64,000 bases of DNA from Neomegalonema perideroedes DSM 15528 (GTDB lineage Bacteria > Pseudomonadota > Alphaproteobacteria > Rhodobacterales > Rhodobacteraceae). This document shows positions 1 to 64,000 of this stretch, piece by piece. How positions within the stretch are numbered: position 1 is the first letter of the stretch; each line of letters starts with the position of its first letter. The notes below the pieces were generated by a model. That model did not search any database. It saw only the letters and a list, made by a program, of their open reading frames with translations, and was not told the origin of the DNA. Position numbers and translations under genes: made by a program. The DNA is taken from NCBI RefSeq assembly GCF_000374145.1, contig NZ_KB893653.1, forward strand, positions 754,510 through 818,509. The letters are read 5' to 3'.

Positions 1-81
1 GTCAACCGGGCGGAGGCGGAGGAGTCGAGGGATTCGCGGCCTGTGACGAGATTCAAGAAAACCCTCGGGGGAGATGACGGC

Positions 82-579
82 ATGGCGCCTGCGGAGGCTT
101 CGGCGGAGCGGAGCGAAACGGGGGAGAGCCTCGGTCTCGACCGCATTTTGCGGATGATTCCGCATCGTTATCCTTTTCTGATGATCGACGCGGTCCGCGA
201 CCTGCATCAGCGCGAGCGGGCGGTGGGGATCAAGAACGTCACCATCAACGAACCGCATTTCACAGGGCATTTCCCCAATCACGCGATCATGCCCGGCGTG
301 CTGGCCATCGAGGCCATGGCCCAGACCGCCGCCGTGCTGGTGGTGCACAGCCTCGGCATGGAGGGGCGGGGGATGCTCGTCTATTTCATGACCATCGACG
401 AGGCGCGTTTCCGCAAGCCCGTGCTGCCCGGCGACCGGCTGGAGCTGCATGTGGCCGTCGAGCGCAATAAAGGCCGCGTCTGGCGCTTCAAGGGCGAGGG
501 CCGCGTGGACGGCGTCGTCGTCTCCGAGGCGACCTTCAGCGCCATGATCATGGATCCCCCCGAGACGCCGAATTCCTGA
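82..579 (+). CDS. fabZ: 3-hydroxyacyl-ACP dehydratase FabZ
   Basis: FabZ dehydrates 3-hydroxyacyl-ACP to trans-2-enoyl-ACP in cytoplasmic fatty-acid elongation. The hot-dog-fold motifs are clear: HRYPFLMID near residue 28, then GHFPNH with the catalytic His63, and AIEAMAQ with Glu77. I chose the ATG at 82 because GGGGGAG lies about 9 bases upstream and the 165 residues fit the family (about 150). A GTG at 43 in the same frame would add 13 unconserved residues. It precedes lpxA and lpxI, the usual proteobacterial lipid A order; FabZ competes with LpxA for 3-hydroxyacyl-ACP. The expected upstream lpxD would lie outside the window. Confidence 0.95.
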   Translation: MAPAEASAERSETGESLGLDRILRMIPHRYPFLMIDAVRDLHQRERAVGIKNVTINEPHFTGHFPNHAIMPGVLAIEAMAQTAAVLVVHSLGMEGRGMLVYFMTIDEARFRKPVLPGDRLELHVAVERNKGRVWRFKGEGRVDGVVVSEATFSAMIMDPPETPNS

Positions 580-599
580 TCGGGGCCTTCATGAAGCTG

Positions 600-625
600 C
601 TTCGCGGCGTCGCTGCGCCGCGAAG
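600..625. other. Perfect 10-bp hairpin between fabZ and lpxA
   Basis: CTTCGCGGCG and its exact reverse complement CGCCGCGAAG flank a 6-base loop. No T-run follows, so this is not a standard intrinsic terminator. It sits in the 153-base fabZ-lpxA gap and could attenuate transcription or stabilise mRNA; that role is inference. Confidence 0.45.
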
Positions 626-732
626 GAGCCGCCGGAAAAGCCGCTCCAGCGCGTATGGAGGATTCAGCCCGTCTGAAAAAGGCGCTAGGCTGAAAGCCAG
701 ATCCCGAACATCCGCCCCCGGAGCATGACCTC

Positions 733-1542
733 ATGAGCGTCCACCCATCCGCCCGCATCCATCCTTCGGCCGTCGTGGAGGCCGGGGCTCAGCTCGGCGC
801 CGATTGCGTCGTGGGGCCTTTTTCGGTCGTCGGGCCGGAGGTCGTCCTTGGCGAGGGCTGCGTGCTGCATTCTCATGCGGTGGTGGTCGGCGCGACCGAG
901 ATCGGGCCGCGCAGCGAGATCTTCCCCTTCGCCTCGCTCGGGCATAAGCCGCAGGATCTGAAGTTCCGGGGGGAGCGCTCGCGCCTGACCATCGGCGCGG
1001 ATTGTCAGATCCGCGAGGGCGTGACCATGAATCCCGGCACCGAGGGCGGCGGCGGGCTCACCACGGTGGGCGAGGGCTGCCTCTTCATGGCGGGCGCCCA
1101 TGTGGCCCATGACTGCCGGATCGGAAACCGGGTGATCTTCGCCAATAACGCGACCTGCGCGGGCCATGTGACGGTCGGCGACTTCGCCTTTCTCGGCGGG
1201 CTCTCGGCGGTGCATCAATTCGTGCGGATCGGGACTCAAGCCATGCTCGGCGGCATGAGCGGGCTGGAGCGCGACCTCATTCCCTTCGGCATGGCGGTCG
1301 GCGACCGGGCGCGGCTCTCGGGGTTGAACGTGGTGGGCATGAAGCGCCGGGGCTTCAATCATTCGCAGGTTCTGGAGCTGCGCGGCGGCTATCGCCGGAT
1401 CTTCGAGGAGCCCGAAGGCGGAAGCCTCGAAGAGCGCGCCCGCGCCGCTCTGGAGGCCGCGCCGGAGAATCCCGCCCTCCGCGAGATGGCGGAGTTCATC
1501 CTCGCGGGCGGCGACCGGCGTTTCTGCATCCCCGCGACGTGA
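733..1542 (+). CDS. lpxA: UDP-N-acetylglucosamine O-acyltransferase LpxA
   Basis: LpxA transfers 3-hydroxyacyl from ACP to UDP-GlcNAc, the first step of lipid A synthesis in the cytoplasm. The first 190 or so residues are left-handed beta-helix hexapeptide repeats (IHPSAVVE, LGADCVVG, IGNRVIFA). The catalytic His is His126 in HVAHDC, matching E. coli His125. The rest is the helical C-terminal domain of this family; at 269 residues the length is typical (262 in E. coli). The stop overlaps the GTG start of lpxI by 4 bases, implying translational coupling. A 153-base gap separates it from fabZ. Confidence 0.96.
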   Translation: MSVHPSARIHPSAVVEAGAQLGADCVVGPFSVVGPEVVLGEGCVLHSHAVVVGATEIGPRSEIFPFASLGHKPQDLKFRGERSRLTIGADCQIREGVTMNPGTEGGGGLTTVGEGCLFMAGAHVAHDCRIGNRVIFANNATCAGHVTVGDFAFLGGLSAVHQFVRIGTQAMLGGMSGLERDLIPFGMAVGDRARLSGLNVVGMKRRGFNHSQVLELRGGYRRIFEEPEGGSLEERARAALEAAPENPALREMAEFILAGGDRRFCIPAT

Positions 1543-2420
1543 CCCCCGCGCCGGAGAAATCGGCGGTTCTGGGGCTGATCGCCGGAAGCGGCGCCCTGCC
1601 TCAGGAGATCGCCGAGGCCCGCCGCGCGGCGGGAGATCCCTATTTCATCCTCGCTCTGGAGGGGGCCTGCGGCGTCTGGGCCGAGGCTCATCCGCATGAG
1701 CGGCTTCCGGTGGGTCGGGCGGGCGCGATCTTCGCGGCTCTGCGCCGGGCGGGGGTGAGGCGCGTGGCCTTCGCGGGGGGCTTTCTGCGGCCCCGGCTGC
1801 GGGGGCTCCGCTTCGACTGGACGGGCCTGCGGACGGCTTTGCGGGTCGCGCGGCTGCTGCGGCGCGGCGACGACGGCCTCTTGCGCGGCTTGGCGGAGAT
1901 CTTCGCGGAGCAGGGCTTCGAGTTGGTCGGGGCGGCGGAGCTTCTGCCGGAGGCGGTGGCGCGTCCGGGGCTTCTGGCGGGGCCTGCGCCCTCGGCGGAG
2001 GATCTGGCGGACGCGCGGCGCGCGGCGCGGATCGTGGCGGCGCTCGGGCCTCTGGACGTGGGGCAGGGGGCGGCGGTGGCGCGGGGGCTTTGCCTCGCGG
2101 TGGAGGCCATCGAAGGCACCGACATTCTGCTGGAGCGGCTCGCGGCCTTGCCGCCTGCGCGTCGGGCTTCGGCTCCGGCGCCTTCGGGAGCGCTCTATAA
2201 GGGCCGCAAGCCCGGTCAGGATTCCCGGCTCGACCTGCCCGCCATAGGTCCGCGCACGCTGGAGAAGATCGCGGCGGCGGGCCTCAAGGGCGTGGCTCTG
2301 GAGGCGGGCGGCGCTTTGATTCTCGAAGCCGGCGCCTGTCTGGAGCTGGCCGACCGGCTGGGGCTTTTCGTCTATGGGCTGGAGCCCTCGCCTCATCCGG
2401 AGCCCGCCGGAGAGGTTTGA
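1539..2420 (+). CDS. lpxI: UDP-2,3-diacylglucosamine diphosphatase LpxI
   Basis: LpxI cleaves UDP-2,3-diacylglucosamine to lipid X and UMP; it is the alphaproteobacterial replacement for LpxH. The N-terminus LGLIAGSGALPQEI is the family signature and the C-terminal half contains the conserved KGRKPGQDSRLDLPAIG stretch near residues 226-242. At 293 residues the length is as expected. It starts at a GTG sharing GTGA with the lpxA stop. In many relatives lpxB follows directly; here an unrelated hydrolase does, so lpxB must be elsewhere. Confidence 0.93.
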   Translation: MTPAPEKSAVLGLIAGSGALPQEIAEARRAAGDPYFILALEGACGVWAEAHPHERLPVGRAGAIFAALRRAGVRRVAFAGGFLRPRLRGLRFDWTGLRTALRVARLLRRGDDGLLRGLAEIFAEQGFELVGAAELLPEAVARPGLLAGPAPSAEDLADARRAARIVAALGPLDVGQGAAVARGLCLAVEAIEGTDILLERLAALPPARRASAPAPSGALYKGRKPGQDSRLDLPAIGPRTLEKIAAAGLKGVALEAGGALILEAGACLELADRLGLFVYGLEPSPHPEPAGEV

Positions 2421-2552
2421 ACCTCCGGATATGGTCGGGGCGGAGCTTTGCGGCGCAAGGGCCACAGCGCGCCGATCGCTCGACTCCCGCGCGATCTCCC
2501 CGCATGGCTTTCGCTTTCGGCCTCTGGCAGACTCCGCCGCAAGGAGGAGGCG

Positions 2553-3410
2553 ATGCGCCCGTGGGTCAAAACTCTCAGAACGGCGATTCCGGCGATGGCG
2601 CTGGCGGCGCTTCTCTCGGCGCTTTTGGCCTATGGGGCGGCGCTGTTCTATGCGTGGATGAATCCGAAGGCTTTGATCTATCAGCTGGATCGGCGCGACG
2701 TCGCGCCGCATGAGGCGGGATTGGAGGGGATTTTCATCGCCGAGAAGCTGGAGGCCGCCGACGGGACCCCTCTGACGGTCTGGGTCGCGCCGGGCCTGCC
2801 GAGGCGCCCTGTGGTGGTCTATCTCATGGGCGAGGCGGGGAGTCTGGCGGATCGCGCCGCGCGTCTGAAGCGCCTCGCGGCGGAGGGCTACGGCGTGGCG
2901 GCTCTGGCTTGGCGCGGATCGGGCGGCGCGGCGGGCGAGCCCTCCGAAGAGGCCTTTCTCTCGGACGCCGCCACGGTCTACGACGCCTTGCCCGAGCTTC
3001 TGGGCCATCGCCCGACGAGCTGGCGCGTGGTGGCCTATGGCGAGAGCCTCGGGGGGGCGGTGGCGGCGCGTCTGGCCGAGGAGCGGCCTTTAGGGGCGGT
3101 GGTTCTGGAATCGCCTTTCCTGTCGATCCGGGCTCTGGCGGAGGAGAATTTCGCCTTTCTGCCTGCGGGGCTCGCGCCGGAATCCTTCGACATGCTGGCC
3201 TCGGTGCAGGAATTGCAAATTCCGCTCCTCGTGATGTATGGGGGGCGCGACGCCTCGGTGCCGCCGGAGCAAAGCGCGCGGATCTTCGCGGCCGCCTATG
3301 AGCCCAAGCGCGTCTTCTACGCGCCGGAGGCGGGCCATGGGGCGCTCTGGAGCTATGGCGGCTTCGAGGCCGCGGCGGGCTTCATCGAATATTTCGCCCG
3401 CTTCCGATGA
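2553..3410 (+). CDS. Membrane-anchored alpha/beta hydrolase
   Basis: A serine hydrolase of the BEM46-like alpha/beta fold with unknown substrate. An N-terminal hydrophobic helix (about residues 10-32) probably anchors it in the inner membrane with the catalytic domain outside. The nucleophile elbow is YGESLGG, the acid is in GGRDASVP and the His in EAGHGALW. The start at 2553 is set by a strong AAGGAGGAGG just upstream; an earlier in-frame start at 2448 is unlikely. The length, 285 residues, is normal for the group. The gene lies 132 bases after lpxI and may be cotranscribed. The fold is certain, the substrate is not. Confidence 0.8.
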   Translation: MRPWVKTLRTAIPAMALAALLSALLAYGAALFYAWMNPKALIYQLDRRDVAPHEAGLEGIFIAEKLEAADGTPLTVWVAPGLPRRPVVVYLMGEAGSLADRAARLKRLAAEGYGVAALAWRGSGGAAGEPSEEAFLSDAATVYDALPELLGHRPTSWRVVAYGESLGGAVAARLAEERPLGAVVLESPFLSIRALAEENFAFLPAGLAPESFDMLASVQELQIPLLVMYGGRDASVPPEQSARIFAAAYEPKRVFYAPEAGHGALWSYGGFEAAAGFIEYFARFR

Positions 3411-3509
3411 AGCTTTGTCCAGCGAAGCCGAAGGCTTCGCATCGTGAAAACGCGACCGCTTACAATATGAAGCCTTCGGATGATCCGCCTCGATCGGAAA
3501 AGGCTCTCA
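3411..3509 (-). repeat. Dispersed ~100-bp palindromic element, copy A
   Basis: Read on the minus strand, this stretch aligns with 18813-18915 and 46223-46327. It has the core GGTCGCGTTTTCACGAT, then GCGAAGCC and, a few bases on, GGCTTCG, and begins with a gagcctttTCCG-like arm. It abuts the stop codon of the preceding hydrolase and fills almost the whole gap to the ynfA-like gene. It looks like an intergenic repeat of REP or MITE type without coding capacity. Confidence 0.65.
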
Positions 3510-3528
3510 AGGCGAACAAGGGGGATTC

Positions 3529-3867
3529 ATGCCGGTCTGGCTGACGACGGGAGCGATCTACGCGGGGGCGGCCCTCGCGGAGATCGCCGGATGCTTCGCC
3601 TTCTGGGCTTGGCTGAGGATGGGCAAATCCATCTGGTGGCTGGCGCCGGGGATGCTCGCGCTGACGGCCTTCGCGGCCCTGCTGACCCTCGCGCCCTCCG
3701 AGGCGGCGGGCCGGGCCTACGCCGCTTACGGCGGAGTCTATATCGCGGCCTCGATGCTCTGGCTGGCGCTGGTCGAGGGCCAGAAGCCCGACCACTGGGA
3801 CATGCTCGGCGTGGCTCTGGCTCTGGCGGGGGCGGCGGTGATCCTCTTCGCGCCGCGCGGAGGATAA
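3529..3867 (+). CDS. UPF0060 (YnfA-family) inner-membrane protein
   Basis: A 112-residue protein with four predicted membrane helices, of the YnfA/UPF0060 family, distantly related to small multidrug-resistance transporters. Family marks are [20 protein letters not shown] near the first loop, AAYGGVYI near the third helix and [18 protein letters not shown] in the last. Transport activity has not been firmly shown for the family. GGGGGATTC precedes the ATG. It stands alone between a dispersed repeat and a convergent membrane-protein gene. Confidence 0.9.
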
Positions 3868-3880
3868 GGGCGGGGGCGGG

Positions 3881-4354
3881 TCAGGCGGGACATCCGCCGT
3901 CTCGCCGGAAGAGAATCTGAGTTTCAGACAAATTGCGGAGCAGAAGCTCCTGCTCCGCATGGCGGGCGAGGATCTTCAGGATCCGCGAGTCCGCTTCGGC
4001 TTCCGCATCCTGCGGGCGCCGGGGAGAGGCGGTTGCGGCGGCTTCCAGAGCCTTGCAGAACTGCCCGCGCGCCTCCTTCTCGCGCCCCGTCCTCAGCAGC
4101 GCGACGGCGTATTCCGTGTGAAAGCGGACATATTTTCCTTTCGGACCGCCGGTCAGGACCACGAAGCTCACGCCCGGCGCGGAGAAACGGCAAGAGGAGA
4201 GTTTCTTCTCCATATCGCGCGTCTCCTTCTGGCAGGTCCCATTCGCCAGAGCGGTCGCAAAGCCGAAGATCCAGAAGGACAGAAAAAGCATGACGTAGCC
4301 CGCCGTCAGTTCGTCTTTATGCGCGACGAGCCAGACCTTGACCTTCCTGATCAT
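3881..4354 (-). CDS. Hypothetical single-pass membrane protein
   Basis: I do not recognise this 157-residue protein. It has a short basic N-terminus, one hydrophobic helix at about residues 18-37 and a soluble tail. The tail has cysteines near residues 41, 54 and 99 and a helical segment (EYAVALLRTGREKEAR, then FCKALEAAA) that resembles a single TPR-like hairpin. GGATGGAAGC precedes the ATG. It lies 13 bases from the convergent ynfA-type gene and downstream of the binding-protein gene, but a terminator separates the two. Codon use matches its neighbours, so it is likely real. Confidence 0.7.
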   Translation of the reverse strand: MIRKVKVWLVAHKDELTAGYVMLFLSFWIFGFATALANGTCQKETRDMEKKLSSCRFSAPGVSFVVLTGGPKGKYVRFHTEYAVALLRTGREKEARGQFCKALEAAATASPRRPQDAEAEADSRILKILARHAEQELLLRNLSETQILFRRDGGCPA

Positions 4355-4384
4355 GCTTCCATCCTGCGGGGCCTCCGGGACGCG

Positions 4385-4415
4385 AAAAGGCCCGCATGGT
4401 CTCCCGCGCGGGCCT
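4385..4415 (-). terminator. Intrinsic terminator of the binding-protein gene
   Basis: On the minus strand AGGCCCGC, a 12-base loop and GCGGGCCT form a GC-rich stem followed directly by TTTT. It lies just after the stop of the substrate-binding protein gene and should end its transcript before the hypothetical gene at 3881-4354. Confidence 0.75.
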
Positions 4416-4441
4416 CCTGAAGCTCTGTGAAGCGCCGAAGC

Positions 4442-5566
4442 TTATTCGGCGGGCTCAAGCGCGGCCGAGGCCGGAACCGAAGCGCCCTCCACCCATTCAT
4501 AGACCACGAAGGCTGGGGATTTCAGGTCGCCGTTCTCGTCATAGGACAGCGGGCCGAGCACCGTCGGGATCTCCAGCCCGCCCTTGAGCGCTGCGGAGAC
4601 CGCCGCCGCGTCATCGGCTTTTCCGGCCGCCTCGATGCCCGCCTTCAGCACCTGCACCGCGGCGTAGGCGTTGATGGTGAAGGGCTCCACGGCGAAGCCT
4701 TTGGCGGTCAGATCGTCCACGGCTTCTTTGGCGATGGGATTATCGGTGGTGTCGAGGGCGCTGGTGAAGAGCGTGCCTTCGCCCGCTTCGGTGGCGATGG
4801 CCCAATATTCATTGGTCGAGAGGCCTTCGCCGCCGAGGATCCGCGCCTCGACGCCCTGATCCTTCAGCTGACGCGCCAGAAGAGCCGCTTCGGGATGATA
4901 GCCGCCGAAATAAATCGTATCGGCGCCGGCGGCCTTCAGACGGCCGACCAGAACGCTGAAGTCCTTTTCGCCGGGGGTGACGGTCTCGTAAAGAACCTCC
5001 GTGACGCCGCCCTTGTTGACGGCCTCCTTGAAGGCGTCGGCGAGGCCCTTGCCATAGGGCGCCTTGTCATGGATCACGGCGACTTTGGCGTCCGGCAGAT
5101 TGGCCAAAACATGCTCGGCCAACACGAGGGCCTGCTGATCGTCGCGGCCGCAGGTGCGGAAAATGCCGTCGAGCCCGCGCTGGGTCAGGGCGGGGGTGGT
5201 GGCGGTGGGGGTGACCATCAGCACGCCGTTTTCGGCGAGCAGATCCGAGACCGGCATGGCGTTGCCCGAAGTGACCGGGCCGATGACGAATTGCACGCCC
5301 GCGCCCAGCAGATTATTCGCCGCCGAAACCGCCTGACGGGCCTCGCCCGCATCGTCTTCGAGGCGCACGACGAGCTGCTCGCCGAGAACGCCGCCCGCTT
5401 TATTGATGACGTCGACGGCGCTTTCGACGCCCTCTTTCACCTGAATGCCGTAAGCGGCCACGCCGCCGGTGACCGGGGCGATCACGCCGATGACGATTTC
5501 CGCCTGAGCGGCGGAGCCGAAGGCCACGCTGGCCATCAGCGCCAGGGCGGTTGCTCTGAGACGCAT
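4442..5566 (-). CDS. Branched-chain amino-acid ABC transporter substrate-binding protein
   Basis: A periplasmic binding protein of the LivJ/LivK type (Peripla_BP_6). A Sec signal peptide ([22 protein letters not shown]) is followed by [13 protein letters not shown]. The two-lobed fold is marked by [16 protein letters not shown] and [15 protein letters not shown]. The ATG at 5566 is chosen because GGAGG sits 6 bases upstream; an in-frame ATG at 5581 would overlap that site. It is 374 residues, a normal length. No permease or ATPase gene adjoins it, so it is an orphan binding protein serving a transporter elsewhere. The ligand cannot be told from sequence. Confidence 0.88.
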
Positions 5567-5881
5567 GTCTTTCCTCCACATGAAGCCTTTTGGCGGCTTC
5601 TGACATCACGGGGCGGGCGGTCCGAGCTTTCGTCGCGCCTTGGGCTCAAGCCGGAGGCTTAAGACTTTCGGGCGCCCCTTAAGCTCAAGATGTCGGCCGG
5701 ATTCCGGCGAACTGCAAGCCTTTTCCGAAATTTCATATCTCGTAAGGAGGTCCGTCCGGGCGGAGAGGTCGGCGCGCCTCTTCAGACGCGGGCCCTGAGC
5801 TCCGGCCGGGCTTTCGGCGACGGCGCGTCCTCTGGCGGCATGGGCGAGGCCATGGGCCGCCGGAGGGCGCGCGCTGATCCC
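5567..5881. other. Intergenic region upstream of the binding-protein gene
   Basis: These 315 bases hold no convincing gene. A small stem (GAAGCC, 7-base loop, GGCTTC at 5582-5600) falls in the 5' leader of the binding-protein gene. An AT-richer patch around 5715-5745 is the likeliest promoter area for that minus-strand gene, but no good -35/-10 pair was found. No T-tailed terminator was seen after the RTX protease gene. Confidence 0.4.
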
Positions 5882-8401
5882 TCAGAAGAGGAAATCGCTG
5901 TCGCTGAGGGAGGAGACGCCGTCGAGGCGGATGGCGAATTCAGCCGCGGCGTCGGAATCGGTGTTGCCGAAGAGCGTGTTGGTGGCGGCGTCGAAGCGCA
6001 ATTGTCCCGCCGCCGTGAAGCTCGCATTGGCCGCGATCAGGCCGGTGAAGCTCTGGCGTCCGGAGGCGGCGGAATTGGCGTCGAAGCTTGAGAAGTCGAT
6101 CAGGTCTTGTCCGCGCGTGAAGTCGCCGATCACGTCGGCGGTCGCGGTCGTGGCGCCGGTTTCGGAGGCGCTGCGGAAGACGAAGACGTCCGAGCCTGCG
6201 CCGCCATAGAGGACATCCCGGCCTGCGCCGCCTTCAAGGACGTCGTTCCCCCCTTGGCCGTGCAGAGTGTCGTTTCCGGCGCGGCCGAGGATGACGTCGT
6301 CGCCGCCTTCGCCCCAGATGACGTTGGCGCCTGAATCGCCGCGCAGAACGTCGGCGTGCTGCGAGCCTTGCAGATTCTCGATGGAGACGAAGGTGTCTCC
6401 GGCGGCCTCGCCGGTGTTGGCGGCGGGGCTCGCGAGATCCACGGTCAGGCCCGTGGCGGATTCGGCGTAGGAGGCGCGGTCGGTTCCCGCGCCGCCGTCG
6501 AGGAGGTCGGCGCCCGCGCCGCCGCTGAGGATGTCGTTGCCGCCTTGGCCGTAGATCTTATCATTTCCGCCGCGTCCGCGGATGACGTCGTTCCCGCCTT
6601 CGCCCCAGATGACGTTGGCGCCTTCGTCGCCGCGCAGATTATCGGCGTGATGCGAACCCTGCAGATTCTCGATGGAGACATAGGCGTCTCCTTTGGCCTC
6701 GCCGGTGTTGACGCGGGCGTTGGCGAGATCGATGGTCATGCCCGTCGCGGCTTCGGCGTAGGAGGCGCGGTCGGTTCCCGCGCCGCCGTCGAGGAGGTCG
6801 GCGCCGAGCCCGCCGCTGAGAATGTCGTTCCCGCCTTGGCCATACAGCTTGTCGTTTCCGCCGCGTCCGCGGATGACGTCGTTCCCGCCTTCGCCCCAGA
6901 TGACGTTGACGCCCTCGTCGCCGCGCAGGTTGTCGGCCTTTTGCGAACCTTGCAGATTCTCGATGGAGACGAAGGTGTCTCCGGCGGCCTCGCCGGTGTT
7001 GGCGGCGGCGTTGGCGAGATCCACGGTCAGACCCGTGGCGGATTCGGCGTAGGAGGCGCGGTCGGTTCCTTCGCCGCCGTCGAGGAGATCAGCGCCGAGC
7101 CCGCCGCTGAGGATGTCGTTGCCGCTCTGGCCGTAGATCTTATCATTTCCGCCGCGTCCGCGGATGACGTCGCCGCCGACGCCGCCCCAGATCCGGTTCG
7201 CGCCCTCGTCGCCGCGCAGATTGTCGTTGAACCGCGAGCCTTGCAGATCCTCGATGGAGACGAAGCTGTCTCCGGCGGCTTCGCCGGTGTTGAGCGAGGC
7301 GTCGGCGAGATCCACGGTCAGTCCGGCCGCCGCGTCGGCGTAGGAGGCGCGGTCGGTTCCTTCGCCGCCGTCGAGAGAATCCGCGCCGAGGCCGCCGTTC
7401 AGAACGTCGTTGCCGCCGAGGCCTTTCAGAACGTCGTCGCCCGCATTGCCTTTCAGGAGATTGGCGTGCTCGTTGCCGGTGACGCTGTCGTCGTTCGAGC
7501 CGCCGAAGCCGTTCTCGATCACGACGCCATAGGCGATGGTGTAGGCGGTCAGGGCGTCGCCCCAAGCGTCTTCGATGAAGGAGACCCAGCCGCCGCCGCC
7601 GGACTCGACCAGAAGCGAGGCCGCGCGCAGATCGATGACGGTCTTCTTGTCGGTGGAGCTGAAATCGATGACGTCCACGCCGTCGCCGTCCCAGATGGCC
7701 CGGACCTCGCGGCTGAAGCCGTAGGTGTCGTTTCCGGAGTTATAGGAGGCGTTGGCGCCGTAGAGCGCCTGCAGCGCCGCGATGTCCAGCGCCCCGAAGA
7801 GATTGATGTTCAGATCGTCGTAGGTGGGGAAGAACTCAAGCCCCGGCTGTTCGTAGACGTTGTTGTTGAAGCTGACGTAGGACATCCGCGTATAGAGCCG
7901 CGTGCCGAGATTATAATCGCCCGCGTCCGTGGAGCTGGAGACGCCGGGGAGCGTCGTGTCGCCGGAGAAGGGATGCGCGAGGCCGAGGGCGTGCCCCAAC
8001 TCGTGAATCAGCACGAATTGATTGGCGTTGAGCAAGGTGCTGTCGATGACGACGGGCACATGCCAGTAATCCATATAGGGCCTGACGGCGTATCCGGCGG
8101 CGTCGCCGCCCGGCTCGTCGACGCTATAGAGGCTGATCTGCGCGTCGGAGGCGTAGGAGACTTCCGAGAAGGTCAGATTCGTGATGGCGGAGATCTCGGC
8201 GAAGGCCGCCCGCGCCAGAGCCTTCTGGCTCGCGTTCCAAGCGTTGGCCGTGGTCGAGCTGTCGGCGTAAGCGCCGTCGAAATCTCCCTGCGGGGCGAAG
8301 GAGTAGGTGACGTTGCTGCTCGTCCAGTTATAGCCTTGGTTGGTGAGCGCTCCAAGGAGCGGATGATCGTAAGGCGTGATGTTGCTGGCGCCTAAGGACA
8401 T
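5882..8401 (-). CDS. Serralysin-like RTX metalloprotease (M10B)
   Basis: A secreted zinc metalloprotease of 839 residues. [11 protein letters not shown] at 133-143 is the metzincin zinc site, Met173 in RMSY is the Met-turn, and [12 protein letters not shown] near 206-217 is typical of serralysins. From about residue 310 on it is built of GGxGxDxL calcium-binding RTX repeats, including four 97-residue units (336-723). The C-terminus ends in SDSDFLF, an acidic residue plus hydrophobics as in type I secretion signals. There is no N-terminal signal peptide. The ATG at 8401 has GGAG 8 bases upstream. No HlyB/HlyD/TolC genes are in the window, so its exporter must be elsewhere. Confidence 0.9.
6233..7396 (-). 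repeat. Four tandem 291-bp repeats inside the RTX protease gene
   Basis: Units at 7106-7396, 6815-7105, 6524-6814 and 6233-6523 each encode 97 residues: GGxGADxLDGG, TDRASYA, a TVDLA strand, [18 protein letters not shown] and a nonapeptide run ending GGNDILS. They are close at DNA level, with long identical blocks, so copy number could change by recombination. The first unit is the most divergent (NRIWGGVGG in place of NVIWGEGGN). Confidence 0.92.
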
Positions 8402-8789
8402 GTCGCTTCTCCATCCGTCAACTTTGCAGCCCGAGCCTTCGAACATCATAGAGCGCAATCGGAGGGCTGTGAACCGATTTCCCGATAATTTGCGCGGCGA
8501 ATGAGAAACTTAGGTCTCATGAGGCTCCGCCGCGCCGGAAAACGGAGGGCGCGGGAGGGAATATCCCCGGTTGCAAGGCGGAATTTCACTCTTGAGTTGT
8601 TTTTCCGGCGGGCGGCCGCGAATCATCTGAATGCGGATGGGGCGGAGCGGATCTGAAGGGCCTTCGAAGAGCGCGCGGCTTCTCCGGCCGTCGGGCCGTG
8701 ACGAAAGGCGTTCTGAGGGCGTCGGGCGCAAGCCGCGCCGCGGGCGATCCGCCGATTTCAGAATTAAATGGGGGATTTTTAACGCAAGA
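8402..8789. other. Intergenic region between the RTX protease and tRNA-Phe genes
   Basis: No gene is supported in these 388 bases. An inverted repeat ATGAGA-N8-TCTCAT lies at 8501-8520, about 100 bases upstream of the protease start, and is a candidate operator. An AT-rich patch at 8478-8492 is between it and the gene. The part next to tRNA-Phe carries its 3' trailer, which is complementary to the 5' leader over 8 bases. Confidence 0.4.
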
Positions 8790-8865
8790 TGGTGCCCAGG
8801 AGTGGAATCGAACCACCGACACAGCGATTTTCAGTCGCTTGCTCTACCAACTGAGCTACCTAGGC
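8790..8865 (-). tRNA. tRNA-Phe (GAA)
   Basis: A 76-base cloverleaf on the minus strand with encoded CCA. Acceptor stem GCCTAGG/CCTGGGC (one G-U), D-stem GCTC/GAGC, anticodon stem AGCGA/TCGCT with loop CTGAAAA, and T-stem GGTGG/CCACT. The anticodon GAA reads Phe codons. The leader ACGCAAGA and trailer TCTTGCGT are complementary and could extend the acceptor stem in the precursor. Confidence 0.96.
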
Positions 8866-8886
8866 GCACCGTCTTGCGTGGGCGGG

Positions 8887-8916
8887 TTGATACCCGAAGC
8901 CGCGCGGCTTTGTCCA
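8887..8916 (-). promoter_or_regulatory. Likely sigma-70 promoter of tRNA-Phe
   Basis: On the minus strand TGGACA and TATCAA are 18 bases apart, about 20 bases before the mature tRNA. The layout resembles the tRNA-Leu promoter at 52649 (TTGACA-N18-TATCTC). Confidence 0.5.
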
Positions 8917-8979
8917 GAGCTTTATGACGTCCGCGCAACGAAGCTTCAAAGAACCTCCGGACCGGCGCGCGGGCGGGGA

Positions 8980-9180
8980 TCAGACCTCGCCCTCGCCGAC
9001 CTCGCGGGAGGGGATGTCCGTTTCTTCGCCGGGGATGCGGTAGTCGCCGCGCAGCCAGCGCGCCAAATCCAGATCGGCGCAGCGCTTCGAGCAGAAAGGA
9101 CGCCAGCGCCTCAGGCCCGGCGCCCCGCAATGCGGACAAAGCCCGCCCGTCGGCTGCTGATCGGGAGAAAGTTCGGTCAT
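8980..9180 (-). CDS. yacG: DNA gyrase inhibitor YacG (zinc-binding)
   Basis: A 66-residue zinc protein. CPHCG at about residues 15-19 and FCSKRCADLDLARWL at about 29-43 supply the four zinc cysteines and the YacG signature; GDYRIPGEE follows. In E. coli YacG binds GyrB and blocks DNA binding. Its ATG overlaps the stop of the RNase E/G gene by 4 bases, so it is the last gene of the infA-maf-RNase E/G-yacG run. The acidic tail is unremarkable. Confidence 0.93.
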   Translation of the reverse strand: MTELSPDQQPTGGLCPHCGAPGLRRWRPFCSKRCADLDLARWLRGDYRIPGEETDIPSREVGEGEV

Positions 9181-10241
9181 GGCGCGCCTCCGAGTTCGGC
9201 GAGCGCGGCGGAGAGCGCAGGGCGGTCGCGCCGCCGCGTCGCCTCGAAAAAGCCGAGCGGGCCCCAGCCGAGCGGCCGCCAGGCCGGATCATGGGCCGCG
9301 CCCAGAACCTTGGCCAGACCCGCGCGGTCAGCCTCGCCCAGATCTCCGGCGAAGTCCACCGCCACCGCTCCGCCGAGGCCCAGCAGCCGCAGCCGTCGCG
9401 GAATCTCGCGCGCCGCCGCCCGGTTGACGCCCATGCGGTCGGCGCCCGCGTTCACGTCCACCGCGATCAGCGCGAGGGTCGGCTCGATCTTCATCCAGCC
9501 GCCGCCGCTCAGGGAGATCTGCGGCGCGGTCAGATCGGCGAGGCGGGAATCCAGATCCCAAGCCTCCATGAGCGAGCCCTCGAAGAGCCGCGCCTCCGGG
9601 ATCTCCGCCGCCGCGCCCGCGTCGGCGAGCAGATCGGCGCCGCGCCAAAGCTCGGCGGCGCGGGCGAAGAGCCCCGGACCCGCCTTCAGCCGTCGCGGAG
9701 GCCCGGAGGCGGCTTCGGCCTCCAGAGCGCGATATTCTCCGACCAGCCGCGCCGCCTTGGCCCGCAGAGCCTCCGGCGCGAGCTTCGCCGCCTCGGTGCG
9801 GATGACGAAGCCGCCCTCCGCCGCGAAAGGCGCGAGGGCCGCCTGCAGCGCCTTGCGGGCCGCCGGGTCTTCGATCTTGCGCGAGACGTTGATTCCGGGC
9901 GTCTGGGGCGTGAAGACCAGCCAAGGCCCCCCCAAATCCGCGCCGATCCGGCAGCGCGCCGCCTTATCGCCCTCCGCGGGGCGCTGGACGGCGATCAGCA
10001 GCCGCGCGCCGGGCGTCAGGGCTCCGCCGCCGGTGAGGAAGCCGTCTTCGCCGCCGATGTCGAGGAAGGCCGCGTCCAGACGCGGCGCGACGCTCTCCAC
10101 CTTGGCGATATGGAGGTCGCCCGGTCCGGCGCGCTCCTGAGCGGAGGCGGAGCGCAGGAAAAGATCCTCCAGCCTGCCGTCGACGATCAGCGCCGCGAGG
10201 TCGCGGCGGGCGTCGCGGCTGAAGAGGGCGCTCCGGCTCAT
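9177..10241 (-). CDS. Ribonuclease E/G family protein (short form)
   Basis: A 354-residue endoribonuclease of the RNase E/G family, acting on RNA in the cytoplasm. An S1-like N-terminal part (HIAKVESVAPRLDAAFLDIG, residues 44-63) precedes the catalytic core with TPQTPGINVSRKI, and the two metal-binding acids Asp262 (AVDVNAG) and Asp296 (AVDFAGD). It is shorter than E. coli RNase G (489): it ends soon after the DNase-I-like part and lacks the zinc-link and small domain. The ATG at 10241 shares 4 bases with the maf stop. This short version beside maf and yacG is seen in many Alphaproteobacteria; a full RNase E is expected elsewhere. Confidence 0.88.
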   Translation of the reverse strand: MSRSALFSRDARRDLAALIVDGRLEDLFLRSASAQERAGPGDLHIAKVESVAPRLDAAFLDIGGEDGFLTGGGALTPGARLLIAVQRPAEGDKAARCRIGADLGGPWLVFTPQTPGINVSRKIEDPAARKALQAALAPFAAEGGFVIRTEAAKLAPEALRAKAARLVGEYRALEAEAASGPPRRLKAGPGLFARAAELWRGADLLADAGAAAEIPEARLFEGSLMEAWDLDSRLADLTAPQISLSGGGWMKIEPTLALIAVDVNAGADRMGVNRAAAREIPRRLRLLGLGGAVAVDFAGDLGEADRAGLAKVLGAAHDPAWRPLGWGPLGFFEATRRRDRPALSAALAELGGAP

Positions 10242-10837
10242 GCCGCGAGGGGGGCGGGGGGCCGCCAGCCCGCCGCTTCGAGCAGCCCCGCCGTCTCGGC
10301 CAGAGGCAGCCCGACCACGGCGCTGTAGGAGCCGTTGAGCCAAGGCGCGAAAGCCGCCGCCCGGCCTTGAATGGCGTAGCCGCCCGCTTTGCCGCGCCAT
10401 TCGCCCGAGGCGAGGTAATCCTCGATCTCGGCGGAGGAGAGGCGTTTGAAGCGCAGGACGCTTTCGACCGTGCGGGACCAATGGCGGGAATCGCGCATGC
10501 GGATCAGCCGGACGGCGGTGATCACGCGATGCCGACGCCCGGAAAGCCGCTCCAGATGGCGGCGGGCCTCGGCTTCGTCGGCGGGCTTGTCGAGGAGGCG
10601 GCGCCCCATGCAGACCGCCGTGTCGGCGGCGAGGATCAATTCCTCGGGCGCGGCCGACTCCGCCGCCTTCAGCGCCTTTTCATGGGCGAGGCGTTCGGCG
10701 TAGGGGCGGGGAAGCTCGCCCGGAAAAAGGGATTCGTCGATCTCGGCGGGCGCGATCCGCGCGGGAGGCACCCCGATCTGCGCGAGCAAGGCGGCTCGGC
10801 GCGGCGATGCGCTCGCCAGAACCAGCCGCGCATCCAT
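10238..10837 (-). CDS. maf: Maf-family nucleotide pyrophosphatase
   Basis: A 199-residue Maf/YhdE-type nucleoside-triphosphate pyrophosphatase that hydrolyses non-canonical or dTTP/UTP-type nucleotides. LASASPRRAALL at the N-terminus binds the nucleotide phosphates, EKALKA and LAADTAVCMG carry the metal-binding acids, and GKAGGYAIQG is the second signature. It starts 2 bases after the infA stop and overlaps the RNase E/G start by 4 bases, so the three are translated from one message. Confidence 0.93.
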   Translation of the reverse strand: MDARLVLASASPRRAALLAQIGVPPARIAPAEIDESLFPGELPRPYAERLAHEKALKAAESAAPEELILAADTAVCMGRRLLDKPADEAEARRHLERLSGRRHRVITAVRLIRMRDSRHWSRTVESVLRFKRLSSAEIEDYLASGEWRGKAGGYAIQGRAAAFAPWLNGSYSAVVGLPLAETAGLLEAAGWRPPAPLAA

Positions 10838-10839
10838 GT

Positions 10840-11058
10840 TCAGCGGAAACGATAGGTGATGCGGCCCTTGGTCAGATCATAGGGCGTCATCTCGACCTGA
10901 ACCTTGTCGCCGGCCAGAACGCGGATGCGGTTCTTGCGCAGCTTGCCCGCCGTATGGGCGATGATCTCGTGGCCGTTCTCCAGCTTCACGCGGAAGGTCG
11001 CATTGGGCAACAATTCCGACACGACGCCGGGAAACTCGAGCGTCTCTTCTTTCGACAT
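10840..11058 (-). CDS. infA: Translation initiation factor IF-1
   Basis: IF-1 binds the ribosomal A site of the 30S subunit during initiation. The 72-residue OB-fold is complete and near-canonical: [22 protein letters not shown], then [19 protein letters not shown] and [14 protein letters not shown]. It begins the infA-maf-RNase E/G-yacG set. The 106 bases upstream probably hold its promoter. The low-molecular-weight phosphatase often found between UPF0262 and infA in relatives is absent here. Confidence 0.98.
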
Positions 11059-11164
11059 GCAGATTCCGTCATTGGGAGGGCGGCGCAGGGCTGCGCCCGC
11101 CGAGGGCGTAAATGACCTCTGGCGCGAAAAAATGCAAGCGTCGCGTGACGAATCGGCCGCAGGA

Positions 11165-11656
11165 TCAGCCGCGATATTGCAGCGCCGCCAGCAAAGTGAA
11201 CAGTCGTCGCGCCGCGTTCTCGTCGAGGATCAGCCGCTCCGCCAGCTTTTCGCGCAGGAGCGCCGCGCCTTCGTCATGGGCGGCGCGGCGGGCCTCGTCG
11301 AAACGCTCGATCTCGGCGACGGGCAGATTGCGCACCGCCGAGACGTAGCCTTCGCAATAAGCCGCGTAATCCTTGAGGATCTTGCGGAAGGAGGCGATGG
11401 AGAGGTCGATCTCCGCCGCCTTGGCGCCCTCCGCCGTGGTGAGGAGCAAAGTCAGGCTCCGCGCCCGCAGCCCGAGCGTCAGGCGCCAAGGGCCGGGCGG
11501 GGGCGAGGGCTCGGCTTCGGTGGGGCGCAAGCCGAGGGCCGCGTTCTCCACGAGGTCGTAAATGGCGATGCGCCGCTCCATCTCGCCCTCGGGCGAGGCG
11601 GCGCCGTCGCCGTCGAGGACCACCTCGATCAGACGTCCTGAGGGGGCTTCCGTCAT
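11165..11656 (-). CDS. UPF0262 family protein
   Basis: A 163-residue protein of unknown function conserved in Alphaproteobacteria, almost always downstream of hisD. Recognisable parts are [13 protein letters not shown] near residue 27, [23 protein letters not shown] near 88-110 and [16 protein letters not shown] near 116-131. The ATG at 11656 shares ATGA with the hisD stop, which fixes the start. No catalytic motif can be named. Confidence 0.88.
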
Positions 11657-12960
11657 GCCGGGCCTCCATTGCCGAGCCGCAGGCTCACCGAAGCCCCATG
11701 GGCCTGCAAGCCTTCGGCCGAAGCCAGCCGCGCCGCCGCCGGACCTATGGCCGCCAGAGCCTCCGGCCCGGCCTTGAGCAGGCTGGTGCGCTTGAGGAAG
11801 TCCAGAACCGAAAGCCCGGAGGCGAAACGCGCCGTGCGGTCGGTGGGGAGGACGTGATTCGGCCCGCCGACGTAATCGCCGAGGGCTTCGGGCGTATGGA
11901 GCCCCATGAAGATCGCGCCCGCATGGCGGATCTGGGCCGCGAGGGCCTCGGGATCGGCCACGCAGAGCTGAAGATGCTCCGGCGCGAGGCGGTCGGAGAG
12001 GGCGGCGGCCTCGGTCAGATCCCGCACGAGGAGGATCGCGCCGTGCTTCTCCCAACTCGCGGCGGCGATCTCGCGGCGGGGCAGGGTCTTCAGCGCCCGC
12101 CCGACGGCTTGGGCCACGGCCTCGCCGTAAGACTCGTCCAGCACGATGAGGATGGATTGCGCCGATTCGTCATGCTCGGCCTGAGCCAGCAGGTCCATGG
12201 CGATCCAATCGGGATCGGCGTCGGATTCGGCGATCACCAGCACCTCGGAAGGCCCGGCGATGGAATCGATGCCCACCCGCCCGAAGACCTGGCGCTTGGC
12301 CTCGGCGACATAGGCGTTGCCCGGCCCGGTGATCTTATCCACCGGCTTGAGCGGCCCCGCGCCATAGGCGAAGGCGCCCACCGCCTGAGCCCCGCCGATG
12401 CGGTAGATCTCGCTCACCCCGGCCAGACGCGCCGCCGCCAGAGCCAGCGGATTCAAGGCGCCGTCGGGGGCGGGCATGCAGATGGCGATTCGCCGGACGC
12501 CCGCCACCTGCGCCGGGACGGCGTTCATCAGCACTGAAGAAGGATAGCTCGCCTTGCCGCCGGGCACGTAAAGCCCGACCGAATCCAGAGCCGTCCAGCG
12601 CCAGCCGAGCTCCACCCCGGCCTCGTCGGTCCAGCGGGCGTCCGGGGGGATCTGGCGCTCGTGATAGGCGCGGATGCGGGCGGCGGCCAGCTCCAGCGCC
12701 GCGAGATCCTCGGGCGCGCAGGAGGCCGCGGCCGCCTCGACCTCCTCAGGCGAGACCGCGAGGGTCTCCGGAGTCAGGCGGAGGCGGTCGAATTTGGCGG
12801 TGGCCTCGATCACGGCCTCGGCGCCGCGCGCGCGCACGTCCTCAAGGATGGCGCGCACCGCTCCGGCGACGTCGGGCGCGGCCTCGCGCTTCTGATCGAG
12901 CAGAGCCTGAAAGCGCGTTTCGAAATCCGCCGCGCGGGTGGAGAGGCTCACGGGCATCAT
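11653..12960 (-). CDS. hisD: Histidinol dehydrogenase
   Basis: HisD oxidises L-histidinol to L-histidine in two NAD-dependent steps using zinc. Signature stretches are GLYVPGGKASYPSSVLMN, KITGPGNAYVAEAKRQVFG and GIDSIAGPSEVLV; AEHDESAQ and APEHLQL carry the zinc and catalytic histidines. At 435 residues it is full length. ATG 12960 overlaps the upstream DUF2948 stop by 4 bases; an ATG one codon later is also possible. Other his genes are not nearby; hisD in the murA-infA block is common in this class. Confidence 0.96.
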   Translation of the reverse strand: MMPVSLSTRAADFETRFQALLDQKREAAPDVAGAVRAILEDVRARGAEAVIEATAKFDRLRLTPETLAVSPEEVEAAAASCAPEDLAALELAAARIRAYHERQIPPDARWTDEAGVELGWRWTALDSVGLYVPGGKASYPSSVLMNAVPAQVAGVRRIAICMPAPDGALNPLALAAARLAGVSEIYRIGGAQAVGAFAYGAGPLKPVDKITGPGNAYVAEAKRQVFGRVGIDSIAGPSEVLVIAESDADPDWIAMDLLAQAEHDESAQSILIVLDESYGEAVAQAVGRALKTLPRREIAAASWEKHGAILLVRDLTEAAALSDRLAPEHLQLCVADPEALAAQIRHAGAIFMGLHTPEALGDYVGGPNHVLPTDRTARFASGLSVLDFLKRTSLLKAGPEALAAIGPAAARLASAEGLQAHGASVSLRLGNGGPA

Positions 12961-13532
12961 TCGGCCCCTTTCGTCTTGAACAGCCGCCTGAGAAGGCCCT
13001 CGCGCGCCAAGGTCATGTTCTGAGCATGGCGGGGGCGATGGGCGGCGGCGCGCGGCGGCGCCAGATCGGTCAGGCTGGCCTCCAGAGCCTCCACTTTCAG
13101 CCGGAAGGCCGCGCCGCCCGAGCAGAGCAGCAGGATTTCTCCGCCGGGGCTGCGCGCGGGGGCGCCGGACTCTTCGTCGGCGGGCTCGGCGCCGGAGGCC
13201 GGATCGCGGCGGAACTCCACGGAGAGCAGATTCAGCGCCGTCGAATTCGTCGAGGACGGGCCGCCGGGCCTGAGGCCCTTCGCCTGAGCGCTCCGCACGT
13301 TCTCGAAGGCGAGGGCGGCGAGCACGCGCTCGTCGCGCTCGGCCTCCTCCCAGCGGAAGCGCTGGAGCGGCAGAAGAAAGCGCCTTTCGGCGGCGTTCCA
13401 CCGGACGTCTCCGACGCGCCCCACGGCGTCCTGAAGCAAAGCCGAAAGGATCTCCAGATCCTCGGGCTCCTGCGCGCGCAGCCTCAGGCCGCGCGGCGCG
13501 ACGGCCTGAGGCCGCCGATCCGCCTGCGTCAT
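12957..13532 (-). CDS. DUF2948 family protein
   Basis: A 191-residue protein of unknown function found between murA and hisD in Alphaproteobacteria. Family features visible are LRLRAQEPEDLEILSALLQDA, DVRWNAAERRFLLPLQRFRWE and a tail with HRPRHAQNMT. The ATG at 13532 has GGGGGA about 8 bases upstream; 44 further residues open upstream are compositionally odd and are left out. The stop overlaps hisD by 4 bases. Confidence 0.85.
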   Translation of the reverse strand: MTQADRRPQAVAPRGLRLRAQEPEDLEILSALLQDAVGRVGDVRWNAAERRFLLPLQRFRWEEAERDERVLAALAFENVRSAQAKGLRPGGPSSTNSTALNLLSVEFRRDPASGAEPADEESGAPARSPGGEILLLCSGGAAFRLKVEALEASLTDLAPPRAAAHRPRHAQNMTLAREGLLRRLFKTKGAE

Positions 13533-13569
13533 GACTTCGTCCCCCAAATTCCGCCCGATCCTCTGGGGA

Positions 13570-14871
13570 TCAGGCGACCGCGGCGCGCGCGGCGGTCGTC
13601 GGCTGATCCCGCAGACGCCGGATCTCGGCGCCGCAGGCCGAAAGCTTGGCCTCCAGCCGCTCATAGCCGCGATCCAGATGATAGACGCGGCTGACGATGG
13701 TTTCGCCCTCGGCGGCGAGCCCCGCCAGAATCAGCCCGATGGAGGCGCGCAGATCGGTCGCCATGACCGGCGCGCCCTTCAGACGCTCCACGCCCTTCAC
13801 CAGAGCCGAGCCGCCATGCACCTCGATGCGGGCGCCCATGCGGGTCAGCTCCGGAGCATGCATGAAGCGGTTTTCGAAAATGGTCTCCTCGATGCGGCTT
13901 TCGCCCTCGGCCATGGTGAGCAGCGCCATCATCTGGGCCTGAAGATCGGTCGGGAAGCCGGGGAAGGGCGCGGTTTCAATATCCACGGCCCGCAGACGCT
14001 CGCCCGGCTTGCGCGAGACGCGCAGGCCCCGCGGCGAATCCTCGATGGAGACGCCCGCCGCCTCCATGCGCTCGATCAGCGCCCCCACGAGGTCGCGCCG
14101 CGCGCCGAGGATCTCGACGGAGCCCCCCGCGACGGCCGGCGCCAGCATATAGCTGCCCATTTCGATGCGGTCGGGGAGGACGCGGTGATTGGCGCCGCGC
14201 AGACGCTCCACGCCCTGAATCCGGATGGTCGAGGAGCCTTCGCCCTCGATCCGGGCGCCCATGGCCCGCAGGCATTCCGCCAGATCGACGATCTCCGGCT
14301 CGCGGGCGGCGTTCTCCAGCACGGTTTCGCCCTTGGCCAGCACCGCCGCCATGAGCAGATTCTCCGTCGCGCCCACCGAGACCACCGGCGAGACGATCCG
14401 CGCGCCCTTCAGCCCGCCGGGGGCCTCGGCGAAGACGTAGCCCTCGCGCAGGTCGAGCTGCGCGCCCAGAGCCTCCAGACCCTTGAGATGCAGATCCACC
14501 GGACGCGCCCCGATGGCGCAGCCGCCCGGAAGCGAAACCTGCGCCTTATGCTCGCGGGCCAGCAGCGGCCCCAGCACGAGGATGCTCGCGCGCATCTTGC
14601 GCACCACGTCGTAAGGCGCGACGCAGCTTTCGATGGCCGAAGCCCGCAAGGAGAGCTGGCCCACCACCCGGTCGCGCCAGACCTCGACGCCCAAGCCTCC
14701 GAGCAGCGCCCCCATGGTCGCCACGTCGGCGAGGGCCGGAGCGTTGAGCAGGGTCAAAGGCTCGTCGGTCAGGATCGCGGCGGCCATGAGCGGCAAGGCG
14801 GCGTTCTTGGCGCCGCTGACCGGGATTTCGCCGAAAAGCGGCTTGCCGCCGCGCAATGCGATTCTGTCCAT
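13570..14871 (-). CDS. murA: UDP-N-acetylglucosamine 1-carboxyvinyltransferase MurA
   Basis: MurA adds enolpyruvate from PEP to UDP-GlcNAc, the first committed step of peptidoglycan synthesis in the cytoplasm. The inside-out alpha/beta barrel begins [20 protein letters not shown]; the active-site loop is [11 protein letters not shown] with Cys118, the fosfomycin target residue. At 433 residues it is slightly longer than E. coli MurA (419). It heads the minus-strand murA-DUF2948-hisD-UPF0262 run; the 37-base gap before DUF2948 suggests cotranscription. Confidence 0.97.
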
Positions 14872-14982
14872 GGGTGGGTCCGTCTCCGCGGTGAGGATGT
14901 CATGACGCCGTTCAGGCTACGGTCATCCTCCTTAACGACCTGTTGCTTTCGTCTTAGGGCCGATGCGGAGCGAGGGCAAGAA

Positions 14983-15150
14983 TCAAGCTGAGGAGCCGTC
15001 TTCCTCCGGGGGCGCCTCCGGCTTGGCCTCTTCTTCGGCGCGGCCCCGCGCCTGAGCCTTGCGGCGGCGCAGATTGGCCCGCAGCTCCGCCGCCAGACGC
15101 GCCGCCCGCTCGGATTTGGAATCGGGGGTTTTGGGAGTCTCGCCGCTCAT
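14983..15150 (-). CDS. Small basic/acidic conserved protein (55 aa)
   Basis: A 55-residue reading frame whose ATG shares ATGA with the stop of the upstream MFS gene. It has a helical, highly basic middle (RAARLAAELRANLRRRKAQ, residues 15-33) followed by an acidic Glu/Pro-rich tail. The composition, coupling and position just before murA argue that it is real. Small proteins with this RAARLAAxLRANLRRRKAQ pattern occur in Alphaproteobacteria, but no function is known to me. No membrane segment or cysteine is present. Confidence 0.65.
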   Translation of the reverse strand: MSGETPKTPDSKSERAARLAAELRANLRRRKAQARGRAEEEAKPEAPPEEDGSSA

Positions 15151-16370
15151 GACGTCTTCTCCTGAGCCTCGGGCGGATGGCGCGGCGCGAGAGCGTAGAT
15201 CAGCACGGCGCCCGACAAAGCCGCCGCATAGGCCCAGAAGACCGCGCCGTAAGCCAGAGCGGGAACCCCGAGCCCGCGCAAATCCGAGACGAGCGCGCCG
15301 GTCAGCGCCTGCCCGAGGCCCAAACCGCCGATGGAGAGGAAATTCATCAGCGTCACGCCTTGCCCGACCAGCCTTTCCGGCAGGAATCGCCGCGCATGGC
15401 CCAGATGCACGCCGAAGGACAGGCCGACCATGCCGATCAGCCCGAGCAGGACCACCGAGAGCGTCATGGAGCGATCCGCGAAAAAGGCGAGGACGCCGCA
15501 GAGGAGGGCCGTGATCCCCGCGCCGGGCAGCACCACCCCTTTCTGCGAGCCCGCCAGACGATCCAGCGGCGCATAGAGGAAAGAGCCCAGAGTCATGGCG
15601 GCGGCCATGACGAGGATCGCCAGACCCAGAGATTCGCCGCTCAATCCGAAAACCTCATTGAGGTAAGGTCCGGCCCAAAGCCCGCGAATCCCCGCCGGAA
15701 CCGCATAGCTCACGAGGAAAAGCGGCATCATCGGCCAAAGCGCCTTGATCTTCAGCACCTCGAGGAAGCCGCTCAGACCCGGCGCCGCGCCCTCTTTGGG
15801 CGGCGGCGGATCGCGCACCAAGGCCCAGATCGCCAGAGCCCCCACGCCGGAGATCGCGGCCAGAGCCCAGATCGTCCCGCGCCATCCAAGCTCCTCCATG
15901 GCGAAGGAGAGCGGCGCGGCGCTCACCAGATTGCCCAGAGCCCCCACCCCGAGCAGCGTCGAGGAGAGAAAGGCGAAGCGCGCGGGCGGCATGGTCCGGG
16001 CGTAGATGTAGAGGCTGGCCATATAGATCGGCGCGCAGCCGACGCCGATCAGCCCCATGGCGAGAGTCACATGCCAGGGCGCCGTCGCCTGAGAAAACGC
16101 CGCCAGACCCGCCAGACAGCCGAAGGCCATGATCGCGCCCGTGAGCCGCCTCGGCCCGACCTTGCCCAGCATCGCCCCGATGGGGAATTGCATCAGCGCG
16201 AAGACGAGAAAGAACATGGCCGAAGCCGGAGCGAAATCCTCCGGCGCGACGCCGAACTCTTGGGCGAGGACCGGCGTCATCACCGCGAGGCAGGCGCGAT
16301 AAAACTGACTCAGCACATAGCCGAAGGCCAGAGCGATCAGGCCCGGAAGGGCCGAAGAGACCAAAGGCAC
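15147..16370 (-). CDS. MFS transporter
   Basis: A 407-residue major facilitator with about twelve membrane helices. The first half carries the MFS loop 2-3 pattern in altered form (GAMLGKVGPRRLTGA, residues 66-80). The central loop is short (VRDPPPPKEG). No residues allow a substrate to be assigned. The ATG at 16370 lies 3 bases from the stop of the upstream aminotransferase gene, so the two are probably one operon; import or export of an amine or amino-acid substrate of that enzyme is a reasonable inference. Confidence 0.85.
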   Translation of the reverse strand: MPLVSSALPGLIALAFGYVLSQFYRACLAVMTPVLAQEFGVAPEDFAPASAMFFLVFALMQFPIGAMLGKVGPRRLTGAIMAFGCLAGLAAFSQATAPWHVTLAMGLIGVGCAPIYMASLYIYARTMPPARFAFLSSTLLGVGALGNLVSAAPLSFAMEELGWRGTIWALAAISGVGALAIWALVRDPPPPKEGAAPGLSGFLEVLKIKALWPMMPLFLVSYAVPAGIRGLWAGPYLNEVFGLSGESLGLAILVMAAAMTLGSFLYAPLDRLAGSQKGVVLPGAGITALLCGVLAFFADRSMTLSVVLLGLIGMVGLSFGVHLGHARRFLPERLVGQGVTLMNFLSIGGLGLGQALTGALVSDLRGLGVPALAYGAVFWAYAAALSGAVLIYALAPRHPPEAQEKTS

Positions 16371-16373
16371 GGC

Positions 16374-17753
16374 TTATCCTCTCAGGATGGGCAGAGCGTC
16401 GTCGAGCGCGCCTTGCAATGCGTCGAAAATCTCGTCGATCTCGGCGGGCGCGACGATCATCGGCGGGCAAATCCCGATGCTGTCCGAAGGCAGAGGCCGC
16501 AAAAGGACTCCGCGCGCCGCCGCCGCCTCATAGACCTTGAAGGCCGCCTTGGCCGCAGCGGGGAAGCTCGCGCGGGTGGTTTGATCGGCCACGATCTCCA
16601 GCCCGCCGATCAGCCCTTTGCCGCGAGTCTCGCCGACGAGGGGATGCGCCGCCAGAGCCTTCAGGCGGCTCTGGAAATGGGGCGAGACCCGCCGCACATG
16701 GCCGAGGATGTCGCGCTCCTCGTAGATCTTCAGAGTCTCCAGAGCCACGGCGGCGCAGACCGGATGTCCGCCATAGGTCAGGCCGATCCCGAAGGTTCCG
16801 AGTTCGCCGCTGCGTTTGGCGAGGACGTCGTAAATTCGGTCTGAGATGATCGTCGCGCCGATGGGCAGGAAGGCCGCCGAAAGCTGCTTGGCGCAGGTCA
16901 CGACGTCCGGCTCAAGCCCGAAGCTCTGAGAGCCCCAGAATTCGCCCGTCCGGCAAAAGCCGTTCACCACCTCGTCCGCCACGACGAGGATGTCATGTTT
17001 GCGGCAGACCGCCTGCATGGCGGGCCAATAGCCCTCTGGAGGAACCACCACGCCCCCCGCCGCCATCAGCGGCTCGCCGACGAGGGCGGCGATGGTTTCG
17101 GGGCCTTCGCGCTGAATCAGAGCCTCGAACTCCGCGACGAGCCGCGCGGTGAAATCGGCTTCGCTCTCGCCGGGACGGCCCTCGCGGTAGAAGCTCGGGC
17201 AGGTCAGACGCAAAAAGCGGTCGGAGGCGGGGAGGTCGAAGCCGTCCTGCTTATAGGCCAGCGCCGTGAGGCTCCCGGCGCCCAAGGTCACGCCGTGATA
17301 GCCCCGCGCCCGCCCGACGAGCTTCTTCTTCTCCGGGCGTCCGAGGGCGTTGTTGAAATACCAGACGGCCTGAATGGCGCATTCCATCGCCTCCGAGCCG
17401 GAATTCACGAAGAAAGGCCGATGGGCCGGAGCGGGCGCCAAAGCGCCCAGCGCCTCCGAAAGCTCGATCAGCGGCGGATGCGAGCGCTGCGCGAAGCTGC
17501 TGGAGAAGGGCAGGGCGCGCATCTGCTTCACGGCGGCTTCGACGAGCCTTTCCTCCGAGAAGCCGAGCCCCGCGCACCAGAGTCCCGCCAGCCCGTCGAT
17601 GAAGCTTTTCCCCGATTCGTCGGTGAGACGGATTCCCTCGCCCGAGACCATCACATGCGCCCCTTGGGCCTTATGGGCCTGAAGATTGGTGTAGCCGTGG
17701 AAGACGGCTTCGGCGTCGCGGGCCGAGAGCGAATTGGGGCGAGTCTGGGTCAT
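16374..17753 (-). CDS. Class III PLP-dependent aminotransferase
   Basis: An omega-amino-acid/amine aminotransferase of the acetylornithine/beta-alanine-pyruvate fold, 459 residues. NSGSEAMECAIQ (residues 117-128) binds PLP phosphate, GYHGVTLG stacks on the ring, Asp260 in VVADEVVNGFCRTG contacts the pyridine nitrogen, and Lys289 in TCAKQLSAAF forms the Schiff base. The opening FHGYTNLQAH resembles enzymes annotated as amine- or omega-amino acid-pyruvate transaminases. It forms a likely operon with the MFS transporter and lies next to a LysR regulator on the same strand. Exact substrates are unknown. Confidence 0.9.
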   Translation of the reverse strand: MTQTRPNSLSARDAEAVFHGYTNLQAHKAQGAHVMVSGEGIRLTDESGKSFIDGLAGLWCAGLGFSEERLVEAAVKQMRALPFSSSFAQRSHPPLIELSEALGALAPAPAHRPFFVNSGSEAMECAIQAVWYFNNALGRPEKKKLVGRARGYHGVTLGAGSLTALAYKQDGFDLPASDRFLRLTCPSFYREGRPGESEADFTARLVAEFEALIQREGPETIAALVGEPLMAAGGVVVPPEGYWPAMQAVCRKHDILVVADEVVNGFCRTGEFWGSQSFGLEPDVVTCAKQLSAAFLPIGATIISDRIYDVLAKRSGELGTFGIGLTYGGHPVCAAVALETLKIYEERDILGHVRRVSPHFQSRLKALAAHPLVGETRGKGLIGGLEIVADQTTRASFPAAAKAAFKVYEAAAARGVLLRPLPSDSIGICPPMIVAPAEIDEIFDALQGALDDALPILRG

Positions 17754-17816
17754 GGAAGGGGCTCCCTGGATGTCCGGGCATCCTAGGCCGGAGCCGGAGG
17801 CTTTGGGTAGTCCGAT

Positions 17817-18731
17817 TCAAAGGCTCCCGAATCCGCCTTTGGAGGCGCCCCAGCCCGCCAGATGGGCCGCCAGAGCCCGCGCCGAAGCGGGCAGAGCGGC
17901 GAAATCCCGCGCCGCCACGACCAATTCGCGGCTCGCCCAAGGGTCGGAGAGGCGACGGATCGTCAGGCCCCGGCGCCTATGGCGCAGAGCCGCCGCCTCG
18001 GGCATGGGCGCCGCGCCGATTCCCTTCGCCGCCAGCAGCGCCAGAGCCTCGAAGCCCGGAGCCCGCAGCCGGACCCGCATCCGGCCTCCGGCGAGGCGGG
18101 CGCGCTCTTCGAGATGGGCCTGCAAGGGCGCTTCGGCGGGGAGGCCGACGAAATCCGCCTCCAGAGCCTCGGCTAAAGCCAGATCCCCCCGCCGCTTCGC
18201 GAGCGCATGGCCCGTCGGGATCAGCAGCGCGATGCGGTCGAGGGCGAAGGGCTGAAGCCGCAGGGCCTCGGCTTCGGGGCTGCGGGCGAGGACGCCGAAA
18301 TCGGCCTTGCCGTCGAGGATGGCGCGGAGGATCTCGGCGCTGGGGCGCTCCAGAATCTCGACGTCCATGCCGGGGCGCCCGGCCAGCCAATCGGCGAGGG
18401 CTTCGGGCAGAAACTCCGTGGCGGCGGCGGTGTTGGCGGGCAGACGCAAAAGCCCTCGCGCGCCCGAGGCGCAATCCTGAAGCTCGGCGCGCAGATCCTC
18501 GGCCTCGCGGAGGATGCGCCTCGCCCGACGCGCGAGGATCTCGCCCGCCGCCGTGGGCGAGACGCCGCCGCGCCCGCGCTCCAGAAGCTTGAGTCCGCTC
18601 GCCTCCTCCATGCCGCGCAGCCGCGCGCTGGCCGAGGGCAAAGCCAGATTCGCCCGCGCCGCGCCATGGGTCAGGCTGCCCGCCTCGACCACATGCAGAA
18701 ACAGCCGCAGATCCGTCAGATCGAAGCGCAT
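17817..18731 (-). CDS. LysR-family transcriptional regulator
   Basis: A 304-residue LysR regulator. The N-terminal winged helix-turn-helix spans residues 1-62 (LTDLRLFLHVVEAGSLTHGAARANLALPS split across the HTH), and the rest is the periplasmic-binding-like effector domain. AAAGGAG precedes the ATG by 6 bases. It is divergent from the TauE/SafE permease gene with a 184-base gap, the usual layout for a LysR protein and its target, though most of that gap is a dispersed repeat. It may also act on the aminotransferase-MFS pair 63 bases downstream. Confidence 0.9.
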   Translation of the reverse strand: MRFDLTDLRLFLHVVEAGSLTHGAARANLALPSASARLRGMEEASGLKLLERGRGGVSPTAAGEILARRARRILREAEDLRAELQDCASGARGLLRLPANTAAATEFLPEALADWLAGRPGMDVEILERPSAEILRAILDGKADFGVLARSPEAEALRLQPFALDRIALLIPTGHALAKRRGDLALAEALEADFVGLPAEAPLQAHLEERARLAGGRMRVRLRAPGFEALALLAAKGIGAAPMPEAAALRHRRRGLTIRRLSDPWASRELVVAARDFAALPASARALAAHLAGWGASKGGFGSL

Positions 18732-18812
18732 AGAGGCTCCTTTCGCTCTTCCGAAGCCTGACTTCGGATCTTCCGCATGGCGCGCGCGGGCGCAAGTCCC
18801 GCAGGATCGTCC

Positions 18813-18915
18813 TGAGAGCGTTCTTCGATCCTCTCGGATCGTGCAAACGCCTCAGCTTCTGATCTTGTCGCGTTTTCGCGACGCGAAGCCTGGTCGGCTT
18901 CTCTGGAAAACGCTC
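18813..18915 (+). repeat. Dispersed ~100-bp palindromic element, copy B
   Basis: Same element as 3411-3509 and 46223-46327. It starts GAGAGCGTT and ends GGAAAACGCTC, so its ends are inverted copies; the core is TTGTCGCGTTTTCGCGACG followed by CGAAGCC and, 5 bases on, GGCTTC. The core TCGCG-TTTT-CGCGA is itself a hairpin. It ends exactly at the ATG of the TauE/SafE gene, leaving that gene without a visible Shine-Dalgarno. Confidence 0.7.
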
Positions 18916-19665
18916 ATGACCCAAGATGCTTTTCTTTCGGCCGCTTTGATCGGCCTCGTCTTCCTCCTCGCCGGGATCGTCAAAGGCGTGACGGGCATGG
19001 GCTTGCCGACGGTGGCCATGGCGCTGCTCGGGGCTTTGTTGAGTCCGGCGGCGGCGGCGGGGCTGCTGGTTCTGCCTTCGCTGGTCACGAATCTGCAGCA
19101 GGCTTTCGCCGGGCCGGATCTGCGCGGGCTGCTGAAGCGTTTTCGGCTGATGTTCGCGGCGACGGCTCTGACGGCTCTCGTCGCCTCAGGCTGGCTGGCC
19201 AAGGGCGACGCGCGGCTGAGCGCCGGGATTCTCGGCGGGCTGCTGATGATCTACGCCGCTTATGCGCTCTTCGCGCCGCCTTTGCGCATTTCGCCCGAGA
19301 TCGAGCGCCGGGCTTCTCCCTTCGTGGGCGCGGCGACGGGCCTCGCCACGGGCGGCGCCGGGATTTTCGTCATGCCCGCCGCGCCCTGGCTTCAGGCGCT
19401 CGGCCTCGGCAAAGAGGAGCTGACTCAGGCGCTCGGCCTCTCCTTCGCCGTCTCGACTTTGGCTTTGGCGGCGGGGCTGGCTCTGCATGGGGCTTATGGG
19501 CCGGGGAATCTCGGGGCTTCGCTTCTGGCGCTGGCTCCGGCGATGCTCGGCATGAGGATCGGCGAGATCCTGCGCCGCAGCGTCAGTCCGGCGTCCTTCC
19601 GGCGAATCTTTTTGATTTCTCTGGCGGTTCTCGGCGCGGAGATGCTTTCGCGGCTCTGGCGGTGA
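18916..19665 (+). CDS. TauE/SafE-family sulfite/sulfonate-type permease
   Basis: A 249-residue inner-membrane protein with about eight helices in two similar halves, of the TauE/SafE (DUF81) family. Marks are LAGIVKGVTGMGLPTVAMALLG cut by the first helix hairpin, and the repeat-half motif ATGLATGGAGIFVMP. Members are linked to export of sulfite, sulfoacetate or organic anions; the substrate here is unknown. The ATG directly follows repeat copy B. The divergent LysR gene is its probable regulator. Confidence 0.87.
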   Translation: MTQDAFLSAALIGLVFLLAGIVKGVTGMGLPTVAMALLGALLSPAAAAGLLVLPSLVTNLQQAFAGPDLRGLLKRFRLMFAATALTALVASGWLAKGDARLSAGILGGLLMIYAAYALFAPPLRISPEIERRASPFVGAATGLATGGAGIFVMPAAPWLQALGLGKEELTQALGLSFAVSTLALAAGLALHGAYGPGNLGASLLALAPAMLGMRIGEILRRSVSPASFRRIFLISLAVLGAEMLSRLWR

Positions 19666-19688
19666 GATCCGGGGGCGCTGAAGGGAGA

Positions 19689-19763
19689 TGGCGCCGCTTG
19701 TCCGATTTGAACGGACGACCTACCGCTTACAAGGCGGTTGCTCTACCCCTGAGCTAAAACGGC
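19689..19763 (-). tRNA. tRNA-Thr (TGT)
   Basis: A 75-base minus-strand cloverleaf with encoded CCA. Acceptor GCCGTTT/AAGCGGC (one G-U), D-stem GCTC/GAGC, anticodon stem ACCGC/GCGGT with loop CTTGTAA, and T-stem GTCCG/CGGAC. The anticodon TGT reads Thr ACA. The discriminator base reads as G, where A is more usual for tRNA-Thr. Confidence 0.95.
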
Positions 19764-19818
19764 TTAGAGCGGAGCATGAACTAAGGAAGCCTTCAGGGCA
19801 AGCCTTCTCCGGAGCGGC

Positions 19819-19859
19819 CTCCCGCGCTTTCGCGCGGCCCGTCTCCTGCGCTTTCGCGC
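19819..19859. repeat. Two-copy hairpin repeat upstream of tRNA-Thr
   Basis: CTCCYGCGCTTTCGCGC occurs twice, 24 bases apart (19819-19835 and 19843-19859). Each copy can fold as GCGC-TTTC-GCGC or a close variant. The design resembles the three 27-base hairpin repeats at 28314-28394 (TCTCATGCGCCTTCGGCGC). Confidence 0.5.
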
Positions 19860-19908
19860 TGAGGCGCCTCGCTTGACGCCTCCGGAGGGCTGCGCTTATC
19901 TGCCTCCC

Positions 19909-20448
19909 ATGATGACATCCGCGCCCCGAATCCTGCCCAGATTCCTGCTTGTGTCGGCCCTTTTGGCGGCCTCATCCTTCGCGCCGCCCCTCGCGGCGCA
20001 GCAGGAGGAGGAGCGCGTGGAGATCCGTCCGGGCCGGGTCTCCGGCCGCCCGACTCCCCGCTTCGAGAGCCTGCGCAATCCCGACACCAATCTGCGCGTC
20101 GGGCCGGGCGAGAGCTATAAGATCCTCTGGGTCTATCATCGGCGGGGGATGCCGGTGGAGGTCTATGACGAATACGACGTCTGGCGCCGGGTGCGCGCTC
20201 CGGACGGCGAAACCGGATGGCTGCATCACACGCAGCTTTCGCTCGCGCGCACGGCCTTCCTGCTCAAGGAGACGGAGTTGCGCGCCGCGCCGGATTCCGT
20301 CTCTCCGGCGACGGCGCGGCTGGAGGCCGGCGTGACGGCGACGCTCGTCGAATGCCGCGCCGACCTCTGCCTTCTGGAGGCGGCGGGGCTTCAGGGCTGG
20401 GCGCCCAAAGCGGCGCTCTGGGGCCTGCGCCCTGAAGAAGTCTTCTGA
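19909..20448 (+). CDS. Exported SH3-domain protein (bacterial SH3-like)
   Basis: A 179-residue secreted protein with a Sec signal peptide at about residues 1-31 (FLLVSALLAASSFA, cleaved near LAA-QQ). One bacterial SH3 domain, about residues 55-112, opens with the typical TNLRVGPGESYKILWVYHRR and ends GWLHHTQL. A second, weaker SH3-like half follows with two cysteines (ECRADLC) that may form a disulfide. Such proteins bind cell-wall or envelope ligands; none is known here. Two adjacent ATGs (19909, 19912) are possible starts. It lies after tRNA-Thr and stands alone. Confidence 0.85.
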   Translation: MMTSAPRILPRFLLVSALLAASSFAPPLAAQQEEERVEIRPGRVSGRPTPRFESLRNPDTNLRVGPGESYKILWVYHRRGMPVEVYDEYDVWRRVRAPDGETGWLHHTQLSLARTAFLLKETELRAAPDSVSPATARLEAGVTATLVECRADLCLLEAAGLQGWAPKAALWGLRPEEVF

Positions 20449-20457
20449 ACCGGGGCT

Positions 20458-20952
20458 TCAGCCGCCCGCCGCGCTTTGCGCCGCCGCGACCTCGGCCTCA
20501 GGCTTGGGCGCGGGCCGACGATCCACGCGCATGACGGCTTCTCCGGTGAGCACGGCGCGTCCGCGCACGGCGCAGACGCAATCGAAGGTCACGTTGGCGC
20601 GCTCAAGGTCCACCTCCGCGACGGTGACTTGCGCGGTCACCGTGTCGCCCGCCCGCACCGGACCGCGAAAGGCGAGATTCTGCTTGATGTAGACGCAGCC
20701 CGGCCCCGGCAGGCGCGTGCCCAGCACCGTCGAGATGAAGGCCGCCGTCAGCAGGCCATGGGCGATGCGGCCTTTGAACATGCTCTTGGCGGCGAATTCC
20801 TCGTCGATATGGACGGGATTCATGTCGCCGGAGATCCCCGCGAAGAGGACGATGTCGGTTTCGGTCACGGTTTTGGAGAAGCGTTCGCTCATGCCGGGAG
20901 CGAGATCCTCCAGATAATAACCATGCGCGTCGTCTGGGGCGCCGCCGAACAT
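20458..20952 (-). CDS. MaoC-family (R)-enoyl-CoA hydratase
   Basis: A 164-residue single hot-dog hydratase that adds water to trans-2-enoyl-CoA to give (R)-3-hydroxyacyl-CoA, feeding polyhydroxyalkanoate synthesis or the reverse. The hydratase-2 motif is complete: FAGISGDMNPVHIDEEFA with catalytic Asp and His, then KGRIAHGLLTAAFIS. ATG 20952 has GAGGAG 8 bases upstream and is preferred over an in-frame start 11 codons earlier. It is convergent with the SH3 gene (9 bases between stops). No PHA synthase is nearby. Confidence 0.9.
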   Translation of the reverse strand: MFGGAPDDAHGYYLEDLAPGMSERFSKTVTETDIVLFAGISGDMNPVHIDEEFAAKSMFKGRIAHGLLTAAFISTVLGTRLPGPGCVYIKQNLAFRGPVRAGDTVTAQVTVAEVDLERANVTFDCVCAVRGRAVLTGEAVMRVDRRPAPKPEAEVAAAQSAAGG

Positions 20953-20989
20953 GCCGAACTCCTCTGAGAGCCTTATAAGCAACAAGATT

Positions 20990-21002
20990 GCGCAAGATGC
21001 GC
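20990..21002. promoter_or_regulatory. Palindrome upstream of the MaoC hydratase gene
   Basis: GCGCA-AGA-TGCGC lies about 40 bases before the hydratase start, behind a TATAAG sequence (minus strand, 20972-20977) that could be its -10 box. It is a candidate operator; no regulator is adjacent. Confidence 0.3.
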
Positions 21003-21120
21003 TTTTGATTGGCGCAAATTATCACAAGACTCCTGAAAAATGGAGCGCGAAGGCGTCGCACCCGACGAAAGTCCGAGGCTGCGGCTTTCAGGCGACGAAT
21101 TCGGGCGGCGCAAGGCGGCT

Positions 21121-21582
21121 TCAGATGGGGTCGCGCAGAATGCGCTTCTCCCAGTCGCGCCGCCGGACCAGCTTCTCCGAGACGGTGCGCCCCTTCACGA
21201 GAATCCCCGCTTTGAGGGGGCCTTCAGGGTCGCCGCAGACCAGAGGATGCCATTCCGGAAGGTCTCTCCCCTCGGCGAGCAGCCGATAGGCGCAGGTCTT
21301 GGGCATCCAGCTGGCCGATTCGCGCACGGTCTCGGGCGTGAGCAGCACGCATTCCCGCACCCGCTTGCGGCGATTGGGATAATCGCGGCAGCGGCAGGTC
21401 TCGCCGTCGAAGAGCCGACAGGCGATGTCGGTGTAATGGACCTCGCCTTTCTCATCCTCCAGCTTGACGAGGCAGCAGCGTCCGCAGCCGTCGCAGAGCG
21501 ACTCCCATTCCTCGGGGGTCATCTCCTCAAGGCTTTTGGCGCGCCAGAAGGGCTTGGCGGGGGGCTTGGCCATCTCGTTCAC
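21121..21582 (-). CDS. UPF0260 (YcgN-type) cysteine-cluster protein
   Basis: A 153-residue protein of the UPF0260/YcgN family. The cluster CDGCGRCC (about residues 31-38) and later CRCRDYPNR, CVLLTPE and KTCAYRLL give many cysteines that probably bind a metal or iron-sulfur centre. Family proteins are otherwise uncharacterised. The GTG at 21582 shares GTGA with the stop of the upstream membrane protein and has GGAG 7 bases before it; an ATG three codons later is an alternative. Role unknown. Confidence 0.85.
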   Translation of the reverse strand: MNEMAKPPAKPFWRAKSLEEMTPEEWESLCDGCGRCCLVKLEDEKGEVHYTDIACRLFDGETCRCRDYPNRRKRVRECVLLTPETVRESASWMPKTCAYRLLAEGRDLPEWHPLVCGDPEGPLKAGILVKGRTVSEKLVRRRDWEKRILRDPI

Positions 21583-21887
21583 GATGCGGCTCCGGAATCT
21601 CCGACATGGCGGAAGAGCGCGCCCCAACCGTCGAGGAACAGCCCGATGATGAAGACGACCGCCGCCACGAAGACCGCGACGGCCAGAAGGTTCAACACGA
21701 CGTTGCGCGGCGTCAGGCGCCAGTCGAGCGGCGGATCCGGATCGACCTCCTCGGGGTCGAGCCCCGCGCGTTCGCGGGCTTCGGCGCCGGTGAGCGCGCC
21801 GCCGGCCTCATGGCGGAGCTGGTCCAGCCGCGCCTGAGCGTCGCGGGCGGCTTCATGAGGATCTTGCGGCTTGCGGGATTCGGTCAT
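21579..21887 (-). CDS. Small single-pass membrane protein
   Basis: A 102-residue protein that I cannot assign to a family. The N-terminal half is charged and helical (HEAARDAQARLDQLRHEAG) with a DPEEVDPDPPLDWRLTPRN linker, followed by one strong membrane helix at about residues 65-87 and a short tail. ATG 21887 is the first good start. It is translationally coupled to the YcgN-type gene by a GTGA overlap, so the two may work together. Confidence 0.7.
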   Translation of the reverse strand: MTESRKPQDPHEAARDAQARLDQLRHEAGGALTGAEARERAGLDPEEVDPDPPLDWRLTPRNVVLNLLAVAVFVAAVVFIIGLFLDGWGALFRHVGDSGAAS

Positions 21888-22035
21888 GGGGGCAGCATAT
21901 CCTCGCGGGAGGGCGCCGCAAAGAGGCCGCAAGGCCGCGGCTCTCCGGCTTGTGACCCGGGCTTGAGCTTTCGCGTCCCTGCTTTCTTCAGGAAAAAGAT
22001 TATAAAACCTGTGAAAATCCTCTTCGGAGCCCCCT

Positions 22036-22734
22036 ATGCGTCATGTTCTCTCCCGCTTCCGACCCCTCGCTTTCGGAGCCTTGGCCGCTTTGGCTCTGGC
22101 GCCCGCCGCTCAGGCCGCCTGCCGCGATCCGGGCGCCCGGACGATGTTCGCCGAGGGCGGATATTTCCAGCCGCCCGCGCCTCTGAAGCCTGAAGCCGTG
22201 CGCTTTCTGCGCGCCGACGGGAGCGTCGGCTCTCTGGAGGATTACAAGGGCAAATCGGTGATGCTGCTCTTCTGGGCGACCTGGTGCGGCGGCTGCATGG
22301 TCGAGCTGCCCGCGGTCGACGCCCTGATGAAGGATTACGAAGGGACGGATCTGGTCATCCTGCCGCTCTCCATCGACGAGGCTCAGGATCCGCAATCGGC
22401 GCGGCAGGCTTTGCTCTGGTATCGCGGCGAGAATCCCGAGGCCCCCGCCGAGCATCAATTGACCAGCCCCGTCGAGGAGATGCGCTTCCTGCGCGGCGCG
22501 ATGCGCTGGTTCCTCGATCTGAAGGGCTGGAGCCATATCCCCGCCAACGTCGATTACGGCCGCGCGCTCTTCGACGAATTTTGTCAGGCGGGGACTCCGG
22601 CCCATGTGATCCTCAATCCCCAAGGCGAGGCGGTGGAGATCTTCGTGGGCGCCCAGCCTTGGGACAAGCCCGGCGGACGCCGCTATCTGGACCGCCTCGC
22701 AGGCAAGACTTCGGCGCAGGGAGCCGCGCAATGA
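22036..22734 (+). CDS. Exported TlpA-like thioredoxin-fold protein
   Basis: A 232-residue periplasmic protein. A Sec signal peptide (cleavage near AQA-AC, residue 27) leads into a TlpA/ResA-type domain from about residue 45. The active site is FWATWCGGCMVELPA: a CxxC with the unusual dipeptide Gly-Gly. A cis-Pro motif GTPAHVILNPQG follows near 195. An insert of about 50 residues (EAPAEHQLTSPVEEMRFL and neighbours) separates the halves. It overlaps a second thioredoxin-fold gene by 4 bases, suggesting a redox pair. The partner substrate is unknown. Confidence 0.82.
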   Translation: MRHVLSRFRPLAFGALAALALAPAAQAACRDPGARTMFAEGGYFQPPAPLKPEAVRFLRADGSVGSLEDYKGKSVMLLFWATWCGGCMVELPAVDALMKDYEGTDLVILPLSIDEAQDPQSARQALLWYRGENPEAPAEHQLTSPVEEMRFLRGAMRWFLDLKGWSHIPANVDYGRALFDEFCQAGTPAHVILNPQGEAVEIFVGAQPWDKPGGRRYLDRLAGKTSAQGAAQ

Positions 22735-23324
22735 ACCGTTTTCTGAAAGGGGCCGCTCTGGCCTTGGGTCTGGCTCTGACGGCCGCCGCTCCGGGCGCGG
22801 CTCAGGTGGTTCCGGGCCTCAGTTCGGAGGCCGCGCTCTGGGCTGCGCAGCATGTGCAGCCGGGGCCTCAGGGGCTGACGGCGCCGGATTTCCCCATCCT
22901 CCACGCCGCCGACGGGCGCAAAGGCTCTCTGGCCGACTACAAAGGCCGGGTGGCGGTGGTGACGCTCTGGAAGAGCGATTGCCCCATCTGCCGCCGCGAA
23001 ATGCCGGTCATCGACCGCATGGCGGCGGAGATGGCGCCGGAAGGGCTGGTCATGGCGCCTCTGACGCTGGACCTCGACCTCGACCGCGCGCGCTTCGCCT
23101 TCGAGGGCTGGGGCGTGCGGAGCCTGCCGGTGATTCAGGATCTGGAGCGGATCAACGGAACCTTCTTCGCGCTGAGCGTGCATCAGAGCATGTCCATCTC
23201 GACGCCGACGACCTACGTCCTCGATAAATCCGGCGTGATCCGGGGCGTGGTCTGGGGCGCCGGAGACTGGGAGGCGCCCGGCGCCAAGGCATGGCTCCGG
23301 GCTTTGATGGCGGAGAGCGTCTAA
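22731..23324 (+). CDS. Second exported thioredoxin-fold protein
   Basis: A 197-residue protein with a signal peptide (cleavage near GAA-QV, residue 25) and a TlpA-like fold. The active site is LWKSDCPICRREMP, a CxxC lacking the usual tryptophan before the first cysteine. STPTTYVLDKSG carries the cis-Pro region near 160. It shares ATGA with the preceding gene and must be cotranslated. Its stop overlaps that of the convergent MFS gene. Together the two could form an oxidising/reducing relay, but that is inference; neither sits beside cytochrome c maturation genes. Confidence 0.82.
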   Translation: MNRFLKGAALALGLALTAAAPGAAQVVPGLSSEAALWAAQHVQPGPQGLTAPDFPILHAADGRKGSLADYKGRVAVVTLWKSDCPICRREMPVIDRMAAEMAPEGLVMAPLTLDLDLDRARFAFEGWGVRSLPVIQDLERINGTFFALSVHQSMSISTPTTYVLDKSGVIRGVVWGAGDWEAPGAKAWLRALMAESV

Positions 23325-24667
23325 CCCCGCTCTCCGAAGCCGACGGCCCGTCCGAGGCGCCCCAGAATTCCCTGCGGCGCGTCGGCGGCCACCCAGAGCG
23401 CCGCGACGAAGCCCGTCGCGCCGACGAGGGCGAAGATCGCCTCATGGGAAAGCCCCGCCGCGGTCATCCCCATGGCCGCTGCGGAGGACAAGACCATGAG
23501 CAGCGAATCCGCCACGTTCGAAGCCGCGACGACCCGTCCGCGCGCCTCCGGCTCGGCGGAGATCTGCATGCGGGCGTTCAGCGGCGTGATGTAGAGCCCC
23601 GCCGCCGCCGCCAGACCCACGAAGCAGAGCAGAATAGCCCAGGCCCAGTCCCGCGCCCAGAAGGCCGCCGGACCCATCAGAGCCTCCGCCAGAGGCTCCG
23701 CCCGATAGGCTTTGACGGCGAAGAAGAGCAGGATCGCCAGAACCGCCATCCCGACCGCCGCCCAGCCCGCGAGATCCACCCGCGCCTCGCCCTTATAGAG
23801 CCGCGCGCAGGCCGCCGAGCCGACCGCCACCCCGATGGAGAAGGCCGCCAGCAAGATCACCGAGACGTCTTCGTTCGCGCCGAGGGAGTCCTTCGCGAAG
23901 GGCAGCACCAAGGCCATATAGGTCGCGCCGAGGAACCAGAACCACGCGATGTTGAGGATCGCCTTGAAGGCGGGGCGATTGCGGCGCGTCTCCTTCAGCA
24001 CCTCCCAGACGGCGCGGGGAAAGACCCAATCCACCTTGGGCGCCGTCGCGCCGAGGGGCGGCGCGGGCGGAGTCTTCAGACTGAAGAGCCAGCCCGCGAT
24101 CGCCACCAGAATCACCATGACGGAGATGATCGTCACGCCCGCTTCGCTGAGGATCAGCTTCGCGCCGGCGATTTGTCCGACCAGAATCGCGAGGAAGGTC
24201 GCGGCCTGAATCAGGCCATTGCCCGCCACGAGTTCGCCCGGCTTCAGATATTGCGGCAGGATTCCGTATTTGATCGGGCTGAAGATCGCCGATTGCGCGC
24301 CCATCAGGAAAAGCAGCGCATAGAGCAGCGTCAGATTCTGCATCTGATAAGCCACGGCGCCGAAGATCATCAGCAGGATCTCCAGCGCCTTGACGCGCTT
24401 CATCATCAGGCCCTTGTCCATGCCGTCGGCGATTTGTCCGGCGGTGGGGGCGAAGAGCGCGAAGGGCAAAATGAAGAGCCCCGCCGCGAAGGCGTTGTGG
24501 AATCCGGCGTTCAGCCCGTGGAGATCCGCCAGACGATAGGTGATCAGCGCGACGAATCCGGTCTTGAACACCTGATCATTGAAGGCGCCGAGGGCTTGCG
24601 CGCCGAAAAGGGGCCAGAATCTCCGGTCGCCGAGCAGGCGCAGAGGAGAAGAGGTCTGAGCGGTCAT
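23321..24667 (-). CDS. LplT-like MFS transporter (lysophospholipid flippase type)
   Basis: A 448-residue major facilitator with about twelve helices. The opening (FWPLFGAQALGAFNDQVFK) and the segment FSPIKYGILPQYL match the group of MFS proteins that includes LplT and the transporter part of Aas/MFS-acyltransferase fusions. Those move lysophospholipids across the inner membrane. The next gene upstream encodes an acylglycerolphosphate acyltransferase overlapping by 4 bases, which fits lysophospholipid import and reacylation by two separate proteins. Confidence 0.82.
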   Translation of the reverse strand: MTAQTSSPLRLLGDRRFWPLFGAQALGAFNDQVFKTGFVALITYRLADLHGLNAGFHNAFAAGLFILPFALFAPTAGQIADGMDKGLMMKRVKALEILLMIFGAVAYQMQNLTLLYALLFLMGAQSAIFSPIKYGILPQYLKPGELVAGNGLIQAATFLAILVGQIAGAKLILSEAGVTIISVMVILVAIAGWLFSLKTPPAPPLGATAPKVDWVFPRAVWEVLKETRRNRPAFKAILNIAWFWFLGATYMALVLPFAKDSLGANEDVSVILLAAFSIGVAVGSAACARLYKGEARVDLAGWAAVGMAVLAILLFFAVKAYRAEPLAEALMGPAAFWARDWAWAILLCFVGLAAAAGLYITPLNARMQISAEPEARGRVVAASNVADSLLMVLSSAAAMGMTAAGLSHEAIFALVGATGFVAALWVAADAPQGILGRLGRAVGFGERG

Positions 24668-25515
24668 CGGCGGAGAATCTCCTGAGGGCGAGCCTGAGCG
24701 GAGGCGGAAAGGCTCGGATGGGCCGCAGACTTCCCGCTTTCGCCGCCGCGCGCAAGCCGTCCGAAATCAGAAGCCGGGGAGGGGCGCGCGTCCTGGGCTT
24801 CGTGTTCGGCCTCCAGAGCCGAGACGGCGGAATCGAGGCGGCGCTCCAGCTCCAGCATGAACGCCTCCTTGCCGAGTCCCGGAGGAATGGGCGGCAGGAA
24901 CTCTAAAGCCGCCGAGGCGCCGGGGTGCTTCAACCACTCGCGGCGCGGCCAGACCCGCCCGAGATCCTGCGCGACCAGATAGGCGGGGGCCTGCAAGGCG
25001 TCGTAGATCCGCCAAACGCCGCTGCGCAGAGGCCCGCGCTCGCCGACGGGCATCAGGCGGCCCTCTGGATAGATCAGCACCTGACGCCCCTCCGCGACGG
25101 CTTTGCGGGCGGCTTCGGCCACGGCGGCGGATTGCCCCTTTTCGCCTTCGGTCCGCACCAGCAGAAAGCCGAGCGCCCGCAGGATGGGGCCGAAGAAGGG
25201 ATAGCGCTCCAGCTCGGCCATGGCCACCGGCGCGAGATCCGGCAGAAGCCGCGCCATGAGGATTCCGTCCAACTCGCTCTGATGATTCCCGACGATCAGC
25301 GCGCCGCCTTTGGGCATATGCGCGCGGCCCCGGATCTCGATCCCGCCGCCGAGCAGCCCGCGGGTCAGAGCCAGGACGCCGCCCGCCCAAAAGCGCAGCA
25401 GCGCCCGCAAAGGCCGCGTCGCGCCGAGCAGGGCGAAGGGCGTCGCGAGGAGGGCCATCGTCAGGGTGAAGCCGTAGAAAACGCAGTTGAACAGGCTCGA
25501 ACGAAGGAGGCGCAT
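24664..25515 (-). CDS. 1-acyl-sn-glycerol-3-phosphate acyltransferase (PlsC family)
   Basis: A 283-residue membrane acyltransferase making phosphatidic acid or reacylating lysophospholipids. Motif I is GNHQSELDGI (HxxxxD-like, here HQSELD), motif III is IYPEGRL. An N-terminal helix (about residues 10-28) anchors it. The C-terminal 40 residues are low-complexity and unusual. ATG 25515 has AAAGG about 8 bases upstream; an in-frame start at 25545 would lie inside the TetR-type operator. It is coupled to the LplT-like gene and divergent from tetR. Confidence 0.88.
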   Translation of the reverse strand: MRLLRSSLFNCVFYGFTLTMALLATPFALLGATRPLRALLRFWAGGVLALTRGLLGGGIEIRGRAHMPKGGALIVGNHQSELDGILMARLLPDLAPVAMAELERYPFFGPILRALGFLLVRTEGEKGQSAAVAEAARKAVAEGRQVLIYPEGRLMPVGERGPLRSGVWRIYDALQAPAYLVAQDLGRVWPRREWLKHPGASAALEFLPPIPPGLGKEAFMLELERRLDSAVSALEAEHEAQDARPSPASDFGRLARGGESGKSAAHPSLSASAQARPQEILRR

Positions 25516-25531
25516 GGCCGGACCTTTATAG

Positions 25532-25544
25532 TGAACAATGTTCA
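25532..25544. promoter_or_regulatory. TetR-type operator between acyltransferase and tetR
   Basis: TGAACA-A-TGTTCA is a perfect 13-base palindrome 17 bases before the acyltransferase ATG. The divergent gene encodes a TetR regulator. A regulator bound here should control the acyltransferase-transporter operon. Confidence 0.6.
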
Positions 25545-25582
25545 TGTAATATGCGGGGTCTTGACCTCCGCGTCAAGTCCCG

Positions 25583-25595
25583 TGAACATCGCTCA
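25583..25595. promoter_or_regulatory. Second, imperfect TetR-type site
   Basis: TGAACA-T-CGCTCA keeps one full half-site and 4 of 6 bases of the other. It lies 51 bases from the perfect palindrome, on the tetR side, and may serve autoregulation. Confidence 0.4.
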
Positions 25596-25642
25596 AGATT
25601 ACTTCGACGCAATGCCCCCAACGCCGAGGGAAAGGGAGCCTG

Positions 25643-26266
25643 ATGGCGCGCCCGCGCAAATCCGAAGACGCGATAGCCGCGACCCGAGAAGCCTTGATCC
25701 TCAAGGCGCAAGCCGTGATCGGCGCCGAAGGGCTCTCCGCTCTGACGGCGCGTCGTCTGGCCGCCGAGGCGGGCTGCGCGGTGGGGTCGATCTACACGCA
25801 TTTCCCGAATCTCGACGCGGTGATTCGTCAGGCGAGCCTGCGCGAATTCGAGGGGCTGCGGCGGGCTCTGGAGGCGCGGCAGGCTTCGGCGCGGGCGGAG
25901 GGGCTGGCGCCCGAGGCGGCTTTGCTGGCTCTGGCGGAGGCTTATCTGCGCTTCGCCCAGTCGCGCGGGCGCAATTGGAGCGCCATTTTCGAGCATCGGC
26001 CCGCGGATGGTCCTCCGGCGTGGTTCGACGAGGCGCGGGCCGCGCCTTTCCGCATCGTCGAGGAGGTGCTGGGCGATCTGACCGGGCCGGAGGCGGCGCC
26101 TCAGGGGGCGCGGGCGCTCTGGGCGGCTCTGCATGGGGTGGAGTCTCTGGCGAGCGCGGGACATCTGGCGCTGATCTCGGCGCCCGGCGCGGAGGAGCTG
26201 GCCCGCGATCTAGTTCAGGGCTATATCGCGGGCCTGCGCGCCCGGGCGCCCGCCGCCGCGAGGTGA
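25643..26266 (+). CDS. TetR-family transcriptional regulator
   Basis: A 207-residue TetR repressor. The helix-turn-helix lies at about residues 30-55 (LTARRLAAEAGCAVGSIYTHFPNLDAV in part), followed by a C-terminal ligand/dimer domain of the TetR_C_33-like type (ALWAALHGVESLASAGHL). GGGAG precedes the ATG. It is divergent from the phospholipid acyltransferase-LplT-like operon across 127 bases holding two candidate operators. A fatty-acid or acyl-CoA ligand is plausible from context, not shown by sequence. Confidence 0.9.
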   Translation: MARPRKSEDAIAATREALILKAQAVIGAEGLSALTARRLAAEAGCAVGSIYTHFPNLDAVIRQASLREFEGLRRALEARQASARAEGLAPEAALLALAEAYLRFAQSRGRNWSAIFEHRPADGPPAWFDEARAAPFRIVEEVLGDLTGPEAAPQGARALWAALHGVESLASAGHLALISAPGAEELARDLVQGYIAGLRARAPAAAR

Positions 26267-26286
26267 TCTCCCGATTCTGATCGGCG

Positions 26287-26307
26287 CGGAGGAGGGCGTC
26301 TCCTCCG
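26287..26307. other. Hairpin after tetR
   Basis: CGGAGGAG and CTCCTCCG flank a 5-base loop just after the tetR stop. No T-run follows, so it is only a weak terminator candidate. Confidence 0.35.
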
Positions 26308-26320
26308 GTCCGAAAGCCTC

Positions 26321-26349
26321 TTGACCCCTTGTTTCGCCGCATCCATTCT
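26321..26349 (+). promoter_or_regulatory. Promoter of the exported hypothetical gene at 26404
   Basis: CTTGACC, then after 14 bases ATCCATTC (equivalently TTGACC-N17-CATTCT), followed by TCAAC. The same arrangement, including the 27-base distance from TTGACC to the end of CTCAAC, lies in front of the truncated paralog at 31168-31359. It resembles the heat-shock-type promoter before hpf at 58195. Confidence 0.5.
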
Positions 26350-26403
26350 CAACTTAAGATGCGTTTCCTGAATTCATGACCGGGAAAATCGAGAGGGGCG
26401 GAT

Positions 26404-26892
26404 GTGACGCAACCATTATTCATTCGCCGCGCATGCTTCCGTTTCGCCGCGCTTTTGCTGGCTTCGGGCTGCGCCGCGACCTCCGTTCAGGCTCAAGAGG
26501 GCCTGATCCAGAAATTCGAGGCGATGAACCGGCGGATCGCCGAGCTAGAGGCGAAACAGGCGCAGGAGGCTCAGATCTCCGCGCAGAGGATCGGCCATTT
26601 GGAGGAGCAACTCGCGGCGGCGCAGAATAGCTTGGGGCGCCTGAAGATCGTGCATCAGACGGGCTGGTTGGCTCCCCAACGGCTGCCTGGCCGACTGCAT
26701 AATCTTAGCCAGCCTGTCGACAGCACGTTTTGTTATCTCACAGGCGTCGTCGGCGAATTCGCAGGCTTCGCCGAATTAGCCGAGATTCTCGCGAAGGACG
26801 GCCTGTGGCATGTCCGTGTCTCCTCGCATAGGCCTTACGTGCAGTTCAAGGTCTCCTGCGTGGGGCTGCCGGTTCAGGATCCCTCGGGTTGA
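26404..26892 (+). CDS. Exported hypothetical protein with coiled coil and C-terminal Cys pair
   Basis: A 162-residue protein of unknown function. Residues 1-30 form a signal peptide (FAALLLASGCAATSVQA); the ASGC could also act as a lipobox. A heptad-like helix runs from about 33 to 80 (EGLIQKFEAMNRRIAELEAKQ and on). The last 60 residues look like a small beta domain with Cys110 and Cys152, a possible disulfide. It starts at a GTG with GAGGGGCG just upstream. Its first 50 codons are nearly identical in DNA to the truncated gene at 31168-31359, and the promoters match too. Confidence 0.75.
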   Translation: MTQPLFIRRACFRFAALLLASGCAATSVQAQEGLIQKFEAMNRRIAELEAKQAQEAQISAQRIGHLEEQLAAAQNSLGRLKIVHQTGWLAPQRLPGRLHNLSQPVDSTFCYLTGVVGEFAGFAELAEILAKDGLWHVRVSSHRPYVQFKVSCVGLPVQDPSG

Positions 26893-26911
26893 GGGCGCGG
26901 CGCGGAGGCGG

Positions 26912-28234
26912 CTAATGCCCTCCGTCCTGCGCGATGCGGCTTTTCAGGCGCTTCAGGAAAAGCCAGACCCCGAAGAGGATCGGCGGCACGCTTAAGGCGG
27001 TGAGGATCTTGGGCTCCACGCCGATCTTCGCCGCCAGAGGCCCCAATAGATAACCCGCCAGACTCACGGCGTAATAGCCGATGGCCACCACCGAAAGCCC
27101 CTCGACGGTCTCCTGAAGCCGCAGTTGAAGATCCGCGCGGCGGTCCATCGAATGAAGCAAAGCCTGATTCTGCTCGGCGAGGGCCACGTCCACCCGGGCG
27201 CGCAGCAGGTCGCTGGCGCGGGTGGCGCGGGCCGATAGATTCTCCAGACGCTCGCCGCCGGATTCCACCGTGCGCATGGCGGGGGCGTAGCGGCGGGTCA
27301 TGAATTCCTGAAGCGTCTGCACGCCCTCGATGCGTTCCTCGCGCAGAGCTGCGATGCGGTCCCAGAGAATCGCCCCATAGGCCCGCGCCGCCCCGAGCCG
27401 GAAAGCCGTGCGGGCGGTCATGGCCTCGATCTCCGCCGAAACCGAGGTCAGGCGCGCGAGGCTGGCGCGGTCGTCGCCTTCGGCGCCGCGCTCGGGGGCG
27501 CTGATGGCCTGAGTCGTTTCGACGAGCGCCGATTCCGCCTCCGCGAGCCGAGGCCCGATCTCGCGCATCACTGGCAGAGCCAGCATGGACATGGCGCGGT
27601 AAGTCTCGATCTCCAGCAGCCTTTGCGCCATGCGGCCCATTTGGCGCGGCGAGGCCTCCGGACGCACCTGCATGAGGAATCGCGTGAAGCCTTCGGCGTC
27701 GAGGCGGAAATCGCCGAAGACCCGCGCCGCCCCGCCCGCCGTGCCGCAGCCCGCGAGGCTCTCGCCGGTGAATTGGCCCGCCGCCTCCGGCGGAGGCCCC
27801 GCCTCCCCCGAGGAAGCCCCCTCCCAAAGCCGCAATTCGGCGTGGATGGCCGCCACCGCGACCCCCGGCGCCGAGGCCAGCCAGTCGGAGGGCAGAAGCC
27901 GCATCGGATTCTCGGCGAAGGGCTTGTCGCTCGCGCCTTCGGCGAAGACCGTGTAGGCGACGAATTCCGAATGCATCTCCCATTTCACGCGGAAGCGCCC
28001 GAAATCGGCGAAGTGATGCCCGGCCTCAGGCGCGGGCGGCGGCGCTCCGAAGCGCGCGCAGAGCGCCGCCATATGGGCGCGGTCTATGCTGCGGTCGCGG
28101 TCTATGGCGCGCTCGACGCGCTTGAAGGCCAGATGCGCCATGCGGCAAGGCGCCGTCAGAGCGGGCGCCGGACGGGCGTGCAGCTCGTTGATGAGCGCGG
28201 CGCGGCGGGGATGTTCGTGCAGATAGGGCGTCAT
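26912..28234 (-). CDS. DUF3422 family membrane protein
   Basis: A 440-residue protein of the DUF3422 family. The N-terminal domain opens with the conserved LHEHPRRAALINELHARP and contains FGRFRVKWEMHSEFVAYTVF; a long coiled-coil middle (residues 190-380) leads to two C-terminal membrane helices (about 380-425). The topology is reminiscent of CorA-type or RMD1-type proteins, but function is unknown. It follows the triple hairpin repeat after trpE and may share no transcript with it. Confidence 0.88.
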   Translation of the reverse strand: MTPYLHEHPRRAALINELHARPAPALTAPCRMAHLAFKRVERAIDRDRSIDRAHMAALCARFGAPPPAPEAGHHFADFGRFRVKWEMHSEFVAYTVFAEGASDKPFAENPMRLLPSDWLASAPGVAVAAIHAELRLWEGASSGEAGPPPEAAGQFTGESLAGCGTAGGAARVFGDFRLDAEGFTRFLMQVRPEASPRQMGRMAQRLLEIETYRAMSMLALPVMREIGPRLAEAESALVETTQAISAPERGAEGDDRASLARLTSVSAEIEAMTARTAFRLGAARAYGAILWDRIAALREERIEGVQTLQEFMTRRYAPAMRTVESGGERLENLSARATRASDLLRARVDVALAEQNQALLHSMDRRADLQLRLQETVEGLSVVAIGYYAVSLAGYLLGPLAAKIGVEPKILTALSVPPILFGVWLFLKRLKSRIAQDGGH

Positions 28235-28313
28235 GAGGCGGCTTTACGGCTAGGCGATGGGCTGGCGAGGCGCAGCATAACGCAAGACGCCTCCGGAGAG
28301 GGGGCGTCCATCC

Positions 28314-28394
28314 GTCTCATGCGCCTTCGGCGCAGGGCCAGTCTCATGCGCCTTCGGCGCAGGGCCGATCTCATGCGCCTTCGGCGCAGGGCTC
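28314..28394. repeat. Three tandem 27-bp hairpin repeats after trpE
   Basis: Units at 28314-28340, 28341-28367 and 28368-28394 share TCTCATGCGCCTTCGGCGC plus AGGGC; only the last few bases differ. Each contains the stem TGCGCC-TTC-GGCGCA. The third unit overlaps the trpE stop codon. As RNA the minus strand would carry three strong hairpins right after trpE, perhaps ending or stabilising its transcript. Confidence 0.8.
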
Positions 28395-29916
28395 AGCGCC
28401 GGTTGCGGGCTTTGTCCCCGGCGTGGCGGATGGCCTCTTCGGCGGCGCGGGCCGGAGCGCGGGCTTTGTTGATGGTCTCCTGACGCTCCATTTCGGAATC
28501 GGAGTCGTAGACCACGCCGCCGCCCGCCTGAGTGATCATCTCGCCGTCCTTGAACAAGGCCGTGCGGATGGCGATGCAGGCGTCCATTTCGCCGTTGGCC
28601 GCGAAATAGCCCACGCCCCCCGCATAAACGCCGCGCCGCTCGACCTCCAATTCGTCGATGATCTCCATGGCGCGGATCTTCGGCGCGCCCGAGACCGTGC
28701 CCGCGGGCATCCCCGCCAGAAAGACGTCGAGCGCGTCCACGTCCGCGCGCGGAACGCCCGTCACATGGCTGACGATGTGCATCACATGGCTGTAGCGTTC
28801 GATGGTGAAGGTCTCGGTGGGGCGCACCGTCCCGACCTTGGCCACGCGGCCCACGTCGTTGCGGCCGAGGTCCAGCAGCATGAGATGTTCGGCCCGCTCC
28901 TTGGGGTCGGCGAGCAATTCGGCTTCGAGGCGGCGATCCTCCTCAGGCGTGGCGCCGCGCGGGCGAGTCCCCGCGATGGGCCGCAGCTTGATCTCGTTCG
29001 GGGTGTAGGTCACGAGGATCTCCGGGCTGGCGCCCGCGATCTGAAAAGCCCCGAAATCGAAGAAGAACATATAGCTGGAGGGATTCGTGCGCCGCAAAGC
29101 CCGATAAAAGGAGAAGGGCGGCAGCTTGAAAGGCCGCCTCCAGCGCTGGCTGAGCACCACCTGAAAAATGTCGCCCGCGCGGATATAATCCTGAGCCTTC
29201 GCCACGATGGCCCGATAGGCTTCAGGCGTCATATTCGGCTGAGGCTCGGCCTGTCCCTCGTCGAAGGCGCGGCGGTCCACGTCCTCATAGGGCAGGCCGC
29301 GCTCGATGTCCTCCACCGCGTCGCCGAGGCGCTCGGCGGCGCGCTCATAGGCCGATTGCGCGTCCACGCCGGGCGAAGGCCGCACAGGCGTTGCGAAGAT
29401 CACGACATCGCGGGCGTGGTCCACCACCGCCATGATGGTCGGGCGCAGAAGGATGGCGTCCGGCAGGCCGAGCTTATCCTCGGGCGGATCGGGCAGGCGC
29501 TCCACCTGACGGATCATGTCATAGCCGAGATAGCCGAAAAGCCCCGCGACCATGGGCGGCAGGCCCTCGGGCAGCGGAAGCCGGCTCTCGGCCATCAGCG
29601 CCCGCAGCGAGTCCAAAGCGGGCTTCGGGTCGGACGCGAAGGCTTCGGGGTCGATGCGGGCGGAGCGGTTGACCTCGGCTTTGCCGTCGCGGCAGCGCCA
29701 GATCAGATCCGGCTTGAGGCCGATGGAGGAATAGCGCCCCCGGTCTCCGTCGATCTTCACCGATTCGAGCAAAAAGCAGTCGCGCCGCCCATGGCCGAGC
29801 TTGAGCATCAGCGACACCGGGGTGTCGAGGTCGGCGGGCACGGTCGTCCAGAGAATCTGACCCTCGCCGCGTTCATAGGTTGCGCGAAAGGCGTCGAAGC
29901 CGGGCTCCAGATTCAT
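28393..29916 (-). CDS. trpE: Anthranilate synthase component I
   Basis: TrpE converts chorismate to anthranilate with ammonia delivered by TrpG, the first step of tryptophan synthesis. Motifs: LLES near residue 46 (tryptophan feedback site), then IQAGDIFQ-like IRAGDIFQVVLSQRW, PIAGTRPRG, DLGRNDVGRV and GMPAGTVSGAPKIRAMEII. The 507 residues are full length. ATG 29916 has AAGGAGC 7 bases upstream. No trpG, trpD or trpC is adjacent and no attenuator or leader peptide was seen in the short leader. Confidence 0.96.
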   Translation of the reverse strand: MNLEPGFDAFRATYERGEGQILWTTVPADLDTPVSLMLKLGHGRRDCFLLESVKIDGDRGRYSSIGLKPDLIWRCRDGKAEVNRSARIDPEAFASDPKPALDSLRALMAESRLPLPEGLPPMVAGLFGYLGYDMIRQVERLPDPPEDKLGLPDAILLRPTIMAVVDHARDVVIFATPVRPSPGVDAQSAYERAAERLGDAVEDIERGLPYEDVDRRAFDEGQAEPQPNMTPEAYRAIVAKAQDYIRAGDIFQVVLSQRWRRPFKLPPFSFYRALRRTNPSSYMFFFDFGAFQIAGASPEILVTYTPNEIKLRPIAGTRPRGATPEEDRRLEAELLADPKERAEHLMLLDLGRNDVGRVAKVGTVRPTETFTIERYSHVMHIVSHVTGVPRADVDALDVFLAGMPAGTVSGAPKIRAMEIIDELEVERRGVYAGGVGYFAANGEMDACIAIRTALFKDGEMITQAGGGVVYDSDSEMERQETINKARAPARAAEEAIRHAGDKARNRR

Positions 29917-29959
29917 CGGGCGCGCTCCTTGGCGGCTGGTCCGGAAGGGAAGGCCCAAG

Positions 29960-29988
29960 CTTATAGGCGCTCGCATGGACTTCGCCAA
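29960..29988 (-). promoter_or_regulatory. Promoter of trpE
   Basis: On the minus strand TTGGCG and TATAAG are exactly 17 bases apart and end 44 bases before the trpE ATG. A TATAAA on the plus strand at 30003-30008 may be the -10 box of the divergent EEP gene, so the two promoters are packed back to back. Confidence 0.65.
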
Positions 29989-30040
29989 GGCGCGGGATTT
30001 GCTATAAAGCCGCAACGGAGAAGAAGGCGGAGGAAAGCGG

Positions 30041-31171
30041 ATGCCTCAGGGCTTGGAGATGCGTCTGGCCTGCTGGAACGTCGAATGGTTCGACGCGCTC
30101 TTCGACTCCGCGGACAAGCTTCTGCTCGACGAAGGGCGCGCCCGGCGCTACGGCGTCGCGCGGCGCGAACAGGCGGAGGCCGTCGCCGCCGCGATCCGCG
30201 CCATAGACCCCGACGCGCTCTTGGTGGTCGAGGCGCCGAACACCGGCGCGCGCTCCGGACGCTCGGCGGTCAAGGCTCTGGAGGGCTTCGCCGCCCATTT
30301 CGGCCTGCGCCAGAGCGCCGCGATCTCCGGATTCGAATCGGAGACGGATCAGGAGCTGGTCCTGCTTTACGATCCCGCCCGCATCTCCGCGAAACATGAT
30401 CCGCAAGGCCCCGCGCCCGAGCCGCCGAAGGGGCTCGCCGCGCTCGCGCCGCCCTCCGGGGAGGCCCCGCGCTTCGACGGGCTTTATCGTCGCGATCTGA
30501 ACGGCGACGGCGAAGCCGAAGAGCATAAGTTCATCCGTCCGCCCTTGGAGCTGGATCTGCGCCATAAGCCGAGCGGCGCTTCTCTGCGGCTGATCGGGGC
30601 GCATCTGAAGTCCAAGGCGGGCGCCAATGGAAACGGCAAGGACCGCGAGGCCGCCGCCGCGCATCATCTCGCCAATCGCCGCAAGCAGCTCGCGGAGGCG
30701 CTTTGGCTGCGGGCGCGGATCGAGGCCCATCTGGCGCGGGGCGAGGATCTGATCGTGCTCGGCGACTTCAACGACGGGCCGGGGCTGGATCTTTATGAAA
30801 GGCGGCTCGGCGCATCGAGCCTCGACGCGATCATCGGAACCAAGGCCCCGCCGGAGAAGCGGCTGCGGACCTCCGAAACCAAAGTCCGCTGGACGCCGGA
30901 ATATGGCTGGGTTCCGGCCAGCGCCCGTTTTTACGACGCCGCCACCGGCGGGACCGTCGACGCGCTCATCGACTTCATTTTGATCTCGCCGGGATTGGCC
31001 GAACGCGCGGAGCCGCATTGGCGGATCTGGAATCCTTGGCAGGACGCGGCCCTCGCCCGCGAGGTGGAGACGACCCGCGCCCTGACCACGGCTTCGGATC
31101 ATTTCCCCGTCTCGCTGGATCTGCGGCTGGCGCTTCAGAGCGCGCCGCCCGCTTCGCCCATCGGGATTTAG
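30041..31171 (+). CDS. Endonuclease/exonuclease/phosphatase family protein
   Basis: A 376-residue EEP-fold hydrolase with no signal peptide. Active-site motifs are ACWNVEWF near residue 10, VVEAPN (metal-binding Glu) near 63, HLKSKAG near 193, GDFND near 237 and SDHFPV near the C-terminus, which supply the metal and catalytic His/Asp residues. The substrate could be nucleic acid or a phospho-compound. GGAGG lies 7 bases before the ATG. It is divergent from trpE and its stop overlaps that of the truncated paralog by 4 bases. Confidence 0.85.
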   Translation: MPQGLEMRLACWNVEWFDALFDSADKLLLDEGRARRYGVARREQAEAVAAAIRAIDPDALLVVEAPNTGARSGRSAVKALEGFAAHFGLRQSAAISGFESETDQELVLLYDPARISAKHDPQGPAPEPPKGLAALAPPSGEAPRFDGLYRRDLNGDGEAEEHKFIRPPLELDLRHKPSGASLRLIGAHLKSKAGANGNGKDREAAAAHHLANRRKQLAEALWLRARIEAHLARGEDLIVLGDFNDGPGLDLYERRLGASSLDAIIGTKAPPEKRLRTSETKVRWTPEYGWVPASARFYDAATGGTVDALIDFILISPGLAERAEPHWRIWNPWQDAALAREVETTRALTTASDHFPVSLDLRLALQSAPPASPIGI

Positions 31172-31359
31172 GCGAGGTCGAGGCTCAGCGGGCGGGCCGC
31201 ATCAATGGGGTCGGCGATCCGCTGGTTCATGGCTTCAAGCTGCTGGATCAGGCCCTCCTGAGCCTGAACGGAGGTCGCGGCGCAGGCCGAAGCCAGCAGA
31301 AGCGCGCAGGGCGCCGCGAAACGGGCGGCCGCGCGTCGGATGACGAGGGGGTGGTCCAT
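31168..31359 (-). CDS. Truncated paralog of the exported protein at 26404
   Basis: A 63-residue frame whose first 50 residues match the gene at 26404: PLVIRRAAARFA, then LLASACAATSVQAQEGLIQ and LEAMNQRIAD. After that it diverges and stops, so the coiled coil and the C-terminal Cys-containing domain are missing. A good ribosome site (GGGATCGGAG) precedes the ATG. DNA identity is high across the signal peptide. It is either a decaying duplicate or a functional exported mini-protein; the kept promoter and start site leave the second option open. The stop shares TTAG with the EEP gene. Confidence 0.6.
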   Translation of the reverse strand: MDHPLVIRRAAARFAAPCALLLASACAATSVQAQEGLIQQLEAMNQRIADPIDAARPLSLDLA

Positions 31360-31415
31360 GCTCCGATCCCTTCGATTTTCACGCCATGTCTTTGCGAGTT
31401 ATATCCTCAGGGTTG

Positions 31416-31444
31416 AGAGTGCAGGAGGCGGTCCGGGGGGTCAA
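31416..31444 (-). promoter_or_regulatory. Promoter of the truncated paralog
   Basis: On the minus strand TTGACC and CACTCT are 17 bases apart, then CAAC. It aligns without gaps with the promoter at 26321-26349. The -35 box overlaps the stop codon of the upstream lipoprotein hydrolase gene. Confidence 0.5.
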
Positions 31445-32622
31445 TAGGCCTCCGAAGAGGATGCGCCTCCCAGAGGAGAGAGAAGCGCCGCCGGAGCGCT
31501 GAGCAGCAGATTCGCCGCGCCGCCCACCGTCCGGGCCGCGCCATGCACGAAGACGGTGAATTGATCGTCCAGAGGAATCGAATCCGAAGCCACCCGGATC
31601 TCGCCCGAATCGATCAGCCCGCCGAGAAGCCGCACGATCTCGGGGCTTTGCGCGAAAACGCCGTGGCTCAGGCGGTCGTCGCTCTTCATGCCGGTCAGAT
31701 CCACCACCGTCAGATTGGTCATGCGCAGGCCGGTCTTATAGGGCTCGGCGTTGGGGTCGATCATGCCGAGGCGGTCCACCCCGCCGCCGATCCGCTGCGA
31801 GAGCGCCAGAGCCCGGTCGTCGCGCGAGACGAAGACCACGATGTTCGGCGGCGTCTCGCCCAATTCGAGGAATTGCCCCGCGAAGACGTCCACGTCCAGA
31901 TCCGGCGCCGCGAGGGCCACGTCGCGGATTTTGGGATCGACGCGCCCGTCGCGGATCGCCATCTGGCGCAGAGACTCCATCGCCAGCCATGCGCCCATCG
32001 AATGGGCCACCACCGAGATCTCGCGGATCTCCGGCAAAGCGGCCAATCGGCGGAGGATCTCCTCCAGCGCCTCGCGCGAGAAGGTCGCGCTGTCGCGGTC
32101 GTAGACGTAATCCAGCGCCGAGCCGCGCGAGGGCCAGGAGAAGAGAAGCGGCGTCGCGGCCATGCGCGAATCCCAGGCGACCTGGGCGTAACGATAGACC
32201 GAGGCCTCGAAATTCGAATTATAGCCATGGACGAAGACCGCCACCCGGCCGCTCGGGGGGGGATGGCCGCGCGCCCAGTCGCCGAGCTGGTCGGGGGGCA
32301 GGCGGCGGGCCTCCAGCACGGCGAAATCCGTCGCGGGATTCGGCGGCAGGCGCTCGGGCCATTGCACCGCGCCGGGCTTGCGCGCCTCAGGCGGAGGAAT
32401 CGAGACGCTCAGGGTGATCAGCGAGGGCTCGAAGCTGCGGCCTCCGGTGAACATCTCGCCCGGATCGGTCGAGGCCGCGCGGGTGGTGGCCACGAGCATC
32501 TCCACGCGCCCCGCGCCCGGAGGCGGCGGCTCGGCGATGGGCGCCAGCACGTTGACCGGGCGCGTCGCGCAGCCTCCGAGCAGGGCGACGCAGAACAAAC
32601 AGGCGGAGATCAGGCGCGTCAT
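31441..32622 (-). CDS. DUF900-family alpha/beta hydrolase lipoprotein
   Basis: A 393-residue lipoprotein: the signal peptide ends in the lipobox LLGGC at residues 14-18. The DUF900 alpha/beta hydrolase domain shows VAVFVHGYNSNFEASVYRYAQ cut near residue 130 (oxyanion side), the nucleophile in VVAHSMGAWL, and a likely catalytic His in DDRLSHGVF. The C-terminus is hydrophobic (GGAANLLLSAPAALLSPLGG). Substrate unknown; an envelope-located esterase is likely. It lies alone on the minus strand, 85 bases from the DUF4261 gene. Confidence 0.85.
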   Translation of the reverse strand: MTRLISACLFCVALLGGCATRPVNVLAPIAEPPPPGAGRVEMLVATTRAASTDPGEMFTGGRSFEPSLITLSVSIPPPEARKPGAVQWPERLPPNPATDFAVLEARRLPPDQLGDWARGHPPPSGRVAVFVHGYNSNFEASVYRYAQVAWDSRMAATPLLFSWPSRGSALDYVYDRDSATFSREALEEILRRLAALPEIREISVVAHSMGAWLAMESLRQMAIRDGRVDPKIRDVALAAPDLDVDVFAGQFLELGETPPNIVVFVSRDDRALALSQRIGGGVDRLGMIDPNAEPYKTGLRMTNLTVVDLTGMKSDDRLSHGVFAQSPEIVRLLGGLIDSGEIRVASDSIPLDDQFTVFVHGAARTVGGAANLLLSAPAALLSPLGGASSSEAY

Positions 32623-32707
32623 GGCGGGGCCTCGCGGGAGGGCGGAGGCCTCCAGCTCTAAGGCGCCCGCCGGAAAGCCGCCAGAGGGGCTTTGCGCAGA
32701 AGGGCCG

Positions 32708-33517
32708 TCAGGCGCTGCGGCGGGCGGGCTCGGCGAGGGCCTCCTCCAGCGTCAGGCCCACCACGGGCTCGCCGGTGAGAGGGCTGGCGACGAGATGGCG
32801 CGCCTGAAAGCGGTCGCCGCTGGAGAGGGCGATGGTCGCGCCGTCCTGAAAGCCGATTCCGCTGTGGATCAGCGGCAAGGCCATGTCCGTCAGGCGGCGG
32901 CGCAGAGCGGCGGCCTCCAGAGGGCAGGGATGGATCTGCAATTCCCGTCCGACGAAGGGCGTCAGGCCGCGGGTCACGGCGCCGCAGCCCTCGGGGCCCT
33001 CGCGCAGATCGCAGCCGACCCAGATCCGGGCGGGGATTCCGCCCGCGCGGATCTCGCGGGCCGCCGCGATCAGATCCGGGCCGGAGACCAGAGTGCGGCC
33101 CTCGGAGAAGATCGCCGCCGGGGCCTGAAACAGCTCCGCCAGAACCCCCGCCGTCAGCGAGATCGTGCGGGCGCCCCGCAGCGCCGAGGCCGCTCCGGTC
33201 GGCGCCTCCACCAGCCCGACCACCGCATGGGCGCGGGCGGAGGCGGCGCGCTCGGCCTCTTCGGGCCGCTCCGGGCCGAGCCGCGCCAGCTTCAGCGATT
33301 CGGGGGGGAGGGGCCCCTCCTTGAACATGACCACCACCCCCGAGCCCTCCACCGAGAGGAGAATCGTCCCCTCCGGCTTGCCCGAGGGCGGCGGATCGAG
33401 CGGGGCGAGATCCTCGAAGATCCCCGGCGCGACGAAGCGGCGCATCTCGGCCATGAGGCCCCAGACGGAGAGCGCGGCGGGCCGCTCCAGAAGGACATGG
33501 GTGAGGAAGCGCGTCAT
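32708..33517 (-). CDS. DUF4261-domain protein
   Basis: A 269-residue cytoplasmic protein resembling the DUF4261 family. Supporting stretches are ASARAHAVVGLVE, FSEGRTLVSGPDLIAAAREI, RGLTPFVGRELQIHP, and the closing DGATIALSSGDRF. No catalytic residues are known for the family. The ATG at 33517 has AGGATC about 7 bases before it; a longer frame upstream runs into the rpmH promoter area and is rejected. Function unknown. Confidence 0.7.
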   Translation of the reverse strand: MTRFLTHVLLERPAALSVWGLMAEMRRFVAPGIFEDLAPLDPPPSGKPEGTILLSVEGSGVVVMFKEGPLPPESLKLARLGPERPEEAERAASARAHAVVGLVEAPTGAASALRGARTISLTAGVLAELFQAPAAIFSEGRTLVSGPDLIAAAREIRAGGIPARIWVGCDLREGPEGCGAVTRGLTPFVGRELQIHPCPLEAAALRRRLTDMALPLIHSGIGFQDGATIALSSGDRFQARHLVASPLTGEPVVGLTLEEALAEPARRSA

Positions 33518-33652
33518 GAGAGGGATCCTGAACAGGGCCGGAGGAGAGAACGCCGTAAGTCTGGCCCAAGAATCTTGCGGGAGGGTTTCAGGCGAGTCGC
33601 CGCGCGGATAGCTCTCCTTATTTTCCCGTCCCGCCTCTGCGCGCGCCGGAGA

Positions 33653-33681
33653 TTGACGAGCGCCGCCGCCGCGCCTATAAG
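33653..33681 (+). promoter_or_regulatory. Promoter of the rpmH operon
   Basis: TTGACG and TATAAG with exact 17-base spacing, about 114 bases before the rpmH ATG. This is the best sigma-70-type promoter in the window and fits a strongly expressed ribosomal-protein gene. Confidence 0.75.
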
Positions 33682-33794
33682 CGGCGGCCTGAACGGCGCG
33701 CGCTCTCATGAGGGCGCGCCCTTTCGATTTGACGATCCTCGCGCCGCCTCCGCCCATCGGGTCAGAAGCCGCGCCGAATTCTGGGAGAGACCCG

Positions 33795-33935
33795 ATGGCC
33801 ACGAAACGCACCTATCAGCCGAGCAAGATCGTCCGCGCCCGCCGTCACGGCTTCCGCGCGCGCATGGCGACCGTCGGCGGCCGCCTGATCCTGAAGCGCC
33901 GCCGCGCCAAGGGCCGCAAGACGCTCAGCGCCTGA
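33795..33935 (+). CDS. rpmH: 50S ribosomal protein L34
   Basis: A 46-residue, highly basic protein of the large ribosomal subunit. The sequence [17 protein letters not shown], then GFRARMAT and GRKTLSA, is close to the bacterial consensus. GGGAGAG precedes the ATG. It opens the conserved rpmH-rnpA-yidD-yidC operon. Confidence 0.98.
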
Positions 33936-33951
33936 TTCTCTATGGCCCGCC

Positions 33952-34368
33952 ATGCCCCGGCTTGAGCGGATCCGTCACCGGCGGGATTTTCTCGCCGCCG
34001 CCAAGGCCCGTAAATGGGTCGCGGGGGGCCTGATCCTGCAAATGCGCCGCCGCGCGCCTGAGGAGCCGCAAACGGCTCCTGAGACGGCGCGCGTCGGATT
34101 CACGGCCAGCCGCAAGATCGGCGGGGCCGTCGAGCGCAACCGCGCCAAGCGCCGCCTTCGGGCCGCCGCCGCGCAGGTCTTGGGCGAGGACGCCAAATCC
34201 GGCGTCGACTACGTCCTGATCGCCCGGCCCGAGGTCACGCTCAAACGTCCCTACGCCGCCTTGCTGACCGATCTCGCCGAGGCTCTGCGCCGCGTCGAGG
34301 CGCCGCCCCGCGTCAAGGATTCCGCCAAGGACGCGCCGTCCAAGCCGAAGGGGGAGGGCGCTCCATGA
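33952..34368 (+). CDS. rnpA: Ribonuclease P protein component
   Basis: The basic protein subunit that helps RNase P RNA bind and cleave precursor tRNA 5' leaders. The RNR signature is present as [16 protein letters not shown] near residues 58-73, with [10 protein letters not shown] before it. The last 20 residues are a Lys/Pro-rich extension. At 138 residues it is slightly long. It starts 16 bases after rpmH and overlaps yidD by 4 bases. Confidence 0.95.
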
Positions 34369-34607
34369 GCTTCGCCCGCGCTCTGGCCAAAGCTCCGGTG
34401 CTGTTCTATCGCGCGGCGATCTCGCCTTTGCTCGGACCGGGCAAATGCCGCTTTCAGCCGACCTGCTCCGCCTACGCCCTCGAAGCCATCGAAAGCCATG
34501 GCGCGCTCAAGGGAAGCTGGCTGGCGCTGAGGCGGCTTCTGCGCTGCCATCCTTGGGGCGGTTCGGGCTATGATCCGCCGCCGCCTTCCTCCCGGAGCCG
34601 CCCATGA
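34365..34607 (+). CDS. yidD: Membrane protein insertion efficiency factor YidD
   Basis: An 80-residue, membrane-associated helper of YidC-dependent insertion. The family signature is clear: [29 protein letters not shown] with the conserved cysteines (KCRF, PTCS and RCHPW), then [11 protein letters not shown]. It overlaps both rnpA and ttcA by ATGA, so it is translated as part of a tight chain. Confidence 0.95.
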
Positions 34608-35560
34608 ACGCCTTACCCGAGATCGAGGATCCGAGCGCGCCGGAGGGCGGGCCCGCCGTCTTCAAAACCGCGCCGAACAGCGGCGAATTCCATAAGCTGC
34701 GCAATCGCCTCGCCAAGCTGACCCGTCAGGCCCTCGACGATTACGGCATGGTCGACCCCCGCACCCGCGGCGCAGGAGAGCGCTGGCTGGTCTGCCTCTC
34801 GGGCGGCAAGGATTCCTATACGCTGCTGGCCATGCTGATGGATCTCAAATGGCGCGGCGTGCTGCAGGCGGATCTGCTGGCCTGCAATCTGGATCAGGGT
34901 CAGCCGAATTTCCCGAAAGAGGTTCTGCCCAATTATCTGACCTCCATCGGCGCGCCCCATCGAATCGAATATGAAGACACCTACTCCATCGTCACGGAGA
35001 AGATTCAGAAGGGCGCCTATTGCTCGCTCTGTTCGCGGCTGAGGCGCGGCAACCTCTACCGCGTCGCGCGGGAGGAGGGCTGCAAGGCTGTGGTCCTCGG
35101 CCATCACCGCGAGGACATCCTCGAAACCTTCCTGCTGAACCTCTTCTACGGCGGGCGGCTGGGGGGCATGGCCCCCAAGCTGCTCAACGAAGACGGCGAT
35201 CTGCTGGTGCTGCGGCCTCTGGCGCTCTGCGCGGAGGCCGAGGTGGCCCGCTTCGCCCGCGCCATGGCCTTTCCGATCATCCCTTGCGACCTCTGCGGCT
35301 CTCAGGAGGGCCTTCAGCGCAATGAGATGAAGGCCATGCTCGCCGAATGGGACAAGGCGCGTCCGGGGCGGGTGGCGACCATGTTCCGGGCGCTCTCCAA
35401 CGTCCGGCCGAGCCATCTGATGGACCGCCGGATGATGGATTTCGCCGGGCTCGACGCGCCCGAGGCCGCTTTCGAAGCCTTAGGCGCGCGCGCCGCGCCG
35501 GAGGCCGCCGAGCCTGCGTCTCCCGGTCCGACGCCGCCGAATTTACGCGAAAGAGCTTGA
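34604..35560 (+). CDS. ttcA: tRNA 2-thiocytidine(32) synthetase TtcA
   Basis: TtcA thiolates cytidine 32 of certain tRNAs using ATP and a [4Fe-4S] cluster. The PP-loop is [12 protein letters not shown] near residue 66, and the cluster cysteines are in [11 protein letters not shown] (CxxC) and [27 protein letters not shown] is another family mark. It has 318 residues with a C-terminal Ala/Pro-rich tail. It is wedged between yidD (ATGA overlap) and yidC, which usually adjoin; transcription is therefore tied to the ribosomal/insertase operon. Confidence 0.94.
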
Positions 35561-35661
35561 CGGGCGCGCCCGCGCCCGCTTCAACCGCCACGCCGGAGGG
35601 GGGCGCCGCCGCCTTTCGCCGATGATTTCCGACAAGCCGCCGAGAGGTTCAAAGGCTCCGC

Positions 35662-37491
35662 ATGGGCGACAACAAGAATTTCCTCATCGCGATGCTGCTG
35701 AGCATGCTCGTGATCTTCGGTTGGGATTATTACTTCGTCGAGCCGCAAAGGCGCGAGGCCGAAATCGCCCGTCAGCTCGCCGAAGTCGAGGCGCAGGCCC
35801 AGACGGGCGCCGCGCCCGGCCAGCTGAGCGCGGCGAGCGCGCCCGGGGGCTCCGTCGCGGGGCTGACGCCGGGGATCGTGGGGCGGGCTCAGGCTCTGGA
35901 GGGCGCTCAGCGCGTCGCCATCGACACGCCCAGCGTGGACGGCTCGCTCTCGCTGACCGGCGGCCGCCTCGACGATCTGTCGCTGAAGCGTTACCGCGAG
36001 ACGATCAAGCCCGGCTCGCCGGAAGTCACCTTGCTGACGCCTCAGGGCGCTGAAAACGCCTATTACGCCGCCTTCGGCTGGCTGGGCGGAACGAACGCCA
36101 CCCCCGGCCTCGACACGGTCTGGCGCCAGCGCGAGGGCGGGACTCTCGCGCCGGGCGCGCCCGTGGTTCTCGAATGGGAGAACGGCGCCGGGCTGCGCTT
36201 CGAGCGCCGCGTCGAGGTGGACGCCAATTACATGTTCACCGTCACCGACCGCGCCGAGAATCAGGGCGCCGCGCCGGTGGATCTCGCCTTTTACGGTCTG
36301 ACCGCCCGTCATGGAGTGCCGCCGGGGCTTCAGAACTTCTTCATCCTGCATGAAGGCGCCATCGGCGGCTTCGACGGGGTGATCCAGCCGCGCGATTATA
36401 AAGACCTCGACAAGATGGAGGCCGCGCCCGGCCAGCCCGGCGTCCGCGCCGAGGAGTTCAAGGCCGCTTCGGACGCGTGGATCGGCTTCACGGATAAATA
36501 TTGGATGGCCGCTCTGGCCACCTCGCCCGGCGAGGCCGCCACCACCGCCTTCCGCCGCGCGGGAACCGATTCCGCCCCGGTCTATTCGGCCTATGTGCAG
36601 CGCCCGACGGTCACCCTCGCGCCCGGCGCGGCGCAAGAGGAGAAGATGATGCTCTTCGCCGGCGCCAAGCAGGCCGAGGTCATCAAGGATTATCAGGACC
36701 GGCTCGGGATCAAGAGCTTCTACGACTCCATCGACTGGGGTTGGTTCTTCTTCCTGACCAAGCCCTTCTTCGCCCTGCTGAACGGCATTTATAAGATCGT
36801 CGGCAATTTCGGCGTGGCGATCCTCATTCTGACCGTTCTGGTGAAGGCCGTCGTCTTCCCGCTGGCTTATAAGTCCTACGCCTCCATGGCGAAGATGAAG
36901 AAGCTCCAGCCCCAGATGGAGGCGCTGCGGGCGCGTCATAAGGACGATCCGCGCGCCATGCAGACGGGCATGATGGAGATGTATAAGCGCGAGAAGGTGA
37001 ATCCCGCCTCGGGCTGTCTGCCGATCATCGTGCAGATTCCGATCTTCTTCGCGCTCTATAAGACGCTCTTCGTCACCATCGAGATGCGGCATGCGCCCTT
37101 CTTCGGCTGGATTCAGGATCTCTCCGCGCCCGATCCGACGAGCCTCTTCACCCTCTTCGGGCTGATCCCTTGGACGCCGCCGCTCTTCCTTCAGATCGGC
37201 ATCTGGCCGCTGATCATGGGCGTGACCATGTGGCTGCAGCAGCAGCTCAATCCGGCGCCGCCCGATCCGATCCAGAAGAAGATCTTCAACTGGATGCCGG
37301 TGCTCTTCACCTTCATGCTGGGCGCCTTCCCGGCGGGTCTGGTGATCTACTGGACCTGGAACAACATCCTGACGATCATCCAGCAATCGCTGATCATGAA
37401 GCGCTTCGGCGCCAAGATCGAGCTGTGGGACAACGTCAAAGCGCTCTTCCGGCGGACGCCTAAGGACTCCACGCCGGGCGCGGGACGCTGA
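35662..37491 (+). CDS. yidC: Membrane protein insertase YidC
   Basis: YidC inserts and folds inner-membrane proteins, alone or with SecYEG. Residue 7-22 form the N-terminal helix (FLIAMLLSMLVIFGW), followed by a large periplasmic beta domain to about residue 340 and five C-terminal helices. The conserved hydrophilic-groove Arg/Lys region is VVFPLAYKSYASMAKMK, and NPASGCLPIIVQIPIFFALY is the signature of helix 3. At 609 residues it is full length. The basic C-tail is short. It follows ttcA by 101 bases and precedes engB by 3. Confidence 0.97.
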   Translation: MGDNKNFLIAMLLSMLVIFGWDYYFVEPQRREAEIARQLAEVEAQAQTGAAPGQLSAASAPGGSVAGLTPGIVGRAQALEGAQRVAIDTPSVDGSLSLTGGRLDDLSLKRYRETIKPGSPEVTLLTPQGAENAYYAAFGWLGGTNATPGLDTVWRQREGGTLAPGAPVVLEWENGAGLRFERRVEVDANYMFTVTDRAENQGAAPVDLAFYGLTARHGVPPGLQNFFILHEGAIGGFDGVIQPRDYKDLDKMEAAPGQPGVRAEEFKAASDAWIGFTDKYWMAALATSPGEAATTAFRRAGTDSAPVYSAYVQRPTVTLAPGAAQEEKMMLFAGAKQAEVIKDYQDRLGIKSFYDSIDWGWFFFLTKPFFALLNGIYKIVGNFGVAILILTVLVKAVVFPLAYKSYASMAKMKKLQPQMEALRARHKDDPRAMQTGMMEMYKREKVNPASGCLPIIVQIPIFFALYKTLFVTIEMRHAPFFGWIQDLSAPDPTSLFTLFGLIPWTPPLFLQIGIWPLIMGVTMWLQQQLNPAPPDPIQKKIFNWMPVLFTFMLGAFPAGLVIYWTWNNILTIIQQSLIMKRFGAKIELWDNVKALFRRTPKDSTPGAGR

Positions 37492-37494
37492 ATC

Positions 37495-38178
37495 ATGGCC
37501 AAACCCGATCCTCAGAGCTTCTTCCAGCTTGATCCTCCGGTTTCTCCGGAGGCTCTGGAGGCGGGGCGTCTGCTCTTCGCGCAGAAATGCGAATTCATGC
37601 TGAGCGTGGCGCATCTGGATCAGCTTCCGGAGCCCGATCCGGAGGCCCCGCGCACGGAGGTCTGCTTCGCCGGACGCTCCAACGTGGGCAAATCCAGCCT
37701 CATCAACGCCCTGACCGGACGCAAGATCCTCGCCCGCGCCTCCAATACGCCGGGACGCACCCAGCAGCTGAACTTCTTCGATCTCGGAGAAAAAGTCTGG
37801 CTGGTGGATCTGCCCGGCTACGGCTACGCGCAGGCGCCCAAGGATCTGGTGGATCGCTGGCAGAAGGTCTTGAAGGCCTATCTGCGGGGGCGGCAATCTC
37901 TGCGGCGGGTCTTCGTGCTCATCGACTCGCGCCATGGCGTGAAGGCGGTGGATCACGAGATCCTCGACATGCTCGACAAGGCCGCCGTGAGCTTTCAGGT
38001 CGTGCTGACCAAAACCGACAAGATCTCCCGCACGGCGCTGGAGGAGGTCGTGGTTCAGGTCAAAGCGGAGCTTGGCCGTCATGCGACCTCCTATCCGGAA
38101 ATCATCTCCACCTCCTCGGAGACGGGGAAGGGGCTGCCGGAGCTGCGCGCGGCCATCGAGAAGCTGACCCGCGGCTGA
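37495..38178 (+). CDS. engB: Ribosome biogenesis GTPase EngB (YihA/YsxC)
   Basis: A 227-residue GTPase needed for 50S subunit assembly. G1 GRSNVGKSS near residue 60, G3 DLPGYG near 104, G4 TKTDK near 171 and G5 STSSETGKG near 205 are all intact. It starts 3 bases after the yidC stop, as in other Alphaproteobacteria where argB often follows; here transketolase does. Confidence 0.95.
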   Translation: MAKPDPQSFFQLDPPVSPEALEAGRLLFAQKCEFMLSVAHLDQLPEPDPEAPRTEVCFAGRSNVGKSSLINALTGRKILARASNTPGRTQQLNFFDLGEKVWLVDLPGYGYAQAPKDLVDRWQKVLKAYLRGRQSLRRVFVLIDSRHGVKAVDHEILDMLDKAAVSFQVVLTKTDKISRTALEEVVVQVKAELGRHATSYPEIISTSSETGKGLPELRAAIEKLTRG

Positions 38179-38217
38179 CGAATTGAAATTTTCGGATCGC
38201 GCTCTAGGGAGAGAACC

Positions 38218-40206
38218 ATGGTTGCGACCCCCGCCTTGATGGCGAACACCATCCGTTTCCTCGCGGCCGACGCCGTGGAGGCCGCCAATTCCGGACATCC
38301 CGGCATGCCCATGGGCATGGCCGAGGCGGCGACGGTCCTGTTCACGCGGCATATCAAGCTCGACCCCTCGCAGCCCCATTGGCCCGACCGCGACCGCTTC
38401 GTCCTGTCGGCGGGCCATGGCTCGATGCTGCAATACGCCCTGCATCATCTCCTCGGCTATGAGGACATGACGCTGGAGCAGATCAAGAATTTCCGCCAGC
38501 TCGGCGCGATCACGGCGGGCCATCCGGAATATGGCCATGCTCTGGGAATCGAGACCACCACCGGGCCTTTGGGTCAGGGAATCGCGACGGCGGTCGGCCT
38601 CGCCCTCGGCGAGCGCCTGATGAACGCCCGCTTCGGCGACGATCTCGTGGGGCATTTCACCTATGCGATCGCGGGCGACGGCTGCCTCATGGAGGGGATC
38701 AGCCATGAGGCCGTCGACCTCGCGGGCCATCTGAAGCTCGGGCGGCTGATCGTGCTCTGGGACGACAACTCCATCTCCATCGACGGCGCGACCAATCTCT
38801 CGACCAGCACGGACCAACGCACGCGCTTCGCCGCCGCCGGATGGGACGTGATCGAAGTCGACGGCCATGATCAGGACGCCGTGGACGCCGCCCTCGAAAG
38901 CGCCAAGACGAATCTCGACAAGCCGACGCTCATCGCCTGCAAGACGGTGATCGGCATGGGCGCGCCGACCAAGGCGGGCAGCTCCAAGGTCCACGGCTCG
39001 CCGCTGGGCGCCGAGGAGCTGGCGGGCGCCCGCGCGGCGCTCGGCTGGAGCTACGGCGCCTTCGAGATCCCGGAGGATTCGCTCAAGGCTTGGCGCGGCG
39101 CGGGCCAGCGTTCGCGCGGCGCCCGCGAGGCTTGGGAGAAGCGCCTCGCGGCTTCGGCGAAGAAGGCCGAATTCGAGGCCGCCGTCTCGGGCGCCCTTCC
39201 CGCCGATTTCGACGCCAAGCTCGGCGCCTTCAAGGCGAAGCTCGTCGAGGAGAAGCCGAAGGTCGCCACCCGCAAGGCCTCCGAGAACGCCTTGGGCGCG
39301 ATCAACGCCGCGACCACGCTGACCATCGGCGGCTCGGCGGATCTCACCGGCTCCAATCTGACGCTCACCAAGGGCATGGGCGAGGTGAAGCCCGGCGATT
39401 TCTCCGGGCGCTACGTCTATTACGGCGTGCGCGAGCATGAGATGGCCGCCGCGATGAACGGTCTGGCGCTGCATGGGGGCTTCATTCCCTATGGCGGCAC
39501 CTTCCTCGTCTTCGCGGGCTATATGGCGGGCGCCATGCGGCTTTCGGCTCTGATGGGCCTGCGGGTGGTCTATGTGCTGACCCATGACTCCATCGGCCTC
39601 GGCGAGGACGGCCCGACCCATCAGCCGGTCGAGACCCTCGCCACCTTGCGCGCTCTGCCGAACATGCTGGTCTTCCGCCCCGCCGACGCGCTTGAAACCG
39701 CCGAGGCTTGGGAGATCGCGTTGACGCAGAAGAACCGGCCTTCGGTGCTGGCTCTGTCGCGGCAGAATCTGCCTTTCCTGCGCGGCGGCGCGGAGCGGAA
39801 CCTCACGGCGCTGGGCGGCTACGTGCTGCGCGAGGCCGAGGGCGGCGCCCGCGACGTCACGCTGATCGCCACCGGCTCCGAGGTCGAGATCGCCCTCGCG
39901 GGCGCCGAGAAGCTCAAGGCCGAGGGAATCCGGGCGGCGGTGGTCTCCATGCCCTCGCAGGAGCTCTTCGCGGAGCAGGAGGAGGCTTATCAGGCCAAAG
40001 TCCTCGGCTCGGCGCCGCGGGTGGCCGTCGAGGCCGCCGTGGAGTTCGGATGGTCGCGCTTCACCGGAGATTCCCGCAATTTCGTCGGCATGAAGGGCTT
40101 CGGCGCTTCGGCTCCGGCGGGGGCGCTCTATAAGCATTTCGGCATCGACGCGGAGCATGTGGCGGCCAAGGCCAAAGAGGCCCTCGCCCGCCGCGCCCGC
40201 GCCTGA
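38218..40206 (+). CDS. tkt: Transketolase
   Basis: A 662-residue thiamine-diphosphate enzyme that moves two-carbon ketol units between sugar phosphates in the pentose-phosphate pathway. Visible sites: [15 protein letters not shown] with the catalytic His near residue 26, the ThDP/metal loop [13 protein letters not shown] near 155, then [12 protein letters not shown] and [20 protein letters not shown] clean terminator follows. GGGAGAG lies before the ATG. It is a single gene, with no Calvin-cycle genes beside it, so a housekeeping role is likely. Confidence 0.97.
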
Positions 40207-40230
40207 AGCTTTTTCGACCGCACCTTCCGA

Positions 40231-40263
40231 AAGACGCGCCGGAGCCCTCCGGCGCGTCTTTTT
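40231..40263 (+). terminator. Intrinsic terminator after transketolase
   Basis: A perfect 14-base stem AAGACGCGCCGGAG / CTCCGGCGCGTCTT with a 2-base spacer (effective tetraloop), running straight into TTTTT. It is 25 bases after the tkt stop. Confidence 0.93.
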
Positions 40264-40311
40264 CCTTACGGTTTCCTGTGTATGATCCGCGCCGCAAGGC
40301 CGGAGGAAAGC

Positions 40312-41244
40312 ATGGCGGAGAGAAATTTCAGAGATTTCACGGGCGGGCTGGCGGATCGGGCCGCGGAGCTGCGCGGGAATCCTGAGGCTTTGGAGGCGCT
40401 GCTCAAGGCGCCCGAAGCCCGGGTCATGGCGGCGAGGGCGGGGGATCCTCTGGTTTTCGGCGAGGATCTCGCCTGGATGCGCCTCACGCCGGAGATTCTG
40501 GCTCTGGCCGCCGAACCGCCGACGCTCATGGGCCGCACCCAAGCCGGAGAGCCCCGTTTCGCGCTGGATCTGACCGGGAGGGAGGAGATTCCGCCCGCTC
40601 TGGCGGCTCTGGCCCCCGAGGGCGCGACGGCGGCCTTCCTGCCGCTCCGCGAGGCGGCGACGAAGATTTCGCCGGAGGATCTGGCTTTAGCGGGCTGCGC
40701 GCGCTCGCTTTTCGTCTGGCGCAACGACAACCGCCATTGCGCCCGCTGCGGCGGAGCGATGAACTCGGCTTCAGGCGGCTGGCGGCGCGATTGCGCGGCC
40801 TGCGGCCATCAGAGCTTTCCGCGCACCGATCCGGTGGTCATCATGCTGGTGGAGCGCGGCGAGCGCTGTCTTTTGGCGCGCCGGGCCGGAGGAGCGCTGT
40901 GGGCCTCGGTGCTGGCGGGCTTCGTCGAGCCGGGCGAGACCGTCGAGGAGGCGGTGCGCCGCGAAGTCGCGGAGGAATCCGGCCAGCGCGTCGGGCGGGT
41001 GGATTACGTCTGCTCGCAGCCTTGGCCTTTCGGCGGCCAATTGATGATCGGCTGTCTGGCCGAGAGCCTCGGCGAGGCGCCGCTGAAGCTGGAGCTTGAG
41101 GAATTGCGCGACGGCGTCTGGGCCACGCGGGCCGAGGTGGCGCGCGCCGTCGCCGGGCGCGGCTATCTTCAGATTCCGCCGAGCTTCAGCATCGCCCATC
41201 GGCTGCTGAAGCTCTGGTCGGAAGGGCGGATCGGCTTTCGCTGA
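40312..41244 (+). CDS. nudC: NAD(+) diphosphatase / NADH-type Nudix hydrolase NudC
   Basis: NudC cleaves NADH/NAD to NMN and AMP and can remove NAD caps from RNA. The zinc ribbon CARCGGAM...CAACG spans residues 144-165; the Nudix box is GFVEPGETVEEAVRREVAEESG near 204-225, split as GETVEEAVRREVAEE; the NudC-specific SQPWPF follows. After SQPWPF the usual Pro-x-Ser is Gly-Gly-Gln. The 310 residues include an extra N-terminal domain as in many Alphaproteobacteria. ATG 40312 has GGAGGAAAGC in front; an in-frame start at 40282 lacks one. Confidence 0.94.
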   Translation: MAERNFRDFTGGLADRAAELRGNPEALEALLKAPEARVMAARAGDPLVFGEDLAWMRLTPEILALAAEPPTLMGRTQAGEPRFALDLTGREEIPPALAALAPEGATAAFLPLREAATKISPEDLALAGCARSLFVWRNDNRHCARCGGAMNSASGGWRRDCAACGHQSFPRTDPVVIMLVERGERCLLARRAGGALWASVLAGFVEPGETVEEAVRREVAEESGQRVGRVDYVCSQPWPFGGQLMIGCLAESLGEAPLKLELEELRDGVWATRAEVARAVAGRGYLQIPPSFSIAHRLLKLWSEGRIGFR

Positions 41245-41265
41245 TCCGCAGGGCGCGGGGCGGGC

Positions 41266-41538
41266 TCAGGCGTCGGCCTGAGGCGTCTCCAGAGCGGCCA
41301 GCCGGGCCTCCAGCCGGGCGAGCTTGGCCGTCAGAGCGTCGTTCTCCTCGCGGGCCTTCTGGGCCATGTCGCGCACGGCTTCGAATTCTTCGCGGGTGAC
41401 GAAGTCCATGCCGCTGACGAGGCCCTCCACCCGCGACTTCACGAAGCCTTGAGCTTCGTCCTTCACGCCCTGCGCCACGCTGGCCGCGCCGGTGACGATC
41501 CGGGAGAGGTCGTCGAAGAATTTCGAATTGGTCTGCAT
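41266..41538 (-). CDS. Ubiquinone biosynthesis accessory factor UbiK family
   Basis: A 90-residue protein of the UbiK/YqiC (BMFP) family that assists the aerobic ubiquinone complex and binds membranes. FFDDLSRIVTGAASVAQGVKDE at the start and a C-terminal coiled coil (AKLARLEARLAALE) are diagnostic. The start at 41538 follows GGAGAAAGCT; an in-frame ATG four codons earlier overlaps that site. It is divergent from lgt, the common alphaproteobacterial layout. Confidence 0.88.
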   Translation of the reverse strand: MQTNSKFFDDLSRIVTGAASVAQGVKDEAQGFVKSRVEGLVSGMDFVTREEFEAVRDMAQKAREENDALTAKLARLEARLAALETPQADA

Positions 41539-41676
41539 AGCTTTCTCCATGGACCTGAGGGCCTTCGCGCCTGATATGGCGCTTATGGAGAGGCGGAGCA
41601 AGGCCGCTCGCAGGGCTGCTTGACGGGGAGGGCGCCGCCGCTCAGGATGCGCCCGCCGGAATCAGGAGGCTCCATC

Positions 41677-42561
41677 ATGCTCGCGCAATTGAATTTTCCC
41701 GAATGGAGCCCCTATCTTCTGCGCGTCGGCGGCTTTGGAATCCGCTGGTATGCGCTGGCCTATATCGCGGGTCTGCTGATCGGCTGGCGCTACGTCTCGG
41801 CGCTGATGAGCCGTCCGAAGCTCTGGCCGGGCGCCGTCGCGCCCATGCCCGCGCAGCGGACGGAGGATCTGCTCCTCGCCATGGCTCTGGGCGTGATCCT
41901 CGGCGGAAGGCTCGGATTCGTGCTGCTCTATCGGCCGGGGGATTATCTCTCCGCGCCCTGGAACATCCTCAAGACCTGGGAGGGCGGCATGTCCTTCCAC
42001 GGCGGTCTGATCGGCGCGGCTCTGGCGATCTGGATCTTCGCGCGGCGGGTCAAGGCCGCGCCCTTGTCGCTGGGCGACGCCGTGGCCTGCGCGACGCCCA
42101 TCGGGATCTTCTTCGGGCGTCTGGCGAATTTCGTGAACGCCGAGCTTTACGGCCGCGAGACCGCCGCGCCTTGGGGCATGAAGTTCCCGCTCTGGAGCGA
42201 CGCGCAGAACATGTGGATCTATCGCGGCGACGAGGTCGCCCGCCATCCGAGCCAGTTGTACGAGGCGGGCCTTGAGGGGCTTTTGCTCGGGCTGATCCTC
42301 TTCTTCGCATGGAGGGGCGGCGCTTTGCGGCGTCCGGGGCTTTGCGCGGGGATCTTCCTTGCGGGCTATGGCGCGGCGCGGCTCTTCGTCGAGAATTTCC
42401 GGCAGATGGACTACTTCATGCCTGACGAGGGCTATGCGCTGATCCTCGGGCCGCTGAAGCTGACCATGGGGCAAGTCTATTCTCTGCCGATGGTTTTGGT
42501 CGGTCTGGGGCTGATCGCCTTCGCGCTGCGCGCCCGGCCGCCCGCCGCCGCCTCCAGATGA
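41677..42561 (+). CDS. lgt: Prolipoprotein diacylglyceryl transferase Lgt
   Basis: Lgt moves diacylglycerol from phosphatidylglycerol to the lipobox cysteine of prolipoproteins, in the inner membrane. It has about seven helices over 294 residues. The signature GGRLGFVLLY, SFHGGLIGAALA and GRLANFVNAELYGR are present, with essential His and Arg in HGG and GRLANF. AGGAGG lies 9 bases before the ATG. It would mature the several lipoproteins coded in this window (MlaA, the DUF900 hydrolase, the protein at 52141). It overlaps the next gene by ATGA. Confidence 0.97.
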   Translation: MLAQLNFPEWSPYLLRVGGFGIRWYALAYIAGLLIGWRYVSALMSRPKLWPGAVAPMPAQRTEDLLLAMALGVILGGRLGFVLLYRPGDYLSAPWNILKTWEGGMSFHGGLIGAALAIWIFARRVKAAPLSLGDAVACATPIGIFFGRLANFVNAELYGRETAAPWGMKFPLWSDAQNMWIYRGDEVARHPSQLYEAGLEGLLLGLILFFAWRGGALRRPGLCAGIFLAGYGAARLFVENFRQMDYFMPDEGYALILGPLKLTMGQVYSLPMVLVGLGLIAFALRARPPAAASR

Positions 42562-43628
42562 CGCGAGGCGCGCGCGAGGGGCTTCTGGCGCGTCTGCGGA
42601 CGGACGGGCCGATGAACGTCGCGGAATATATGCGCTTTCGGCTGGCCGATCCTGAAACCGGCTATTACCTGACCCAAGAGCCTTTCGGCGCGGGCGGCGA
42701 TTTCGTCACCGCGCCTGAGATCTCGCAGATGTTCGGCGAATTGCTCGGGCTTTGGCTGGCGCAAGTCTGGCTGGATCAGGGCGCGCCGGAGTCCTTCCTG
42801 CTGGTCGAGATGGGGCCGGGGCGCGGAACGCTCATGGCCGACGCTCTGCGCGCGGCGGGGCGAGTCCCCGGCTTCCTCAAGGCGGCGCGGCTTCAGTTGA
42901 TCGAGATTTCGCCGAGGCTGCGGGCGCTTCAGGCCGGGAAGCTGGCGGCCTTCGCCCCCGCCTTCGCCGCCGATTTCGCCGAGCTTCCCGCAGACGGCCC
43001 TCTGCTGCTCATCGCCAATGAACTCTTCGACGCCTTGCCGATCCGGCAATTTCAGCGCGCGGGCGGCGCTTGGCGCGAAAGGCTGATCGGCCTCGCGCCG
43101 GAGGGCGACGCGCCGCGTTTCGGGCTCGGGCCGCCCGTCGAGGCGGCGGGCGCCCCTGCGAACGCCCCCGAAGGCGCGATCTTCGAGGCTTCGCCGGAGA
43201 GTCTGCGTCTGGCGGCGCGGATCGGGGCGCGTCTGGCCCGAAGCGGCGGGGCGGCGCTCTGGATCGATTATGGCCATGCGGGCCCGGCCTTGGGCGACAC
43301 GTTTCAGGCGCTGCGCCGACACGCCTTCGTCGATGTTCTGGACCTCGAAGGCCCCGCCGACCTCACCGCCCATGTGGATTTCACGGCGCTCCGCGCGGCG
43401 GCCTCCGGCGCGGGGGCGCGGGCTTGGCCTTTGCGGAATCAGGGCGATTTATTGGAGGCTCTGGGAATCGGGGCGCGGGCCGAGGCTCTGGCGCGGGCCA
43501 ATCCGGCGCGGGCCGGGCGAATCGCCGCCGAGCGCCTCCGCCTGACCGCGCCCGATCAGATGGGACGGCTCTTCAAGGCTCTGGCGGTCACAGGGCCGGA
43601 GGCGCCTGCGCCTCCGGGCTTCGGCTAA
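42558..43628 (+). CDS. NDUFAF7-type class I SAM-dependent methyltransferase
   Basis: A 356-residue protein of the NDUFAF7/MidA (DUF185) family; the mitochondrial member methylates an arginine of complex I subunit NDUFS2. Family marks: MNVAEYMRFRLADPETGYYL, GDFVTAPEISQMFGELLGLWL, the SAM loop LVEMGPGRGTLMAD, and NELFDALPIRQF. It is translated through an ATGA overlap with lgt. In relatives pgeF usually comes next; here a convergent ArsR-methyltransferase gene does. Action on bacterial complex I is plausible but unproven. Confidence 0.9.
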   Translation: MTRGAREGLLARLRTDGPMNVAEYMRFRLADPETGYYLTQEPFGAGGDFVTAPEISQMFGELLGLWLAQVWLDQGAPESFLLVEMGPGRGTLMADALRAAGRVPGFLKAARLQLIEISPRLRALQAGKLAAFAPAFAADFAELPADGPLLLIANELFDALPIRQFQRAGGAWRERLIGLAPEGDAPRFGLGPPVEAAGAPANAPEGAIFEASPESLRLAARIGARLARSGGAALWIDYGHAGPALGDTFQALRRHAFVDVLDLEGPADLTAHVDFTALRAAASGAGARAWPLRNQGDLLEALGIGARAEALARANPARAGRIAAERLRLTAPDQMGRLFKALAVTGPEAPAPPGFG

Positions 43629-44584
43629 GCTTTCTCCGCCAGCCAGAAGGCGAGGGTCAGCCCGTCGCGGCGGGGCGGCCCGAGCTTGCGCGTCTCGATC
43701 GGCTTCAGCCCCGCCGCCGCGCAGAGCTCCGAGATTTCGGCGTCCGAGAACCCGAGCCGCCGATGGGCGTGCTTCTCGCGCAGCTCCTCGAGGGCGTGGG
43801 GCGCGAAATCGCCGATGAGCAGCCTGCCGCCCGGCGCCAGAACCCGCGCCGCCTCGGCCACGGCCTTGGGCGGATCCGAGAGATAGCGCAAAACCTGATG
43901 GCAGATCGCCCCGTCGGCCGCGCCCGAAGCCTCGGGGAGATCCAGAATATCCGCCTGACGCAATTCGCAATGCGGAAACTCCGGCCCCTGAAGCCGCGCC
44001 CGCGCATAGGCCAGCATGGGCGGATGCAGATCATAGCCCACGCCCCACAAATAACGCTCCGCGAAGATCTCCAGCATCCGCCCGTCGCCCGCGCCGAGAT
44101 CGAGGAAGCGCCGGAACTTCGCCCCATCCGCCGGGCGCAGCAAAGCGAGGGCGGCGGCTTCGGCCTCTTGCGCGGGGGCTTGCAGCCCGCGCAGGGAATC
44201 GCCCGCCCGCGCGCGCTCCTGCACATAGGCGGCGGCCTGCTCGGCGCGGCGGCGGCGGACCTGCTCCAGACCCGCGCGGTCGGCGGCGAGGGCGGCGTCC
44301 TCCGGGGCGCTCCGCAGGAGCAGGAAACCCGCGAGATCCCCCCCGAATCCCTCCCGCGCCAGCCGGAAGAAGGCCCATGCCCCTTCGCGCCGCCGCTCGA
44401 TCAGGCCCGCCTCGGCGAGAAGCCTCAGATGCCGGCTCACGCGGGGCTGGCTCTGGCCGAGGATCTGCGTCAATTCCGCGACCGCCAGCTCTCCATGCGC
44501 CAAAAGCGCGAGAATCCGCAGGCGAGTCTCCTCGCCCGCGCCCCGCAGAGCCGTCAGCATATGATCCAGATCGCGCGCCCTCAT
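43625..44584 (-). CDS. ArsR-family regulator fused to a SAM methyltransferase
   Basis: A 319-residue fusion: an ArsR-type winged helix (about residues 5-85, with LRGAGEETRLRILALLAHGELAVAEL in part and SQPRVSRHLRLLAEAGL as recognition region), a linker, then a class I methyltransferase domain from about residue 140 (FLDLGAGDGRMLEIF as SAM loop, ICHQVLRYLSDPPKAVAEAARVL). No metal-binding cysteine motif is seen in the ArsR part. This fusion is widespread in Alphaproteobacteria, often near metF. ATG 44584 is preferred to an upstream TTG. Its stop overlaps the convergent gene by 4 bases. Confidence 0.87.
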   Translation of the reverse strand: MRARDLDHMLTALRGAGEETRLRILALLAHGELAVAELTQILGQSQPRVSRHLRLLAEAGLIERRREGAWAFFRLAREGFGGDLAGFLLLRSAPEDAALAADRAGLEQVRRRRAEQAAAYVQERARAGDSLRGLQAPAQEAEAAALALLRPADGAKFRRFLDLGAGDGRMLEIFAERYLWGVGYDLHPPMLAYARARLQGPEFPHCELRQADILDLPEASGAADGAICHQVLRYLSDPPKAVAEAARVLAPGGRLLIGDFAPHALEELREKHAHRRLGFSDAEISELCAAAGLKPIETRKLGPPRRDGLTLAFWLAEKA

Positions 44585-44749
44585 GGCGGCGCTTATGGCG
44601 CCCCGCGCGCGCGCCGACAAGTTCTGCGGCAAGACCGCCGCATCTCTCGGGAACTTGACGCGCCGCAGCAGGAAAAGCCTTCCGCGCTCTGGCGATGCGG
44701 GAGGCGGGGGCCTATTTTAGAGAGCGCTTGAGAGTGAGGAGACGCGACG

Positions 44750-45523
44750 GTGCAGATCAGAAGGCTCGGAATGGTTTTGACGGCGGTCGTCTTGGCGGGA
44801 GGCCTCTCGGCCTGCGCCGCGGGCGGCCACCAAGCGGCGGGAGACGGCCTGATCGCCGATCCCTTCGAGCCCGCCAACCGCGCGATCCACGGCTTCAACA
44901 AAGCCGCCGACCGCTTCGCCCTGCGCCCTGCGGCGCAGGTCTACGAGGCCGCGACCCCGGCGCTGGTCAAACATCTGGTGGGCAACGCGACGGATCACCT
45001 CGCGGTTCCCGCTCAGGCGGTGCAGGGCGCCTTGCGGGGCGACCTCCAGAGCGCGGCGACCTCCGTCGGCCGCTTCGCCGTGAACACGCTCGTCGGGGCG
45101 GGCGGCCTGCTCGATCCGGCGACCGAAGTCGGCTTGCCCAAGCAGCAGGAGGATTTCGGCCGCACCCTCGCCGCCTGGGGCGTGGGGGAGGGGCCCTATG
45201 TGGAGCTTCCCCTGCTCGGGCCCTCCACGGCCCGCGACGCGGCGGGGCGTCTGGGCGGCATGGCGCTGGATCCGGTCTCCTGGGCCACGGGCGCGGCCAA
45301 GCCCGAATGGACGGATTGGGTTCAGCCGACGGCCTTCGTGGCCGGAGGCGTGGATTGGCGCGCCAAGAACATGGCCTCGGTGGACACCGCCCTTTACGAG
45401 TCCGCGGACAGCTACGCCATCGCCAAGAGCGTCTGGCTGCAGCAGCGCCGCGCGCTGATCGCAGGCGGCGATCCCACGGCGGCGCCGTTCGCGCCGGACA
45501 TCTATGAGGACGAGCCCTTCTAA
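44750..45523 (+). CDS. mlaA: Outer-membrane lipid-asymmetry lipoprotein MlaA (VacJ)
   Basis: MlaA forms a channel in the outer membrane that removes surface-exposed phospholipid and hands it to MlaC. The signal peptide ends in a lipobox LSACA near residue 22. DPFEPANRAIHGFNKAADRF and LPLLGPSTARDAAG are the VacJ marks. It starts at a GTG with GAGGAGA upstream; an ATG seven codons in is possible. mlaC follows after 41 bases. The mlaFEDB ABC transporter genes are not here. Confidence 0.94.
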   Translation: MQIRRLGMVLTAVVLAGGLSACAAGGHQAAGDGLIADPFEPANRAIHGFNKAADRFALRPAAQVYEAATPALVKHLVGNATDHLAVPAQAVQGALRGDLQSAATSVGRFAVNTLVGAGGLLDPATEVGLPKQQEDFGRTLAAWGVGEGPYVELPLLGPSTARDAAGRLGGMALDPVSWATGAAKPEWTDWVQPTAFVAGGVDWRAKNMASVDTALYESADSYAIAKSVWLQQRRALIAGGDPTAAPFAPDIYEDEPF

Positions 45524-45564
45524 AAAAGGCCGCTTTCCCTCGATCAGTTTAAGGAACTCCGACG

Positions 45565-46161
45565 ATGACGACCCTTCTCCGCTCCTCGGCTTTGGCTTTG
45601 GCCCTCGCCTTCGGCGCGCCCGCCGCGGCTCTGGCCGTAGACGCCCAGACCGCCCGGACGCTGGTGCAGGACGCCGCCAGCCGCGTGATCGCCATCGTCG
45701 GCGACGGCAGCGTCGCGGGCGAGGAGGCGCAGATGCGCGCCGTCCTGACCCAATACGCCGACGTGCGTCAGATCGCGGGCTTCGCGCTCGGCCGCTATTC
45801 GCGCGACATGCCCGAGGCCCGGCGCGAGGAATACGTCGACCTCTTCACCAATTACGTGCTGCGCTGGTTCACCGACCGCTTCACCGGCTATAACGGCGAG
45901 ATGCTGTCCATCGTGGGCGCGACCGACCTCGGCGACCGGGGCGTGGTGGTGAACACCCAGATCGCCCGGCCCGGAACGGCGCCGGTCAACGTGCAATGGA
46001 GCGTGAGCGACCGCTCCGGCTCGCCCAAGGTGGCGGATCTGGTGATCGAGGGCGCTTCGCTGGCTCAGACCCAGCGCAGCGAATTCGTGGCCATGATCGA
46101 GGCCCGCGGCGGCGACATGAACGCCTTCCTCAACGATCTGCGCGCCCGCGCCGGACGCTGA
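45565..46161 (+). CDS. mlaC: Phospholipid-binding protein MlaC (Ttg2D family)
   Basis: A 198-residue periplasmic protein that ferries phospholipid between MlaA and the inner-membrane MlaFEDB. A signal peptide (cleavage near ALA-VD, residue 25) is followed by the Tol_Tol_Ttg2 domain: DVRQIAGFALGRYSRDM, YVDLFTNYVLRWFTDRF and an IEGASLAQTQRSEFVAMIE tail. It ends the mlaA-mlaC pair, with a strong terminator after it. Confidence 0.93.
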   Translation: MTTLLRSSALALALAFGAPAAALAVDAQTARTLVQDAASRVIAIVGDGSVAGEEAQMRAVLTQYADVRQIAGFALGRYSRDMPEARREEYVDLFTNYVLRWFTDRFTGYNGEMLSIVGATDLGDRGVVVNTQIARPGTAPVNVQWSVSDRSGSPKVADLVIEGASLAQTQRSEFVAMIEARGGDMNAFLNDLRARAGR

Positions 46162-46188
46162 GCCCCAAGCCTTTAGCCTGAACGTTCG

Positions 46189-46218
46189 AAAAGGGCTCCC
46201 GCGCGGGAGCCCTTTTTT
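46189..46218 (+). terminator. Intrinsic terminator after mlaC
   Basis: AAAAGGGCTCCC, loop GCGC, GGGAGCCCTTTT, then more T. The stem is perfect and A-rich on the left, so it could also end transcripts from the other side. Confidence 0.95.
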
Positions 46219-46222
46219 CTGT

Positions 46223-46327
46223 CTGGAGCGTTTTCCGGTCCAAATGGACCGTTCAGGCGCTCCAATTCCTTCGTGGTCGCGTTTTCACGACGCGAAGCCG
46301 TCCCGGCTTCGCCGGCCGACGCTCCGG
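46223..46327 (+). repeat. Dispersed ~100-bp palindromic element, copy C
   Basis: Third copy of the element at 3411 and 18813. It begins CTGGAGCGTTTTCCGG and ends GACGCTCCGG, inverted ends; the core GGTCGCGTTTTCACGACG is followed by CGAAGCC and GGCTTCG. It fills the gap between the mlaC terminator and the stop codon of the convergent histidine kinase gene. Confidence 0.72.
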
Positions 46328-46328
46328 G

Positions 46329-47849
46329 TCACACCGCCGTGGAGACGGCGCTGGGCGCCTCGGGCAGGCGGCGGACCGCCACCGCGCTTTCCGGCAATTC
46401 GAGGCTGGCGCGTCCGCCGCCCGGCGCGTCGGCGTCTATGGCCACGTCGCCGCCATGCAGCCGCATGATCTGGCGCGAGATCGGCAGCCCGAGCCCCAGC
46501 CCCGTCTGTTTGTCGCGCACATAGGCGTTTTGCTCGCTGGAGAAGCTTTCAAACAGCTTCTCGACGTCGCGCCCGCCGAATCCGGAGCCCGAATCCTCCA
46601 CCACGAAGGCCACGCCGCCGCCGGGGCGGTCCAGAAACCAGACCCGCACCGCGCCGCCCTCGGGCGAGGCCTTGATGGCGTTGTCCACCAGATTCAGCAG
46701 CGCCTGCTTCACGAGGCGCCCGTCCACGCGCAGCGTGTCGGCCAGAGACACCGGCCGGTCCGCCAGCTCCAGCCGCACGCCTCGCGCGCTGGCCTTGGCC
46801 TCGCCGAGCACCCGCGCCGCCCGCAGCAATTCGCTGGCGTGGACGAGCGAGGGATGGATCTCCATCCGGCCCTGCTGAAGGCGCGTCAGATCGAGGATGT
46901 CGTTGATGATCCCCAGCAGATGCTCGCCCGCTTCATGAATGTCGTTGGCGTAGTCGCGATACAGCGGTTCGGAGACCTCGCCCATCATCTCGTCCTTGAT
47001 GATCGAGGCGAAGCCGATCACCGCGTTGAGCGGCGTGCGCAATTCATGGCTCATCATGGCGAGGAAGCGCGATTTCGCCTCGTCGGCGCGATGCAGCTCG
47101 CGCATGCGGGTGGCGAGGATGGCGTCGCGGCGGCGGACCTCCTCGGCGAGATGGTCGTAGGCGTGGACCACCGGGCCGAATTCGGCGGGCGGCGGAGGCT
47201 CCATGCGCAGGGGCTCGGGCGGGACGACGCGGCGCGAGGCCTCGATGGCCGCCCCGAGCGCCTCCAGAGGCCGCGTCACCAGCCGCCGCACGAGCAGATG
47301 GGTCATCAGCAGCGCCGCCGCGAGGGTGGTCAGCAACAGCAGCATCTTCGAGCGGGCCTGAACCGCCAGAGCCTGCGCGAAGTTCGGCGCGCGCCAGACC
47401 ATCTCCAGCTCGCCGACCTTGCGGGGGGCGTTCTGCACCATCCTCAGGATCGGGGCGCGTTTGACGACCAGTTCGCCTTCTTCGTCCTCGGCCTCCTGCT
47501 GCGCGGCGCGCGCGAGGAGAAGCTCGCCGTCATGACGGAAGACGCGCATCCGCAAGACGCCGTTTTCGATGGCGGCCTCTCCGATGGCGCCGATCATGGC
47601 GTGATTCTCGTTCCAGACCGGCTGAGCCAAAGCCCCCGCCAGACTCCGCGCGAGATGCGAGCGGACGATGCGCTGAGTCTCGGCGCTGGCGCCGGCCTCG
47701 CGCCATGCGGAGACGCCTGCGAAGCCTAAGAAGGCGGCGCAGATCGAGGCGGAGAGGCCCAAGGCCAACCGCGTCGAGAAACGCGCCCCCAAAGGATGTT
47801 GGGCGGCGGAGGGCGGATCGGCCGCAGGGTCAGGCATGTCGGCATCCAT
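46329..47849 (-). CDS. Membrane sensor histidine kinase
   Basis: A 506-residue kinase: helix 1 at about 27-47, a periplasmic domain of about 120 residues, helix 2 at about 168-187, a HAMP-like segment, then HisKA with His268 in MMSHELRTPLNAVIGF and a HATPase with N-box LVDNAIKASPEGG, G1 VEDSGSGFG and G2 GLGLGLPIS. The kinase core resembles the PleC/DivJ/PdhS group (YANDIHEAGEHLLGIINDILDL). No response regulator adjoins it. Start 47849 follows GAGGCAGGCG. The signal it senses is unknown. Confidence 0.88.
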   Translation of the reverse strand: MDADMPDPAADPPSAAQHPLGARFSTRLALGLSASICAAFLGFAGVSAWREAGASAETQRIVRSHLARSLAGALAQPVWNENHAMIGAIGEAAIENGVLRMRVFRHDGELLLARAAQQEAEDEEGELVVKRAPILRMVQNAPRKVGELEMVWRAPNFAQALAVQARSKMLLLLTTLAAALLMTHLLVRRLVTRPLEALGAAIEASRRVVPPEPLRMEPPPPAEFGPVVHAYDHLAEEVRRRDAILATRMRELHRADEAKSRFLAMMSHELRTPLNAVIGFASIIKDEMMGEVSEPLYRDYANDIHEAGEHLLGIINDILDLTRLQQGRMEIHPSLVHASELLRAARVLGEAKASARGVRLELADRPVSLADTLRVDGRLVKQALLNLVDNAIKASPEGGAVRVWFLDRPGGGVAFVVEDSGSGFGGRDVEKLFESFSSEQNAYVRDKQTGLGLGLPISRQIMRLHGGDVAIDADAPGGGRASLELPESAVAVRRLPEAPSAVSTAV

Positions 47850-48151
47850 GAATTGCGCCTGCCTCAGTGAGGGCCCATCTGGTGTTTTTTCCCTTAACGC
47901 CCGTCGCGCGCCCGTGCGATTCACGCGGGCGCGCCCGAAATCGGCTTCTCCGGCGCGCCGGAGAAGGGCGAAGAGGGCTGCTGAGGCTTCGACGATCCAA
48001 AGCGCCGCGCGGCCGGACCCGCGCGCTGCAAAGAAGGTTCGCCTTTCAAAGACAGGAGAAGTCTTGCGGAATCGTTGATTTTCGCGCCTTTTGATGATCC
48101 TGTTCAAAAGGATAAGCCAGACGTGAACTCGCGCGACGGAGGCGCTCCGCC
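47850..48151. other. Divergent intergenic region with an inverted repeat
   Basis: These 302 bases separate the histidine kinase and the S8 protease. No gene is supported. CCTTTTGA-N9-TCAAAAGG at 48087-48111 is a perfect 8-base inverted repeat about 40 bases before the protease start, a candidate operator. No convincing -35/-10 pair was found. Confidence 0.4.
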
Positions 48152-50284
48152 ATGAGGATTCCGCTCTCTTGCGCCGCCTTCGCCCTTTGGGGAGCGGCCT
48201 GCCTCGGGCCGGGGAGGGCCTCGGCGGAGGATCCCGTCTCCTTCTCGCCTTACGTCGAGCCCGCGATCCATGAGACGATCCGGCTGCGCGGCGCGGCGCG
48301 GGCGGTGATCCGGCTGCGCGAGGCCGAAGCCGGCGCCCCAAGGGCGGGCGGCAGGTTCTCCGCCGCCGCCGCCGCCGCGCAGGGCGCATTAGAGGGGGGC
48401 GCATTAGAGGGGGGCGCGGGCGGGCTTCAGCCGCTCGGCGGAGATCTGCGGGTGGCCGAGGTCACGGCGGCGCAGCTTCAGGCGCTGATCGATTCGGGCG
48501 CGGCGGCCGAGATCTATGTGGACCGCCTCACCTCCGTGGCCTTCGACCGCCTGAGGCCCTGGGCCGCCGAGCCGCCCAAAACGCCGCCCAAAACGCCGCC
48601 TGAACTTCCGCCTTCGCCGCCAGCCCAAACCCAAACTCAGCCCCCGACCCCGCCCCCGGCCCCGGAGAATGGGGCGCCCTCCTCCGAATCCGCCTTCTCG
48701 GATCCGGCGCCCGGGCCGATTCCCGAACCTCCGCCGCCGGAGGGCCCCGCCGCCGCCGTGATCGACACCGGCGTGGACGCCGAACATCCTTATCTCAAGG
48801 GTCTGGTGGTGCGTCAGGCCTGCTTCTCCTCCACGGTGGCGGCGGATCGGGCGCGCACGCTTTGTCCCAACGGACGCGCCGCCCAGACGCTCGGCGAGGC
48901 CGCGCGCCCCTGCGATCCTCAGGAGATGGGGCCGCTCTGCGCCCATGGCACCAAGGTGGCCGGATTGATCTCCGGGCGGGGCGGGGCCTATTTCGGGCCG
49001 GAGGGCGAGCGCCGCGCCATCGAGGGAATCGTCCCCGGCGCGCCGATTCTGGCGATTCAGGTCTTTTCGCGGGTGGAGGATCCTCTGACCTGCGCCGCCT
49101 TCGGCCAGAGGGCGCCTTGCCCGCTCTCTTACGTCTCGGATCAGATCGCGGCTTTGCGCTTCGTCTCCAGCGTGGCGGCGGAGCATGACGTGGCGGCGGC
49201 GAATCTCAGCCTTGCGAGCGCCGCGCCCGACGATCCTTGCGACGAAGCCTTTCAGGGACGGCAATATCTCGCGGAGATCGCCTATCTCCTCGACCGCATG
49301 GGCGTGGCGACGGTGGCGGCCACCGGCAATTCCGGCGTGGTGGGCCGGGTGGGGATGCCCGCCTGCGTCTCGCGGAGTCTGGCGGTGGCGGCGCTCGACG
49401 CCCAAGGCGAGGCTCTGGCGGGCTTCAGCAACGTCAGCGCTTCGGCGGATCTGGCGGCGCCGGGCGTGGGGATGGTCAGCTCGACCCTCGGCGAGACCCC
49501 TTACGCGACGGATGAAGGCACCTCCTTCGCCGCGCCTCAGGCGACGGGGGCCTTGCTCAGGCTGCGGCGGCGGGCGCCGAATCTCTCCATGGAGCGCCTC
49601 TTCGCGCTGCTGGAGGAGACGGGGCCCCGGCTGGAGGACGGCCTCCCGATTCTCGACCTTCCGGCGGCGCTGTCGAGTCTGGAGGCGACCGCCTCGGCCG
49701 GAGCGGGGAGCAAGGCCCCGCCGGGGCTGGCCTCGGCCTCTTCGGGCGGGACGGCGCTTCTGCCGCCGCGGATCGGGCCGCCCGGCGCGCCGACGGCGCT
49801 GTCTCCCGAGGTTCTCGCGCGTCTGCGCCCCGAGGGAGGCGGGACGGAGTCCGGCTTGTTCGGCTCCGCCGCCTACGCCCGGACGACGCTCTCCCGCATG
49901 CCGCCGACCTATGTCCCGGCCCCGCCGCCGGTCCTTTCTCCGCCTCCTCCTCCGGTTCCCGCGCCTGTCGTCGTCGCGGAGGGGCCGGATTTCGGGGCCA
50001 TCCGCGCGGGCACCGGAGCGCGCTTCATGTTCGAGATCGACCCGGAGATGCTGGATCTGGCTCTGGGCGGCGCGGAGGGTTCGTCCGAGGCGCGGCTTCA
50101 GGCTTTGCGCGGTCTGGCGCTTCAGGCCGCGCCCGCCGAATCGCCGGTGGCGGAGCTTCAGCTCGATCCCGCGACGGGCCGGGGCGTCATGGCCTTCGAA
50201 ACCCGCCTCGACGCGCGTCAGGCTGAGAGCTTCGCGGAGGGATTTCCGGGCTTCGTGGCCCCGGACCGCCTCTCGGCTCCCTGA
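48152..50284 (+). CDS. Secreted subtilisin-like S8 serine protease
   Basis: A 710-residue exported protease. Signal peptide to about residue 25 (AACLGPGRASA), an I9-like propeptide region to about 135, then a Pro-rich linker (140-200). The peptidase domain has Asp205 (AAVIDTGVDAEHP), His265 (CAHGTKVAGLISG), oxyanion Asn393 (ATGNSG) and Ser458 (DEGTSFAAPQA), all intact. Several cysteines in the domain suggest disulfides. A second Pro-rich stretch near 600 leads to a C-terminal domain with no clear relatives. A 15-base DNA repeat occurs at 48381-48410. GGAGG precedes the ATG. It is followed by a tyrosinase gene. Confidence 0.88.
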   Translation: MRIPLSCAAFALWGAACLGPGRASAEDPVSFSPYVEPAIHETIRLRGAARAVIRLREAEAGAPRAGGRFSAAAAAAQGALEGGALEGGAGGLQPLGGDLRVAEVTAAQLQALIDSGAAAEIYVDRLTSVAFDRLRPWAAEPPKTPPKTPPELPPSPPAQTQTQPPTPPPAPENGAPSSESAFSDPAPGPIPEPPPPEGPAAAVIDTGVDAEHPYLKGLVVRQACFSSTVAADRARTLCPNGRAAQTLGEAARPCDPQEMGPLCAHGTKVAGLISGRGGAYFGPEGERRAIEGIVPGAPILAIQVFSRVEDPLTCAAFGQRAPCPLSYVSDQIAALRFVSSVAAEHDVAAANLSLASAAPDDPCDEAFQGRQYLAEIAYLLDRMGVATVAATGNSGVVGRVGMPACVSRSLAVAALDAQGEALAGFSNVSASADLAAPGVGMVSSTLGETPYATDEGTSFAAPQATGALLRLRRRAPNLSMERLFALLEETGPRLEDGLPILDLPAALSSLEATASAGAGSKAPPGLASASSGGTALLPPRIGPPGAPTALSPEVLARLRPEGGGTESGLFGSAAYARTTLSRMPPTYVPAPPPVLSPPPPPVPAPVVVAEGPDFGAIRAGTGARFMFEIDPEMLDLALGGAEGSSEARLQALRGLALQAAPAESPVAELQLDPATGRGVMAFETRLDARQAESFAEGFPGFVAPDRLSAP

Positions 50285-50331
50285 AGGTGAACAAGATTCG
50301 AAAAAATCCGGGCCTGAGACGAGAGCGTGAA

Positions 50332-50360
50332 TTGGCGAGGAGACTCGCGCGCGCTAGGAT
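50332..50360 (+). promoter_or_regulatory. Promoter of the tyrosinase gene
   Basis: TTGGCG and TAGGAT with exact 17-base spacing, 77 bases before the tyrosinase ATG. The gene thus need not depend on read-through from the protease gene. Confidence 0.6.
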
Positions 50361-50436
50361 GCCGCGAGGCCGACGAGAATCGCTGTGAAGACGACGGGCC
50401 GGCCTCCATCTGCGACATTCAGGGAGAACCAGCCGC

Positions 50437-51942
50437 ATGACTCGGAACGCGCGTTTTCGTCCGACCCGCCGCGCCGCTTTGTTGCTCGCGGGCGCCGCTT
50501 TGGCCGCTCCGGCGGTCCAGAAGCTGGCGCTGGCGCAGCCCGCCGGTCCTCCCGTCCGTCGTTCGGCGCATGAGCTGAGCGAGCGCGATCAGGTGGTGCA
50601 GTCGCTGCGGCGCGGAGTTCAGGCGATGCGCGCTCTGGACGCCGGGATGCCGCAGGGTCTGCCGCATCCGGGCGGCTGGCGTCAGGGGGCGCTTTATCAC
50701 GCGCAGATCTGCGGCCCCTCGGCGCGGCTGAACGCCGGGCGGCGCGATCCTGAGAACGAAGTCCACGGCGGCTGGTGGTTCCTGCCTTGGCACCGGGCTT
50801 ATCTGGCGGCGATGGAGCTGCGGCTGCGCGAGGCTTCGGGCGATCCGAATCTGGCGCTGCCCTATTGGGACATGCACGCCAACCCCACGATTCCGCAGAT
50901 TTATCAGGGCGATCCGGCGAGCAATCCTTTGGCGCACGCCGCGCGGGCGGTGGGAGTCTTCTCCCGCGAGCCCCTGCCTTTCGCGGGCTCCAGCCGCCAG
51001 ACGGAGCGTCAGGCGGCGCGGAGCGCGAGCTTCGCCGAATTCGCCGGAGGCCGTCCTCTGCGGGGCGTCTTCGCGCCGGGACAGCTGGAGATGGAGGCGC
51101 ATAACTCCGCCCACGCCTATGTCGGCGGCGACATGTTCGACTTCGCCACCTCGGGCTTCGATCCGCTCTTTTACGCTCTGCACGCCAACATAGACCGGCT
51201 TTGGGAGGTCTGGCGCAGTCAGGGCGGGGCGGGGCGGGTCTCGCCGACCGATCCGGTCTGGGGCGCGCGGCGCTTCGCCTTTCAGAATCAGAACGGCGGC
51301 ATGCTGCAGATCGCCACGCGCGACCTCGAAGACAGCTCCAGAATCGCCTTCGTCGAGTTTGGTCTGAACGGCGCGCGCAACGTTCCGGCCGCCTATCGCT
51401 ACGACCGCACGAATTTCGGCGCCTTCGGCGGAGTCGCGAGCGCCGCAGGCGCCTCCTCCACGCGGAATTTCGAATATGTCCTCGCCGTGGAGGGAGAGGC
51501 GACGCTCGGCGCCGCCGCCCGCGTCCTGACCGCGCCCCGGCGCGAAGGGGCCTCGGGCGGAAACGGCGAGAGCGCTCTGGCGGCCCCGGCCTCGGCGGGC
51601 GGCGGCGCCGTCGCGCCGCCCGCGCCGCCGCCCGTCACCGCCAATGGAAGCGTGGATCTGCTGCTGACCGGCGTGGCTCTGCCGCAAAAGCCCGGTCGCC
51701 TGATTTTGGAGGCCCGCCGCGGCGCCGAGGGAGAGACCTTCCTTCTGGCCGACCGCGTGCTGATGCCGACGCTGATCGGCGCGGCGGCGGAGGGCGCGCG
51801 CATGTCCTTCAGCATGGAGGCGGGTCCGGGCCTGATGGAGCGCAATCTGCGTCCGGCGGACATTCAATTCCTGCTGCGCCTCGAATCGGCGGAGGGCGAT
51901 CAGAGCCTTTCTTTCGAGAAGATCGTTCTGCGCTATAAATGA
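50437..51942 (+). CDS. Tat-exported tyrosinase / polyphenol oxidase
   Basis: A 501-residue type-3 copper oxidase of phenols. The N-terminus (RPTRRAALLLAGAALAAPA) is a twin-arginine signal. CuA ligands are His88, His110 and His119 (EVHGGWWFLPWHRAYL); CuB ligands are His222, His226 (EAHNSAH) and His249 (LFYALHANIDRLW). Cys92, four residues after His88, sits where plant catechol oxidases place the cysteine that bonds to the second CuA histidine. A C-terminal domain (from about 345) after an Ala/Gly/Pro linker resembles the plant PPO tail region. No caddie protein or melanin operon is seen nearby. Confidence 0.88.
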   Translation: MTRNARFRPTRRAALLLAGAALAAPAVQKLALAQPAGPPVRRSAHELSERDQVVQSLRRGVQAMRALDAGMPQGLPHPGGWRQGALYHAQICGPSARLNAGRRDPENEVHGGWWFLPWHRAYLAAMELRLREASGDPNLALPYWDMHANPTIPQIYQGDPASNPLAHAARAVGVFSREPLPFAGSSRQTERQAARSASFAEFAGGRPLRGVFAPGQLEMEAHNSAHAYVGGDMFDFATSGFDPLFYALHANIDRLWEVWRSQGGAGRVSPTDPVWGARRFAFQNQNGGMLQIATRDLEDSSRIAFVEFGLNGARNVPAAYRYDRTNFGAFGGVASAAGASSTRNFEYVLAVEGEATLGAAARVLTAPRREGASGGNGESALAAPASAGGGAVAPPAPPPVTANGSVDLLLTGVALPQKPGRLILEARRGAEGETFLLADRVLMPTLIGAAAEGARMSFSMEAGPGLMERNLRPADIQFLLRLESAEGDQSLSFEKIVLRYK

Positions 51943-52140
51943 CGCTGGACGAGACCTCCGGGGGCGGTCTTCGCGCAGGGCTTCGCGTTTGACGTGAGGC
52001 CCGCCCTCAAGCTTGCTGTTTTCCCTGAGGATCCTTCTATTTTTGAACGCTGCGGATCAGGCGCGGCCTCTTGCCGCCTTGGGAAAAGCGCCGCATTCTG
52101 ACGAACTCGGGGCGGAGATTTTCGGCGAGGAGGGAGCGGG

Positions 52141-52578
52141 ATGCCTGCGCGTCTGGCGGTTTGGGGAACGGCGGCGATTCTGATCGGCTGCGCGACGACG
52201 ACGGAGCCGCCGCCGCGCGCCGCGGCTCAGGCCATCGATCTGGATTATCGCCTCGCGGCCCTGCCCTGGGGCGAGGGCGGCCATATGCTCTTTCTCGCCA
52301 AGGCGGTGGAGGAGGACGGCGAATTGAAGCTCTGCGGCGCCTATGGGCTCGCGAACGTCCGCAAGCCGGCGAAGGGCTCGTCTCGCGCGGCGGCCGAATC
52401 GGCGGTTCTGCGGCTTGGTTCGGTTCAGGTGGCGCAGGGGCTGGGCTTCATGGCGCCGCACGACGGTTCGCGCGCGCCTTTGGGCCAGCCCGCCCGCTGC
52501 GCTCTGACCGGGCTCGACTGGCGGCCGGAGTTCGCCGAGGCGCGTCCCTCCGTGCGTCTGCGCAGCGACGCCCTCTGA
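52141..52578 (+). CDS. Hypothetical lipoprotein
   Basis: A 145-residue protein with a lipobox ILIGC at residues 13-17, so probably anchored to a membrane. The body carries the pairs ELKLCGAYGLANVRKP and PARCALTGLDW, whose two cysteines may form a disulfide. I recognise no family. GAGGAGGGAG precedes the ATG. It comes 198 bases after the tyrosinase gene and before tRNA-Leu; whether it helps the tyrosinase is unknown. Confidence 0.7.
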   Translation: MPARLAVWGTAAILIGCATTTEPPPRAAAQAIDLDYRLAALPWGEGGHMLFLAKAVEEDGELKLCGAYGLANVRKPAKGSSRAAAESAVLRLGSVQVAQGLGFMAPHDGSRAPLGQPARCALTGLDWRPEFAEARPSVRLRSDAL

Positions 52579-52648
52579 AAGGCGGCGCCTCCGGCCCGGG
52601 GCGGCCGTCGAAAAGCGCGCAAACCGGCGCTTTCCGAGAATCCGGGCC

Positions 52649-52678
52649 TTGACAAAGGGGCGGCGGGGGCCTTATCTC
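52649..52678 (+). promoter_or_regulatory. Promoter of tRNA-Leu
   Basis: A consensus TTGACA, then 18 bases to TATCTC, ending 21 bases before the mature tRNA. Confidence 0.65.
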
Positions 52679-52699
52679 CCCGGCGTCGCGACAAGCGGC

Positions 52700-52783
52700 G
52701 CCCAGATGGCGGAATGGTAGACGCACTAGTTTCAGGTACTAGCGCTGCAAGGCGTGGAGGTTCGAGTCCTCTTCTGGGCACCA
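52700..52783 (+). tRNA. tRNA-Leu (CAG)
   Basis: An 84-base class II tRNA with encoded CCA. Acceptor GCCCAGA/TCTGGGC, anticodon stem CTAGT/ACTAG with loop TTCAGGT, a long variable arm (CGCTGCAAGGCG region) and T-stem GGAGG/CCTCT. The anticodon CAG reads Leu CTG, the main leucine codon at this GC content. Confidence 0.96.
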
Positions 52784-52853
52784 AAATTCCGGACGGGTCG
52801 AGGCGAAGAGGCGAAGTCCTCGATCACAGCCGACGACCCGCCCCCTCGACCTT

Positions 52854-52877
52854 AAGCCCGCAGGCTCCTGCGGGCTT
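52854..52877 (+). terminator. Terminator-like hairpin after tRNA-Leu
   Basis: AAGCCCGCAGG, two bases, CCTGCGGGCTT is a perfect stem. Only short T-runs (CTTCGTCGTTT) follow, so termination may be partial. It is 70 bases downstream of the tRNA. Confidence 0.6.
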
Positions 52878-52962
52878 CGTCGTTTCCAGAGCCTTCGGCT
52901 TCGGATCTCCGCAACCCGCGCGGCGCCTGCGCCTGATGGGTCCGCGCTCTGGATTTCGCCGC

Positions 52963-53577
52963 ATGACCGTCATTCGTCTTCATGAGGGCGATTTGCCCGC
53001 CGGCCTCGACCTCGGCCCCGTCGTGGCCGTCGACACCGAGACTCTCGGGCTGCGTCCGCATCGCGACCGGCTGTGTCTGGCGCAGCTCTCCTCCGGAGAC
53101 GGGACGGCGCATCTGGTCAAATTCGCGCCCGGCCCGATCCACGCGCCGCGTCTGGCGGCTTTGCTGGCCGATCCCCGGATTTTGAAGCTCTTTCACTTCG
53201 GGCGCTTCGACATCGCGGTTTTAGACAAGGCTCTGGGCGCGACCGCGCGTCCGGTCTGGTGCACGAAGATCGCCTCCAAGCTCTGCCGCACCTACACCGA
53301 CCGCCATGGGCTCAAGGAGATCTGCCGCGAGCTGCTCGGCGTGGACGTCTCGAAGGCGCAGCAAAGCTCGGATTGGGGCGGCCCGACGCTGACTTCCGCG
53401 CAGCTTGAATACGCCGCCGGCGACGTGCTTTACTTGCATCGGCTGAAGGCCGAGCTTGAAACCCGTCTTGAGAGAGAAGGGCGTCTGGATCTGGCCGAGG
53501 CCTGCTTCCGGTTTTTGCCCGACCGGGCGCGGCTGGATCTCGCCGGCTGGCCCGAGTCGGATTTGTTCGAACATTAG
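52963..53577 (+). CDS. Short RNase D-type 3'-5' exonuclease
   Basis: A 204-residue DEDDy exonuclease. Exo I is VAVDTETLGL, Exo II FHFGRFDIAVL and Exo III YAAGDVLYLHRL, giving the four acids and the tyrosine. It has no HRDC domains, unlike E. coli RNase D (375). This short form next to kdsD and the lpt genes is common in Alphaproteobacteria; it probably trims RNA 3' ends. The ATG at 52963 is the likeliest start; another lies 27 bases upstream. It precedes kdsD by 9 bases. Confidence 0.9.
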   Translation: MTVIRLHEGDLPAGLDLGPVVAVDTETLGLRPHRDRLCLAQLSSGDGTAHLVKFAPGPIHAPRLAALLADPRILKLFHFGRFDIAVLDKALGATARPVWCTKIASKLCRTYTDRHGLKEICRELLGVDVSKAQQSSDWGGPTLTSAQLEYAAGDVLYLHRLKAELETRLEREGRLDLAEACFRFLPDRARLDLAGWPESDLFEH

Positions 53578-53586
53578 GCGTTCCGC

Positions 53587-54597
53587 ATGACCCCCGCTCT
53601 GGCTCTTCCTCTCTCCGCCGCGCGCAAGCCGCAATCCGAAGCCGACCTCTCCGTGGCCCGCCGCGTGCTGAAGGTCGAGGCGGAGGCGATCCTCGCCCTC
53701 TCCGAGGCGCTGGACGACCGCTTCGCCGCCGCCGTCGATCTGCTGATGACCGTGCGCGGGCGCGTGATCGTCTCGGGCATCGGCAAGAGCGGCCATGTGG
53801 GGCGCAAGATCGCCGCCACGCTGGCCTCGACGGGGACGCCCGCGCAATTCGTGCATCCCGCCGAGGCGAGCCATGGCGATCTCGGCATGGTCACCGCCGA
53901 GGACGTGGCTCTGATCCTCTCCAACTCCGGCGAGACCAAGGAGCTCTTCGATCTGCTGAGCCACGCCGGACGCTGGCGGATTCCGATCGTCGCGATCACG
54001 GCCCGGGAGGAAAGCACGCTGGCCCGCGCCGCCGCCGTCCCTCTGATCCTGCCCAAGGCCCCCGAGGCCTGCCCCATGGGGCTGGCGCCCACCACCTCCA
54101 CCACCATGACCCTCGCGCTGGGCGACGCTCTGGCGGTGGCGCTGATGGAGCGCCGGGCCTTCAATCCGGACCGCTTCCGCATGCTGCATCCGGGCGGCAC
54201 CTTGGGGGCGGCCCTGCTGCGGGTCGAGGATCTCATGCGCGCGGGCGAGAGCCTGCCGCTGATCTCGGTCGACGCGGAGATGGAGGAGGCCGTGCGCGAG
54301 ATCACCGCCAAGGCCCTCGGGCTGGTGGGCGTGGTCGACGGGCGGGGCGCTTTGGTCGGGGTGATCACCGACGGCGATCTGCGGCGCCATATCGTCGGGC
54401 TTCTGGATCTCTCCATCCCCGAGGTGATGACCGCCACGCCGCTCACCGTGCGGCGCGGGGCCATGGCCGTCGAGGGGGTGGCGGTGATGAACGAGCGCAA
54501 GGTGACCGCGCTCTTCGTGGTCGACGCCGACGGGCCGGGGGCGCGTCCGGTGGGGCTGCTGCATATCCACGACTGCTTGCGCGCCGGGGTGAAATGA
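53587..54597 (+). CDS. kdsD: D-arabinose-5-phosphate isomerase KdsD (KpsF/GutQ family)
   Basis: KdsD turns ribulose-5-phosphate into arabinose-5-phosphate, the first step to Kdo of the LPS core. The SIS domain is at about residues 35-180 (VSGIGKSGHVGRKIAATLASTGTP in part, HPAEASHGDLGM, ILSNSGETKEL), followed by HPGG and two CBS domains (residues 205-330). At 336 residues it is full length. It overlaps lptC by ATGA, tying Kdo supply to LPS export. Confidence 0.94.
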   Translation: MTPALALPLSAARKPQSEADLSVARRVLKVEAEAILALSEALDDRFAAAVDLLMTVRGRVIVSGIGKSGHVGRKIAATLASTGTPAQFVHPAEASHGDLGMVTAEDVALILSNSGETKELFDLLSHAGRWRIPIVAITAREESTLARAAAVPLILPKAPEACPMGLAPTTSTTMTLALGDALAVALMERRAFNPDRFRMLHPGGTLGAALLRVEDLMRAGESLPLISVDAEMEEAVREITAKALGLVGVVDGRGALVGVITDGDLRRHIVGLLDLSIPEVMTATPLTVRRGAMAVEGVAVMNERKVTALFVVDADGPGARPVGLLHIHDCLRAGVK

Positions 54598-55247
54598 CGG
54601 CCGCCGCCGCGCCTCCCGCCGCGCCGCGCAGCCGTCGCCGCTGGCGGACGGCCTTCTGGGCTCTGGCGGCGGCGGCGCCTTTCCTCGGGGTCTTCCTCGC
54701 CTCCTCGCGGCCTTCGGCGCCGCTGATCGTGCTGTCGCCTCAGGACCGCGAGGCGCTGGAGGACGGATTGCGTCTGACAGGCCCCCGGCTTTCGGGCCGC
54801 ACCGCCCAAGGCGAGGCCTACGCCTTGGCGGCGGATTGGGCCGAGCCGGACGGGCCTCAGCCGAAGCTCGTGCGGATAGGGCCGCTGGAGGGCCGCTTCG
54901 AGGCCGCCGACGGCGCGCCTTTGCGGCTTCAGGCGGGGGGCGGCGAATTCCTCGCCGAGAGCCGCGAATTGACCCTGACTCAGGGCGTGCGGGTCGAGTC
55001 CGAGGAGGGATATTGGATGGAGACCGAGGCCGCGCGGCTCGACGGGCGGACTCAGGCGGCGAGCAGTCTGGCGCCGGTGCAGGGGGCGGGTCCGGCGGGC
55101 GAGATCTCGGCCGAGTCTTTGGAGGCTCTGGACGGAGACGCCCGCAATGTGCTTTTCAAGGGGCGCGTGCGCATGACCGTGCTGCCCGCCGCCGCGCGCG
55201 GCTCTTCGGCCCCGGCGAGGTCCAGCGAGGAGATCCCCGATGACTGA
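54594..55247 (+). CDS. lptC: LPS export protein LptC
   Basis: LptC is the bitopic inner-membrane protein that passes LPS from LptB2FG to LptA. It has one N-terminal helix (about residues 18-37) after a basic start, then the LptC/OstA-like beta-jellyroll: SGRTAQGEAYALAADWA and LTQGVRVESEEGYWMETEAA (split over two strands). It has 217 residues. Sequence conservation is low, as usual; position between kdsD and lptA is strong support. It overlaps lptA by 8 bases. Confidence 0.88.
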   Translation: MTAAAAPPAAPRSRRRWRTAFWALAAAAPFLGVFLASSRPSAPLIVLSPQDREALEDGLRLTGPRLSGRTAQGEAYALAADWAEPDGPQPKLVRIGPLEGRFEAADGAPLRLQAGGGEFLAESRELTLTQGVRVESEEGYWMETEAARLDGRTQAASSLAPVQGAGPAGEISAESLEALDGDARNVLFKGRVRMTVLPAAARGSSAPARSSEEIPDD

Positions 55248-55800
55248 CTCCCCCCAGACGAGTCCCGCGCCGCGCCGCCTTGGGCGGGCTTGGGCGGCCT
55301 TGGCGCTGCTCGCCGCCTTCAGCCCGGCGGCTCCGGCTCTGGGCCAGGCGGGCCTGGGGGCGCTCGGCGGCTTCCGCCAGAATCCGAATCTGCCCATCGA
55401 GATCGCCGCCGATTCCCTCGAAGTCCGCCAGAGCGAGCAGCGGGCGGTCTTCTCCGGCGGCGTGGACGCCCGTCAGGGCGAATTGCGCCTTCAGGCTCAG
55501 CGCGTGGAGGTGGTCTACGCCGGAGACGGCGGGGCGAGCGCGGCCTCCGGGGCTCAGGGCGCGATCCGCAGCCTGCGCGCCGAGGGCGACGTCTTCATCA
55601 CCAACGGCTCCGAGACCGCTCAAGGCTCATGGGCCGAATACGACGTGGCGGGCGGCGTGGCGCTCATGGGCGACGACGTGATTCTCACGCAGGGCGAGAA
55701 CGTGATTCGCGGACCCCGCCTGCGCATCGACCTGAACAGCGGACAGGCCCGCCTCGAAGGCGGCCGCGTGCAGACGCTGTTCCGTCCCGAAGGTCGATGA
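55240..55800 (+). CDS. lptA: LPS transport periplasmic protein LptA
   Basis: LptA builds the periplasmic bridge carrying LPS to the outer membrane. A signal peptide (cleavage near ALG-QA, about residue 36) leads into the OstA domain: PIEIAADSLEVRQSEQRAVFSGGV, GSWAEYDVAGGVALMGDDVILTQ and VIRGPRLRIDLNSGQARLEGG are typical strands (given here in pieces). It has 186 residues. It is overlapped by lptC and followed after 45 bases by lptB. Confidence 0.92.
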   Translation: MTDSPQTSPAPRRLGRAWAALALLAAFSPAAPALGQAGLGALGGFRQNPNLPIEIAADSLEVRQSEQRAVFSGGVDARQGELRLQAQRVEVVYAGDGGASAASGAQGAIRSLRAEGDVFITNGSETAQGSWAEYDVAGGVALMGDDVILTQGENVIRGPRLRIDLNSGQARLEGGRVQTLFRPEGR

Positions 55801-55845
55801 CGTAAACTCTTGAGCATAGCGAATTCTAAAGGAGGGCCGGGCAGC

Positions 55846-56625
55846 ATGGCCGAAGACGAAGGGTCCGCGCGGGCCGCGGCGGGCGCTTGGGGCGCCGAAG
55901 CGGCTCAAGGGCTCGTCGTCGACCGGATCGGCAAGAGCTTCAGGGGCCGGGCCGTGGTCCGGGACGTCAGCCTCACGCTGCGGCGCGGGGAGGCGGTCGG
56001 ACTTTTGGGGCCGAACGGGGCGGGGAAGACGACATGCTTTTACATGATCGCGGGTTTGGCGCCGGCGGATTACGGACGCATCCTGATCGAAGGTCGGGAC
56101 GCGACGGCCTTGCCGATGCACAAACGCGCCCGCATGGGCGTCGGCTATCTCGCTCAGGAGGCTTCGATCTTCCGCGGCCTGAGCGTGGAGAAGAACATCC
56201 TCGCGGTTCTGGAGATCGTCGAGCCGAGCGCCGCCAAGCGCCGCAAGACTCTGGAGCGGCTGCTCGCGGAATTCTCCATCGAGCGTCTGCGCGACGCGCC
56301 TTCGGCGGCGCTGTCGGGCGGCGAGCGGCGGCGTCTGGAGATCGCGCGGGCTCTGGCCTCCAAGCCCTCCTATCTCCTGCTGGACGAGCCCTTCGCGGGC
56401 GTGGATCCCATCGCGGTGGACGAGATCCGTCGGCTGGTGGCGCAGCTCAAGACGCGGGGCGTGGGCGTTCTGATCACCGATCACAACGTCCGCGAGACCT
56501 TGGGCGTGGTGGATCGGGCCTATATCCTGCACGAGGGTTCGGTGCTGCGCGAGGGCGTCCCGGAGGCTTTGGTGGCGGACGAGGTGGTGCGGCGGGTCTA
56601 CTTGGGCGAAGGCTTCCGTCTGTGA
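55846..56625 (+). CDS. lptB: LPS export ABC transporter ATPase LptB
   Basis: LptB is the ATPase that powers LPS extraction from the inner membrane. Walker A is GPNGAGKTT, the Q-loop YLAQEASIF, signature LSGGERRRLEIARAL and Walker B LLLDEPFAGVDP, H-loop TDHNVRETL: the LptB-type set is complete. It has 259 residues with about 25 extra at the N-terminus. AAAGGAGGG lies before the ATG at 55846. Its partners LptF and LptG are not in the window. rpoN follows after 35 bases. Confidence 0.96.
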   Translation: MAEDEGSARAAAGAWGAEAAQGLVVDRIGKSFRGRAVVRDVSLTLRRGEAVGLLGPNGAGKTTCFYMIAGLAPADYGRILIEGRDATALPMHKRARMGVGYLAQEASIFRGLSVEKNILAVLEIVEPSAAKRRKTLERLLAEFSIERLRDAPSAALSGGERRRLEIARALASKPSYLLLDEPFAGVDPIAVDEIRRLVAQLKTRGVGVLITDHNVRETLGVVDRAYILHEGSVLREGVPEALVADEVVRRVYLGEGFRL

Positions 56626-56660
56626 GCCTCTCGCGCTCCGGAAGGGGCTGAGGTCGCGCC

Positions 56661-58190
56661 ATGGCATTCGCTCCCCGCCTTGAAATCCGTCAGAGCCAGC
56701 AGCTCGTCATGACTCCGCAGCTGCAGCAGGCGATCAAGCTGCTGCAGATGTCCAATATGGAGCTTTCGGAGTTCGTCCTTCAGGAGATCGAGCAGAATCC
56801 CCTGCTGGAGGTGGTCGAGCCGCACGCCGACGCCCCCCGCGAGGAGCCTCCCGCCGACGCGCCGCCCGCGGACGCCGCCTCCGCGGAGCCCGCGGGCCTC
56901 GATTCCGAATTGCGCGAGGATCGTCTGGCCCTCGCCGAGGAGACCTTCGACACCGGGCTTGAAAATCTCTACGCCGACCGCTCCATCGCGGATTCCGACG
57001 GCCCCGCCCCCGGCGACGCGGGCGGCGACTGGAGCAACGTCGGCAAGGGCGGCGATTCGCGATTCGAGGAGATGGGGTCCGCCGTCGAGGAGACCCTCGC
57101 CGAATCGGCCAATCTGCGCGAGCATCTTCTGGCGCAGCTGGGGCTCACGCGGGCGCCGGGGATCGTGAAGCTCATCTGCGCCGATCTCGTCGAGGCGGTG
57201 GACGAGGCGGGTTATCTGCGCGCCGATCTGGAGGAGACCGCCCACAGGCTCGGCGCGGGCGCGGCGGAGGTCGGGGAGGCGCTGAAGCTGCTGCAGGGCT
57301 TCGACCCGACCGGCGTGGGCGCGCGGGATCTGGCGGAATGCCTCGGGCTGCAATTGGCCGAGCGGGACCGGCTCGATCCGGCCATGGCCAAGCTCCTGCA
57401 GAATCTGGAGCTTCTGGCCAAGGGCGAGCAGGCCAAGCTGCTGAAGCTCTGCGGCGTGGACGCCGAAGACCTCGCCGACATGCTCGCCGAGATCCGGCGT
57501 CTGGAGCCGCGTCCGGGCCGCCCCTTCGGCGGCGAGCCGAGCCAGCCGGTGATTCCCGACGTCTTCGTGCGCCCCGACCAGCATGGCGGCTGGACGGTGG
57601 AGCTGAACGGCGAGACTCTGCCGAAGCTCATCGTGAATCAGCGCTATCTCGCCCGAATCAGCGGCGGCGAGAAGAAAGGCGAGGTGAAGTCCTACATCGC
57701 CGAGAAGCTGCAGACCGCCAATTGGCTGGTGAAAAGCCTCGATCAGCGGGCGCGGACGATTCTCAAGGTCTCCTCGGAGATCGTGCGTCAGCAGGACGGC
57801 TTTTTCGCCTATGGGGTGCGCGAATTGCGGCCTCTGAACCTCAAGACGGTGGCCGCCGCCGTGGAGATGCATGAATCCACCATCTCCCGCGTGACCTCGA
57901 GCAAATACATGGGCACGAATCGGGGCGTCTTCGAGCTGAAGTATTTCTTCACGGCGGCCATCGCCTCCGCCGACGGCGGCGCGGCCTTCTCGGCCGAATC
58001 CGTGCGCCACCGCATCAAGGGCATGATCGACGCCGAGGCGCAGGGCGCGCCGCTCTCGGACGACGACCTCGTGAAGGCCCTCCGCGCCGACGGCATAGAC
58101 ATCGCCCGGCGCACGGTGGCCAAATACCGGGAATCGATGAATATTCCCTCATCCGTCCGCAGAAGGCGTCTGGGCGGCGTCCTCGCCTGA
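56661..58190 (+). CDS. rpoN: RNA polymerase sigma-54 factor
   Basis: RpoN directs transcription from -24/-12 promoters with enhancer-binding activators. Region I is the Gln-rich QSQQLVMTPQLQQAIKLLQ; an acidic region II (about residues 50-135) follows; the core-binding and HTH parts include ESTISRVTSSKYMGTNRG; the RpoN box ARRTVAKYRE is at 482-491. At 509 residues it is complete. It sits in the lptB-rpoN-hpf-ptsN order typical of Proteobacteria. Confidence 0.97.
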   Translation: MAFAPRLEIRQSQQLVMTPQLQQAIKLLQMSNMELSEFVLQEIEQNPLLEVVEPHADAPREEPPADAPPADAASAEPAGLDSELREDRLALAEETFDTGLENLYADRSIADSDGPAPGDAGGDWSNVGKGGDSRFEEMGSAVEETLAESANLREHLLAQLGLTRAPGIVKLICADLVEAVDEAGYLRADLEETAHRLGAGAAEVGEALKLLQGFDPTGVGARDLAECLGLQLAERDRLDPAMAKLLQNLELLAKGEQAKLLKLCGVDAEDLADMLAEIRRLEPRPGRPFGGEPSQPVIPDVFVRPDQHGGWTVELNGETLPKLIVNQRYLARISGGEKKGEVKSYIAEKLQTANWLVKSLDQRARTILKVSSEIVRQQDGFFAYGVRELRPLNLKTVAAAVEMHESTISRVTSSKYMGTNRGVFELKYFFTAAIASADGGAAFSAESVRHRIKGMIDAEAQGAPLSDDDLVKALRADGIDIARRTVAKYRESMNIPSSVRRRRLGGVLA

Positions 58191-58194
58191 TTAG

Positions 58195-58225
58195 GTCTTG
58201 AAACCTCCGGGGTCCGCCTCCATTC
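58195..58225 (+). promoter_or_regulatory. Heat-shock-sigma (RpoH)-like promoter of hpf
   Basis: GTCTTGAAA, 14 bases, then CTCCATTC. The -35 part matches the E. coli sigma-32 pattern GNCTTGAAA exactly; the -10 part resembles CCCCATNT with two differences; the spacing is within 13-15. It starts 5 bases after the rpoN stop and leaves hpf a leader of about 150 bases. Confidence 0.5.
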
Positions 58226-58381
58226 TCAGAGAAGGGCGGGTCGGGATCTCCAGAGAGAACCGAGGTCGTCCGTAGGCGTCGGCTTCTTTCCCGCGCCGGA
58301 TTCGCGTCGGGAGAGAAACCAGAGGGAGAAAAGCGGGACGCGGACTCGCTTCGCGCCGCTCAACAAGGAAAAGAGGCCATC

Positions 58382-58984
58382 ATGCGGATGAAAGTCACGG
58401 GCCGTCAGATCGACGTGGGCGATTCGCTGCCGAAACATGTCGAGGAGAAAATCCTCGCCGTCGTCACGAAATACGCCGATGAGCCGCTTGAGACGGAGGC
58501 GACTTTCTCCCGGGACGCCGCGAAGAATTATCGCAGCGAAGTCACGGTCAAGCTCTCCACGGGTCTGACGATTCAGGCCGAGGGCCGCGCCGCCGACATT
58601 TATCCCGCCTTCGAACAGGCCGCCGCGCGCGTCGAAAAGCAGGTGCGCCGGCATAAGCGCCGCCTCAAAGCCCATTCCACCCGCCGCAAGGGCGGCGTGA
58701 ATCGTCTGGAGCCGGCGACCTCCTTCATCCTCACCGCCTATGGCGACGACGAGGCGCCGGACGCCCTCGAAGGCGAGGCCGCGCTCCAGCCCGTGGTGGT
58801 GGCGGAGGCGAAATCGAGCATCCCGTCCTTGACCGTGGGCGAGGCGGTGCTGCAAATGGAGATGGCGGACGAAGCCGTCCTCATGTTCCGCAACGAGGCG
58901 CATGGGGAGCTGAACGTCGTCTATCGGCGCCCGGACGGCCATATCGGCTGGATCGACCCGAAGGGCGCCGCTCAGGGGAGATGA
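58382..58984 (+). CDS. hpf: Ribosome hibernation-promoting factor, long form
   Basis: HPF binds the 30S subunit in starved or stressed cells and pairs ribosomes into inactive 100S dimers. The N-terminal HPF domain (residues 1-100) has VTGRQIDVGDSLPKHVEEKI and the basic helix RRHKRRLKAH; the C-terminal dimerisation domain (about 140-200) has FRNEAHGELNVVYRRPDGHIGWIDP. At 200 residues it is the long form. A heat-shock-like promoter lies about 160 bases upstream. Confidence 0.95.
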   Translation: MRMKVTGRQIDVGDSLPKHVEEKILAVVTKYADEPLETEATFSRDAAKNYRSEVTVKLSTGLTIQAEGRAADIYPAFEQAAARVEKQVRRHKRRLKAHSTRRKGGVNRLEPATSFILTAYGDDEAPDALEGEAALQPVVVAEAKSSIPSLTVGEAVLQMEMADEAVLMFRNEAHGELNVVYRRPDGHIGWIDPKGAAQGR

Positions 58985-59073
58985 GAAGCCGCCGTCCTTG
59001 AGGGGGCGGTCAGGTGGAGGCGGCGTCGGGGCGGGCTTTCCCGCCGCGGCGCCCGAGGCATAGGTGTGAGACG

Positions 59074-59595
59074 ATGCGGATCAGCGATTTGCTTGGGGAA
59101 GCCGTCGAACAGGCGGTGGTTCTGGATTTTCGCGCGTCGGATAAAGCAGAAGCCATGGCCGAGATCGCCGCGCGCGTGGCGCGACGGAGCGGGGTGGGGC
59201 GCGAATACGCGCTCGACTCCCTGCGCCGCCGCGAGGCCCTGGCCGCCACGGGGGTCGGCGACGGAGTCGCCATGCCCCACGCCCGACTCAAAGGGATAGA
59301 TCAGGCCCTCGGCCTGTTTCTGCGGCTGGAGAAGCCGTTGCGCGACTGGAGCCTTCCGTTCCAGATCGCGCCGGACGGACGCGAGACGCCCGCTTCGGGC
59401 GACGACGCGCCGGTGGATCTCGTCTTCGCCCTGATCTCTCCCGAAGAGGCCGGGGCGCAGCATCTCAAGGCTCTGGCGCGGATCTCCCGGACGCTTCGTC
59501 ATGCGGAGACGCGGGCCAATCTGCGCGGAGCGCCCGACGCGCGCAGCGCCTATCTCCTGCTGACTCAGGAGCCCGCCGCCTCTCGCGCGGCGTGA
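59074..59595 (+). CDS. ptsN: Nitrogen PTS regulatory protein EIIA-Ntr
   Basis: PtsN accepts phosphate from NPr and signals nitrogen/potassium state to regulatory targets. The PTS-EIIA type 2 domain is complete: phosphoacceptor His69 in VAMPHARL, DLVFALISPEE and HLKALARISRTLRH. It has 173 residues, about 10 more than E. coli, with a small insert around residues 105-115 (APDGRETPASGDDAPV). The ATG at 59074 is the best start. It overlaps the following kinase gene at GTGA or ends 2 bases before its ATG. Confidence 0.94.
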   Translation: MRISDLLGEAVEQAVVLDFRASDKAEAMAEIAARVARRSGVGREYALDSLRRREALAATGVGDGVAMPHARLKGIDQALGLFLRLEKPLRDWSLPFQIAPDGRETPASGDDAPVDLVFALISPEEAGAQHLKALARISRTLRHAETRANLRGAPDARSAYLLLTQEPAASRAA

Positions 59596-59597
59596 AG

Positions 59598-61088
59598 ATG
59601 GCCGATTCCTCCGTCCCTCCTCTTGAGGCTTCGGCTGCGCCGACGACCTCCGGCGGGGCGGAGCGCGGCTTCAGCCTGATCTCGCGTCCGACGCCGCGCC
59701 TGAGGCCCCGCGCCATGCTGGGGCTGCGCTCGGTCTTCGCGCCGGAGCCCGAGCCTTTGGTTCTGGCGCGCCATCTGCTGCTCTGGCGCTGGCTGGCGGC
59801 GGCGGGGCAGGTGGGCGCGCTGACGGTGGGCTGGCTGCTCGGCTTTCAGATTCCCGTGCTGCATTGCGTCATGGCGGTTCTGGCGCTGGTCTGGTTCAAC
59901 CTCATCGCGATGGTGGTTCTGCCGCCCAACGCCCGGCTCTCCGAGCGGGGGGCTTTGGGCTGGCTGCTCTTCGACGCGGCGCAACTGGCTTTGCTGCTCG
60001 GGTTCACGGGCGGCTTCGACAATCCTTTCTGTCTGCTCTTCGTGGCGCCTTCGGTGGTGGCGGCGGCGGTGCTGACACAGCGCGCGACTCTGGTCGCGGG
60101 GATGGTCTCGCTGGCGCTGAGCGTGGCGCTGTATCTCTGGGCGTGGCCTTTGAGGCGGGCCGACGGGCTGACCATCCTCCAGATCCCCGAGCTGCATCGG
60201 GCGGGGGTGGCGGCGGCTCTGGCCATCGGGGTGGTCTTCGTGGCGGTGCACGTGCGGCGCCTGACGGGCGAGGAGCAGCGCATGTCCTCGGCTCTGGCGG
60301 CGACCGAGGCCGCTTTGGCCCGCGAGCAGAAATTAGCGGCCATCGGCACCTTGGCGGCGGCGGCGGGGCATGAATTGGGCTCGCCTCTGGCGGCCATCGC
60401 CATGGCGGCCAAGGAGATGGAGCGCGACCTCAAGGCCCAGCCCGATCAGGCGGAGGAGGCGGCCTTCATCCGGGCTCAGGTGGAGCGCTGCCGGGGCATC
60501 CTCGCCAAGCTGGCCACGGCCCGCGCCGACGCCGAGGGCCATTTCGACGTCATCAGCCTGCGCGCGCTTCTGGAGGAGGCGGCGGGTCCGGTCACGCCGC
60601 GCGACCGCCGTCTGGAGATCATGGGCGGCGCGGCCTCTTTGCCGGTGGAGCGCCGTCCGGCCATTCTGCACGCCCTGCGCAATTTCCTCCAGAACGCCAT
60701 GGATTTCTCGGAATCCCGCGTGCGGGTCGAGGCGGCGCTCGACGGGGGCAAAGTGCTGCGTCTGCGCATCTGCGACGACGGGCCGGGCTTCTCGCCGGAG
60801 GCTCTGGCGCGGCTGGGCGAGCCCTACGCCTCCACCCGCGCCCGCGAGGCGGGGGGCTCTCCGCGCGAGGGCTACGAAGGCATGGGGCTCGGCGTCTTCA
60901 TCGCCAAGACCCTTCTGGAGCGCGGCGGGGCGCGGGTGCGCTTCGCCAACGCCCGGCCCAACCGCTCGGCGCGTCCGGCGCGCCCTGAGGAGGGGGAGCC
61001 GCTGGAGGGCGCCGTGGTCGAAATCCTCTGGCCCGCGGACCGGCTGCTCGCGCAATCCGTCTTCGCGGAGGATCCGGCGGCGGCCTAG
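59598..61088 (+). CDS. RegB/PrrB-like redox sensor histidine kinase
   Basis: A 496-residue membrane kinase with about six helices (residues 60-220). GGFDNPF at 138-144 is the quinone-site motif GGxxNPF of RegB/PrrB/ActS. The H-box is AGHELGSPL with His258. Cys298 in ERCRGIL matches the redox-active cysteine of RegB. The ATPase has N-box LRNFLQNAMDFS and G1 DDGPGF. RegB kinases control respiration, CO2 and nitrogen fixation. No regA or senC is adjacent; it follows ptsN directly. A GTG at 59592 is an alternative start. Confidence 0.88.
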   Translation: MADSSVPPLEASAAPTTSGGAERGFSLISRPTPRLRPRAMLGLRSVFAPEPEPLVLARHLLLWRWLAAAGQVGALTVGWLLGFQIPVLHCVMAVLALVWFNLIAMVVLPPNARLSERGALGWLLFDAAQLALLLGFTGGFDNPFCLLFVAPSVVAAAVLTQRATLVAGMVSLALSVALYLWAWPLRRADGLTILQIPELHRAGVAAALAIGVVFVAVHVRRLTGEEQRMSSALAATEAALAREQKLAAIGTLAAAAGHELGSPLAAIAMAAKEMERDLKAQPDQAEEAAFIRAQVERCRGILAKLATARADAEGHFDVISLRALLEEAAGPVTPRDRRLEIMGGAASLPVERRPAILHALRNFLQNAMDFSESRVRVEAALDGGKVLRLRICDDGPGFSPEALARLGEPYASTRAREAGGSPREGYEGMGLGVFIAKTLLERGGARVRFANARPNRSARPARPEEGEPLEGAVVEILWPADRLLAQSVFAEDPAAA

Positions 61089-61213
61089 CGCCATACGCCA
61101 GAGGGGGTTGTCCGGGCTTCGGAGCGGGCTAGTCTTCGCCTTCCGGCTTTCGGGGCGGAAAGGCGGAGCGGCTGGCGCTCCGCGAGGGGCTTGCAGGCCT
61201 TCTGGGGGGCCTT

Positions 61214-63763
61214 GTGGATTCGAACGCATCAGAAGATTCCTGCGGGGCGGCGGGCGGCCTCCGACGGACCCGCGCGCGCCTTTGGGCGGGCGCGGCGCTT
61301 TGGCTCGCGGGGTCGGCTTGGCCCTTGCGGGCGCAGGAGGCCGCCGAAGAAGGCGAGCCTCTGCTCTTCGCGCAGGCGCAGGCGCAGGCCGCCGAATCCT
61401 TCGCCCCCGTCGAGCTTCTGACCGCCGGGGCCTTCGCTCTGGCGACCTTGCTGGCCTTTTGGGCTTTTCGCCTGAGGGCGCGTCTGCGGCGGCTGACCGA
61501 AGCCGCGGAGGCCGGAAGGCTCTCCGAAGCCCGCGCCTCTGAAGCTCTGGAGGCCCTGACCCTCGCGCGGGCCGACGGGGCCCTGATCTGGCGCGGCGAC
61601 GAATTGGCCGGAGCGGTGGGCTTCGCCGAGGGCGCGGCGCGGCGTCTGGCGGGCGAGCGGGGCGTGAACGCCTGGCGTCTGGCGGCGGAGGCGGTGGCCG
61701 CGCCTCAGGCGGCGGGGGCTTTGGCGGGGGCCATGCGGCGGCTCTGCGAGCGGGGCAGCGCCTTCGACTTCGACGTCTCCTGCGTGGACGGGCGCCTGCG
61801 CCGCGTGGAGGGCCGCACGGTGGGCGGACGCGCCGTGGTGCGGCTGCTCGACGAGACCGAGGCCCGGCGCGAATTGGCCGTGGCCGCGCAGCAATCCGCC
61901 GTCGACGCCCGCGAGCGGACCCGGCTTCAGGCGGTTCTGGATCAGGCGCCGGTCCTTTACTGGCGGCGCGACCGCTCGGGGCGTCTGACCTGGACCAACA
62001 TGGCCTACGCCCGCGCGGTGGAGGCCGAGACTCCCGCCGCCGCCGTGGCCGCCGAAGTGGAGCTTTTGTCCGGCGAGAAATCCGGCTCGGCGGCTTTGGC
62101 GCGTCTGGCGCGCGAGACGGGCCGGATTCAGAAAGGGCGGCGCCGGCCTTTGGTGGTCGGGGGGGCGGTGCGCAATTTCGACCTCTTCGAAATCCCGACC
62201 GAAGAAGGTTCTCTCGGCTACGCCCTCGACCTCACGCCGGAGGCCGAGGCCGACGCCGAATTGCGCCGCTATAAACAAGCCTATGAGCAGACTCTCGACG
62301 CCATGCGCGTCGGGATCGGCGTCTTCGACCGCGACGAGCGCCTGTCCTCCTGCAATCAGGCCATGGCGCGGCTCTGGAGCATGGGCGACGCCGAGATCGA
62401 CGCCCATCCGACGCTCTCGGAGGTCTTCGACCATCTGCGCGCCCGCCGCCGTCTGCCCGAGGAGCGCGATTACGGCCTCTGGCGCGCCGAACAGCTTCAG
62501 CAGATCCGCGGGCTGACCGGACAGCAGATCTTCGATTCCTATTGGCATCGCCCCGACGGCCGCACCGTCCATGCGAGCTGGCGGGCGCATCCTTTAGGCG
62601 GGGCTCTGGCCGTCTTCGAGGACGTGACCGAGACCCTCGCGCTGAAGAGCCAGTATAAATCCGCCCGCTCCAGCCAGAAGACCATGCTCTCGCATCTGCG
62701 CGAGGGCGTGGCGCTCTTTGGCTCCGACGGCGCCTTGCAATTGGCCAATCAGGCTTTTCTGGAGATCTGGAGCCTGCCGGACTTCAGCGGCGCGCGGCCG
62801 CATATCGCCGAGATCGCGCGGCTCTGCGCGGAGCTGCATCCCGACGCGGACATGTGGGACGGCGTGGTGGCGCAAGTGGCGGGGGCGGGCGAATCGCGGC
62901 GTTTCTGGCGGCGCACTCTGCGGCGGCGCGACGGCGCGACGGTGCAGATGGCGGCGGCCCCTCTGCCCGACGGCGCGACCCTGCTCACCACCCTGCCCAT
63001 CGAGGAGGAGGCTTCCGCCGCCGGGGCTCTGGGGATGGGAGAGCGCAGGGCGGGGGCTCCGTCGCTCAAGCCCCGGGTGCTTCAGGCCATCGGCTCGGCG
63101 GGGCGGGATCTGCGCGGCTCGCTCAGCGTGATCTCGGGCTTCGCCAATGCTCTGGAGCAGGGCGAGCGCGGGCCTCTGGCGGGCGCCCAGACCGAGGCGG
63201 CGCGTCAGATCCGGGTGGCGGCGCAGGAATTGCGCCAATGGGTCGACGAATTGATCGACTACGCCCGCATCGTCTCGGAGGCGGAGCGGCTGGAGTTCGT
63301 CCCCGTCGAGCTTTCCGAGACTCTGGGGCCGATCTTCGCCTGGCTGGGCCAGCAGGCGGCGGCGCGCGAGGTGACGCTTCAGGTCGAATTGCCGGATCTC
63401 GGCCAGGTGCTCGCCGATCCGCCGCGTTTGGGCCACGCCGTCTATAACGCGGTGGGCGCCCTGATCCGCAACGCCCGTCCCGGCCAGATCGTGCGGGCGG
63501 AGGCGGAATGCGACGCCGGAGAAATCCGCATCCGGACTTGCGGGGCGGGGCTGGCTCTGCCGCCGGAATTCGCCGAGGCTCTGGCCGTCCCGCGCGATTC
63601 CGAGGATTGGCCGGAGCTTTCGCTCCCCGCGATGCGCCTTTCGCTGGCGCGGCGGATTCTGCGGCTCCATGGCGGCGACCTCGAATTGCGCGAGGAGCCG
63701 GGGAAGGGCGTCCGGGCGCTGATGCGTCTGGCGCGGCGCCCGCCTAAGTCTCCTGCGTCCTGA
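61214..63763 (+). CDS. DivL-like PAS sensor pseudokinase
   Basis: An 849-residue membrane protein resembling DivL, the cell-cycle regulator of Alphaproteobacteria. Signal anchor at 21-40, a helix at 68-88, then PAS-like domains near 225-340, 350-475 (GIGVFDRDERLSSCNQAMARLW) and 480-600 (REGVALFGSDGALQLANQAFLEIWSL, in pieces). The dimerisation helix reads SAGRDLRGSLSVISGF: Arg631 replaces the phosphoacceptor His (Tyr in DivL). The ATPase part lacks a normal G1 box (TCGAGLALPPE). It probably acts by binding rather than phosphotransfer. GTG start with GGGGGG upstream. Confidence 0.8.
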   Translation: MDSNASEDSCGAAGGLRRTRARLWAGAALWLAGSAWPLRAQEAAEEGEPLLFAQAQAQAAESFAPVELLTAGAFALATLLAFWAFRLRARLRRLTEAAEAGRLSEARASEALEALTLARADGALIWRGDELAGAVGFAEGAARRLAGERGVNAWRLAAEAVAAPQAAGALAGAMRRLCERGSAFDFDVSCVDGRLRRVEGRTVGGRAVVRLLDETEARRELAVAAQQSAVDARERTRLQAVLDQAPVLYWRRDRSGRLTWTNMAYARAVEAETPAAAVAAEVELLSGEKSGSAALARLARETGRIQKGRRRPLVVGGAVRNFDLFEIPTEEGSLGYALDLTPEAEADAELRRYKQAYEQTLDAMRVGIGVFDRDERLSSCNQAMARLWSMGDAEIDAHPTLSEVFDHLRARRRLPEERDYGLWRAEQLQQIRGLTGQQIFDSYWHRPDGRTVHASWRAHPLGGALAVFEDVTETLALKSQYKSARSSQKTMLSHLREGVALFGSDGALQLANQAFLEIWSLPDFSGARPHIAEIARLCAELHPDADMWDGVVAQVAGAGESRRFWRRTLRRRDGATVQMAAAPLPDGATLLTTLPIEEEASAAGALGMGERRAGAPSLKPRVLQAIGSAGRDLRGSLSVISGFANALEQGERGPLAGAQTEAARQIRVAAQELRQWVDELIDYARIVSEAERLEFVPVELSETLGPIFAWLGQQAAAREVTLQVELPDLGQVLADPPRLGHAVYNAVGALIRNARPGQIVRAEAECDAGEIRIRTCGAGLALPPEFAEALAVPRDSEDWPELSLPAMRLSLARRILRLHGGDLELREEPGKGVRALMRLARRPPKSPAS

Positions 63764-64000
63764 CCTTGCGGGTGGCCCAGAAGATCCCCGCCGCGATGAA
63801 GGCGCCGCCGATGAAGTGATAGGCCTCCGGCCTTTCGCCGAGAAAGACCATCGCCAGCAGAATGCCGAAGAGCGGCGTCAGATGCAGATAGGGGCTGGCG
63901 GCGGGGGCGCCTATGGCCTCCACCGCCCGGTTGAAGGCGATATAGGCGATGAGCGAGGGAAAAAGCCCCACGTAAAGGAAGGCCGCCAGAGTGGTCGGCG
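63744..64000 (-). CDS. EamA/DMT-family transporter, C-terminal part
   Basis: The end of a drug/metabolite transporter that continues past the window edge. At least three helices are visible (AAFLYVGLFPSLIAYIAF, SPYLHLTPLFGILLAMVFLG, FIGGAFIAAGIFWA). The pattern FxxLxPxxxxxxAxxxLGE is the EamA repeat signature, here LHLTPLFGILLAMVFLGE. Only the last 85 codons are present. Its 3' end overlaps that of the DivL-like gene by 20 bases. Substrate unknown. Confidence 0.85.
   Translation of the reverse strand, partial: PTTLAAFLYVGLFPSLIAYIAFNRAVEAIGAPAASPYLHLTPLFGILLAMVFLGERPEAYHFIGGAFIAAGIFWATRKVRTQET

Follow-up and report, generated by a model that had tools for sequence, protein, structure and literature searches.

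An exported coiled-coil protein gene of Neomegalonema perideroedes, its headless partial copy and the leader family to which both belong

Two related genes in one window

The DNA considered here is a window of 64,000 nt from Neomegalonema perideroedes DSM 15528 (assembly GCF_000374145.1, contig NZ_KB893653.1, positions 754,510-818,509 of the forward strand), and positions are window positions throughout, except where a contig is named (Table 1). The window carries the gene of an exported protein, P1, at whose start region an overlapping ATG at 26402 enters a TGA at once, and, 4.3 kb away in inverted orientation, a headless partial copy of this gene, P2, the stop codon of which overlaps that of a convergent Exo_endo_phos gene. 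The initial annotation had described the two as nearly identical in DNA over the signal peptide and the beginning of the coiled coil. This is correct for a 96-bp tract that covers the end of the signal peptide and the first turns of the coil (86/96 bases identical, 90%), but not for the first 15 codons, where 28 of 45 bases agree and which are adjoined by an in-frame length difference of 9 bp. After codon 47 or so, likeness is gone (10/39, chance level), and the break is abrupt and lies inside the coil. Among the differences in the 46 common codons, silent ones are over-represented (dN/dS about 0.31), although the numbers are small. P2, having no head, does not amount to a second functional copy of the P1 protein and is probably a degenerate or headless copy that is either decaying or encodes a headless peptide. 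When the whole genome (3.41 Mb, 17 contigs) was searched at the DNA level, P1 matched at two places alone, namely P1 itself and P2; the copy count proposed in the initial annotation thus yields no further leader copy in DNA, and six more paralogs by protein profile (see below).

Table 1. Features of the P1 and P2 loci and other members of the leader family.
Feature	Location	Strand	Description
P1 promoter-like block	26321-26353	+	TTGACC-17-CATTCT, then CAAC
P1	26404-26892	+	Exported protein, 162 aa, GTG start, real open frame
P1 signal peptide	26404-26493	+	SPase I site VQA/QEG (slash, cleavage) probable; read by eye from sequence
96-bp tract, P1 copy	26448-26543	+	Matches the P2 copy
P1 coiled-coil stalk	26485-26661	+	Residues 28-86; AlphaFold2 helix, heptads
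P1 head	26704-26889	+	C110 (26731-26733) and C152 (26857-26859), likely disulfide
Segment missing in G101 at P1	26267-26880		Flanking genes intact, collinear
P2	31168-31359	-	63 aa, real open frame: leader and first part of coil, then 13 unrelated codons
Segment replaced in G101	31172-31479		About 80 unrelated bp there; holds P2, P2 promoter, last DUF900 codons
96-bp tract, P2 copy	31211-31306	-	Inverted match to P1 26448-26543
P2 promoter-like block	31412-31444	-	TTGACC-17-CACTCT, then CAAC; -35 hexamer overlaps DUF900 gene stop codon
Leader gene, this genome	C1:1134542		H-lectin head
Leader genes, this genome	C1:1135373, C1:1136109		Tandem, unnamed ~130-aa head
Leader gene, this genome	C2:650821		H-lectin head
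Leader gene, this genome	C12:17575		Cys-rich head
Leader gene, this genome	C1:975317		Short Cys head
Leader genes, G101	C46, C7:133190		H-lectin heads
Leader gene, G101	C7:133864		Unnamed head
Leader gene, G101	C31		Short Cys head

The P1 stalk is predicted by AlphaFold2 as a confident long helix (block pLDDT 86-93 over residues 31-70), and 67% of its heptad a/d positions are hydrophobic. The head is mostly modeled with pLDDT below 50 and belongs to no Pfam, NCBIfam or PHROG family; P1 gives no match to H_lectin (PF09458; Pfam curated cut-off 24 bits) and is not classed as an H-type lectin. A sequence search of the PDB with P1 returned generic coiled-coil matches only, all above E 0.4, tblastn against phages and plasmids returned nothing, and a class-wide profile search gave matches at chance level only. 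The sole convincing, albeit weak, match of the head among 395 genomes of the order lies in Litoreibacter arenae (NZ_KE557311), at the C-terminus of a secreted trypsin-like protease, and this tail leads by tblastn to a serine protease encoded on a plasmid of Paracoccus sp. MC1862 (WP_182792911.1, 3e-11). A profile built from the Litoreibacter and Paracoccus tails alone, the former having initially been retrieved with P1 as query, matches P1 at E = 3.9e-4 in a partial alignment over profile positions 12-40, and the score exceeds that of the best among 20,000 shuffles by 8 bits. P1 and the protease tails share FC[YF]L....G.F.......EI....G followed by a second cysteine, P1 keeping both cysteines and the pattern FCxL....G.F..EI. 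They differ in that the domain follows a protease in Litoreibacter and Paracoccus and a coiled coil in P1, and in that the stretch from mid-domain to the second cysteine is shorter in P1. The relationship lies at the limit of detection. The disulfide suspected by the initial annotation in the C-terminal domain gains support, since C110 and C152 are conserved in these remote relatives, and P1 is probably an exported, oligomeric coiled-coil stalk presenting a disulfide-stabilized binding head. The other weak order-level matches of the head (L022-L026, L028-L030) were discarded, as they lack the cysteine pattern or lie in broken or overlapping frames, so that the Litoreibacter match (L027) alone was kept; two IMG/VR matches (L031, L032) fall within a methyltransferase-like gene but not in its reading frame. 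Next to the protease with the P1-type tail, the Paracoccus plasmid carries another trypsin-like protease gene and genes resembling those of phage tails (baseplate J, phage tail protein, PASTA).

Upstream sequences and the corresponding sites in a sister species

The upstream regions of the two genes had been said to align without gaps. This applies to a block consisting of TTGACC, a 17-base spacer, CAYTCT and CAAC, outside of which the upstream DNA is about 50-60% similar with short gaps. In the gapless comparison of the block, 15 of 16 element positions are identical vs. 9 of 17 in the spacer (Fisher p = 0.017), and the pattern TTGACCN{15,25}CAYTCTCAAC occurs twice in the 3.41-Mb genome, at P1 and P2, and not at all in a reversed control. 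The alignment of 120 bp upstream of P1 and P2 is equalled or beaten by 2 of 4960 random window pairs. Beyond the -35 hexamer no significant likeness between P1 and P2 was found, 13% of random pairs scoring as high, and a duplication extending further, into the DUF900 gene, is unsupported. Since homology runs from the -35-like hexamer into the coil, the duplicated block extends from about this hexamer into the coil, and the initial claim that the start of an exported coil was duplicated together with promoter-like sequence stands. The -35 element TTGACC has 5/6 of the sigma-70 consensus, the -10 element CA[TC]TCT is poor, and a consensus scan did not report the block; the element common to both genes may be an ordinary promoter of the sigma-70 type, its -10 being weak. 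Co-regulation of P1 and P2 from this block, which the initial annotation had proposed in having both copies answer one signal, would be plausible. The block is absent from all ten other leader genes examined in both species.

The genome of a sister species, G101, was used for comparison; it belongs to the same genus, and its DNA flanking the P1 and P2 sites is 86-90% identical. Genes for TetR, DUF3422, trpE, Exo_endo_phos and DUF900 occur there in the same order and orientation, and neither P1 nor P2 is present. An inversion of the 4.3 kb that separate the two copies was considered and rejected, as this DNA is collinear with G101. Inspection by eye of the P1 and P2 junctions against the empty sites of G101 revealed no target-site duplication or terminal repeats, and no transposase was recognized among the main ORFs between or beside P1 and P2. 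The end of the DUF900 hydrolase gene (31441-31479) reads SPLGGASSSEAY here and GGQISAP in G101, the two being wholly different, as if the tail had been replaced when the P2 segment came or went. The leaders of P1 and P2 have a pS of 0.34 over 46 codons, vs. 0.19-0.25 for neighboring orthologs, a divergence that allows, and does not prove, a duplication predating the species split. With two genomes compared, the empty sites may reflect gain in the N. perideroedes lineage or loss in the G101 lineage. We also observed that the DNA between DUF3422 and trpE (28314-28392) contains a 27-bp GC-rich unit, GTCTCATGCGCCTTCGGCGCAGGGCCA, that is repeated almost perfectly in about three tandem copies.

A common leader followed by differing heads

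A leader profile of five rows (P1, P2, the C2 and C12 genes and C46 of G101) found C1:1134542, C1:1135373, C1:1136109, C1:975317 and the C7 and C31 genes of G101, none of which are rows of it. The best of these new genes has E = 1.6e-13 and the others are weaker; C1:975317, at only 0.29, was included on the strength of its reading frame and its counterpart in a syntenic place. A later profile of 12 rows, which includes the family members themselves, recovers eight genes in this genome, P1 and P2 among them, and four genuine ones in G101 (E 1e-13 to 1e-22; 3.6e-18 for P1 and 9.5e-17 for P2, both being rows of the model). In 395 genomes of the family from other genera, the 12-row profile has no match at E <= 1e-4, and in the searches made the leader-coil family thus appears limited to one genus. 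No paper on it was found in the literature searched. Leader matches on C5 and C34 of G101 were rejected, as their frames are not exported proteins and C34, the single additional G101 match of the 12-row profile, has no plausible gene.

The members have in common a signal peptide and a coil with the motif AQxxGLIQRLxxLE, visible in the alignment, after which the C-terminal domains differ; P1 and P2 share these features, the headless P2 by its leader alone. As one leader precedes unrelated heads, we consider it a module. The single duplicated gene envisaged initially is therefore too small a picture, P1 and P2 being part of a genus-restricted family of leader plus variable head. H_lectin scores above the Pfam cut-off in four members (C1:1134542, C2:650821 and the C7 and C46 genes of G101), and the best solved relatives of the lectin-headed paralogs are Helix agglutinins (Helix pomatia agglutinin) and discoidins. 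Syntenic pairs are C2/C46, C1:1134542-1136109/C7 and C1:975317/C31, the two genes with short Cys heads being the most divergent of the family. The C1 cluster (positions 4492-6706 of locus L050, C1:1130000-1142000) consists of three tandem leader genes, one with an H-lectin and two with unnamed heads; it directly follows a peptide ABC transporter operon and is less conserved between the species than the flanking genes. The C12 leader gene (about positions 4253-8148 of locus L018) lies beside a frame of ~1000 aa, and C12 and its upstream DNA are missing at the matching place of G101.

The C2/C46 pair illustrates how the heads diverge behind the leader. Up to codon 60 the DNA of the pair has an identity of 0.80-0.95, which falls to 0.50-0.69 across the head and ~100 bp beyond it and is about 0.8 thereafter. 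The 120 bp directly upstream of the start codon are poorly conserved as well (0.62-0.63). Four-fold sites differ at 5/31 positions in the leader vs. 12/23 in the head (p = 0.007; background in the DUF3422 gene, 59/266), and the silent-site contrast has the same direction in three other pairs, where it is not significant (p = 0.26-0.38). For C2/C46, head recombination or leader homogenization would explain these silent differences better than protein-level selection alone. P2, which is cut off inside the coil, breaks in a corresponding region of the protein.

A proposed set of stalk genes with variable binding heads, and alternative readings

We favor, with a probability of roughly 0.55, the reading that P1 is one of at least eight exported stalk genes with variable binding heads that evolve by copying, loss and head exchange or divergence, P2 being a headless duplicate. 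These genes would encode small Sec-exported proteins made of a signal peptide and a short stalk starting AQ(E/D)..GLIQRLxxLE, each, except for P2, ending in one of several unrelated head domains. The coil would most likely oligomerize the chains, and the P1 head of ~60 residues, held by a C110-C152 disulfide as its conserved cysteines suggest, may bind a glycan or another surface ligand multivalently. In two paralogs here and two in G101 the head is, by profile, an H-type lectin domain. The family would have evolved through gene copying and loss, with head exchange or fast divergence and a conserved leader; P1 and P2 would descend from a duplication that included promoter-like sequence, P2 having lost, or never obtained, a head. 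Rather than standing for an isolated duplication, the two genes probably belong to a rapidly changing set of binding proteins that are secreted or displayed at the surface. A more far-reaching version, which we regard as quite unlikely, is that the genus keeps dispersed exported stalk genes and actively swaps the heads that follow their constant leader. Recombination where coil and head meet would then diversify a repertoire of adhesins or recognition proteins, and P2 would be a headless leader that accepts or donates.

It has to be considered that likeness among such proteins can arise from the composition of signal peptides and coils, and that coiled coils easily give spurious matches. P1 could then be an orphan exported protein that underwent lineage-specific duplication and decay, P2 being a pseudogene and the family likeness generic composition; P2 is indeed headless and adjoins the stop codon of its neighbor, and both sites are empty in G101. 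The GLIQRLxxLE block and its absence from other genera speak against composition. The five-row profile finds more genes, with E down to 1e-13, that have the same architecture and AQ..GLIQRL block and include the tandem cluster with lectin and non-lectin heads, and the 395 genomes of other genera, which have coiled-coil proteins of their own, give no match to the 12-row profile; we consider decay of an orphan unlikely. The lipobox-like sequences of P1 (LASGC) and P2 (LASAC), loose as they are, and the helical coil after the cysteine would fit outer-membrane lipoproteins acting as Lpp-like structural spacers of the envelope or cell wall instead of binders. Yet this cysteine is found in P1 and P2 only and is not kept across the leader family, the other paralogs retaining the SPase I motif A-x-A/Q directly before [ED]..GL, to which P1 and P2 are similar (VQA/Q), and P1 has a C-terminal domain with two conserved cysteines, all of which makes a lipoprotein improbable.

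The two genes might also form a two-component pair, in which the headless P2 peptide (about 30 aa of the common coil when mature) would be co-expressed from a promoter of the same type and co-assemble with P1, capping or regulating its oligomers. The P2 frame is kept across the 9-bp length difference, the common codons differ mostly silently, and the promoter elements are better conserved than the spacer; however, about 20 coil residues are left in P2, which is short for stable assembly, its tail is unconserved, it is absent in G101, and the numbers are small, so that we rate such a pair as decidedly improbable.

Among known systems, H-type lectins (Helix pomatia agglutinin, the C-terminal domain of discoidin) are related through the domain that follows leader and coil in four paralogs, although the P1 head is unmatched and the leader and coil of the bacterial proteins are absent from the snail agglutinins. 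The receptor-binding fibers of tailocins and phages, such as those of R pyocin (PMC6363177), carry lectin-fold heads on trimeric stalks, and the leader family would be alike in its putatively oligomeric stalk and variable, often lectin-type head; in contrast, no phage or tailocin genes lie near P1, P1 has a signal peptide, and there is no convincing PHROG family. BTH_II1638 of Burkholderia thailandensis, a protein with an H-type lectin domain that two papers count among regulated genes (PMC12322963, PMC3966863), resembles the leader family in the name of its lectin domain only.

If our reading is correct, an alphaproteobacterial genus would join a constant module for export and oligomerization to interchangeable heads, including H-lectins of animal type. 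An uncharacterized two-cysteine domain of secreted proteases would thereby be tied to a probable binding role, and the leader family would offer a tractable set for head swapping by recombination at the coil boundary.
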